Shown in pieces: positions 1 to 36,318 of a stretch of DNA of 36,318 bases. How positions within the stretch are numbered: the first letter of the stretch is position 1; each line of letters opens with the position of its first letter. Origin of the DNA: Oscillospiraceae bacterium (lineage in GTDB: Bacteria; Bacillota; Clostridia; Oscillospirales; SIG530); assembly GCA_015067075.1 (NCBI GenBank), contig SVND01000025.1, positions 1-36,318 on the forward strand, given 5' to 3'. The position numbers were made by a program, and so were the translations under genes. The notes beneath the pieces are model-generated. The model was given only the letters and a program-made list of their open reading frames with translations, did no database searches and had not been told where the DNA came from.

Positions 1-50
1 TATTTCAAAACCCGTTGACGAAAGTGGGCTTCTGATGTTATAATACTCAT
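1..50 (-). CDS. Partial transposase, N-terminus only (probable IS481-like)
   Basis: Only the first 16 codons are in the window; the gene continues leftward off the edge. The minus strand reads MSIITSEAHFRQRVLK from an ATG at 50-48. A good ribosome binding site (AGGAG, minus strand of 60-64) sits 9 bases upstream. A minus-strand extended -10 box (TGA-TATAAT, hexamer at 95-100) lies about 45 bases upstream of the start. The short N-terminus resembles the helix-turn-helix start of IS481-type DDE transposases of Clostridia, which begin with similar I-I-T-x-E-x-x-x-R-Q-R patterns; this is recalled resemblance, not a search. The catalytic domain is outside the window, so the identity is provisional. 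If right, an insertion-sequence end should lie somewhere in 100-180. Confidence 0.5.
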   Translation of the reverse strand, partial: MSIITSEAHFRQRVLK

Positions 51-605
51 TGGAAATAGCTCCTTTGTGATTTTTTGGTTGTGTGGTTATTACCATTATA
101 TCACATTTGGTGCTATTTCTCTTTTTTATTTGTCACCTATCAATTGTATCACAACAAAGAGTAAATTCGCAAAAAATATATAATATCTTATAATTCTTAT
201 TATATATTTAGCATTGCTAAAGAAAATCGTGCTGTGAAATTAGAAAAATAAAAAAGTGAAAAATGTGAAATAAAAAAACGAAAAAAATAATTTCACAAAA
301 ACAAATGTATTACGGGTTATAAGGCAGTCAAAGGTAAAAAAGCGGCAAAAAAGATTTTTTCTACTTTTTCACAAAGATTTTCACAGAAAAAAATGAAAAA
401 TGCGAATTACCAATTTAAAAAAGAGCTTTTTTAAGTAGTTTTTCAAGTTTTCCACAAGGTTTTCCACAGATGTTTTAATATTTTTTTATTGATTTTCAAT
501 CAGATCATATACTTTTACAAATGAAAAATAAAAATTATGAAAAAGATTCTCACAGAAAAAAAGCAGAGTAAAAAAGTAATTTTTTTCCGTGTTTTTATGA
601 AAAAA
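51..605. other. AT-rich gene-free stretch with DnaA-box-like cluster
   Basis: No credible gene is present; the plus-strand frame starting near 537 is a lysine-rich artefact running into the antisense of the PHP gene. The DNA is strongly AT-rich, with A and T tracts. Two TTTTCCACA sites (448-456 and 460-468, starts 12 bases apart) and one TTTTTCACA (365-373) fit the relaxed DnaA-box pattern TTWTNCACA. ATTTTCACA at 377-385 is one mismatch away. GATTYTCACAGAAAAAAA occurs twice, at 376-393 and about 545-562. No dnaA, dnaN or rpmH is near, so calling this an origin is not justified; a DnaA-binding cluster or chance in AT-rich DNA are both open. Confidence 0.4.
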
Positions 606-635
606 ATCCATTGCTTAAAAAGGAAAGCAATGGAT
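600..635 (-). terminator. Terminator of the moxR-PHP operon
   Basis: On the minus strand an 11-bp perfect stem (arms 625-635 and 606-616, 8-base loop) is followed by six T (complement of 600-605). It begins 8 bases after the stop of the PHP gene at 643. Confidence 0.85.
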
Positions 636-642
636 AAAAAAA

Positions 643-1347
643 TTATTCAGCATCTAAGGGAAATATTTTTGTTTGCCCGTTGCGGATCGCAAAGCAAAGG
701 TCTTCAATGCATTCAACTTCGTCTGGCACGTACATTCCCGCTGTGCCTGCTTGCTCTTTTATGTGCATATCTGTGCCGCCTGTATAATAAAAGCCGTCAA
801 TATCTTTGGTCAGCTCTTTTACTTGCTCCGTGCCGGGAGAAAAATGGGGATGTCCGTTGTAGATTTCCATTCCGTGCATGTATTTGAGGTCAAAGGGTTG
901 ATGCTTTTGTTCAATTCTGAAAGGATGAGCTTGAATCATTATAACATTTTCGCTACAGCAAAGCTCAAAAAGCTCTTTTTGCGAAAGCTCATAAAGAGGA
1001 TAATGCTTTCGGATGAAGCTTTCCGTTATGCCGTAAAGTAAAAAGTCAGCGTGCTTTGTTTTTTCCTCACCGTTTTCCATATAGCGTTGCCAAAAAAACA
1101 CCTCTGCACCAAGCATAGCAGTAACGCCGATTTTTTTGCCCATTTCTCGAGCCATGTGAAAATCAGCTAAAAAGCCTTCGATTCTGTCGTTTTTATCTTC
1201 ACCGAAGTTGACGATATGGTTATAGTGATTTGTCAAAACGTACATATCAATTCCCGCATTATGATGAACCTCGGAAATTCTTGCAGCAGGGATATGAGAG
1301 CAGGCACTGACGGAAAGAGAATGACAATGTGTATCTATTTTTTTCAT
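643..1347 (-). CDS. PHP-domain metal-dependent phosphoesterase
   Basis: The protein has 234 residues and carries the scattered metal ligands of the PHP (polymerase and histidinol phosphatase) fold: DTHCH at residues 5-9, a TNHYNH segment near 39, GAEVFF near 77, QAHPF near 136 and GGTDMH near 190. PHP proteins hydrolyse phosphoesters with two or three metal ions; the substrate here is unknown. The start is placed at the ATG at 1347 because AAAGG (1357-1361) sits 9 bases upstream; a TTG at 1356 would leave no room for a ribosome binding site. It is the last gene of the MoxR/DUF58/DUF4129 operon, 12 bases after the previous stop. A stand-alone PHP protein is not a standard partner of that system, so the functional link is uncertain. 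Confidence 0.85.
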   Translation of the reverse strand: MKKIDTHCHSLSVSACSHIPAARISEVHHNAGIDMYVLTNHYNHIVNFGEDKNDRIEGFLADFHMAREMGKKIGVTAMLGAEVFFWQRYMENGEEKTKHADFLLYGITESFIRKHYPLYELSQKELFELCCSENVIMIQAHPFRIEQKHQPFDLKYMHGMEIYNGHPHFSPGTEQVKELTKDIDGFYYTGGTDMHIKEQAGTAGMYVPDEVECIEDLCFAIRNGQTKIFPLDAE

Positions 1348-1359
1348 TTTTAACAACCT

Positions 1360-2664
1360 TTACAATATGGATTTAATTTTCGTAACCTCTTCATCTGAAG
1401 GCGTAATATTCCCGTAACGAGCTTTTTCATACGCATGAATAAGAGCTTGCGATTGTTCGTCGTTTATTACGCCCTTTTTAACAGCTTTTTTGCAGTTGTC
1501 GCGCGGAGTATACGCAACGGGACTATCCTTTAAAACGGAAAAAAGCCCTTTTTTATAGATAAATCGTGTCCGTGCGATATTATCTGAAAGCTCGCTGTAT
1601 TTTTCTTGTTTTTTAAACAGCGAAGAAAGCTTTGAAAATGAACTTATTTTGCTGACGGAATCGCCTTCTATAAAGTCTTCTATGTCTGATACGGACATAT
1701 CTGTTATAAGGCTTTTCCTGCTTTCAATGCGTTTTTTATATGAAGAAATGCTTGCTTTTATAACACCAACGATAAAAATGACGATTCCTGCAATTATTAT
1801 AAGTATGGCAATGCCTTCAACTATTTTAATAAAAAGTGAAGAGTCCATTTTTGACAGTATGTCATTGGCACTATCTGTATGGCCCGGCTTTACCATGGCG
1901 TCGCCTGACGTCGTATTTCCCGGATTACTTATATAACTGTCAGGGTCAATGCCTGAAAAAACGGAAAAAATCGCGCCGACAAGATATAAAATACCCTTTG
2001 AAAGCCACTGAGCCAAAGAGCTTGTTGCGGCAAAAGCTACAACAAAATTAGCAAAAAACAAAACAAGTGCGGCAAAAACGGCTATATACACAATATTTCT
2101 TTTTTTAACCGAATTATTTATGGGTATACGCGTGTTTACATACCATCCGCTCATTAAAACGCGCTCGCAGCAAATGAGAATAAGCGCCGCAAAAACGGTG
2201 ATAATGCTAAGCAGCTCAACGATCCATCTATCCTTAGAAAGTTCGGGACGGGAAAACATAAGGGATGCAATAAGGAAAAAAATGCAGGCAATAACGAGAA
2301 GCGGAGCAAGGCGCATTCCCGGAACGGCGTACCTTGGAAGCACGACCTGTTTTATGAAAAAAAGTGCTGATAAAACAACGCCAAAGCCCAAAGCTATTTC
2401 ACCGATATTGAAAACCAACGCTAAAATAACGGCAAAACCTGCACTTAAAAGGAAAAGAATAAATTTTAAAAGAGAGGATCGTGTCTTTGAAGCAAAAATT
2501 CCACAGCTTATGGCAAAAGGAGTAAAAGAAAAAATAGTGAGTATGTCTAAAAATTCGATTCCGAAAACGTAAAGAAAGATGGGCATCAGCCAAAGACAGG
2601 CGGCAAGAAGAATTATTGATTCAACACAGTTGCGCGAAAGCCTGTAAAAATATTCACCTGTCAT
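1360..2664 (-). CDS. Multi-spanning membrane protein with DUF4129-like C-terminus
   Basis: The protein has 434 residues. The N-terminal 245 or so hold about seven or eight hydrophobic segments, another lies near 285-305, and a soluble tail follows. The tail has the DUF4129 signature: a TPRDNCKKA segment and a final HAYEKARYG motif followed by an S-D-E-E-V helix. DUF4129 usually ends TgpA-type proteins, in which membrane segments and an extracytoplasmic transglutaminase-like domain come first. No transglutaminase Cys-His-Asp domain is visible here. The gene lies 21 bases downstream of a DUF58 gene and two genes after moxR, the usual order for this system. A role in cell-envelope protein assembly or remodelling is inferred from context only. 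Confidence 0.75.
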   Translation of the reverse strand: MTGEYFYRLSRNCVESIILLAACLWLMPIFLYVFGIEFLDILTIFSFTPFAISCGIFASKTRSSLLKFILFLLSAGFAVILALVFNIGEIALGFGVVLSALFFIKQVVLPRYAVPGMRLAPLLVIACIFFLIASLMFSRPELSKDRWIVELLSIITVFAALILICCERVLMSGWYVNTRIPINNSVKKRNIVYIAVFAALVLFFANFVVAFAATSSLAQWLSKGILYLVGAIFSVFSGIDPDSYISNPGNTTSGDAMVKPGHTDSANDILSKMDSSLFIKIVEGIAILIIIAGIVIFIVGVIKASISSYKKRIESRKSLITDMSVSDIEDFIEGDSVSKISSFSKLSSLFKKQEKYSELSDNIARTRFIYKKGLFSVLKDSPVAYTPRDNCKKAVKKGVINDEQSQALIHAYEKARYGNITPSDEEVTKIKSIL

Positions 2665-2685
2665 GACATACCTCTCCTTCTGAGT

Positions 2686-3783
2686 TTATTTTTTGTAAAA
2701 ATGCTCAAGCCCTATATTAAAAATTTCAACGAAGTTACCTTTTTCACGTAAAAGCTGTGCTTGCTGTAAAAGTCGCTCGTCCATAAAAGCGGTAACAAGC
2801 AAAATATCCTTTCCCGTGACACCGTCTTTTAATTTATCTTCAATAAAACGGTAAAAGGAGTGATAAAAACCGTATTCAACTCTGGCAAGCTCTGTTAAAA
2901 TAGTGTAAAACTGCGCCGTACCATTCAAAGGCTCAATACAGTTGATATTTCCGCCCTTACTGCTGAAGGCGTTGCTGTCAAAGCCGACGCGGACACCGTT
3001 GTCTATTGCCGTTTCTGCAAAAGTGGCACAGCAGGAGATACCGAAATCAATAATTTTTTGAGAAACGTCATCGGAGCTCATCTGTGAAAGAGGATCCACC
3101 TCTGCGTTAAACCAAATAAGCATGTCCGAATGAGTGGAATGGTCGTATTTGTACGTCTGTAAGCTGTCTGTACGAGCCGTAGCCTTCCAGCTTATCCTGT
3201 TAAGCGGGTCGCCGTATTGATATGGGCGAGTTCCCGCAATAAAGAAAGGATCCTCCATAATAAAACGGCGGACGATAAGATCACCCATCCAGTTATGAGA
3301 AGGCAAATTTATCATACTTTTATCGGCAGGAACGGGATAAACGACCAAGGGTGCATCAATTGAGTATTGCTTTGACATTTCCCCTGAAAGCCCCAAAAGG
3401 TCCGAGGTAGTAATACTAACGGTATTAAGACTGTATTCACCACGTTTTTTGCAACGGATAATGTTTTTTCTCGTAACGCTTGTATAAGGTAAAAGACTAA
3501 AAACGCTTCTGCAGTATTTATTATATCTGACGTAAATACCGGGACGCGGGAGAATTTCAAGATTTTCGCTTAAGCCGATGTCTGCGGAAAGCCAGCCGAT
3601 GGGTAATATCTTTTTATTTTCGATCTTTTCATATAAAAAAACCTCTTCGCCCTCAAAAACGGCGTTTTCGGAAAGCTCTCTGCTGTAATTGAGATTACGG
3701 AAAACAAAAAGCCTGTAGATAATAAATTCAATTATCATAAAAATCAAAAGAGAAATGACAAGCTTTACAGCGAATGATTCCAT
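2686..3783 (-). CDS. DUF58 domain-containing protein (vWA-like partner of MoxR)
   Basis: The protein has 365 residues, with one or two N-terminal membrane segments (about 5-30), a beta-rich middle, and the DUF58 hallmark at residues 184-205: G-T-R-P-Y-Q-Y-G-D-P followed by N-R-I-S-W-K-A-T-A-R. DUF58 proteins have a von Willebrand A-like core and are near-constant neighbours of MoxR ATPases, which are thought to act on them as chaperones. Its ATG (3783-3781) directly abuts the moxR stop codon (3786-3784), so the two are almost certainly translationally coupled. The biochemical role of the pair is not established, and nothing in the sequence narrows it. Confidence 0.88.
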   Translation of the reverse strand: MESFAVKLVISLLIFMIIEFIIYRLFVFRNLNYSRELSENAVFEGEEVFLYEKIENKKILPIGWLSADIGLSENLEILPRPGIYVRYNKYCRSVFSLLPYTSVTRKNIIRCKKRGEYSLNTVSITTSDLLGLSGEMSKQYSIDAPLVVYPVPADKSMINLPSHNWMGDLIVRRFIMEDPFFIAGTRPYQYGDPLNRISWKATARTDSLQTYKYDHSTHSDMLIWFNAEVDPLSQMSSDDVSQKIIDFGISCCATFAETAIDNGVRVGFDSNAFSSKGGNINCIEPLNGTAQFYTILTELARVEYGFYHSFYRFIEDKLKDGVTGKDILLVTAFMDERLLQQAQLLREKGNFVEIFNIGLEHFYKK

Positions 3784-4743
3784 TTACGGATTCTCTCTTT
3801 TCTCTGCCGGAGCTTCTGTAACGGCAAGGATTTTGTCAATAAGCTCAGATGCGTCGTCGCGACGGGAGCGGGATAAAACACGAAGAACAAGCCTGTGAGA
3901 AAGAACCTTTTTCGCCATGTATTTAACGTCGTCGGGGATAACAAAGGAGCGTGAATTAACGGCGGCATAGGCTTGACAAGCGCGCATAAGCGCCAAAGCC
4001 GCACGAGGGCTTGCACCCAACGCCACGTCGGAGTGGTTGCGTGTAGCTTCGCAAATAGCGATAATGTAAGCCATAATATCGTCGTCAACGTGGATATTTT
4101 TGCAGTCTTCAACTATTTGGCGAAGCTGCTGTGCGGAAACGACCTGAACAAGCTCCTGCTCAGGCGTGCCGACACGGTATCTGCGCAAAATTTCCATGGA
4201 GTCCTCGCTGTTTGTATAGCCGATGTCTATTTTCATTAAAAATCTGTCAAGCTGTGCCTCGGGCAATGCAAAAGTGCCTTGTGTTTCAATGGGATTTTGC
4301 GTTGCAATAACGAAAAATATATCACTTAAAGCTTTTGTTTCACCGTCAACGGTGACCTGCTTTTCCTGCATACATTCCAAAAGCGCCGACTGCGTTCTTG
4401 GCGTTGCGCGGTTTATTTCGTCAGCAAGAACAATGTTGGAGAAAACGGGACCGGGACGGAAGGTAAATTCGTTTGTCTGTCTGTTGTAAAAATTGATGCC
4501 CGAAATATCGGAGGGCAAAAGGTCGGGTGTAAACTGAATACGTTTAAAGTCACAGCCAATACTTTTTGCAAGAGCACGCGCAAGCAGAGTCTTACCAACT
4601 CCCGGTACGTCCTCAAGCAAAACGTGTCCGCCCGCAAAAAGAGCAGTTGTAACTAAAGTAATGACCTCATCTCTGCCGATAAAGGCCTTTCTGATATTTT
4701 CTTTAATCGCCTCGGCAAATTTACCGACCGTTACAGCATCCAT
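3784..4743 (-). CDS. MoxR-family AAA+ ATPase
   Basis: This 319-residue AAA+ ATPase has Walker A at residues 44-52 (EDVPGVGKT), Walker B at about 106-109 (LADE), followed by the typical INRATPRTQSALLECMQE helix, and the sensor sequence ATQNP near 149. Length and motifs are standard for MoxR/RavA-type ATPases, which remodel vWA-containing partners; the partner here is the abutting DUF58 protein. The ATG at 4743 is preceded by GGGAGG at good spacing. It is the first gene of a four-gene minus-strand operon driven by the promoter at 4773-4801 and ending at the terminator near 600. Confidence 0.93.
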   Translation of the reverse strand: MDAVTVGKFAEAIKENIRKAFIGRDEVITLVTTALFAGGHVLLEDVPGVGKTLLARALAKSIGCDFKRIQFTPDLLPSDISGINFYNRQTNEFTFRPGPVFSNIVLADEINRATPRTQSALLECMQEKQVTVDGETKALSDIFFVIATQNPIETQGTFALPEAQLDRFLMKIDIGYTNSEDSMEILRRYRVGTPEQELVQVVSAQQLRQIVEDCKNIHVDDDIMAYIIAICEATRNHSDVALGASPRAALALMRACQAYAAVNSRSFVIPDDVKYMAKKVLSHRLVLRVLSRSRRDDASELIDKILAVTEAPAEKRENP

Positions 4744-4772
4744 AAATGCATCCTCCCGAAAGATTTGTTTTT

Positions 4773-4801
4773 ATTATACAACAACCGCAAATAAAAGGCA
4801 A
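4773..4801 (-). promoter_or_regulatory. Sigma-A promoter of the moxR operon
   Basis: On the minus strand TTGCCT (complement of 4796-4801), 17 bases, then TATAAT (complement of 4773-4778). It lies about 30 bases upstream of the moxR start and is divergent from the folD promoter. Confidence 0.75.
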
Positions 4802-4832
4802 GAGAAATACAAACAATTTATTTGACATTTTA

Positions 4833-4861
4833 TTGACATTGTTGTCGCAATGGGGTATAAT
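4833..4861 (+). promoter_or_regulatory. Consensus sigma-A promoter of folD operon
   Basis: TTGACA (4833-4838), 17 bases, TATAAT (4856-4861), then a 36-base leader to the folD ATG. Both hexamers match consensus perfectly, which suggests strong constitutive transcription. Confidence 0.9.
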
Positions 4862-4897
4862 AAATATAAACTAATATATAATAGGGAGAATATTTTT

Positions 4898-5746
4898 ATG
4901 TCTGAACCTAAGATACTTTGCGGTAAAACAGTAGCCGCCGCAGTTGAAGCTGACCTTAAGGTACGCGTTGCGGCGATAATAGAAAAAACGGGAAAGGTTC
5001 CCGCTTTGGCAACGATTCTCGTTGGAGAAAATCCCTCCTCCGTTACATATGTTCGCATGAAGGGAAATGCTTGCCGTCGTGTAGGTATGGAGCCCGTTAA
5101 AATAGAGCTGCCTGAGGAAACAACGACGGAAGAGCTTTTGGCTGAAATAGACCGTCTTAATAAAGACGACCGCATTTGCGGTATTTTGCTTCAGCATCCT
5201 GTACCGAAGCATATTGACGAGCAAAAATGCTTCAACTTTATTGCGCCCGAAAAGGACGTTGACGGTGTAAACGTAACAAGCTTCGGCGCAATGACGATGC
5301 AGCTTGACGCATACAAGTCAGCCACGCCTTTTTCCATCATGTCTATCCTCAAATATTATAATATCGAGCTTGAAGGCAAGCATGCTGTTGTTGTGGGACG
5401 CAGTCCCATTCTCGGCAAGCCTGTTTCCATGCTCCTTCTCAATGAGAATGCGACGGTTACAATTTGCCATTCCCGTACAAAGGATCTGCCCTATTATACA
5501 AAGCAGGCTGATATTCTCGTTGCCGCTGTGGGCAAGCCAAAGTTCATTCAGGCTGATTGGGTAAAGGACGGCGTTGTTTTAGTTGATGCAGGCTATAATG
5601 CCGGAAACGTAGGCGATATTGACCTTGAAGCGTGTGCGCCGAAGTCAAGCGCATATACACCTGTACCCGGCGGAGTTGGCCCTGTCACCATAGCAAAGCT
5701 TATGGAGCAGACGGTTATTTCAGCTGAAAAGCATATGAGCAAATAA
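4898..5746 (+). CDS. folD: Bifunctional methylenetetrahydrofolate dehydrogenase/cyclohydrolase
   Basis: FolD oxidises 5,10-methylene-THF to methenyl-THF using NAD(P)+ and hydrolyses it to 10-formyl-THF in cytoplasmic one-carbon metabolism. The 282-residue protein has the expected length. The active-site helix SVTYVRMKGNACRRVG contains Tyr51 and the catalytic Lys55; GILLQHPVP follows, then the Rossmann segment VVVGRSPILGKP, and the C-terminal PGGVGPVT signature. The ATG at 4898 has AGGGAG (4883-4888) 9 bases upstream; an ATG 48 bases earlier lies in the promoter region and is not used. It heads a plus-strand run with a phosphatase, rimI, a Nudix hydrolase and dprA. Confidence 0.97.
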   Translation: MSEPKILCGKTVAAAVEADLKVRVAAIIEKTGKVPALATILVGENPSSVTYVRMKGNACRRVGMEPVKIELPEETTTEELLAEIDRLNKDDRICGILLQHPVPKHIDEQKCFNFIAPEKDVDGVNVTSFGAMTMQLDAYKSATPFSIMSILKYYNIELEGKHAVVVGRSPILGKPVSMLLLNENATVTICHSRTKDLPYYTKQADILVAAVGKPKFIQADWVKDGVVLVDAGYNAGNVGDIDLEACAPKSSAYTPVPGGVGPVTIAKLMEQTVISAEKHMSK

Positions 5747-5770
5747 ATTTTAGCGAGAGGCGATAGCATT

Positions 5771-6205
5771 TTGAAAAAGCTTGCTTTTATCTGTACGGGC
5801 AATACGTGCCGCAGTCCCATGGCAGAAGCTATGATGAAAAAGCTTTTGGCTGACGCGGAGATTAACGATATTGAAGTCAGCTCAGGCGGTATCAGTGTAA
5901 TTTTTCCTCAGCCCGCAAGTGAAAACGCCGTAATTGCCGCCGCGGAGCAGGGCTTGGATATTTCCGGGCATAGCTCTCGCCATATGAACGAGGCTTGCGA
6001 TGGCGCGGATTATATTTTTGGTATGACACAGGCACATTGCGATGTGCTTCGCCTTGCCATGCCTGAAAAAAGCGATAAGATTTTGCGCTTGGACCGTGAT
6101 AAGGATATAACCGACCCTTACGGCGGCACGCTAGAGGATTACAGAGCGGCGCTTGCGCAAATTAAAGCGGCGGAAAAGAAGCTTTTGGGAAGGCTGTTTA
6201 GATGA
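5771..6205 (+). CDS. ywlE: Low-molecular-weight phosphatase, YwlE-type (probable protein-arginine phosphatase)
   Basis: The 144-residue protein has the P-loop CTGNTCRS: nucleophile Cys8, Arg14 and Ser15 of the C-x5-R-S motif. The general-acid Asp is Asp115 in DPYGG. Tyrosine-specific family members usually have a bulky hydrophobic residue (I) at the fifth loop position; Thr there, as in Bacillus YwlE, is the residue reported to favour phosphoarginine. Thr12 here therefore suggests an arginine phosphatase opposing McsB, although no mcsB is in the window. The start is a TTG at 5771 with AGAGG upstream, because the protein begins MKKLAFICTGN with no room to extend. The stop overlaps the next gene by four bases (ATGA), indicating translational coupling to rimI. 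Confidence 0.85.
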   Translation: MKKLAFICTGNTCRSPMAEAMMKKLLADAEINDIEVSSGGISVIFPQPASENAVIAAAEQGLDISGHSSRHMNEACDGADYIFGMTQAHCDVLRLAMPEKSDKILRLDRDKDITDPYGGTLEDYRAALAQIKAAEKKLLGRLFR

Positions 6206-6639
6206 TGGAGCTGCGCTATTTAAAAAAAGAGGATATACCGATGCTTGCAAAGCTTGAATCGGAGATATTTTCTGACGGCTGGAGCGAAAAAAGTCTTTTT
6301 GAAGCAGTCTTGAATGAAAATTACAAAATTCTCGGTTCTTTTAAAGGCGAGGAGCTTTGCGGCTATATTATTTTGATTTTTACTGCCGATGAAGCGGAGC
6401 TTGCAAGGATTGCCACAGCGCCGCAATACAGAAAGCAAGGCATAGGGGCAAAAATAATGGAAAAAGCCTGCGAGCTTTGCGAAAAAAGTAATATAAAGGA
6501 GTTTTTCCTTGAGGTGCGCGAGCAAAACGAAGCTGGACAGCGCCTTTATAAAAAATTCGGTTTCACTGTGTGCGGAAAACGAAAGGGGTATTACAGCAAC
6601 CCGACGGATAATGCTGTTTTGATGAAAAAAGAGATGTAA
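6202..6639 (+). CDS. rimI: Ribosomal protein S18-alanine N-acetyltransferase (GNAT)
   Basis: This is a GNAT acetyltransferase of 145 residues. The acetyl-CoA binding segment is IATAPQYRKQGIGAKIM (R/Q-x-x-G-x-G/A pattern), and the RimI-like ending includes FFLEVREQNEAGQRLYKKFGF and GKRKGYY near residues 105-130. RimI acetylates the N-terminus of ribosomal protein S18. In many Firmicutes it sits with tsaE/tsaB/tsaD; here it lies between a YwlE phosphatase and a Nudix hydrolase, so a different N-acetyl target cannot be excluded. There are two adjacent ATG codons at 6202 and 6205; the first overlaps the upstream stop. Confidence 0.88.
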   Translation: MMELRYLKKEDIPMLAKLESEIFSDGWSEKSLFEAVLNENYKILGSFKGEELCGYIILIFTADEAELARIATAPQYRKQGIGAKIMEKACELCEKSNIKEFFLEVREQNEAGQRLYKKFGFTVCGKRKGYYSNPTDNAVLMKKEM

Positions 6640-6652
6640 GGAGCTGATAAGC

Positions 6653-7156
6653 TTGGAATTATGGGATATTTATACGCGCGACAGAGTTAAGACAGGACGC
6701 TTGCACCGTCGCGGAAAGCCCATGCGCCGCGGTGACTATCATCTTGTGGTACATATCTGGATAAGAAACTCAAAGGGCGAATACCTTATTCAAAAAAGAG
6801 CTGATACAGTTGAAATGTGTCCGGGCTTATGGGCAGTAACAGGCGGCTCTGCCGTTGCAGGCGATGACAGCGTTACTGCGATGCTTCGTGAAACGAAGGA
6901 GGAAATGGGCTTAACGCTTGATATAGAAAAGGCTCAACTGATATTTAAACTCAGAAGGCGCAATTCCCTTGCTGATATATGGCTGTATACGGCGGATATC
7001 GACGATGCTGATATAACGCTTCAAAAAGAAGAGGTAAGCGATTTCATGTGGGCAACAAAAGAGAAGATATATGAAATGGCAGACAGACGTGAGTTTTTGC
7101 GCTATGAATATATTGACCGCTTTTTTGCCGCGGTGGAAGGAAGTATAAGTAGCTGA
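6653..7156 (+). CDS. Nudix hydrolase (isopentenyl-diphosphate isomerase-like subgroup)
   Basis: The 167-residue protein has the Nudix box at residues 65-86: Gly65, then RETKEEMG with Arg79, Glu80, Glu83 and Glu84 in place. The position that is usually Glu (71) is Asp, a common variant in the branch with GGSAVAGDDS. The N-terminal ELWDIYTRD start is typical of a Nudix branch related to IPP isomerase and often annotated as such, but substrates in this branch are mostly unassigned. The start is a TTG at 6653 with AGGAG 9 bases upstream, overlapping the end of rimI. It is followed after 10 bases by dprA, in the same operon. Confidence 0.87.
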   Translation: MELWDIYTRDRVKTGRLHRRGKPMRRGDYHLVVHIWIRNSKGEYLIQKRADTVEMCPGLWAVTGGSAVAGDDSVTAMLRETKEEMGLTLDIEKAQLIFKLRRRNSLADIWLYTADIDDADITLQKEEVSDFMWATKEKIYEMADRREFLRYEYIDRFFAAVEGSISS

Positions 7157-7166
7157 GGAGAAAGCT

Positions 7167-8396
7167 ATGGAAGAAGAAAGAGTACTTGCTGTCTGGCTTG
7201 CTCAGGCGTGCGGCGCAGGAAGTCCCATCGGCGCTCGAATGATGGAGCATTTTGATTCATTTGAAAAGATATGGCTTGCCGAGGAAGAGGAACTTGCGCA
7301 ATGTAAATGGGTAAAAAGAGCCGATGTAAAAAGGCTTTTGGACAAGGATCTGACGAAGGCAAAGGAAATAGTAAAGAAAGCAGATTCTAAAAAAATACGG
7401 ATAATTACCATAAAGGACAAGCTTTATTCCTCCCATATGAAAAGCATTTATGCTCCGCCCGTTGTGTATTACTGCTTCGGCAAGGATATAGATGTGGATA
7501 AGCGGCTTTGCATCAGCGTTGTCGGAACGAGAAGATGCTCAAAATACGGAGCAACGGCGGCGATAAAATTCGGCACGGAGCTTGCGGAATGCGGATGTGT
7601 TATAGTAAGCGGACTTGCCGATGGCATTGACAGTCTGGCACAAAAAGCGGCTGTACAAGCAGGCGGAAGTGTAATCGCTGTTTTAGGAAGCGGAATTGAC
7701 GTGCCGTATCCGCAAAGTAATAGGCCGCTTATGACGGATATTGTGAAAAACGGTTTGATTATTTCTGAATTTCCTCCCGGAACAAGACCAAACAGAGTTC
7801 ATTTTCCAATAAGAAACAGACTTATAGCCGGACTTTCCGCAGGATGCCTTGTGGTGGAAGCCCCTTATAGAAGCGGTGCGCTTATTACTGCAAGCTACGC
7901 CATAGATGAGGGTAGAGATATTTTTGCTGTGCCGTCCAATATAAATTCCGAAACAGGCAGAGGCACTAACAAGCTGATAAAGCAAGGAATAAAAGCTGTA
8001 AATACAGTTTGTGATATCCTTGAGGAATACATAACGGCGAAAAAGACATTCAGCATGGATATCGCTCAAACCATAGCGTATGAGGAGCGTTGGGGCGAAT
8101 ATGAAAAAATAGTGCCCGACGATATACTGATGCGTGATGAGGATGAACGCAGAAGGGATGCAAGAAAAATACAAAAAGCAAAGCGCGATGAAGAAAAGAC
8201 AAAAGGACGCGTAGCTCTTGCGGAAAATGAACGAGAAATATACAAGGTCATTTCCGAGGCAAACGAGCCTGTTTTACTTGACGATATCGTAGCAAAAACC
8301 TTATTGCCCGTATCAAAGGTAGCGGCTATACTTTTGATGCTTGAGGTAAAGGATGTAATCAAGGCTCTGCCGGGAAAACGGTATAAGATTTTATAA
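7167..8396 (+). CDS. dprA: DNA-processing protein DprA (Smf)
   Basis: DprA binds incoming single-stranded DNA and loads RecA during transformation; it is also widespread in bacteria not known to be competent. The 409-residue protein has an N-terminal helical SAM-like region, then the Rossmann-like DprA core from about residue 115: SVVGTRRCSKYG, IVSGLADGIDS, GSGIDVPYP, FPIRNRLIAGLS and an EAPYRSGALITA segment. A charged linker follows (about 315-350) and a C-terminal winged-helix-like segment. The ATG is preceded by GAGGAG. It is the last gene of the folD run and ends at the hairpin at 8402. Confidence 0.95.
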   Translation: MEEERVLAVWLAQACGAGSPIGARMMEHFDSFEKIWLAEEEELAQCKWVKRADVKRLLDKDLTKAKEIVKKADSKKIRIITIKDKLYSSHMKSIYAPPVVYYCFGKDIDVDKRLCISVVGTRRCSKYGATAAIKFGTELAECGCVIVSGLADGIDSLAQKAAVQAGGSVIAVLGSGIDVPYPQSNRPLMTDIVKNGLIISEFPPGTRPNRVHFPIRNRLIAGLSAGCLVVEAPYRSGALITASYAIDEGRDIFAVPSNINSETGRGTNKLIKQGIKAVNTVCDILEEYITAKKTFSMDIAQTIAYEERWGEYEKIVPDDILMRDEDERRRDARKIQKAKRDEEKTKGRVALAENEREIYKVISEANEPVLLDDIVAKTLLPVSKVAAILLMLEVKDVIKALPGKRYKIL

Positions 8397-8401
8397 CATA
8401 A

Positions 8402-8425
8402 AAGGCTTCGGTTATCCGAAGCCTT
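8402..8425. terminator. Bidirectional terminator, dprA / ybaK
   Basis: A 10-bp perfect stem (8402-8411 with 8416-8425), loop TTAT, followed on the plus strand by a T-rich tail. It lies between the converging ends of dprA and the YbaK gene and can serve both. Confidence 0.85.
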
Positions 8426-8438
8426 GATTTTTATTGAA

Positions 8439-8909
8439 TTATTGTGCGTTTTTGCAAACGTCGACCCATTTTTCATATACCGTTATTTGTTCAAGCTGAT
8501 CGGGTGTCAGTTTTATTGCGCTGTTTGAGCTACCGCAAGCGGGATAAACGGTTTCAAAGCTTTTTAAGGAAATGTCGAGATAGATCACAACGGCATCATT
8601 TACACCGAAGGGGCAAACACCGCCTGCCGCATGGCCGATCATTTGCTCAACATCGTCAAAGGGTATCATTTTTGCTTTAGTGTGAAATTCAGCCTTGAAC
8701 TTGCTGTTATCGACCTTGGAATTTCCCGATGTAACGATCAGAATGGGCTTTTCATCGACGATAAAAGACAGAGATTTAGCGATCTCCGCTTCCTTACAGC
8801 CAATGGCTATAGCGGCTTTTTCAACCGTTGCGGAGGAAACGTCAAATTCCATGATCTTATCATCAAGTCCGTATTTTTTTAAATATTCCTTTGCTCTTTC
8901 TATTGCCAT
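8439..8909 (-). CDS. YbaK/EbsC-family aminoacyl-tRNA deacylase
   Basis: The 156-residue single-domain protein belongs to the YbaK/ProX fold, which hydrolyses mischarged aminoacyl-tRNA (Cys-tRNA-Pro or Ala-tRNA-Pro, depending on subfamily). Seen: the KSLSFIVDEKPILIVTSGNSKVD strand-helix region, the conserved Lys in it, and the AAGGVCPFGV active-site loop around residue 95. The ATG at 8909 is preceded by AAAGGG. It is a stand-alone gene with its own promoter at 8946-8974 and shares a terminator with dprA. Exact tRNA specificity cannot be read from the sequence. Confidence 0.9.
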   Translation of the reverse strand: MAIERAKEYLKKYGLDDKIMEFDVSSATVEKAAIAIGCKEAEIAKSLSFIVDEKPILIVTSGNSKVDNSKFKAEFHTKAKMIPFDDVEQMIGHAAGGVCPFGVNDAVVIYLDISLKSFETVYPACGSSNSAIKLTPDQLEQITVYEKWVDVCKNAQ

Positions 8910-8945
8910 GATCGTTTACCCTTTCATTTTCATCATATTGCTGTA

Positions 8946-8974
8946 ATTATATCATATTTTCCGCTCAAAATCAA
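8946..8974 (-). promoter_or_regulatory. Sigma-A promoter of the ybaK-type gene
   Basis: On the minus strand TTGATT (complement of 8969-8974), 17 bases, and TATAAT (complement of 8946-8951) with an extended TGA just before the -10. The start codon follows about 37 bases later. Confidence 0.85.
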
Positions 8975-9000
8975 CGGCTTATAGCCTTGGAAAAAGAACT

Positions 9001-9110
9001 ACCTGTATGCTTTTGCATACGGGTAATTTAGCTTTTGTTGTAAGATATCACCCGAAGAGGGAGATATTATACTTTTCGGGTAATCTTCTTCCGCATATAA
9101 ATCTTACGAC
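9001..9110. other. Structured intergenic stretch (possible small RNA or terminator)
   Basis: Two nested or adjacent hairpins lie between two minus-strand genes. First, 9001-9010 pairs with 9015-9024 around TTTT. Second, an outer stem 9037-9046 with 9101-9110 encloses an inner 9-bp stem 9051-9059 with 9072-9080. Non-Watson-Crick positions are mostly G-U if the plus strand is transcribed. On the minus strand the first hairpin is followed, five bases on, by T5 and could terminate the zinc-ribbon transcript. No ORF, promoter or known riboswitch is recognised. Confidence 0.4.
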
Positions 9111-9146
9111 TGATAAACAAAATAAGTTACTCGGATTCGCTACTGA

Positions 9147-9422
9147 TTACTCAGCTTTGTTCTTTGCAAAGCAATCGCTGCAATAAACCGGTCTGTCGTT
9201 CTTGGGCTCAAACGGGATCTTTGCTTCGCCGCCGCATGCTGCACATACAGCTGTGAACATTTCACGGGGCTGCTTGCTTGCGTTCTTTCTGGCGTCACGG
9301 CAAGCCTTGCATCTCTGGGGCTCGTTCATAAAGCCTTTTTCAGCATAGAATTCCTGTTCGCCTGCGGTGAAAACGAAATCGTTTCCGCATTCTTTGCATT
9401 TGAGTGTCTTGTCTTCGTACAT
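9147..9422 (-). CDS. Small double zinc-ribbon protein
   Basis: The 91-residue cytoplasmic protein has two zinc-ribbon motifs. The first pairs Cys9/Cys12 with Cys38/Cys41, around a segment with FTAGEQEFYAEKGF; the second pairs Cys60/Cys63 with Cys81/Cys84. This arrangement matches a family annotated only as zinc-ribbon domain-containing protein, common in Clostridia; its function is unknown. The ATG at 9422 has GGGAG a few bases upstream. It lies 121 bases downstream of sigH, separated by a structured leader (9457-9525), and may be read from the sigH promoter or a weak promoter of its own. Confidence 0.85.
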   Translation of the reverse strand: MYEDKTLKCKECGNDFVFTAGEQEFYAEKGFMNEPQRCKACRDARKNASKQPREMFTAVCAACGGEAKIPFEPKNDRPVYCSDCFAKNKAE

Positions 9423-9456
9423 TTTTTTCTCCCTCGCTTGGTTGAATTATTTTTCT

Positions 9457-9525
9457 CGTCCCGTCACGGAATTAAACCGCAGTCTTTGCTGACGCAATGC
9501 TTTTTCTTTAAGCTATATCGGGACG
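9457..9525 (-). other. Structured leader upstream of the zinc-ribbon gene
   Basis: A 7-bp perfect closing stem (9457-9463 with 9519-9525) encloses three possible short hairpins on the minus strand: GCTT/AAGC, GCGTC/GACTGC with one bulge, and CGG/CCG around TTTAATT. The last resembles a tRNA T-arm (GG-TTTAATT-CC), but no convincing D or anticodon arm is present and no CCA follows. It sits 35 bases before the start codon, so a cis-regulatory RNA is possible. Confidence 0.35.
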
Positions 9526-9543
9526 TATTTTGCATATAATGAT

Positions 9544-10152
9544 TTAAAGAGCTGAAATAAGCTTTCTTTTTACTCGCTGAATAGCATTATCCACAGATTT
9601 AACGTTTTTTCCCGTTTCCTCTGCTATCTGCTGATATGATTTATTTTGGAGATAAAGGGTAAACACCTTTTTTTCAAAGGCAGAAAGCTTTTCATTTATA
9701 TAGGCTCTTACGGAGCGAATAGTTTCCTTATCGATAAAAAGCGTTTCAGGATCTTTTGCAGTATCACGAACGAGCGCCGTATCAAAGTCGGGGGAAGCTT
9801 CATCGCCATCCGTTTCCTCTGTGCCGAAAATCGAAATATATTCATTAAGCGGCATGTGCCTTTTACGGGAAGCGCGCTTAACGGCAGAGATTATGGAGCC
9901 GGTAATACATATATATGCAAAAGTAGAAAAATTCGTGTTCTTTTCGGGGGAGAAATCGAGGACAGCTCGGAACAGACCGAGAGAGCCCTCTTGAACCGTA
10001 TCACTACGGTCAGCGCCTAAAATAAAATATTTCGACGCAATTCTATTTATCATGGGAGAGTAACGTGTAAAAAGCTCTTCAAAAGCGGAATCGTTTCCGC
10101 TTCGAGCCATGATAACAAGAGCTTCATCACTATCAAAGTAAGTGTTTGTCAC
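9544..10152 (-). CDS. sigH: RNA polymerase sigma factor, SigH/Spo0H type
   Basis: SigH directs transition-state and early sporulation genes, including spo0A in many species. The 202-residue protein has region 2 with YSPMINRIASKYFILGADRSDTVQEG and FSTFAYICITGSIISAVKRASRKRHMPLNEYIS, and region 4 ending in KSYQQIAEETGKNVKSVDNAIQRVKRKL, which matches the SigH pattern of a K-S-x-D-N-A-x-Q-R-x-K-x-K tail. A start further upstream would run through promoter DNA; the GTG at 10152 with GGAG 7 bases upstream is chosen and gives the usual family N-terminus. A strong sigma-A-type promoter lies at 10208-10236. In Bacillus sigH is near rplK-secE; that context is absent here. Confidence 0.9.
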   Translation of the reverse strand: MTNTYFDSDEALVIMARSGNDSAFEELFTRYSPMINRIASKYFILGADRSDTVQEGSLGLFRAVLDFSPEKNTNFSTFAYICITGSIISAVKRASRKRHMPLNEYISIFGTEETDGDEASPDFDTALVRDTAKDPETLFIDKETIRSVRAYINEKLSAFEKKVFTLYLQNKSYQQIAEETGKNVKSVDNAIQRVKRKLISAL

Positions 10153-10207
10153 GTTTGATCTCCACACGCTGATTACAAAATGAATATACAAAATTGATGT
10201 ATATAAG

Positions 10208-10236
10208 ATTATACAGTTTTTTTTGCAATAAGTCAA
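10208..10236 (-). promoter_or_regulatory. Sigma-A promoter of sigH
   Basis: On the minus strand TTGACT (complement of 10231-10236), 17 bases, TATAAT (complement of 10208-10213); start codon about 56 bases downstream. The rest of 10237-10350 is AT-rich and shows nothing else. Confidence 0.87.
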
Positions 10237-10352
10237 GAAAAATTTCAAAAAATTTTTTATTTTTTGTATACTTTTTTATGCAAAATGCTGTTTTTATAAA
10301 AATCTCGCTGCGTTTTATGCAAAAAAATCCTTATATTTCCTTTTTAGTTAAG

Positions 10353-10386
10353 TAAAAAAGCGTTACCGCTTTCATGCGACAACGCT
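10353..10386 (-). terminator. Terminator of the Dabb gene
   Basis: On the minus strand an 11-bp stem (10376-10386 with 10359-10369, two G-U pairs) is followed by T6. It lies about 60 bases beyond the Dabb stop codon. Confidence 0.75.
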
Positions 10387-10444
10387 CAAATATTTTTTTT
10401 CGGGAAATTTTTTTGCTTTTTTGCCTTTACAAAGAGTGATATTG

Positions 10445-10735
10445 TTAGATATAATAATCAATAGCGATGCTCTTTTCCGTCACGCTGTGCATATGTGTCT
10501 TAACAACATCCACATGGTATTTATCTTCTTGATAATCGGCTAAAGCCTTTTCATCGTCAAGGTCGACTTGCAGGATTATATCAAAAGAACGGGCGGAATG
10601 AAGAAAATCTACCCCGACGGATATATCGCGGACGAGCGAAACGTTTTCGCGCATGGAAAGAAGGATATCCTTTGTTTTTTCACAGAGCTCTTGGTTGTTG
10701 TCCTTGAGCTTGAAGCAAACGATATGTCTTATCAT
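10445..10735 (-). CDS. Dabb-domain (stress-responsive alpha/beta barrel) protein
   Basis: The 96-residue protein starts MIRHIVCFKLK, the classic Dabb opening, and continues through a ferredoxin-like dimeric barrel pattern with SVGVDFLHSARSFDIILQVDLDDEKALADYQEDKYHVDVV and a terminal KSIAIDYYI. Dabb proteins form dimeric barrels; some are plant stress proteins or polyketide cyclases, and bacterial stand-alone members have no settled function. The ATG at 10735 has AGGAG (10744-10748) 8 bases upstream; a longer frame to 10933 would overlap the promoter and is rejected. It is a single-gene unit with its own promoter and terminator. Confidence 0.88.
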   Translation of the reverse strand: MIRHIVCFKLKDNNQELCEKTKDILLSMRENVSLVRDISVGVDFLHSARSFDIILQVDLDDEKALADYQEDKYHVDVVKTHMHSVTEKSIAIDYYI

Positions 10736-10768
10736 TTTTATTTCTCCTCGTAATATTATGATAATAAA

Positions 10769-10797
10769 ATTTAACCATGCGAAAAGATAAAAGTCAA
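10769..10797 (-). promoter_or_regulatory. Putative promoter of the Dabb gene
   Basis: On the minus strand TTGACT (complement of 10792-10797), 17 bases, TTAAAT (complement of 10769-10774). The -10 is imperfect. Confidence 0.55.
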
Positions 10798-10855
10798 CGG
10801 CAGAAAGCAACTTTGTTTTTTGTAATCTTTGCAATATATTTTTTAAGATTAGCAA

Positions 10856-10884
10856 TAGACAAGAGAGCTTTTTTATGATAAAAT
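10856..10884 (+). promoter_or_regulatory. Promoter of the surface GH-like gene
   Basis: TAGACA (10856-10861), 17 bases, TAAAAT (10879-10884) with TGA immediately before the -10; start codon 30 bases later. Confidence 0.65.
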
Positions 10885-10914
10885 AAAATAAATTCAAAGA
10901 AAGAAGGACAAACC

Positions 10915-13900
10915 ATGAAAAAGTTTTTGGCAATCTTTTTGTCGGTCATGATGATCTTTTCTGTTTTTGCCATGGGTATGACTGCATCTGCGGCCGATCT
11001 GCTTATTATGCAGCTTGATACTCAGTACGCAGGAACGGAAATCACCGTCGGCGGTCTCAGCTCCCATGCAAACGTAACGCTGGAGATCTATCTTCCCGAT
11101 GCATCGGAGCCGTTCATAACCGAACAGCTTACCATTGCTCCTAACGGTGCATACGGAACGACCTTTACCCTTGCGACAGATGTTTTCGGTCAGTATAAGG
11201 CTGTTGCAAAAAATGCAACGACAACGACTGAAATGCTTTTCAATGTAGTTGAAAAGACAGGCGACAGTGAAACCGACTCAAAGGAATTTGAGATAGTTAA
11301 CGACTATTCCGAAAAGGAAATTGGCGGCGTTCGCGTTTTCGTTGACGGCGATGCCCACAAATATTCCATCGATTGCTTCGATAAAAACGGCGACGTTATG
11401 GCTCCCCTGGCAGAGCTTTGCGGCGTTATCGATATTGAGCTTTCCGAAGTCGACGGCGGTTGGTTTTTGAAAAAAGGACTTATTGAGCTTACTCTTAAAG
11501 AGGGAAGCGACAAGGCTGAAAAGCTTGACAGAGCAAAGGACACACCCGAAACATTTACAATGCCTGCCGCACTTGAAAAGAGCGGCGACGTGCTCGTCGT
11601 TCCCGTTGGATCTATCGCCGATGCATTCGGTTGGCATAATACATACGACAAAGAAGCAGGTATAATCGCCGTTGGCACAAAGGAAAAAGACGAATGGTTT
11701 TATAAATATCCCACTCAGGCGGAGTCGAATATTTTTGATGACACTGAGGTAAGGAGCGTTCGTGCCAACTTTGGTGCAGACTTTACATGGGGTCTTTTAC
11801 AGCAGCGCTCCAGTGCCGCGGAAACACAAAATACAAAAGAGCTTGTAAAAGCATACAGACTCAAGGCTTTGTCGTATTTTGAGTCAGCAGGACAGATAAC
11901 TCTGCCTACTATCGGATATTATACAGAGGATTTTTCCAAGGGCTTTGATATGCATTCATGGGGCTTTGCGGCAAATCCCGGAGCTATAAAAAACTGTGTT
12001 CATTTTGCCGTATCGGGTATACATCTCGAAATAAACAATGACATAACGACGAGAGAAATGTTTACCCGTGAAAGTCTCGGCTATTCCGAGCCTACCTATC
12101 CCGACGGATCTTCCGCTTTAGGCTATCTTGAAGGAACAGATCTTCCCTATCCTCTTACGGCGAAGATATATGACTCTGCCGCGGTTAAGGGCATAGACGG
12201 AAATATACAGGTAATGTATAGCGGAACACCTGACGCAGAAGGCGTCGAAAAACTTCCCGTTCAGGTAACAGTCGGAAGCTCCACTCTTCGTTCTCTTTCC
12301 GGTTATAATAAGGGTGATGTAGTTCCGTTCCTTGAAGTTAATATGTCCAAGGATATCCTTGCTCCCGTATGGCTTGAGCACACGAGAGTTACTATCCGTG
12401 AAATGGTAAACAACGGAATGGACGGTATGTGGTGCGATAACTACGGTCCGTGGAACAATTTTGAAAGCGTAGCAAACGCGTTTGGTGATTGGAGCGAATA
12501 CAGATTTAATGAATATCTTCGCGCACGTCATACAGATGCGGAGCTTGCAGAAATGGGTATTGCTGATATAAACAGCTTCAATATCCGAGAATACATGGTT
12601 GCAAAGGCAAAAGAGTTTTTAGGCATGGATGATCTCGGAGATCTTGAATATCAGTTTTTGTATAGCAATACCAGCCCGATATTTACGGATACGTTTTGGC
12701 TCGACGACGTAATGTGGGGTGCATATAAGACGTTTAAGGCAGCGGCATCCTTTGATTATCTCAAGAGCCTTTACGAGATAATCAAAGAAGAAGCGCATAA
12801 GGGCGGACTTGAAGAAGGCTACTTTGTTCTCGGTAACGACTCTCCGGGCGTAAGCCACGGATTTATTGAAAGCGATTATCTTGACGCTGTAGGCGCAGAG
12901 GTTTCTTACGGCTGGAATTTGAGCTTTGGCTCAAGAGGATTATCCTTGCTTCCCGAAGGTCGCATGTCCATTTTCTATAAGGTATCAAATGAGTTCGGTT
13001 CAGCGCCCTATTGTGTTCCTTGGGTATATGCAGGAAACAACAAAGCTCTTAAGGAAACAAACGCAGGTAAGATACTTCTTGCAGAGGCTTTTGCCAATAA
13101 CGCATTTATCAGAGCGGCAGACGGTGACGTTGGCAACAATAAGGCACATCGCTGGCTCAATAGATTCCTCTATGCAAATGAGGATGCATTTGGCATGCGT
13201 TATGCAAAGGCAGACATTGCCATCATATTCTCAACAGAAAATCAGCTTGCCAATATGAACACAAACTATGTAAACGGTGCAAATATGGATAAGCAGTATC
13301 ATGCACAGGGCGTATGGGGCACATCCCATGTGCTTGTAAATGCAAACGTTCCCTATGCAATTATTCCCGAATGGCAGGCAAACCCCGAACTTTTGGCAAA
13401 TTACAAAACGGTCGTTATCCCCAATCTTGAAGCCATGAGCGACGAAATGTATAAGGTATATACGGATTACGCAAATAACGGCGGCAGACTTGTAATAACG
13501 GGTGCAATGGGATATCGTTACGGCGGCGACGACGGATATTTCATGAAGCGAGATACAGCGCTTATTACACAGCTTTTGGGCGTAGACGTAACGAGCACAC
13601 CGAAAAACGACCTCTTTGATTATGCATCAGTTCCGGAAGATTTCATAACAGCAAAAATCGGAAACGGAACAGTTGTCTGGTGCGAACAGCCTTTAGGCAA
13701 TATGTATATGACCACTCCCGGCTCTCGCGAAGTGGTAGCTCCCATGATCCTTGCAATGTGCGGAAATAACAGCACGCTTATCGACAGCACAAATATTCCC
13801 GAAAACGTATCGGCGTACTTGCTTCAGAGCAAGGACGGTCAGGACGTTTTCGTTGACCTTGTAAACTTTAATATCGACCTTTCCAACGATACTGTTACAG

Positions 13901-14295
13901 TGCCTGAAAGTTTCACCGTTAAAGTAAAGCTCCCCACAGGTGCGGATCATAGCGCATACAAGGCGAACGGACTTTCTCCCGACGGAAATTCCGACCTTGC
14001 AATGACGGTAACCGACGGCTGGGCAGAGGTAACGATAGATTCTCTCAATATCTACACTTCCGTAAAGCTTTCCGCAAAAGGATTGGTAGAGGAAACGCCT
14101 ACACCTGAGCCGACAAAGGCGCCTGCAGAAGAAACGCCTGTTCCCACAGACGTACCTTCCGAGGATACACCTACCGAGGCTCCCTCTGATGTTGTACCCG
14201 CTTCAAGCTCTACAGGTATTATTATCGCTATCGTTGCCGTTGCAGTTGTAGCTGTCGCAGTCGTTTTAGTTGTAATAATGAAAAAGAAAAAATAA
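10915..14295 (+). CDS. Large surface-anchored glycoside-hydrolase-like protein
   Basis: The 1126-residue protein has a signal peptide (about 1-27, ending ASA). A beta-sandwich (about 28-115) follows, then a segment like the copper-amine-oxidase N-terminal stalk domain (about 120-260, with MAPLAELCGV and VVPVGSIADAFGW). A large probable (beta/alpha)8 region spans about 285-780 and includes NNGMDGMWCDNYGPW near residue 500. A flavodoxin-like segment like the GH42 trimerisation domain follows (about 780-900, with YANNGGRLVITGA), then a beta-rich domain. The C-terminus has a Thr/Pro/Glu linker (1059-1098), one membrane helix (about 1101-1122) and KKKK. This is an exported protein held in the membrane by its tail, not by an LPXTG sortase signal. 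A sugar-cleaving role is inferred; family, catalytic acids and substrate are not identified. RBS AGAAGGA. Confidence 0.75.
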   Translation: MKKFLAIFLSVMMIFSVFAMGMTASAADLLIMQLDTQYAGTEITVGGLSSHANVTLEIYLPDASEPFITEQLTIAPNGAYGTTFTLATDVFGQYKAVAKNATTTTEMLFNVVEKTGDSETDSKEFEIVNDYSEKEIGGVRVFVDGDAHKYSIDCFDKNGDVMAPLAELCGVIDIELSEVDGGWFLKKGLIELTLKEGSDKAEKLDRAKDTPETFTMPAALEKSGDVLVVPVGSIADAFGWHNTYDKEAGIIAVGTKEKDEWFYKYPTQAESNIFDDTEVRSVRANFGADFTWGLLQQRSSAAETQNTKELVKAYRLKALSYFESAGQITLPTIGYYTEDFSKGFDMHSWGFAANPGAIKNCVHFAVSGIHLEINNDITTREMFTRESLGYSEPTYPDGSSALGYLEGTDLPYPLTAKIYDSAAVKGIDGNIQVMYSGTPDAEGVEKLPVQVTVGSSTLRSLSGYNKGDVVPFLEVNMSKDILAPVWLEHTRVTIREMVNNGMDGMWCDNYGPWNNFESVANAFGDWSEYRFNEYLRARHTDAELAEMGIADINSFNIREYMVAKAKEFLGMDDLGDLEYQFLYSNTSPIFTDTFWLDDVMWGAYKTFKAAASFDYLKSLYEIIKEEAHKGGLEEGYFVLGNDSPGVSHGFIESDYLDAVGAEVSYGWNLSFGSRGLSLLPEGRMSIFYKVSNEFGSAPYCVPWVYAGNNKALKETNAGKILLAEAFANNAFIRAADGDVGNNKAHRWLNRFLYANEDAFGMRYAKADIAIIFSTENQLANMNTNYVNGANMDKQYHAQGVWGTSHVLVNANVPYAIIPEWQANPELLANYKTVVIPNLEAMSDEMYKVYTDYANNGGRLVITGAMGYRYGGDDGYFMKRDTALITQLLGVDVTSTPKNDLFDYASVPEDFITAKIGNGTVVWCEQPLGNMYMTTPGSREVVAPMILAMCGNNSTLIDSTNIPENVSAYLLQSKDGQDVFVDLVNFNIDLSNDTVTVPESFTVKVKLPTGADHSAYKANGLSPDGNSDLAMTVTDGWAEVTIDSLNIYTSVKLSAKGLVEETPTPEPTKAPAEETPVPTDVPSEDTPTEAPSDVVPASSSTGIIIAIVAVAVVAVAVVLVVIMKKKK

Positions 14296-14321
14296 AGTAT
14301 AAAAGCTTTTAAAAAAGAAAA

Positions 14322-14357
14322 AATAACGGATATGCAAAACATATCCGTTATTTTTTT
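14322..14357 (+). terminator. Strong terminator after the surface GH-like gene
   Basis: A 13-bp perfect stem (14322-14334 with 14340-14352), loop CAAAA, then a run of T. It ends only a few bases before the ribosome binding site of the next small gene. Confidence 0.92.
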
Positions 14358-14370
14358 GAGAGGTTTTTAT

Positions 14371-14532
14371 ATGAATAATAAAAATAAAAAAGGAACAAAA
14401 ACTACGATAGGCGCTTTTGAGACGCTTGCAGAGCACGATAGCAAAAGAAAAAGAAAAGGCAGCAATACGACCGTACCGACAGAGGACGGCGTTGAAAGAA
14501 TGAGAGATTTCTCGATAGAAAACAAAAAATAA
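14371..14532 (+). CDS. Small spore-protein-like ORF (DUF3787-like)
   Basis: The 53-residue, highly charged, Lys-rich protein has no membrane segment. The ATG at 14371 is preceded by GAGAGG 7 bases upstream. The C-terminal half (NTTVPTEDGVERMRDF, then ENKK) resembles DUF3787 proteins of Clostridia, which are about 50 residues long, have a V-P-x-E-x-x-V-x-x-x-x-x-W/F pattern and are named after a spore surface protein of C. difficile. The match is by memory of the pattern and could be wrong. No own promoter is seen: a strong terminator hairpin lies directly upstream, so it would depend on read-through or an unrecognised sporulation promoter. The stop is 2 bases from the converging dedA stop. 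Confidence 0.6.
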   Translation: MNNKNKKGTKTTIGAFETLAEHDSKRKRKGSNTTVPTEDGVERMRDFSIENKK

Positions 14533-14534
14533 AA

Positions 14535-15155
14535 TCAAGACTTTTTATTTTTTTTGTATCGTTTTATAACGATAAACGCACCGATAACGACAACAATACA
14601 GATAACAATCAGAGCGATTTTTGAATATCCGTCGAAATATTTGACGTATTTATGCCATGCACTTCCGCCTAAATTTCCAAGCAGCAGTAAAAGAAAATTC
14701 CAAACGGAGCTTCCAATCAGCGTTAAGATGGTGAAAAGCGGAAAAGACATATGGGACATTCCTGCAGGTACGGAGATAATACTTCTTACAACGGGAATAC
14801 AGCGGCATATTAAAACTGCTTTATTACGATATTTTTCAAAAAAAGCAAAGGCTTTTTCCATATGCTCTGCGCGAAGATGCAGTATTTTTCCGATTTTTCC
14901 CGAAATGATTTTGTTTAATCTGTCCTCATCCAGCAAAGTGCCGATAAAATATAATGCGCAAGCGCCTGCGTATGTGCCGATAGTTGCGGCGATAAACGCC
15001 ATAAAAAGATTCATATCCGTACTGCTTGTCATAAATCCGCCGAAAAGAAGAATTACCTCCGAGGGAATCGGAGGAAAAATATTTTCAAAGAAAATAAGAA
15101 AAGCAATGGCAAAATAGCCGTAATCATTTAATATATTAATTAAAAAATCTTCCAT
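14535..15155 (-). CDS. DedA-family membrane protein
   Basis: The 206-residue integral membrane protein of the DedA/SNARE-associated (VTT) family has the family motif F-x-x-x-x-x-P-P-x-P-S-E near residue 30, the re-entrant loop, and the conserved R-C-I-P-V-V-R-S-I-I-S-V-P-A-G-M segment near residue 120. Hydrophobic segments lie at about 10-50, 52-72, 140-165 and 178-200. DedA proteins are linked to lipid-carrier recycling: some are undecaprenyl-phosphate flippases and others support membrane potential. Which applies is unknown. It follows spo0A on the same strand but has its own promoter; the end converges on the small ORF with no room for a separate terminator. Confidence 0.92.
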   Translation of the reverse strand: MEDFLINILNDYGYFAIAFLIFFENIFPPIPSEVILLFGGFMTSSTDMNLFMAFIAATIGTYAGACALYFIGTLLDEDRLNKIISGKIGKILHLRAEHMEKAFAFFEKYRNKAVLICRCIPVVRSIISVPAGMSHMSFPLFTILTLIGSSVWNFLLLLLGNLGGSAWHKYVKYFDGYSKIALIVICIVVVIGAFIVIKRYKKNKKS

Positions 15156-15174
15156 GTATTGCTCCTGTTTTATT

Positions 15175-15210
15175 ATAAAAAGCGTAGCCGTATTTTTTAC
15201 AGCTACGCTT
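15175..15210 (-). terminator. Terminator after spo0A, overlapping the dedA transcript start
   Basis: On the minus strand 15210-15198 pairs with 15192-15180 (13 bp with one U-G pair), loop AAAAA, then TTTTTAT. The stem begins three bases after the -10 box of the dedA promoter. Confidence 0.8.
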
Positions 15211-15212
15211 CA

Positions 15213-15241
15213 AGTATATCACGAAAAAATATGACTGTCAA
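15213..15241 (-). promoter_or_regulatory. Consensus sigma-A promoter of dedA
   Basis: On the minus strand TTGACA (complement of 15236-15241), 17 bases, TATACT (complement of 15213-15218), with TGA just before the -10. The expected transcript start (about 15206) is inside the upstream arm of the terminator stem. Confidence 0.88.
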
Positions 15242-15252
15242 GACGTTTTACG

Positions 15253-16035
15253 TCAGCTCGCTTTTATTTGCAGCCGAAGTCTGTCGGCGATCATGGCAAT
15301 AAATTCCGAGTTTGTGGGCTTTCCCTTATTGTTGTGGACGGTATAGCCGAAAATCGTGTTTATGGTGTCAATATCACCTCTGTCCCATGCGACCTCGATA
15401 GCGTGACGAATAGCTCTTTCAACTCGAGACGGTGTCGTAGCAAAGCGCTTTGCTACAGTCGGATAAAGGACCTTTGTAACGGAATTTATCATATCCATAT
15501 CGTTTATGGTGTAAATTATTGCTTCGCGCAGATATTGATAACCCTTTATGTGAGCAGGGACGCCTACATCGTGAATAATTTTCGTAACCTTTGCTTCCAG
15601 GTCGTATGGCTTTGTGAATCGAAGAGGCGGCAATTGAGCGCTCTTTTTCGGCTCGGGCGGAATTTTGCCGAACTCACATATGCGCTCGCAAAGCGTGTCG
15701 TAATCGCAGGGCTTAAGTATATAGTAAGCGGCGCCGTCGTTAAGCGCCTGCTCCGATACCTTTTCGTTTGTTACGCAGCTTACCACGATAACGGCAGGGA
15801 GCTTTTTACTACCCATCTTTTTCATTTGTTTAAGTACGCCAAGTCCGTCAAGCTTCGGCATTACTATATCCAAAAGCATTACGTCGGGCGTACAAGCGGA
15901 GATCGCATCGATTGCTTCAAGTCCGTTTAACGCCGTGCCGACAACCTCCATCCCCCGCATTTTCAGCTCCTCAGAGCATCTTTTTACATATTCCTTGTTG
16001 TCGTCGACGATCAAAACCTTGACCTTGCTTTCCAT
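15253..16035 (-). CDS. spo0A: Sporulation master regulator Spo0A
   Basis: Spo0A is the response regulator that commits cells to sporulation when phosphorylated. The 260-residue protein has the receiver domain at 1-120, with acidic pair Asp11/Asp12, phospho-acceptor Asp56 in MLLDIVMP, Ser86, and Lys108 in ILKP. After a short linker, the Spo0A-specific DNA-binding domain covers about 145-258, including [21 protein letters not shown] and the [15 protein letters not shown] recognition-helix region. Length and motifs are complete. ATG at 16035 with GGAGG upstream. Upstream DNA carries a sigma-A promoter (16097-16125), a 9-bp palindrome over the transcript start and a perfect 0A box, so autoregulation is likely. 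No spoIVB precedes it in this genome, unlike most Clostridia and Bacilli. Confidence 0.97.
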
Positions 16036-16072
16036 GAGTTGTTCCTCCGCATTTATTGTAAATTATATTTAT

Positions 16073-16095
16073 TATTTGACATTTATTGTCAAATA
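16073..16095. promoter_or_regulatory. Palindrome over the spo0A transcript start
   Basis: TATTTGACA (16073-16081) and TGTCAAATA (16087-16095) form a perfect 9-bp inverted repeat with a 5-base spacer, directly downstream of the -10 box. Each arm holds TGTCAAA, one base from the 0A box TGTCGAA. Confidence 0.5.
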
Positions 16096-16096
16096 T

Positions 16097-16125
16097 ATGA
16101 TACCACATTTTGCGGAAAAAAGCAA
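16097..16125 (-). promoter_or_regulatory. Sigma-A promoter of spo0A
   Basis: On the minus strand TTGCTT (complement of 16120-16125), 17 bases, TATCAT (complement of 16097-16102), with TGG before the -10. I see no convincing SigH-type promoter here. Confidence 0.75.
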
Positions 16126-16161
16126 GTGTTTTCAGAAAAAAACACCAAATATTGTATTATT

Positions 16162-16196
16162 AGTCGAGTTTCGACAATATATTTTGTGTTTCTACA
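16162..16196. promoter_or_regulatory. 0A-box cluster upstream of spo0A
   Basis: A perfect 0A box core TGTCGAA reads on the minus strand of 16170-16176 (TTGTCGAAA in context). TGTAGAA on the minus strand of 16190-16196 is one mismatch away, and AGTCGAG at 16162-16168 two. Confidence 0.55.
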
Positions 16197-16199
16197 ATA

Positions 16200-17009
16200 T
16201 CAGAGCTTTTTTTCATAGGTTAAAAGACAAAATTCAACTTCTGTTTCAAGTTCATCCAGCGAAAGAAGCTTTTCGTAATCTTTTTTCGAGGTTTTATAAT
16301 AATAAGGTGTCATTTGGAAAAGGGATAAAATATCCTTATTGCTATCCAAATTTATGCGGAAACGAAGCTCCTTTGCCGAAACTAAAGAAAAAGGCGGTGA
16401 ATCATAGGATTCAGGCTCATTTTCATACGGCTCGTCGTAAACGGCGCTTTTCAGCGAGAAAAGATGGCGTCGCAAAGGGATCGCGCGAATCAAAATACCG
16501 CCGTTATCTAAAATGCGGAAAAGCTCTTCGTTGCAGTTCGGAGCAAAGAAGTTGAGCGCTATCTGACAAGAGCTGTCGGCAACGGGCATATCGTAGATGC
16601 TTGCAACGGCGCAGTCGATATTTTTTGTGCGCTTATTGATGGCGGTCAGCGCGTGCTTTGAAATATCAATCGCACCAATATGGCAATTGTCACCTGCGGC
16701 GTCGGCGACGGCAGCGCTGTAATAGCCCTCGCCGGCACCTGCATCGAGAATGCGCGAGCCTGTTTTTGCGTATTTTTGTATTTGCTCACAAAGGGCGTTG
16801 CGCAAAGGAGCATAGTAGCCCTTGTCGAGAAAGTCGCGGCGTGATTGCACCATGAGCTTATCGTCGCCATGGCATTGCTGTTTTTGCGAAATAAGCAGAT
16901 TGACATAGCCGCTTTTGGCTATGTCAAAGCTGTGAGAATTTTCGCAGATATATGTTTTTTCCGTCCGTACAAGGGGATTTTTGCAAATAGGACAAAGAAA
17001 TTCGAACAA
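16200..17009 (-). CDS. rlmA: 23S rRNA (guanine-N1)-methyltransferase, RlmA family
   Basis: The 269-residue protein has an N-terminal zinc finger (Cys6, Cys9, Cys22, His26, FDIAKSGYVNLL), then the RlmA linker with HGDDKLMVQSRRDFLDKGYY. The SAM-binding motif is ILDAGAGEGYYSAAV near residue 88, and the FQMTPYYYKTSK segment is near 234. The family methylates N1 of G745 (RlmA-I) or G748 (RlmA-II/TlrB) in helix 35 of 23S rRNA; the latter can confer tylosin resistance. Which position applies is not decidable here. The start is a TTG at 17009 with GGAGG 7 bases upstream (complement of 17017-17021). It follows the sulfatase by 34 bases on the same strand. Confidence 0.92.
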   Translation of the reverse strand: MFEFLCPICKNPLVRTEKTYICENSHSFDIAKSGYVNLLISQKQQCHGDDKLMVQSRRDFLDKGYYAPLRNALCEQIQKYAKTGSRILDAGAGEGYYSAAVADAAGDNCHIGAIDISKHALTAINKRTKNIDCAVASIYDMPVADSSCQIALNFFAPNCNEELFRILDNGGILIRAIPLRRHLFSLKSAVYDEPYENEPESYDSPPFSLVSAKELRFRINLDSNKDILSLFQMTPYYYKTSKKDYEKLLSLDELETEVEFCLLTYEKKL

Positions 17010-17043
17010 AGGAATACCTCCGTAAAAGTTTAATTAATTGCTT

Positions 17044-18432
17044 TTACAGCTTGCGTCCCTCAAGAAGCTGAGGAGGAAGCCAGATTGATTTCAGCGTAAA
17101 ATCGTCTACGGCGCGAAGCTCGTCGTAAAGCTTTTTGCGCATCTGAGCCAAAATCTCCGTATAATTCTCGTCGTAAATAAGGTTTGTTATTTCGCAAGGA
17201 TCTTTTTCAAGGTCGTAAAGCTCGTCAACATCTGTCAGATTCCATATATATTTATATCGCTTGTCGCGCACCATGCGCTGGAAAAACAGACCGAATTGCT
17301 GACCGTTACAGGTAACCATCGCGTTTTGACGTCCGTTTGGATGTTCCTTGCCAAGGAGATAAGGCATCATTGATACGGCGTGAAGATCGTCGGGAACGTC
17401 ACATCCGGCTATTTCAAGAAGCGTCGGGACAAGGTCAAGAGTATTGATGACAAATTCATCGCAACGTGTATTTGCCTTGACCTTTTCAGGATATTTGATA
17501 ATAAGCGGTGTGTGCGTTACCTCTTCGTAAAGCACATAATGCTTGTCTATCATATGGCGCTGACCGGCCATATCACCGTGGTCTGAGGTATAGATAACGA
17601 CGGTGTTTTTATCGAGTCCCTTTTCTTTAAGGTGGTCAAGAACCTTTCCGATGGCATCATCGACCTGTGAAATATAGCCATAATAAAGAGCGACCATTTC
17701 CTTGAAGGTATCCCAAGTGGAATTTTCAAGCTGCCAATTTTTAACGTGTTGCTTTTGTATATAAGGCTTATTTTCAAAGGGATCGTCAAAACCGTCCCAC
17801 TTCGGTACAGCTTCCGGGTCATACATGGAAGCAAAAGGCTCTGACGGGCGGCAAGGTAAATGAGGCTCGGCAAAATTCATACGGATAAGCCAAGGCTCCG
17901 TCTTGTCGGCAAATTCATCAATAAGCTCGTTTGCAATGCATGCCTGCTGATGAGTCGGTGCATCCTCAAGAGGAATGGGATTTTTACCTCCGAGAATACC
18001 GACAAGAAAGGGCGGCCACTGCACGTTATATTTTTTTGATGCCTTGCAGACCTCGGAATTCGGTATGTACTTATCGAAGCCGAAATCCAAAGGCGTGTGG
18101 GTTGGGCTATCGTGCCATACGCCGATATAACCCGTATTATAGCCTGACTGCTTCAGCGAGCGAGCCCATGAAAACGCATCCACGGAAATATGTCCCATGG
18201 GAATACCTTGGTCGTAATTGCAAAGAGCACCAAAGCTTTCGGGGCGTTTTCCGCAAAGCAAGGCCTGCCTTGCGGGACAGCAGGAGGGCAAGGTGGTATA
18301 AGAGCGGTCAAAACGCATACCTTCTTGGGCAAGCTTGTCCAGATTAGGTGTTTTTACAGGATAGCGATCGTTGTGACCAAGGCAATCCCAGCGCTGCTGA
18401 TCGACGCATATAAATAATATGTTAGGCTTCAT
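17044..18432 (-). CDS. Type I (formylglycine) sulfatase
   Basis: The 462-residue alkaline-phosphatase-superfamily protein starts NILFICVDQQRWDCLG (metal ligand Asp11), with the activation motif S-C-C-P-A-R at residues 50-55: Cys51 of C-x-P-x-R is the residue oxidised to formylglycine. A second metal site is at YTSDHGDMAG (Asp284, His285). There is no signal peptide, so it probably acts in the cytoplasm. Being a Cys-type enzyme in an anaerobe, it should need a radical-SAM maturase (anSME), which is not in the window. It follows the GH32 gene by 25 bases on the same strand, so it may desulfate a sugar handled with that enzyme. Phosphonate or phosphodiester hydrolases share the fold and cannot be excluded. 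ATG preceded by AAAGGA. Confidence 0.9.
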   Translation of the reverse strand: MKPNILFICVDQQRWDCLGHNDRYPVKTPNLDKLAQEGMRFDRSYTTLPSCCPARQALLCGKRPESFGALCNYDQGIPMGHISVDAFSWARSLKQSGYNTGYIGVWHDSPTHTPLDFGFDKYIPNSEVCKASKKYNVQWPPFLVGILGGKNPIPLEDAPTHQQACIANELIDEFADKTEPWLIRMNFAEPHLPCRPSEPFASMYDPEAVPKWDGFDDPFENKPYIQKQHVKNWQLENSTWDTFKEMVALYYGYISQVDDAIGKVLDHLKEKGLDKNTVVIYTSDHGDMAGQRHMIDKHYVLYEEVTHTPLIIKYPEKVKANTRCDEFVINTLDLVPTLLEIAGCDVPDDLHAVSMMPYLLGKEHPNGRQNAMVTCNGQQFGLFFQRMVRDKRYKYIWNLTDVDELYDLEKDPCEITNLIYDENYTEILAQMRKKLYDELRAVDDFTLKSIWLPPQLLEGRKL

Positions 18433-18457
18433 TTTAAAGATCCTTTCGTTTTAAGGC

Positions 18458-19504
18458 TTATTCATCGAGCCAAGTGGAAATGGAGGTTTCACCGTCACCA
18501 AAGAAAATTTCAACGGTGCGCGTGTCGCGCAAAATAGCCATATCTCCGCAATGTGTAAGCAGATGCTGTGCTTCCCTTACGGGATACATGCAAAGCTTGC
18601 CATCCTTGTTGAAGGAAAGCTCACGGGGAATGGACATAGCACCTGCATAAGGCAAACCGGGAGTTACAGTTTTCCAGCAATGGTGAAGCCAGCCGATGGC
18701 TAAGCGTCGTCCGTCAGGCGCGGCAAAGGTTTGTGTAGCGTAAAGGTCGGGACCTATTTCGGGGTTGTGGAAAGAAATAGGTGTAAACTTATCGCCGTCA
18801 AAATCGCCGTAAATGAACAGAGTTGAATGAGTAGGAGCATAAATGAGGGAGCAGGTGAGAATATATTTGCCCTCAAAGGGGAAAAAGTCGGGACATTCAA
18901 AGTGTGAGTGGCGTATTGTGCCGAAAAAGTCGGGAAGCTCCCCATGAGAATTATACTTATCGCTTTCAAAGAAAACGCCCTTATATTCCCAATTCATAAG
19001 ATCGGTGGAGTCATATTTTAAAATGCGAGCCATTTTGTCACGGCCGCTGGCAACGAGCATACAGAATTTATCGCCATACTGAAAGACCTTTGGATCGCGG
19101 AATTCGTGACAGCCTTCGGGAGGAGCAACTCGGACAACGGGGTTACCCTCATATTTTTGGAAAGTTATGCCGTCCTCGCTCCATGCCATGCACTGCGCCT
19201 GACCGTATTGCTTTGAAACACCCGTATAAAAAGCGTAGAGCTTACCGTTATATTCAAGCGTGCTTCCCGACCAGCAGCCTCCTTGATCTTCATAAGGCAT
19301 ATCGGGGAAAAGTGCGGGCGTCATCTCTTCCCATGTAATAAGGTCGTCGGAAACGGCGTGCCCCCAATGCACGCCCTTAAATTCGGGCCAATAGGGGTTA
19401 TACTGAAAATAAAGATGGTATTTGCCCTTGAACCAAATCGGTCCGTTGGGGTCGTTGAGCCAGCCTTTTTTTAATTGAAAATGGTATTTAAGTCTTTCTT
19501 TCAT
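18458..19504 (-). CDS. GH32 fructosidase/sucrose-6-phosphate hydrolase, internally shortened
   Basis: The 348-residue GH32 enzyme has all three catalytic motifs: nucleophile Asp18 in WLNDPNG, transition-state Asp137 in FRDPKV, and acid/base Glu203 in ECPDFF. The five-bladed propeller seems complete to about residue 310. The usual C-terminal beta-sandwich (family length near 450-500) is reduced to about 35 residues: after YPVREAQHLL the sequence jumps to LRDTRTVEIFFGDGE, which normally belongs to its last strands. So about 100 residues appear to be missing internally, with no frameshift. No signal peptide. ATG preceded by GGAG; first gene of a probable GH32-sulfatase(-rlmA) unit. No clear promoter was recognised. 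Substrate (sucrose-6-P, fructan, other) is unknown. Confidence 0.9.
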   Translation of the reverse strand: MKERLKYHFQLKKGWLNDPNGPIWFKGKYHLYFQYNPYWPEFKGVHWGHAVSDDLITWEEMTPALFPDMPYEDQGGCWSGSTLEYNGKLYAFYTGVSKQYGQAQCMAWSEDGITFQKYEGNPVVRVAPPEGCHEFRDPKVFQYGDKFCMLVASGRDKMARILKYDSTDLMNWEYKGVFFESDKYNSHGELPDFFGTIRHSHFECPDFFPFEGKYILTCSLIYAPTHSTLFIYGDFDGDKFTPISFHNPEIGPDLYATQTFAAPDGRRLAIGWLHHCWKTVTPGLPYAGAMSIPRELSFNKDGKLCMYPVREAQHLLTHCGDMAILRDTRTVEIFFGDGETSISTWLDE

Positions 19505-19561
19505 AGCTAAAACTCCAATCTTTTGTAAATAATAAAATTGGCAAAATAAAAGCAGGATATA

Positions 19562-19590
19562 TTGATTTTTATAAAAAAATATGGTACAAT
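19562..19590 (+). promoter_or_regulatory. Promoter of the lipoprotein gene
   Basis: TTGATT (19562-19567), 17 bases, TACAAT (19585-19590) with TGG before the -10; start codon 28 bases later. Confidence 0.75.
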
Positions 19591-19618
19591 AATAAAAAAC
19601 GAGAAAGAAGGATCATAT

Positions 19619-20161
19619 ATGAAAAATATAAAAAGATTTTTTTCAATATTTATTGCAGTTATGCTTGCTTTTGCTCTTTGTGCTTGCAACGATGAGCCTG
19701 TAATTCCGAAGAGCGATAAAACCTTTACAGAGCTTGCTGTCGATGGTTTAGGCATTACCTTCAGCTATCCCGAGGTATGGGAGATACAGGGTCAGGCTAG
19801 TGACGGCGCAGCATTTTTCTATGGTGAAGAGCTTGTAGGTATGTATATTCGCAAGCTTGATATCAGCGAAGGTCTTGCATTTGAAGATATAACAAATAAT
19901 ACTCGTTATACAATACTCGGTAAATATACACAGCCCGCAGAGATAACAGAGGATAAGACTTTTAAAATAGATGGCCGTGATGCTTGTCTTTTCACATACT
20001 ATGACGGCGCAACTATAAACCCTGTCCACTATACAATGGTTCTTATTCTTGATGCTGCGGGAAATGCAGGATACCAGATAGAGATATCTTCAACAGAAGC
20101 ATCCGCAGAAGTTGCAAGAGCAGACTTTGAGGACGTTATCAACAGCATTAAATTTAACTAA
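19619..20161 (+). CDS. Small lipoprotein of unknown function
   Basis: The 180-residue protein begins with a lipoprotein signal peptide (MKNIKRFF, hydrophobic stretch, then L-C-A-C with lipid-modified Cys23). The mature part has alternating strands (ITFSYPEVWEIQG, YTMVLILDA, AGYQIEISS) and ends DFEDVINSIKF. This layout resembles PsbP-like or DcrB-like lipoproteins that measure about 150 residues, but no family is firmly recognised. ATG at 19619 with AGAAGG upstream. It is a monocistronic unit with a promoter at 19562 and a shared terminator at 20176; the neighbours (GH32 divergent, mrdA convergent) give no clue to its job. Confidence 0.85.
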   Translation: MKNIKRFFSIFIAVMLAFALCACNDEPVIPKSDKTFTELAVDGLGITFSYPEVWEIQGQASDGAAFFYGEELVGMYIRKLDISEGLAFEDITNNTRYTILGKYTQPAEITEDKTFKIDGRDACLFTYYDGATINPVHYTMVLILDAAGNAGYQIEISSTEASAEVARADFEDVINSIKFN

Positions 20162-20175
20162 GCTTAATAAAAAGA

Positions 20176-20210
20176 CGGCATAAGGCAACAATGCTTTATG
20201 CCGCCTTTTT
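20176..20210. terminator. Bidirectional terminator, lipoprotein / mrdA
   Basis: A 12-bp stem (20176-20187 with 20192-20203, one G-U), loop ACAA, flanked by A-rich and T-rich tracts on either side so it can act on both strands. It abuts the mrdA stop at 20209. Confidence 0.88.
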
Positions 20211-22296
20211 AATTTATAAGAATGGAGCCTATATCAGACTCGTCAAAATAGCCTCTGCCGATAAAGTATTCGTCGAAAATATCCTTTGCTACCTCGGCAA
20301 CGTAGTTACCGTGGGCACCGTGCTCAACGACTATAGCGACAGCTATTTCAGGATCGTCGAATGGCGCAAAAGCGATGAAAACACCGTTTGCCGTACCGCT
20401 TGAAACTGACGCAGTACCTGTTTTTCCGCCGACGGGAACTTCGTAATTTTTGAAAACCTTCGAAGCAGTACCTGTTTCGGTAACGTCGCGCAAACCGTTC
20501 AGAATGGTTGAAAGCTCTTTTTCCGAAAGATCGACCTTGTCGAGAACGACGGGCTCCTGTACAAAAACAGTTTCGCCTGTCTGATATGTGCGTATGCTGT
20601 CGAGCAAATGCACACTGTAGCGTGTGCCGCCGTTTACAATGGTTGCGGTCATGTTTGCAAGCTGTAAAGGAGTGAATGCATTGTAGGACTGACCGATAGC
20701 CGCCTGCAACGCGTCACCGCCTTCCCACTTCATTTGCTGCGATTTAGCGAAATCACGGCCGGCTAAAACGCCTTTTCGCTCCGCAGAAAGCTCAATACCC
20801 GTATATTCGCCCAGACCGAGCTTGCGGCAGACTTCGTTCATGGCGTCGATACCCGTTTTTTCGCCGACTTGATAGAAGTAGCAGTTACAGGAAACTCGTA
20901 AAGCATCCTGAAGATTTATTGAGCCGTGTGTGCGATGATGGTCGCTGTAATACCAGCAGTAAAAGTCGGTGTCGTAGTAATGATAAATGCCGTCGCAACG
21001 AAGCTTTGTCGAGGTAGAGATGGTGTCGGCGCTGAGACCTGCAATGGCAGTTGCCATTTTAAAAGTAGAGCCCGGTGCGTAAGTACCTGATATGGCGCGG
21101 TTGAAAAGCGGCTTTGACTCGTTTGCCAAAAGGTCGTTGTAATCCTTATAAAAAGTAGTAAGGTCAAAGGTAGGATATGAGGCAGAAGCTAAAAGAGAAC
21201 CGCTTTTTACATCCAGCACAACACAGGCTCCGCTGTCTGCATCTGCGCCCTCACCGCCTGTCGCAACAGCGTTGGCGGAAATGGATTGTATTGTTTTTGC
21301 AAGGGATTGTTCTGCGACATATTGAAGGTCAAGGTCGAGAGTGAGGAAAACGTCGTTTCCTGCGACGGCTTCCTTTTCAATAAATTCGTTAACTACCTCA
21401 CCTTTTGAGTTTTTAACGACTATTTTTACTCCGTCTGTGGGACGAAGAATATGTTCAAAAGCTTTTTCGACGCCGTCTCTGCCGACTTGAGCATCTAAAG
21501 AATAGCCGAGAGCTGTGTATTTCTCTGTCTCCTCGGGATAAATGGAGGTAACTCTGCCCAAAAGATGGGAAGCTACGCCTGAAACAGCATATTCGCGCGT
21601 TGTTACAGTAGATATCTCAACGCCCGCGAGCTCAAAGGAATGCTCCATTATACGTGTTGCCGTGTCGGAGTCGATATTTTTAACTACAGTAAAAGGGTTT
21701 TTAGCTGAAAAATTCGCTTGCTCCATATCATAACGCAAGCCTACCAGGCGGCGCGCTGTATCCTCTGATACGGTGGAAATATCCAAAGCATAACGCTTGC
21801 AAAGAGCCTCAAATGCTTCGTCAGCCGTAGCATTTTCGCTGATCTGTAAAAAGTTTTTGCAAAGGCGGGCAAGGCGATTAAGCTCGACTTCGCTTCCGTT
21901 TTGACCGATGGTATAAGTAAACGGCGGATTAGATGAAATGGGAAGCGAATCGGTATAAGTGCAGCCGTTTTCTTCCATGATATTAAGTAAGCGTAAGAGT
22001 ATCTGCGTCTGCTCGGCTTTGCCGTTTGGCATATAGGCGCGGTTTAATATCAAAGAATAGCTGCTTTTATTCACGACAAGAGGCGTGCCGTTACTGCTGT
22101 ATATTTCACCGCGAACGGCTTTTATCGGCACTTCAGTGTATGTATACTTTTCAGCGGATGCCGCCAAAGCCTCGGGACTCAACTGTGCCGAGACGAGCTT
22201 TCCGCTGAAAAAAACGATTATTACGGCAAAAAGTACGCCGACGATAAGACAACGAACCCAAAGCCTTCTTTTATCAAAAACTTGTTCTTGTTCCAT
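20209..22296 (-). CDS. mrdA: Penicillin-binding protein 2, elongasome transpeptidase
   Basis: The 695-residue class B PBP has one N-terminal membrane helix (about 14-36), a PBP dimerisation domain (about 55-300), then the transpeptidase with all catalytic motifs: Ser410-x-x-Lys413 in APGSTFKMA, Ser469-Cys470-Asn471, and Lys625-Thr626-Gly627. It cross-links peptidoglycan on the outer face of the membrane during lateral growth, working with RodA and MreBCD. Its position right after mreD, 19 bases apart, fits the elongasome; rodA is not in the window. The ribosome binding site is weak (AAGTGAG). Cys-rich stretch CDGIYHYYDTDFYCWY before the SCN motif is typical of clostridial PBP2. Confidence 0.95.
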   Translation of the reverse strand: MEQEQVFDKRRLWVRCLIVGVLFAVIIVFFSGKLVSAQLSPEALAASAEKYTYTEVPIKAVRGEIYSSNGTPLVVNKSSYSLILNRAYMPNGKAEQTQILLRLLNIMEENGCTYTDSLPISSNPPFTYTIGQNGSEVELNRLARLCKNFLQISENATADEAFEALCKRYALDISTVSEDTARRLVGLRYDMEQANFSAKNPFTVVKNIDSDTATRIMEHSFELAGVEISTVTTREYAVSGVASHLLGRVTSIYPEETEKYTALGYSLDAQVGRDGVEKAFEHILRPTDGVKIVVKNSKGEVVNEFIEKEAVAGNDVFLTLDLDLQYVAEQSLAKTIQSISANAVATGGEGADADSGACVVLDVKSGSLLASASYPTFDLTTFYKDYNDLLANESKPLFNRAISGTYAPGSTFKMATAIAGLSADTISTSTKLRCDGIYHYYDTDFYCWYYSDHHRTHGSINLQDALRVSCNCYFYQVGEKTGIDAMNEVCRKLGLGEYTGIELSAERKGVLAGRDFAKSQQMKWEGGDALQAAIGQSYNAFTPLQLANMTATIVNGGTRYSVHLLDSIRTYQTGETVFVQEPVVLDKVDLSEKELSTILNGLRDVTETGTASKVFKNYEVPVGGKTGTASVSSGTANGVFIAFAPFDDPEIAVAIVVEHGAHGNYVAEVAKDIFDEYFIGRGYFDESDIGSILIN

Positions 22297-22315
22297 AATA
22301 GCTCACTTTTAAAAG

Positions 22316-22864
22316 TTAGATGCGCCCTTTCTTGAAAGGCAGTGTTACAAGGGAGGTAAGCCAATATACAGGTAAAATAATTATTGCTGTATAGATGAGC
22401 GATGGCAGGTATGTACCTGTCAAAAGGGCGAGAAAATTGCCGTGCTGCCATATGGCGTGGAAAATAAGGTAGCCAAAGCCGCATTTTAACACGGCGGCAG
22501 TTAAGGAAAAAAGCATAATCCAAAGAAAATTACGGGATATGAATTTTTCCGTTATAAGTGCGGCAAAAAAAGCAAAAATGGGTAATGCGATAAGATTATA
22601 GCCTAAAGTAAAGGCTGTTCCGTCAGCAATTATCCCTAAAACAAGGGCGTAGATAACACCGACTTTTCTGCCGTAATACATTGCAATCACTACTGCGGAA
22701 ACGGAGAGCAGGTCGGGTACTGAGCCGAACAGCTTTATCTGGGGAAACAAAGAAAGCTGTATTGCCGATGTTACAGATGCGAGAATAAAGCCGAAAAGCC
22801 CCATCATAACTGCGGCGGCTATACTTCTGTTTTCTGCTGTTTTGCGGAATTTACGAAACCGCAA
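22316..22864 (-). CDS. mreD: Rod shape-determining protein MreD
   Basis: The polytopic membrane protein is about 182 residues, with five or six hydrophobic segments, including LLSVSAVVIAMYYGRKVGVIYALVLGIIADG, the MreD hallmark near the middle. It is a membrane subunit of the elongasome with MreC. The start is uncertain: no ATG lies near the mreC stop except ATGATG at 22807, which has no ribosome binding site. A TTG at 22864 gives a four-codon overlap with mreC (mreC ends at 22851) and is chosen. A TTG at 22912 is also open and would give a 62-base overlap. Function is assigned from position and hydropathy as MreD sequences are poorly conserved. Confidence 0.85.
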   Translation of the reverse strand: MRFRKFRKTAENRSIAAAVMMGLFGFILASVTSAIQLSLFPQIKLFGSVPDLLSVSAVVIAMYYGRKVGVIYALVLGIIADGTAFTLGYNLIALPIFAFFAALITEKFISRNFLWIMLFSLTAAVLKCGFGYLIFHAIWQHGNFLALLTGTYLPSLIYTAIIILPVYWLTSLVTLPFKKGRI

Positions 22865-23690
22865 CGGTATCGCCGGTAATGACAAAGATCTCACGCACCT
22901 TTTCAAAATCAACTATTGGAGCTACTGCCGCATAAACAGACGTGCCGTTGCTGTCAGAGACGACCTCGGTAACCTTGCCAACGGACAAGCCACGGGGATA
23001 TATATCGCTTATGCCTGAAGTTTCAATGTAATCGCCGACGATTATATCGCAACCGTCGGGTAACATTGTTAATTTGCAAAGTCCCTGTTCTGACAAACGA
23101 AAGTCACCTTGAAGCAGAGCGTATTCCCCTGTCCTTGTTATGACCGTCCCGATGGAGTTAGCGGCGTTAAGAACAGTGGAAATGCGGGCGGTCGTGGGGC
23201 CTACTTGGCTCACATAGCCTAAAAGACCGTTTTCCGTGACAACGGGATCGAGATATTCAATGCCGTCGTTGCTGCCCTTATTTATAGTAAGGGTATAAAA
23301 AGGATTTACAGTATCCTGTCCGATAACACGCGCCATGACATACTGAAATTCCGGATTTGTTTCATATATGCCCAAAAGCTCATGTAAATGAGCGTTTTCT
23401 GTGGCAAGTGACTCGTATTCCAGGAGCTTTTTTTCAAGCTCCGTTATTTTATTTTTAAGCATTTCGTTTTCTTTTATGGTTTCATCAACACCCACAAAAT
23501 AAGTCGGAATGGATGAGAAAAAGTGGCCTACCGATGTGAAAAAATCTGACATAGGCTTTTGCACGGTGCTTATAATGTTTTCAATTGGATTGACCGTTTC
23601 GGGCCTTGCCGCGTATGCAATAAGCGCGACAATGGCGATTATCAGCGCAACTATCGTTACGATGACTTTTCTTCGTGAATGGAGTTTCAC
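22851..23690 (-). CDS. mreC: Rod shape-determining protein MreC
   Basis: The 279-residue protein has one N-terminal membrane helix (about 8-28), a coiled coil (about 68-105, KENEMLKNKITELEKKL...), and the double beta-barrel extracytoplasmic domain with VTENGLLGYVSQVGPTTARISTVLN. MreC scaffolds the elongasome and activates PBP2. The start is a GTG at 23690 with AGGAG 9 bases upstream, just after the mreB stop. The C-terminus lacks the long tail found in some homologues. Confidence 0.95.
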   Translation of the reverse strand: MKLHSRRKVIVTIVALIIAIVALIAYAARPETVNPIENIISTVQKPMSDFFTSVGHFFSSIPTYFVGVDETIKENEMLKNKITELEKKLLEYESLATENAHLHELLGIYETNPEFQYVMARVIGQDTVNPFYTLTINKGSNDGIEYLDPVVTENGLLGYVSQVGPTTARISTVLNAANSIGTVITRTGEYALLQGDFRLSEQGLCKLTMLPDGCDIIVGDYIETSGISDIYPRGLSVGKVTEVVSDSNGTSVYAAVAPIVDFEKVREIFVITGDTVAVS

Positions 23691-23705
23691 AGTAATAGTC
23701 TCCTG

Positions 23706-24815
23706 TTATTTCATTCTGCGCTGGGGAAGCTCAGTGAAGTTTTGGGGCTCGTTGACAACTCTTCCTGTACCCTCTGCAACGCAATCCAAAGGATTTTGTG
23801 CAATGTTTACATGTATGCCTGTTTCTTTCTCGATAAGCTTATCAAGCCCCGTCAAAAGAGCTCCGCCGCCTGTAAGTGTAATACCGCGGTCGATAATATC
23901 GGAGGAAAGCTCGGGCGGAGTTGCCTCAAGAGTGGATTTTATGGCATCGATAATTACAGAAAGAGGCTCGCTAAGCGCCTCGCGCACCTCGGGCATAGTT
24001 ATTACGATAGTGTTGGGAAGACCGCTTACGAGGTCGCGTCCGCTTATCTTCATGACGACCTCGGGTTCGTTGGATGAACCGAAAGCATCGCCGATTATTA
24101 CCTTTTTGCCGTCGGACTCAACGGGCATAGCAGTGCTGACGCGAAGCTTCATGTCCTCGTCTGCAACGGGATAGGCAGAGCCTATACGAATTTTTATATC
24201 TTCAGCTGTGCGTTCACCGATGAGTAAGCTATATTTTTTCTTTATGTAATTTATAATGGATTCTGTAAGCTCGTCACCTGCGACTCTTACAGATTTTGCG
24301 GTGACGATGCCGCTGAAGGATATAACAGCAACCTCGGCCGTTCCGCCGCCAATATCAACTATCATATTTCCCGTTGCGTCAAAAACGGGCAGACCTGCAC
24401 CGATGGCGGCGGCCATGGGCTCTTCAATGAGCACGACCTCGCCTGCGCCTGCAAGCTTTGCCGCATCCTCAACAGCGCGGCGTTCTACCTCTGTAACGCC
24501 TGAGGGAATGCAGATGACCACGCGCGGACGGGAGAAAAATCCACCGTGAACGACCTTACGAATAAAATATTTAAGCATATCGGCTGTGACGTCGAAATCT
24601 GCGATAACGCCGTCTTTAAGGGGACGCAATGTGCGGATATTACCGGGAGTACGTCCTATCATACTTTTGGCTTCGTTTCCGACTGCTTGTACCTTGCCTG
24701 TCGTATCGTTTACGGCGACAACGGAGGGCTCACGCAAGACGATACCCTTACCCTTTACGAAAATAAGTGAATTGGCTGTGCCAAGATCTATTCCAATGCC
24801 TCGAGAGAGAAACAT
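23706..24815 (-). CDS. mreB: Rod shape-determining actin-like protein MreB with extra segment
   Basis: The 369-residue bacterial actin has phosphate-1 loop [13 protein letters not shown], phosphate-2 [16 protein letters not shown], adenosine loop [12 protein letters not shown], and the membrane-inserting N-terminal MFLSR. MreB filaments steer the elongasome. Typical MreB is about 335-345 residues. Here [16 protein letters not shown] is followed by about 30 additional residues (about 222-253) before the expected [15 protein letters not shown]. The ATG at 24815 with AAGGA upstream is chosen over an in-frame start at 24866 that has no support. No separate promoter is clear, so it may be co-transcribed with zapA-dut-maf. 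Confidence 0.94.
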
Positions 24816-24858
24816 ATCAATTATTATCCTTTCTTTTTTTGCGGCAAAACGAGTCAAA

Positions 24859-24879
24859 GCGCACAAGCCGCTTGTGCGC
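24859..24879. other. Hairpin between maf and mreB
   Basis: A perfect 9-bp GC-rich stem (24859-24867 with 24871-24879), 3-base loop, between two minus-strand genes. On the minus strand it is followed by CTTTGACTC rather than a T-run, so it is more likely a processing or attenuation site than a full terminator. Confidence 0.4.
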
Positions 24880-24896
24880 GAAAAATAATACTAAAA

Positions 24897-25478
24897 TTAC
24901 AGATCAAATACGTTGATGCCGAATTCTTCTTTAAAAATTACTGCAACCTTGCATACGGGAAGACCGACTACATTGAAATAATCGCCGTCTATTTGCTCAA
25001 CAAGTGCGGCGCCTCGCTCCTGTATACCGTAGCCGCCTGCTTTATCCTCGTATTCCCCTGTTTTAACGTATGCTTCGATCTCTTCTTCGGAAAGATCGCG
25101 GAATTTAACTCTTGTGCGGCAGTAATCCACCACTTCTTTGCCTTCGTGAATAACGGCAAAGCCTGTGTACACGTCGTGCCAGTTTCCCGAAAGCATATTG
25201 AGCATGGCAAAAGCTTCGCTTTCGTCTGCGGGCTTACCCATTATAAGGTCGTCGTAAACAACGACGGTATCTGCGCCGAGTATCATATCATCCTCGTCGC
25301 ATTCCTTCGCCGTTTCCCGAGCTTTTTTTACTGCGAGCATTTCTACAAAGCTTACACAGTCGATATCGTTGGGGATATCCTCGTTAATGTCTGCAGGCTT
25401 TACCTTTACGTTAAAACCCATTTTACTTAAAAGTTTTTGTCTTCGCGGTGATTTTGATGCAAGTATCAGCGTACTAAT
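24897..25478 (-). CDS. maf: Maf-family nucleotide pyrophosphatase, probable ATT start
   Basis: Maf hydrolyses non-canonical nucleoside triphosphates (m5UTP, UTP, dTTP type) and is linked to division arrest. Seen: GADTVVVYDD, GKP, the DKAGGYGIQ signature and YFNVVGLPV ending. The essential N-terminal motif S-K-S-P-R-R lies upstream of the first ATG (25421) in the same frame, after I-L-A. The frame is open back only to a TGA at 25487-25485, and the sole start-like codon with correct spacing is ATT at 25478, 9 bases after AGGAG. An ATG start at 25421 would lose SPRR. Alternatives are CTG at 25469 or a one-base deletion in this sequence (a TTG at 25483 is out of frame). With ATT the protein has 193 residues, the normal family length. 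Confidence 0.88.
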   Translation of the reverse strand: MSTLILASKSPRRQKLLSKMGFNVKVKPADINEDIPNDIDCVSFVEMLAVKKARETAKECDEDDMILGADTVVVYDDLIMGKPADESEAFAMLNMLSGNWHDVYTGFAVIHEGKEVVDYCRTRVKFRDLSEEEIEAYVKTGEYEDKAGGYGIQERGAALVEQIDGDYFNVVGLPVCKVAVIFKEEFGINVFDL

Positions 25479-25515
25479 TTCAAGTCACTCCTTAATCTTT
25501 TTAATGTATCAATAA

Positions 25516-25974
25516 TCAGTTTTGAGAAATTCCTGTTGAGCCAAAGCCACCGCTTCCCCTCGCTGTTTCGTCCAGCAAGTCGGTAAAAAACGGTTTTGCT
25601 TTGATTATGGGTGTTATAACTATCTGAGCTATCCTGTCTCCGTCGTTGATGGTGAAGACTTTGTCAGATTGATTTATAATTCCGATTTTTATTTCTCCGC
25701 GATAATCGCTGTCGATAACGCCGACGCAATTTGACAGCGTTATACCGTGCTTTACGGCAAGTCCGCTTCGCGGATAAAGCATCGCTGCCGTGTTTTCAGG
25801 CACGGAAATTGCCAGCCCTGTGGGAATGAGTGCGCGCTGCATCGGTGCAAGCGTTACGGGTGCATCAAGGCAAGCGCAAATATCCATGCCTGCCGCGCCG
25901 TCTGTGGCGTACGAGGGAAGCTGTATGTCGCGCTCGGTCAGTTTTTTGAATGCAACGCAGGTCAATTTATTCAC
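25516..25974 (-). CDS. dut: dUTP diphosphatase (trimeric dUTPase)
   Basis: It hydrolyses dUTP to dUMP and pyrophosphate, keeping uracil out of DNA and feeding dTMP synthesis. All five trimeric dUTPase motifs are present: AAGMDICA (about 27-34), PRSGLA, GVIDSDYRGEI with the catalytic Asp, RIAQIVI, and the flexible C-terminal RGSGGFGSTG. The 152-residue length is standard. The start is taken as a GTG at 25974 overlapping the zapA stop by 8 bases, but a TTG nine bases further on is possible as neither has a strong ribosome binding site. Confidence 0.93.
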   Translation of the reverse strand: MNKLTCVAFKKLTERDIQLPSYATDGAAGMDICACLDAPVTLAPMQRALIPTGLAISVPENTAAMLYPRSGLAVKHGITLSNCVGVIDSDYRGEIKIGIINQSDKVFTINDGDRIAQIVITPIIKAKPFFTDLLDETARGSGGFGSTGISQN

Positions 25975-26332
25975 CGTCCGTTTTCTTTTTAAGCACATCA
26001 AGCTCAGCGAGAGCCTTGCCGAGTTCGTTACGAAGTTCCGTAAGCTGTCTTACGGTTTCCTCTTGCTCGGTGCGTAAAGCGTGATAATCGTCAAGAGCTT
26101 CTTTAAGCTTTGCGCGAAGATTTGCGTTATCTGTTTGAAGCTTTGTGTTTTCGTCGCAGTAGTTTACAGCTGTAAGAACAGTTGCCTGAAGAGCAGAGAG
26201 CTTTCTGTTGGCAAACATCATGGAGTTTATATTTTTATCCACGTATGCGGCACAGCGTTTCATATATTCAGGTGTTTCAGGAGCGGTAAGCGTATATTCC
26301 GCACCGCCTATGGTCACAGTTACTTTATTCAA
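25967..26332 (-). CDS. zapA: Cell division protein ZapA
   Basis: ZapA is a small cytoplasmic protein that bundles FtsZ filaments at the Z-ring. The 121-residue protein has an N-terminal globular part (NKVTVTIGGAEYTL, then TPEYMKRCAAYVDKNINSM) and a C-terminal coiled coil (about 70-118, rich in E/L/K heptads), the standard family layout. The start is a TTG at 26332 with GGCGGG upstream; the longer frame reaches the promoter and is rejected. It is the first gene of the zapA-dut-maf-mreBCD-mrdA run. A possible promoter has TATAAT on the minus strand of 26370-26375. Confidence 0.87.
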   Translation of the reverse strand: MNKVTVTIGGAEYTLTAPETPEYMKRCAAYVDKNINSMMFANRKLSALQATVLTAVNYCDENTKLQTDNANLRAKLKEALDDYHALRTEQEETVRQLTELRNELGKALAELDVLKKKTDGE

Positions 26333-26369
26333 ATGGATCCCGCCTTTTGTGTATAACATTACAGTATAC

Positions 26370-26398
26370 ATTATAATATATATTTGCGATAAAAGAAA
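26370..26398 (-). promoter_or_regulatory. Putative promoter of the zapA-mrdA run
   Basis: On the minus strand TATAAT (complement of 26370-26375) with a poor -35 (TTTCTT) 17 bases upstream. It lies about 38 bases before the zapA TTG start. Confidence 0.5.
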
Positions 26399-26447
26399 GT
26401 ACTTTTTTAAGTTTTTTTAAAAAATTTTTATAAAACAAATTTTTTTC

Positions 26448-26476
26448 TCGACAAAGTTATACGGAGATGGTATAAT
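26448..26476 (+). promoter_or_regulatory. Promoter of the second PHP gene
   Basis: TCGACA (26448-26453), 17 bases, TATAAT (26471-26476) with TGG before the -10; start codon 26 bases later. Confidence 0.78.
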
Positions 26477-26502
26477 TTATAAAAAGAAAGGAGCTTGTTA
26501 TT

Positions 26503-27285
26503 ATGAAAGTTACATCTGATCTTCACGTACATACGTCTTTATCTCTTTGCGGAGATCAAACGGCTGATTTCAGAGATTATTTTCCTGCGTTAAATCAAGC
26601 GGGTATAGAAACGGTGGGATTTGCCAATCATTTTTGGGATAAAGCAGTTTTTCCTGCGGATCATGGTTTTTATGCGCCGCAGACCCTTGAAAGAATGCTT
26701 GAATGGAAAAAAGAGCTTGATGCGGCGGAGCATTACGGCATCCGTGTGCTTTTCGGCGGAGAAACGGAAATGTACTACGATACAAGTGTAGGCATAACGA
26801 CGGAAAATACGGAAAAGCTTGATTATTTGCTAATTCCCCTTACCCATTATCACATTACGGGTTTTTCAATAAAGGATAATAATTTAAGCGATGAACAGGT
26901 AAAGCTGCTCAGCATTGAAAGAGCAAAAGCGGCGGCAAAGTTTGAGTCGAAATGCCCTGTTGTTTTAGCGCATTTTCCTATGTTTTTCGGAGTATTTGCG
27001 GAAAGACAAAAGCAGATACAAGGCGTTTTTACAAAGGATGAGATACGCTCGCTCGTAAGCTTACTTGCGGAAAGAAAGGTAGCCCTTGAATTGCATTCGA
27101 GTTTTGCCTGCACTATGGATGAATGGATCGTTGAATTTATGGCGACAGCAAAGGAGCATGGTTGTAAATTTACTTTTGGCGTGGATTACCATTCGCCGAA
27201 ATCTGTAAAAGAGCAGGATTATGTAAAGCTTGGTGCCTTTGCCGATGCTTGCGGTATCGGAGAAGATGATCTGCTTAAAATTTGA
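26503..27285 (+). CDS. PHP-domain hydrolase (histidinol-phosphatase-like)
   Basis: The 260-residue protein has the PHP metal-site pattern: SDLHVHTS (Asp6, His8, His10), FANHFWD near 41, GGETEM near 86, PLTHYH near 113, VLAHFPM near 152 and FGVDYHS near 226. These ligands bind two or three metal ions for phosphoester hydrolysis. It resembles histidinol phosphatases of the HisK type in layout, but there are no his genes in the window and it could be a general phosphoesterase. ATG with AAAGGAG at good spacing, own promoter, and a shared terminator with spoVAE. It is not closely similar to the PHP protein at 643-1347. Confidence 0.87.
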   Translation: MKVTSDLHVHTSLSLCGDQTADFRDYFPALNQAGIETVGFANHFWDKAVFPADHGFYAPQTLERMLEWKKELDAAEHYGIRVLFGGETEMYYDTSVGITTENTEKLDYLLIPLTHYHITGFSIKDNNLSDEQVKLLSIERAKAAAKFESKCPVVLAHFPMFFGVFAERQKQIQGVFTKDEIRSLVSLLAERKVALELHSSFACTMDEWIVEFMATAKEHGCKFTFGVDYHSPKSVKEQDYVKLGAFADACGIGEDDLLKI

Positions 27286-27289
27286 TAGA

Positions 27290-27325
27290 AAAAAGGTCGG
27301 ATTTTTGAAAAAATTCGACCTTTTT
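27290..27325. terminator. Bidirectional terminator, PHP gene / spoVAE
   Basis: A long stem of about 16 bp (27290-27306 with 27309-27325, one G-U), minimal loop, A-tract on one side and T-tract on the other. Five bases from the PHP stop, ten from the spoVAE stop. Confidence 0.9.
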
Positions 27326-27335
27326 GTTGGATTTG

Positions 27336-27704
27336 TTACGATTTATCGCCGCCTTTGAAAATAAGCGCGGTAAGCCAGCCAAAAAGGATGGCGGCGGCAA
27401 TACCGCCTGCCGTTGCGCTCAAGCCTCCTGTCAGCGCGCCGAGCAGACCTTGCTTATCAACAGCTTCACGCACGCCCGTTGCAAGACAGTAGCCGAAGCC
27501 TGTAAGCGGTACGGTTGCTCCTGCGCCCGCAAAATCGACGAGAGGCTCATAAATTCCAATAGCCGTAAGCAAAACTCCCATTGTCACATACAAAACAAGG
27601 ATCCTTGCGGGAGTGAGCTTTGTATACTCTATCAAAAGCTGTGCTATGAGGCAAAATGCTCCGCCGACTAAAAAAGTTTTCAAATATATTAAAAAGATTT
27701 CCAT
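27336..27704 (-). CDS. spoVAE: Stage V sporulation protein AE (SpoVAE/SpoVAEb)
   Basis: The 122-residue membrane protein has three or four hydrophobic segments and the family sequence GGAFCLIAQLLIEYTKLTPARILVLYV followed by GIYEPLVDFAGAGATVPLTGFG. SpoVAE is a membrane part of the channel that moves Ca-dipicolinic acid into the forespore and out at germination. The start is the ATG at 27704 with GGAG 6 bases upstream; the longer frame overlaps spoVAD by 26 bases and is not needed. It follows spoVAD by 10 bases. Confidence 0.95.
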   Translation of the reverse strand: MEIFLIYLKTFLVGGAFCLIAQLLIEYTKLTPARILVLYVTMGVLLTAIGIYEPLVDFAGAGATVPLTGFGYCLATGVREAVDKQGLLGALTGGLSATAGGIAAAILFGWLTALIFKGGDKS

Positions 27705-27714
27705 ATATATCTCC

Positions 27715-28725
27715 TTATCTGCTTTGAAAAAGTACGGCATGGGCGATACCTGGTATGGTTTCTCCTTGTTGCTGGCTCGTAGGGCTCATAAGAGCGCCCG
27801 TAGCTACGAAAAGCACTTTTTTTAAGTTGCCGTCGCAAAGCCGCGGTAAAATGTGAGCACAAAGCACGGCGGCACTGCAGCCACAGCCCGAACCGCCGCT
27901 GTGGACGTCCTGGCTCTCTCTGTCAAAAATAATAAGTCCGCAATCATTGTGCTTTTGCCGTATATCAATTCCTTCGCGGTACAAAAGTTCACACAAAATA
28001 GAGCTTCCCTGTTCACCCAAGTCTCCCGTCAGCACAAGGTCAATATCTTGCGCAGTTAAGCTCGTATCGGTGAAAAAGCGTTTTATAGTGTCTGCGGCGG
28101 CAGGAGCCATGGCGGCGCCCATATTGTTGGCGTCGTTTATACCCATATCGACTATCGTTCCAATGGTGACGTGGGTGATGACGGGAGCTTTCTCGGAATT
28201 GCCGAGGATCACTGCGCCGCTGGCGGTGGCTGTCCATTGGGCGCTTTGAGGTCGCTGACCGCCGTATTCCAAGGGCAAACGGAACTGCCGTTCTGCAGAG
28301 CAAAAATGTGACGAGGTTATGGCGGCGCATTTTTCCGCAAAACCGCCGTCTATGGCAATACAGGAAAGAGCGATGCCCTCCGCCATAGTGGAACAGGCGC
28401 CGTAAAGCCCGATAAAGGGAATGTTGAATTCGCGCAAGCCGAAAACAGAGCCAATACATTGATTGAGAAGGTCGCCCGAAAAAATAAGGTCAATTTTTTT
28501 GGGATCAAGCTCGGCGTTAGCCAACGCTTTTGAAAGAGCAATTTGCTGCATTCGGCTCTCGCTTTTTTCCCACGTTTTTTCGCCAAAGGTATTGTCGTCG
28601 CTTATATAATCAAAAAGTCCCGATAAAGGACCTTCATCCTCTTTTTTTCCTGCGGCAGAGCCGAATCCAAGCACGGAAACAGGCGTTTCCATGACAAAAG
28701 TTCCTGTACCTATCCGTTTTTTCAT
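27715..28725 (-). CDS. spoVAD: Stage V sporulation protein AD (SpoVAD)
   Basis: The 336-residue thiolase-fold protein binds dipicolinic acid directly and delivers it to the SpoVA channel. Characteristic segments include FGSAAGKKEDEGPL, IGLYGACSTMAEGIALS, SSHFCSAERQFRLPLEYGGQRP and HSGGSGCGCSA. Length is standard. spoVAC, normally just upstream, is not next to it: the next gene upstream is a divergent GH2. The ATG at 28725 has only a weak ribosome binding site. A weak forespore-type (SigG-like) promoter is possible at 28768-28797. Confidence 0.95.
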   Translation of the reverse strand: MKKRIGTGTFVMETPVSVLGFGSAAGKKEDEGPLSGLFDYISDDNTFGEKTWEKSESRMQQIALSKALANAELDPKKIDLIFSGDLLNQCIGSVFGLREFNIPFIGLYGACSTMAEGIALSCIAIDGGFAEKCAAITSSHFCSAERQFRLPLEYGGQRPQSAQWTATASGAVILGNSEKAPVITHVTIGTIVDMGINDANNMGAAMAPAAADTIKRFFTDTSLTAQDIDLVLTGDLGEQGSSILCELLYREGIDIRQKHNDCGLIIFDRESQDVHSGGSGCGCSAAVLCAHILPRLCDGNLKKVLFVATGALMSPTSQQQGETIPGIAHAVLFQSR

Positions 28726-28767
28726 AATTTTTTACCAAGCTTTCTTTAAGTGATCTTTTTGCTTGAT

Positions 28768-28797
28768 TAGTTTGTCCCGAAAACGGGAAAATATATT
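28768..28797 (-). promoter_or_regulatory. Weak SigG-like promoter candidate for spoVAD
   Basis: On the minus strand AATATA (complement of 28792-28797), 17 bases, CAAACTA (complement of 28768-28774), compared with SigG TGMATA and CATACTA patterns. Expected from biology, but the match is poor. Confidence 0.25.
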
Positions 28798-28816
28798 TAA
28801 AAATTAAAAAAAGCTA

Positions 28817-28845
28817 TTGCAAATACAAAGTCTTTATGATATAAT
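28817..28845 (+). promoter_or_regulatory. Promoter of the GH2 gene
   Basis: TTGCAA (28817-28822), 17 bases, TATAAT (28840-28845) with TGA just before the -10. Confidence 0.82.
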
Positions 28846-28851
28846 GTGCCT

Positions 28852-28867
28852 GCGTAAACGATTACGC
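28852..28867. promoter_or_regulatory. LacI-family-type operator over the GH2 transcript start
   Basis: GCGTAA-ACGA-TTACGC: perfect 6-bp arms around a CG-centred core, the hallmark of LacI-family (and CcpA cre-like) sites. It begins 7 bases after the -10 box, where a bound repressor would block initiation. No lacI-type gene is in the window. Confidence 0.65.
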
Positions 28868-28894
28868 CGATTAAAAATGTATGGAGTGATATAC

Positions 28895-31795
28895 ATGGAA
28901 AAAAGCTTCTATCTGTCTGACGGATGGAAAATTATCACCGACCCCGACAACAAAGGCAAGGAAGAAAATTTCGCTGAAAAAATTCAGGAGCAAGTTAAGG
29001 ATGCTCGTGTCCCCGGCATTATTCAACAGGCATATACATCTTATAACGGTGTTGTATGGTATTATAAAACTATAGACAAAGTGCCTGAGATATCGGAAAA
29101 TGAGCAAATACTTCTCAAATTTGAAAGCGTGGACTATTACTGTGACGTTTATCTCGACGGTGAGTTTCTCGGCTCACATGAAGGCGCACAAGCTCCTTTT
29201 AATTTTGTTGTAACGAAAAAGGTTCGTGTTGGATCGTTGCTTGCTGTTCGTGTAATAAATCCCCGCGAGGATGTGGCGATAGACGGACTGCTTTTACCCG
29301 AAACACCTCACAGCTGTAAGGGTGGCGGAGAATTTCCCATCGGCGGACTTTATAATTTCGGCGGTATAACCGAGCCTGTCTCACTTTGTGTTGTTCCTAA
29401 AGTATATATCAGCGATATTTTCGCCCACGGAAATATTCATACGGGAGATGCGGAGTTTGAAATAACTGTTTTCAGCTTCGATGACGATCCGATGACGTGC
29501 GAGCTTGACCTTTCCGTTTGCCATACGACGGAAAGAATTCCTTGCGCTACGGAAAAGGAAAAGATCACCGTATTAAGCGGTGAAAACGTATATAAAGTTG
29601 CCGTAAACATTGAAAATCCCCTTTTATGGAGCTTTGAAACACCCGATCTATACAAGCTTACGGCGCGAGTTACGACCATAGATACACCTGACAGCGTTTT
29701 TTGTGTCAATTTCGGCTACCGTGAATTTAAAATTGAAAAGGGATTTTTCTTCCTTAACGGCAAGCGTGTTTATCTCAAGAGTACCCATACAACAAGCCTG
29801 TATCCCATCACTATCGGTTTGCCGCCTCCGGGACTTCAACAGCTTGAATACCGCGATTTCCAGATACTTAAAGCCGCAGGCTTCAACTGCGTTCGCTTCA
29901 TTGCTTTCCAGCCGTCGCCTCGTCAGCTCGATTATTGCGACAGCCTCGGTCTCATGGTCTATTCAGAAAACTTTGCTTCATGGTATCTTAACAACAGTCC
30001 CCGTGCAAAAGAACATTTTTACAGAACGACTTTAGCCGCTGTTAAGCGCGACAGAAGCCATCCGAGCCTTATTATATGGGGTATGCTCAATGAGACCTTT
30101 GGTGGCGACGCTCACGACAGCGCAGTTTCCATTTTGCCCGAGCTTCGCAAGCTTGACAATACAAGACTTGTTTTGCTCAGCTCCGGTAAGTTTGTACGCG
30201 ATTTCTCCTTGGGCTGTGCCGCAAATCCCGGCTCGTCGGAGTGGGAGTGCGTATGGGGTGATGACGGCAACACCGAGGGCGATGATGCCAAAAAGGAAAT
30301 AGGCGATTATCATACTTATCCTCGTTATCCCCATAATGAGGAGGCGGAATTTAACCTTATTCGCAATTACGGAAAAGGTAAAAAGCCTGTTTTCCTTTCG
30401 GAATACGGCATTTGCAGCGTAATGGATGTAATTTCCGTTTGCCGCAACTATGAAAGATACGGTGCAGACATGACTGCTCCCGATTGCAGGCTCATTGACA
30501 GAATTCGCCGTAAATACGAAGCGGCGTTTGAAAAGTACGGGCTTGATAAGGTCTATGCCCATCCCGTTGATTTTCTTCACGATTCGGAGCGTTATAACGC
30601 AAAGAGCCGCCGAGATCAGTTTGATATGCTTCGTTCAAATCCGCGTTTTTGCGGATATAACCTGACGGGCTGTCTTGATCAGGCTGTTTCGGGCGAAGGA
30701 CCCATAACACTGTTCCGTCAGGTGAAAAAGGAGCATTTTGATGCACTCAGCGACGGATGGGCAGACCTGCGCTGGTCTTTGTTTATCCGCAAGGGTCATA
30801 TGTACAGCGGCGAGGAGCAGACCTTTGAAGCCGTGCTCTCCAATATAGACGTGCTGGCTGACGGTGAATATAACGTAACGTTTGCCGTTGCAGACGAAAA
30901 CGGTATGCCCTATTGGAAGAAAAAATGCAGCTTTACTTTGCCGATGTATGATACAGAGGGACTTAATCTGCTTGCGTTCCCCGTAATGAATGAAACGGTA
31001 AAGCTCACGCTGAAGCCGGGTAAATATAAGCTTTGCGCATACCTTGAAAACGGCGGCGCTCCTGCGGCTTACGAAAAGGAATTTTTCGTTTCCGAAAAGC
31101 CGACGGATATGCTGAACAAAACAGTCGGCGCAATCGGTCTTACACAGGAAAGCGTTGATTTCCTTAAGGAGCATGGCGTGACGGTAACGGATGAGCTTGA
31201 AAAATGCGACACTATTATCGTGGGCTCGCTTTACAGCGAGACTATCATCGGCGACAGCGCAAAGCCTTTGGCGTATTGGCCGACGCTTGACCACCATGAA
31301 CCGCGCTCCGAAGCAACGCGTAAAAACGGTGCAAAAGTTATGGAGCTTTGCAAAAAGGGTAAAAGAGTTTTGTTCCTTGAAAGCTTTTTCCTTCATAATC
31401 ATAAGGATGGCGCGCCGACAAATTATCTTGATTTCCTCGGCATAAAGGATCTTTCATGCTTCCTTTCTCCCGACTGGTTCTACCACAAGGACACGGCTGT
31501 TATGCCCCATAAGTATACTGACGGTGTGAAAAAGGGCTTCCTCGATTGGAGCTACTACTATAACTGCATTCCCATTGACGCTATCGTAACAGAGGAAAAC
31601 GCAGACTGCGCATCGGCATTTTTCTACGTAGCCGGACCTATCTGGTGCGCGCCTTATTCCGAAATGCTGGCGGGACACGTTTTGTCCGAGTTTAAATTTG
31701 GCGAGGGCAGCTTTGTAATGACGGCGTTCCCCTTGTTGCAGAACACCGGTAATTCTCCTGCGGGCGATAGAATACTTCTTAATTTACTCAAATAA
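28895..31795 (+). CDS. GH2-family glycoside hydrolase (beta-galactosidase/glucuronidase-like)
   Basis: The 966-residue cytoplasmic enzyme has no signal peptide. It has the GH2 order: an N-terminal jelly-roll with R-V-P-G-I-I-Q and WYYKTI, an Ig-like domain to about residue 285, then the TIM barrel from about FFFLNGKRVYLKST. The acid/base is Glu400 in GMLNETFGG and the nucleophile is Glu503 in FLSEYGI. A beta-sandwich region and a C-terminal flavodoxin-like segment (GAIGLTQESVDFLKEHGV...) follow, making it longer than simple GH2 enzymes. GH2 covers beta-galactosidases, glucuronidases and mannosidases; which this is cannot be told. Start at ATG 28895 (GGAG 8 bases upstream); an earlier in-frame ATG at 28817 lies in the promoter. 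Repression by a LacI-type regulator is likely. Confidence 0.9.
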   Translation: MEKSFYLSDGWKIITDPDNKGKEENFAEKIQEQVKDARVPGIIQQAYTSYNGVVWYYKTIDKVPEISENEQILLKFESVDYYCDVYLDGEFLGSHEGAQAPFNFVVTKKVRVGSLLAVRVINPREDVAIDGLLLPETPHSCKGGGEFPIGGLYNFGGITEPVSLCVVPKVYISDIFAHGNIHTGDAEFEITVFSFDDDPMTCELDLSVCHTTERIPCATEKEKITVLSGENVYKVAVNIENPLLWSFETPDLYKLTARVTTIDTPDSVFCVNFGYREFKIEKGFFFLNGKRVYLKSTHTTSLYPITIGLPPPGLQQLEYRDFQILKAAGFNCVRFIAFQPSPRQLDYCDSLGLMVYSENFASWYLNNSPRAKEHFYRTTLAAVKRDRSHPSLIIWGMLNETFGGDAHDSAVSILPELRKLDNTRLVLLSSGKFVRDFSLGCAANPGSSEWECVWGDDGNTEGDDAKKEIGDYHTYPRYPHNEEAEFNLIRNYGKGKKPVFLSEYGICSVMDVISVCRNYERYGADMTAPDCRLIDRIRRKYEAAFEKYGLDKVYAHPVDFLHDSERYNAKSRRDQFDMLRSNPRFCGYNLTGCLDQAVSGEGPITLFRQVKKEHFDALSDGWADLRWSLFIRKGHMYSGEEQTFEAVLSNIDVLADGEYNVTFAVADENGMPYWKKKCSFTLPMYDTEGLNLLAFPVMNETVKLTLKPGKYKLCAYLENGGAPAAYEKEFFVSEKPTDMLNKTVGAIGLTQESVDFLKEHGVTVTDELEKCDTIIVGSLYSETIIGDSAKPLAYWPTLDHHEPRSEATRKNGAKVMELCKKGKRVLFLESFFLHNHKDGAPTNYLDFLGIKDLSCFLSPDWFYHKDTAVMPHKYTDGVKKGFLDWSYYYNCIPIDAIVTEENADCASAFFYVAGPIWCAPYSEMLAGHVLSEFKFGEGSFVMTAFPLLQNTGNSPAGDRILLNLLK

Positions 31796-31801
31796 AAACA
31801 A

Positions 31802-31839
31802 GGAGGGCAAACACAGTAACGTGCTTGCTCTCCGTTTTT
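31802..31839 (+). terminator. Terminator after the GH2 gene
   Basis: A 9-bp stem (31802-31810 with 31825-31833, one G-U) over a 14-base loop containing a further CAC/GTG pairing, then T5. Confidence 0.8.
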
Positions 31840-31877
31840 ATATGAAAGAAAACTGTTTTAAAAGGAAAAAGATGCGA

Positions 31878-31906
31878 TTGACAAAAGCGGCGCGTAATGG
31901 TATCAT
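31878..31906 (+). promoter_or_regulatory. Promoter of recD2
   Basis: TTGACA (31878-31883), 17 bases, TATCAT (31901-31906) with TGG before the -10; start codon 36 bases later. Confidence 0.85.
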
Positions 31907-31942
31907 ATTATATTATGCAAGGCTAAAAGGAGGTGCGCAAAA

Positions 31943-34156
31943 GTGGATACGGAATATTCATCGGTAGAAGGTGTAATTGAGGATATCAGGTTTAAAAATG
32001 ATGTAAATGGATGGAAAGTGTGCACGGTTGCGCCCTTGGACGGCAGTGCAGAGGTTACGGTTGTGGGGCTTTTGCCCTTTGTCGGCGAAGGTGAAACGAT
32101 AAAAGCATACGGAAATTGGGTGACACACCCCATTCACGGTCAGCAGCTTGAGATAGTTTGCTATGAAAACGTTTTGCCAACGAAGGATACTGTAATTTTG
32201 AAATATTTATCCTCGGGAATTATAAAAGGCGTCGGTCCTGCAACGGCTCTGCGCATGATAAAGGCGTTTGGTCATCTTACCTTTGACGTTATTGAAAATC
32301 ACCCTCTTGAGCTTGTGAAAATAAAAGGAATCAGCGAAATGAAGGCGCTTCAAATAAGCGAAAGCTTCAGAAAGCAGCAATCGCTTCGCTCCATAATGAT
32401 GTTTTTGCAAAGCTACGGTATAACGCCCAATGCGGCGATAAGAATTTACAACTCCCTCGGCATAGATGCGGCGGATAAAATTAAGGAAAACCCCTATCTT
32501 CTTTGCACGGAGGGTGTGCTTACCTTTGAAAAAGCAGATAATGTGGCAAGGAAAATGGATTTTCCGCAGCTTCATATAAGCCGAATTTGTGCGGCGATAC
32601 TTTACGTTTTACGCCATAATCTCGGTTTGGGACACACATTTTTGCCTAAAGAGCAGCTTTGCCTTGTCGCCCAGCGCCTTTTAGCTACGGGAGAAGCTGT
32701 GGAGCTTTCACAGTTACAAGGAGCGTTGCCCGTTTTGGAGGCGGAAGGCGAGATCGTAATGAAGCAGGTCGGCAATGTCAGCGCTGTATATTTGCGCAGG
32801 TATTACGAAAGCGAGCAGTATATTGCGACGAAGCTTTTTATTTTGTCATCGGCGAGATATAAAGCGACACACCCTGCGGTGCGCCTTGACGAGGCGGAGC
32901 GGGAACTTGGTATATCTCTTGCTGATATGCAGAAAAAAGCGATGGAGCTTGCCATGGAAAACGGCGCTGTCATTATCACCGGCGGTCCCGGTACAGGCAA
33001 AACGACTACTTTGCGCGGTATTCTAAGCATACTTGACGGTATTGGGGTCAAAACGGTCTTATGTGCGCCGACGGGTCGCGCGGCAAAACGAATGGCTGAC
33101 CTTTCGGGCAGAGAGGCAAAGACCATCCATCGCCTTTTGGAAATGGAATATTCAGATGAAACGGGTGCTCCCGTGTTCAATCGCGATGCTGAAAACCCGA
33201 TAGATGCGGGTGCCGTTATTATAGATGAAATGTCTATGGTGGATACGCTGATTTTTGAGGCACTTTTGCGAGCACTTCGCACAAACGTGCGCCTTATTAT
33301 GGTGGGTGACGCGGACCAGTTGCCTGCCGTTGGCGCAGGTAACGTGCTTCACGATATGATAGCATCAGGCCGCATTCCCGTGGTGGAGCTTGACCATATT
33401 TTCAGGCAGGCGGAGGAAAGTCTTATTATTGTCAACGCACACCGCATAAATCACGGCGAGCTTCCCGATATATCTCACAAGGACAGGGACTTTTTCTTTT
33501 TACCGAGCAAGGAAGCTGTTGAAACGGCGGAAACTATAGTCGCTCTTTGCAAAACACGGCTTCCGAAAAGTTACGGAGAAGCTATCCGCGAAAAAATACA
33601 GGTCATAACGCCGACGAAAAAGACAGATATCGGTACTGTTTCGCTAAACAGAGCCTTACAACGTGCGCTCAATCCTCCAAGTGCGGAAAAGGAGGAATAT
33701 CGACGGATCGAAAATATATACCGCATCGGTGACAAAGTCATGCAAATACGCAACAACTACGACATGGAGTGGGTAAGCGACAGCGGCGAAGAGGGCGAAG
33801 GCGTTTTCAACGGCGATATCGGTGTTATCACCGATATAAATTCGGAGATTCAATCTATTGACGTGCGCTTTGACGACAGAATGTGCTCGTATTCCTTCGA
33901 TATGCTGGATGATCTTGAGCTGGCGTATGCGATGACTATCCACAAAAGTCAAGGTAACGAATTCGGAACGGTAATTATTCCGCTGATAGGAGCAAATCCC
34001 AACTTGTATACGCGAAAGCTGCTCTATACGGCTGTTACAAGGGCGAAGGACAGACTCATTTTGGTGGGTGATCCTTCCGTGCTGAAGGCAATGGTGGAAA
34101 ATGACCGTGATACAAAGCGGTTTTCAGGCTTGAAGTATTTTTTGGCGAGCCAATAA
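31943..34156 (+). CDS. recD2: RecD2-type ATP-dependent DNA helicase
   Basis: The 737-residue 5'-3' superfamily 1B helicase starts with the RecD2-specific OB-like domain (VEGVIEDIRFKND...) and helix-hairpin-helix region (ISSxIKGVGPATA-like YLSSGIIKGVGPATALRMI). Motor motifs follow: Walker A GGPGTGKTT at 347-355, Walker B VIIDEMSM (Asp428, Glu429), DHIFRQ, and the C-terminal AYAMTIHKSQGNEF and YTAVTRAKDRL. RecD2 acts in replication-stress repair without RecBC. The start is a GTG at 31943 with a perfect AAAGGAGGTG upstream. Length is at the short end of the family. Confidence 0.95.
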   Translation: MDTEYSSVEGVIEDIRFKNDVNGWKVCTVAPLDGSAEVTVVGLLPFVGEGETIKAYGNWVTHPIHGQQLEIVCYENVLPTKDTVILKYLSSGIIKGVGPATALRMIKAFGHLTFDVIENHPLELVKIKGISEMKALQISESFRKQQSLRSIMMFLQSYGITPNAAIRIYNSLGIDAADKIKENPYLLCTEGVLTFEKADNVARKMDFPQLHISRICAAILYVLRHNLGLGHTFLPKEQLCLVAQRLLATGEAVELSQLQGALPVLEAEGEIVMKQVGNVSAVYLRRYYESEQYIATKLFILSSARYKATHPAVRLDEAERELGISLADMQKKAMELAMENGAVIITGGPGTGKTTTLRGILSILDGIGVKTVLCAPTGRAAKRMADLSGREAKTIHRLLEMEYSDETGAPVFNRDAENPIDAGAVIIDEMSMVDTLIFEALLRALRTNVRLIMVGDADQLPAVGAGNVLHDMIASGRIPVVELDHIFRQAEESLIIVNAHRINHGELPDISHKDRDFFFLPSKEAVETAETIVALCKTRLPKSYGEAIREKIQVITPTKKTDIGTVSLNRALQRALNPPSAEKEEYRRIENIYRIGDKVMQIRNNYDMEWVSDSGEEGEGVFNGDIGVITDINSEIQSIDVRFDDRMCSYSFDMLDDLELAYAMTIHKSQGNEFGTVIIPLIGANPNLYTRKLLYTAVTRAKDRLILVGDPSVLKAMVENDRDTKRFSGLKYFLASQ

Positions 34157-34187
34157 GGTGAAATTTTTTGAAAGCAAGGGTTTTATT

Positions 34188-35066
34188 TTGAAAAAGGCGG
34201 CTTTTTTAATAGTGATAGCAGGCGTTCTTTGGGGCGGTATGGGTATTTTTGTGCGCACGCTGTCGCCGTGGGGCTTATCATCTCTGCAGATAACATTTAT
34301 ACGGTGTATCGTAACGTCTGTGCTTCTTATACTTTATCTGCTTATAACGGATAGAAATGCTCTTCGGATAAAGCTACGCGATATTTGGATATTTCTCGGC
34401 TCGGGAATACTGAGCATACTGTTTTTCAGCGTTTGCTATTCCAGCGCCATAGTTTTATCGTCCATGCCCGTTGCGGCGGTGCTTCTTTATACAGCGCCTG
34501 CTATGGTGACGGTGATGGCGGCAATATTTTTCCGAGAAAAGCTTACGGCGCAAAAAATAGCTGCACTTGTCGCCGCCTTTGCAGGCTGCGTTTTAGTAAG
34601 TGGCATCGGTACGGATACGCGCCTTACTGCGGCGGGATTTTTAACGGGGCTTGGTGCAGGATTTGGCTATGCGCTTTACAGCATTTTCGGCAAGGTTGCA
34701 CTGAAAAAATACAGCGTTATGACGGTGACGACGTATACTTTTACGGTGGCGGCTGTTGCGGCAATGCCCTTTGCAAACATACCGCAGATACTACAAGCGA
34801 GCGTGGAAAATGAGCTTGGATGGCTCGTCGTACTGCTTACGGGTGTTGTAACTGGTGTTATTCCGTATGTACTTTATACGCAAGGGCTGAAAAACACGGA
34901 GGCGTCCATCGCGTCCATTGTTGCATCTGTAGAGCCGCTTACGGCGACGGTGCTCGGTGTGACTTTGTATCAGGACAGGCTTTCCTTTGGAAATGTTATG
35001 GGCATTGTGTGCATAATAGGCGCGATAATTATTTTAGCTATAAAAATACCGAAAAAAGCGAAGTGA
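34188..35066 (+). CDS. EamA-family (DMT superfamily) transporter
   Basis: The 292-residue inner membrane protein has two EamA repeats and about ten hydrophobic segments. Repeat signatures include VLWGGMGIFVRTLSPWG at the N-terminus, the AVLLYTAPAMVTVMAAIFFREK helix-loop at the end of repeat one, and ASIVASVEPLTATVLGVTLYQD in repeat two. Such proteins export amino acids or other small metabolites; the substrate is unknown. The start is taken as a TTG at 34188 with AAGGG 7 bases upstream, which places the first membrane helix at the very N-terminus. A GTG at 34158, two bases after recD2, is the alternative with a weaker site. Confidence 0.9.
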   Translation: MKKAAFLIVIAGVLWGGMGIFVRTLSPWGLSSLQITFIRCIVTSVLLILYLLITDRNALRIKLRDIWIFLGSGILSILFFSVCYSSAIVLSSMPVAAVLLYTAPAMVTVMAAIFFREKLTAQKIAALVAAFAGCVLVSGIGTDTRLTAAGFLTGLGAGFGYALYSIFGKVALKKYSVMTVTTYTFTVAAVAAMPFANIPQILQASVENELGWLVVLLTGVVTGVIPYVLYTQGLKNTEASIASIVASVEPLTATVLGVTLYQDRLSFGNVMGIVCIIGAIIILAIKIPKKAK

Positions 35067-35086
35067 ACTACTCACTTCGCTTTTTT
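35052..35086. terminator. Bidirectional terminator containing both stop codons
   Basis: A 15-bp stem including A/T pairs (35052-35066 with 35072-35086), loop ACTAC, T6 on either outgoing strand. The EamA stop TGA (35064-35066) is in the stem and the XRE stop TAG (minus strand 35070-35068) is in the loop. Confidence 0.93.
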
Positions 35087-35661
35087 ATACCTGACCATAA
35101 GATAATTATTATTTGCGCGGGAATACCCAAAAGGAAAATTGCCCATAAATTAAAGGAATAAAACCATAGGTAGACGCAAGTCAAAAAAGACCATGCCAAA
35201 GCTGAAATTATTATGTAATTCAGCTTTTTTCGTCCCCATATGGAGTTAAAAACGAGTAAAACGACACAGCTGACGGGAACGGCGGTAACGAAGAAGAGCC
35301 AGCCTCTTTCAAAATCGCTGAAAAATATGTTTCCTATTACGAAAAGAGCAGTTGCGATAAACCAGACAAGAAGTGTTGACAAAAGCGTTATGATAAGCCT
35401 GTTTCGAAGGGCTCTTGGCTTTTCTATGACTTGCTCCTGCACTTTTTCGGAGGTGTTTGTTAAAAGAAAATCTACAGTCACGCCGAAAAGATCGGCGATT
35501 TGTTTTAGCACGAGCACATCGGGAACGGAATCTCCGCGCTCCCATTTCGACACGGCTTTGTCTGTGTAATTAAGCTTTTCCGCAAGGTCAAGCTGTGTCA
35601 TTTTATGTCCTTGGCGCAAAACGGAAATATTTGTGCCGATTATTTTTTTGATATCGTTCAA
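35068..35661 (-). CDS. Membrane-anchored XRE-family regulator
   Basis: The 197-residue protein has an N-terminal helix-turn-helix of the Cro/C1 type (residues about 6-62: ISVLRQGHKMTQLDLAEKLN, then TDKAVSKWERGDSVPD) and about four membrane segments between residues 88 and 190. XRE-plus-membrane proteins are common in Firmicutes; they may sense envelope or membrane signals, but no target is known. The start is a TTG at 35661 with AGGAG 10 bases upstream. It has a long leader of about 150 bases from a perfect consensus promoter. It is divergent from an SGNH hydrolase gene, a possible regulated partner. Confidence 0.87.
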   Translation of the reverse strand: MNDIKKIIGTNISVLRQGHKMTQLDLAEKLNYTDKAVSKWERGDSVPDVLVLKQIADLFGVTVDFLLTNTSEKVQEQVIEKPRALRNRLIITLLSTLLVWFIATALFVIGNIFFSDFERGWLFFVTAVPVSCVVLLVFNSIWGRKKLNYIIISALAWSFLTCVYLWFYSFNLWAIFLLGIPAQIIIILWSGIKKRSE

Positions 35662-35821
35662 GTGGTAGCATCTCCTGTATATATGGATAAAAACCGTTGA
35701 TATTCAACAGACTCTCCTGCGAGTAGAGCGAGAAAAAACGCAAAGTAGAGCTGTCGGAATTTACGGTATAGTGTGTTCGGTGTAAAGTGGGTGGACTTTT
35801 TTTGCCGACCGAATATAATAA

Positions 35822-35850
35822 ATTATACATCAAAAACACACATCTGTCAA
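35822..35850 (-). promoter_or_regulatory. Consensus sigma-A promoter of the XRE regulator
   Basis: On the minus strand TTGACA (complement of 35845-35850), 17 bases, TATAAT (complement of 35822-35827). The leader at 35662-35815 holds no recognised motif or gene. AT-rich -10-like sequence for the opposite strand overlaps here, so the divergent promoters may compete. Confidence 0.9.
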
Positions 35851-35879
35851 ATTGTTTTTCAGGAGAAGGGATTTAGTAA

Positions 35880-36318
35880 ATGAGCAAAATAGATATATTT
35901 GGTGATTCTGTGCTTAAGGGCGTGATATATGACGAGCAGGCACAAAAATATATGCTTTACGAAAACAGACTGACAACCGTTGAGAAGGACGGAAATATTG
36001 TTAAAAATAATTCCCACATGGGGGCAACTGTTGAAAAAGGATACGCTATGCTGTCGCGGCGCATGGACAGCGACGTTGTGATATTAAGCTATGGAGGCAA
36101 CGATTGCAATTTCGATTGGAGCAAAGTGTCGCAGGCGCCCGATGAAAAGCATTTGCCGAACACTCCGCCAGAGAGGTTCGTGAAAATTTATCGCGATATA
36201 ATAGAGCTTGCACGCTTGCGCGGCGCAACTGTTTACATGACAAATCTCGTGCCGCTGGATGCTGAAAAATTCATGGCGTGGATATCAAAGGATTTATCTT
36301 ACGAAATATTTTGCAATG
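35880..36318 (+). CDS. SGNH/GDSL-family hydrolase, 3' end cut by window
   Basis: The frame is open from the ATG at 35880 to the window edge (146 codons); the rest is outside. The protein starts MSKIDIFGDSVLKG, with block I G-D-S (Ser10 as nucleophile), and has block III Y-G-G-N-D (Gly73, Asn74, Asp75). These are the oxyanion-hole and catalytic blocks of SGNH esterases. The C-terminal Asp-x-x-His block is not in view. No signal peptide is seen, so a cytoplasmic esterase is likely; carbohydrate esterases and lysophospholipases share the fold. RBS AAGGG 9 bases upstream. The gene is divergent from the XRE regulator. Confidence 0.87.
   Translation, partial: MSKIDIFGDSVLKGVIYDEQAQKYMLYENRLTTVEKDGNIVKNNSHMGATVEKGYAMLSRRMDSDVVILSYGGNDCNFDWSKVSQAPDEKHLPNTPPERFVKIYRDIIELARLRGATVYMTNLVPLDAEKFMAWISKDLSYEIFCN

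Follow-up and report, generated by a model that had tools for sequence, protein, structure and literature searches.

Gene content of the maf locus

The window, by which we mean the whole stretch of 36,318 nucleotides analyzed here, carries on its minus strand, in this order, zapA, dut, maf, and then mreB, mreC, and mreD. The features surrounding the start of maf are the following.

25967-26371, minus strand: zapA, upstream of dut
25516-25965, minus strand: dut (dUTP diphosphatase), the upstream neighbor of maf, identified from the sequence and profile searches
25488-25493, minus strand: AAGGAG, the Shine-Dalgarno (SD) sequence of maf, from the sequence and the genome spacing scan
25485-25487, minus strand: in-frame TGA barring any start further upstream, codon -8 counted from the L of LASKSPRR
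25466-25483, minus strand: out-of-frame TTG (25483-25481), 4 nt after AAGGAG, with its five-codon frame to TGA 25468-25466
25476-25478, minus strand: proposed ATT start codon of maf, 9 nt after AAGGAG, from its spacing compared with 230 open reading frames (ORFs) of the genome
25440-25463, minus strand: LASKSPRR, the Maf active-site motif, 5' of the first ATG, from the sequence, with the role of Ser10 and Arg13 as given in PMC3899018 (in excerpt)
25419-25421, minus strand: first in-frame ATG of maf; the 174-aa product from here lacks the LASKSPRR motif
24897-25478, minus strand: maf reading frame counted from the ATT (193 codons and a stop), matching PF02545, TIGR00172, and B. subtilis Maf (1ex2)

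Read from the ATT, the maf frame encodes a protein that scores 210 bits against PF02545 (cut-off 27), with residues 4-183 of 193 aligned to profile positions 2-185 of 187, and 170.5 bits against TIGR00172 (cut-off 117.15). Its best match among solved structures is B. subtilis Maf, 1ex2 (E 7.3e-37), and in that alignment SPRR, a Glu, a Lys, GADT, GKP, and YGIQ are all in register. The S-R-E-K-D-K signature described in PMC3899018 (in excerpt) is present, as are the Arg, Thr, and Gln of the YhdE type, where we infer the matching of residue numbers. The signature Ser and Arg are part of the product only if translation begins 5' of the first ATG. The maf product is a member of the family by these matches and is predicted to be a complete nucleotide pyrophosphatase of the YhdE/Maf type, a family marked also by pyrophosphatase activity on dTTP/UTP and modified nucleotides. 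It is the single Maf match in the genome (G000; 2.26 Mb in 85 contigs, 95.87% complete).

On the upstream side of maf, the stop codon of dut (25518-25516, minus strand) lies 22 nt before AAGGAG. The dut gene itself appears to start at TTG 25965-25963, apparently immediately after the zapA stop codon (GAATAAATTG; window 25963-25972, minus strand), an arrangement of tight two-gene coupling. Between maf and mreB, an inverted repeat, GCGCACAAG CGG CTTGTGCGC, is followed by a T-rich stretch (window 24859-24879, minus strand) and, read by eye, looks like a terminator. The MreB encoded beyond it (window 23706-24815, minus strand) apparently has about 370 residues, against 334-339 in the family models. 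Its matches to Pfam and TIGR00904 are split in two, as though some 30 residues had been inserted beyond roughly position 230.

The start region of maf

Following the in-frame TGA, the minus strand reads CTT GAA ATT AGT ACG CTG ATA CTT GCA TCA AAA TCA CCG CGA AGA, and the maf frame stays open from TGA 25487-25485 to the stop at 24897. No ATG, GTG, or TTG occurs in this frame between that TGA and the motif at 25463-25440. A sequence-only reading of this DNA had held that S-K-S-P-R-R is encoded in frame upstream of the first ATG, that an in-frame TGA blocks any start further upstream, and that ATT is the only start-like codon at a normal distance from the SD. All of this holds: the S-K-S-P-R-R residues are encoded at 25457-25440 on the minus strand and the first ATG lies at 25421-25419, the TGA is at 25487-25485, and the ATT at 25478-25476 stands 9 nt from AAGGAG.

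The longest unbroken match of the maf SD to AAGGAGGTGA is AAGGAG, six bases. Here the anti-SD of the organism is assumed, because the 16S 3'-end pattern that we searched for was not found in the genome. Occlusion of the start by RNA structure is unsupported, the predicted structure around the maf start being slightly weaker than that of shuffled sequences (z 0.88, with 168 of 200 shuffles folding at least as well).

Spacing between SD and start codon in the genome

We compared the maf start with other starts in 36 stretches of the same genome together with the window, 567,213 bases in all. This material yielded 458 ORFs, called mechanically (at least 100 codons, overlaps resolved by length), so that some of them are not genes. 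Of the 458, 230 have a single canonical start backed by an SD match of at least 5 bases, 59 have several such starts, and 169 have none. The 230 single-start ORFs begin with ATG (193), GTG (19), or TTG (18). Spacing, counted between the last G of AAGGAG and the start codon and scanned from 2 to 14, peaks at 8 (54 ORFs) and 9 (48 ORFs), with 211 of the 230 starts at 5 to 11, and a spacing of 4 or less occurs in 6 of the 230. The ATT of maf is therefore at one of the two commonest distances in this genome.

An ATT could also stand at such a distance by accident. In the two wrong frames of the 230 single-start ORFs, ATA, ATC, or ATT falls at a spacing of 7-10 in 23 of 460 cases, a control that runs somewhat low, as part of the stretch is taken up by the real start codon; the plain frequency of these triplets near starts, 8.6%, would raise it to about 11%. 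It is thus unlikely that chance by itself put the maf ATT at normal spacing, although the figure of 5 to 11% is not negligible.

The same distribution bears on the alternative offered by the sequence-only reading, in which one base has been lost between SD and motif, in reality or in the assembly, and has pushed the nearby TTG out of frame. That TTG does stand 4 nt behind AAGGAG at the head of a frame of only five codons, and among the 18 TTG starts of the 230 ORFs one has a spacing of 4 and one a spacing of 2. A spacing of exactly 4 is nonetheless rare, with 3 of 230 ORFs against 48 of 230 at spacing 9, and with 1 of 110 against 29 of 110 where the SD match is at least 6 bases; these counts favor an ATT start over a one-base deletion. 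A deletion would also make the ATT at the modal distance a coincidence of the 23-in-460 kind. We regard the loss of a base as very improbable.

Initiation at some other place in the maf frame fares worse still. The candidates are the internal ATG at 25421, another weak codon (ACG 25472, CTG 25469, or ATA 25466), or re-initiation after the five-codon TTG frame, which ends over the codons CTG ATA, shortly after the ATT. For the internal ATG the scan recorded no SD match, and its product would be without LASKSPRR, the motif that supplies a Ser and an Arg of the Maf signature (PMC3899018, in excerpt). The ACG, CTG, and ATA are 15, 18, and 21 nt from AAGGAG, beyond the 5 to 11 nt at which 211 of the 230 starts fall in the scan of 2 to 14. 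We find a start at any of these sites scarcely credible.

Beyond maf and infC, no convincing near-cognate start emerged among the 458 ORFs, in a near-cognate scan that covered only the 169 ORFs with no SD-supported canonical start (match of at least 5 bases). The maf and infC stretches had been deliberately included in the ORF scan, so that infC is not an unbiased hit. One ATC candidate (L074 14341, a 133-aa ORF) was rejected, because a canonical codon precedes it in the ORF and its SD, AGGTGA, is 11 nt away.

infC in the same genome and order

The infC start region of the same genome reads TTG GAG GTG CCT GTT ATA AGC ATT AAA GAA, in which GGAGGTG is the SD and ATA follows at a spacing of 9. 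The in-frame TTG and GTG overlap this SD and have no SD of their own.

L041:1700-1750 (G000 contig C13), positions 1731-1729, minus strand: apparent ATA start of infC, behind GGAGGTG

A comparison of the infC locus with Rfam gave no family at gathering score. In three infC genes from one genus of the order (g6), GGAGGTG is followed by ATA (L222), ATA ATA (L223), and ATC (L224). The organism probably makes use of a near-cognate start already, since its infC apparently starts at ATA.

maf starts across the order

A Maf match is found in 361 of the 394 genomes of the order. We compared 183 maf genes at order level, the relatives including no other genome of the same family. The set consists of the window's own gene, those of 49 of the 50 other genomes matched in an initial search (G039 was left out), the 26 best-scoring and the 60 next-best among further genomes, and 47 more; some listed matches, such as that of G075, were not taken, and the lowest-scoring Mafs of the order lie mostly outside this sample. 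In the 60 bases around the motif start, 182 of the 183 genes differ. A protein search of genome contigs with Maf returned 9 loci at 30-44% identity, none of them close, and a search of viral contigs returned none. Elsewhere in the order, the Maf match at G369:C4:78556-79098 contains one in-frame TGA, which may stand for a broken gene, a sequence error, or recoding.

Most of these genes have a conventional start. Canonical starts supported by an SD account for 129 of the 183, and a further 42 have an ATG within 10 codons without a recognized SD. Only a GTG or TTG, or a farther ATG, in each case without an SD, is available in 10, and in the remaining 2 no canonical codon lies within 16 codons of the motif. 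The total was built from two sets, with 94, 31, 9, and 2 genes in these classes in the first (136 genes) and 35, 11, 1, and 0 in the second (47 genes). Among the 129 SD-supported starts, the start lies at -4 from the L of LASxSPRR in 49, at -5 in 18, and at -7 in 9. The window's ATT, at -5, thus occupies a common start position of its relatives, while the TTG restored by a deletion would stand at the rarer -7.

The two genes without a canonical codon within 16 codons of the motif are the window's and that of G028 (L011), which reads AGGTGA TTT ATT ATT TTC CCG GCA AAA AAA CCA GAA AAA ATA ATA before LASKS. In G005 (L015), a member of the same genus g6 as G028, the only canonical codon is a TTG 15 codons upstream without an SD, and the gene reads GGG ATT TAT ATA ACG AAA ATA ATT before LASQS. 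The genus has a third genome, G047, in which maf has an ATG. The 180 maf genes other than those of the window, G028, and G005 have a canonical codon in this region, 129 of them with an SD. A TATAAT box is present roughly 40-50 bases before the candidate maf starts of both G028 and G005, where maf may have its own promoter.

This distribution indicates that a maf without a canonical start is a rare, lineage-specific, and probably derived state with no conservation across the order. The lineages of the window and of G028 may represent separate origins. We make no claim that near-cognate starts are enriched in maf, as the 2 in 183 does not differ from a CoaE control family, in which 0 of 25 parsed loci lacked a canonical codon (30 loci, 5 of them unparsed).

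Having most relatives canonical near this place (the 129 with SD and the 42 with ATG) also brings in an explanation that the sequence-only reading had missed when it named a one-base deletion as the alternative to ATT. An ancestral canonical start at the same place could have become ATT by a single substitution, either as a recent loss that leaves the gene nearly silent or as an error in the draft consensus, and the ATT would then not be a maintained start. Such a substitution accounts for the position and spacing equally well as a working ATT, and the genome is a draft of 85 contigs. Set against this, the rest of maf and its SD are intact, G028 is in a similar state, and start-codon consensus errors are presumably rarer than genuine near-cognate starts. 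On balance we think a substitution of this kind unlikely.

Comparison with known near-cognate starts

With no canonical alternative and a normal SD distance, maf is a candidate for the known class of bacterial genes with near-cognate starts, judged from its sequence. Our search of the open-licence literature found no report of an AUU or other near-cognate start for maf. The AUU start of pcnB in E. coli reportedly limits its expression, as experiments by Binns and Masters in 2002 are said to have found. The pcnB gene resembles maf in having an AUU start and a product that is not an initiation factor; the effect in pcnB is experimental, whereas that in maf is deduced from DNA.

The infC gene offers the classical parallel, starting at AUU in E. 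coli and B. subtilis (PMC1805508, in excerpt), at AUA in S. aureus (PMC13009471, in excerpt), and at ATC in Streptomyces (PMC5472188, in excerpt). As in maf, an ATN start codon follows the SD at a suitable distance, and no canonical codon could serve in its place. Unlike in maf, the codon of infC serves autoregulation and the near-cognate start is kept across distant bacteria; maf for its part encodes no initiation factor, and its near-cognate state is not conserved in the order.

Other genes share single aspects with maf. In S. aureus, cvfC1 (AUU) and ccpN (AUA) likewise have near-cognate starts placed by the SD, but these combine an extended SD with conserved start codons, according to excerpts of PMC13009471, whereas maf has a six-base SD and a start that is not conserved at order level. 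We do not assign maf to the S. aureus type, as the six bases of AAGGAG fall short of extended SD pairing. Streptomyces sigR is comparable in that a weak start acts as dosage control of a single gene; it differs in that its start is GTC and that its repression by IF3 was tested in vivo (both from PMC5472188, in excerpt).

A proposed weak AUU start for maf

We consider it likely that maf is a normal full-length gene in which a well-spaced AAGGAG sets the initiator tRNA on AUU, presumably with low efficiency, which would keep the supply of Maf small. The observations behind this reading are the sequence of the start region, the lack of a canonical start, the modal SD spacing, the intact Maf, and the apparent ATA of infC. 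We judge a working ATT likelier than a substituted canonical start: nothing else in the gene is damaged, near-cognate starts are a known, though rare, normal state, and G028 is similar. Against it count the lack of conservation in the order, an SD of only six bases, and the draft state of the genome, with its 85 contigs.

By analogy with better-studied genes, initiation at maf would proceed as follows. The AAGGAG would position fMet-tRNA on the AUU; initiation there would be weak and, as in infC and Streptomyces sigR, open to restraint by IF3; weak initiation would hold Maf at a low level; and this low dosage would be tolerable or useful to the cell. In S. aureus, a reporter with an AUU or AUA start and a strong SD reaches about 10% of its AUG level in poor medium, and with the AUA of ccpN up to 30% in rich medium (PMC13009471, in excerpt). 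A low level of Maf would fit the biology of the protein: in B. subtilis, as told in PMC3899018 (in excerpt), septation is blocked when maf is carried on a multicopy plasmid, whereas inactivating the gene leaves no apparent phenotype.

A more far-reaching version places maf, a nucleotide-pool and division-inhibiting enzyme, in a small set of genes that have repeatedly been given near-cognate starts in the order, with IF3 tuning Maf jointly with infC. Separate origins would then lie behind the window genome and genus g6, in which G028 has ATT ATT and G005 perhaps ATA or ACG. We hold this extension to be decidedly unlikely.

Gene finders limited to ATG, GTG, and TTG would start maf at 25421, losing the active-site motif, or would call the gene broken. 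The effect on wider biology is modest. Should the ATT serve as the start, maf would be added to the short list of bacterial genes with a dosage governed by a weak start codon, and the infC of the same genome, with its apparent ATA start, would be the obvious link to IF3.
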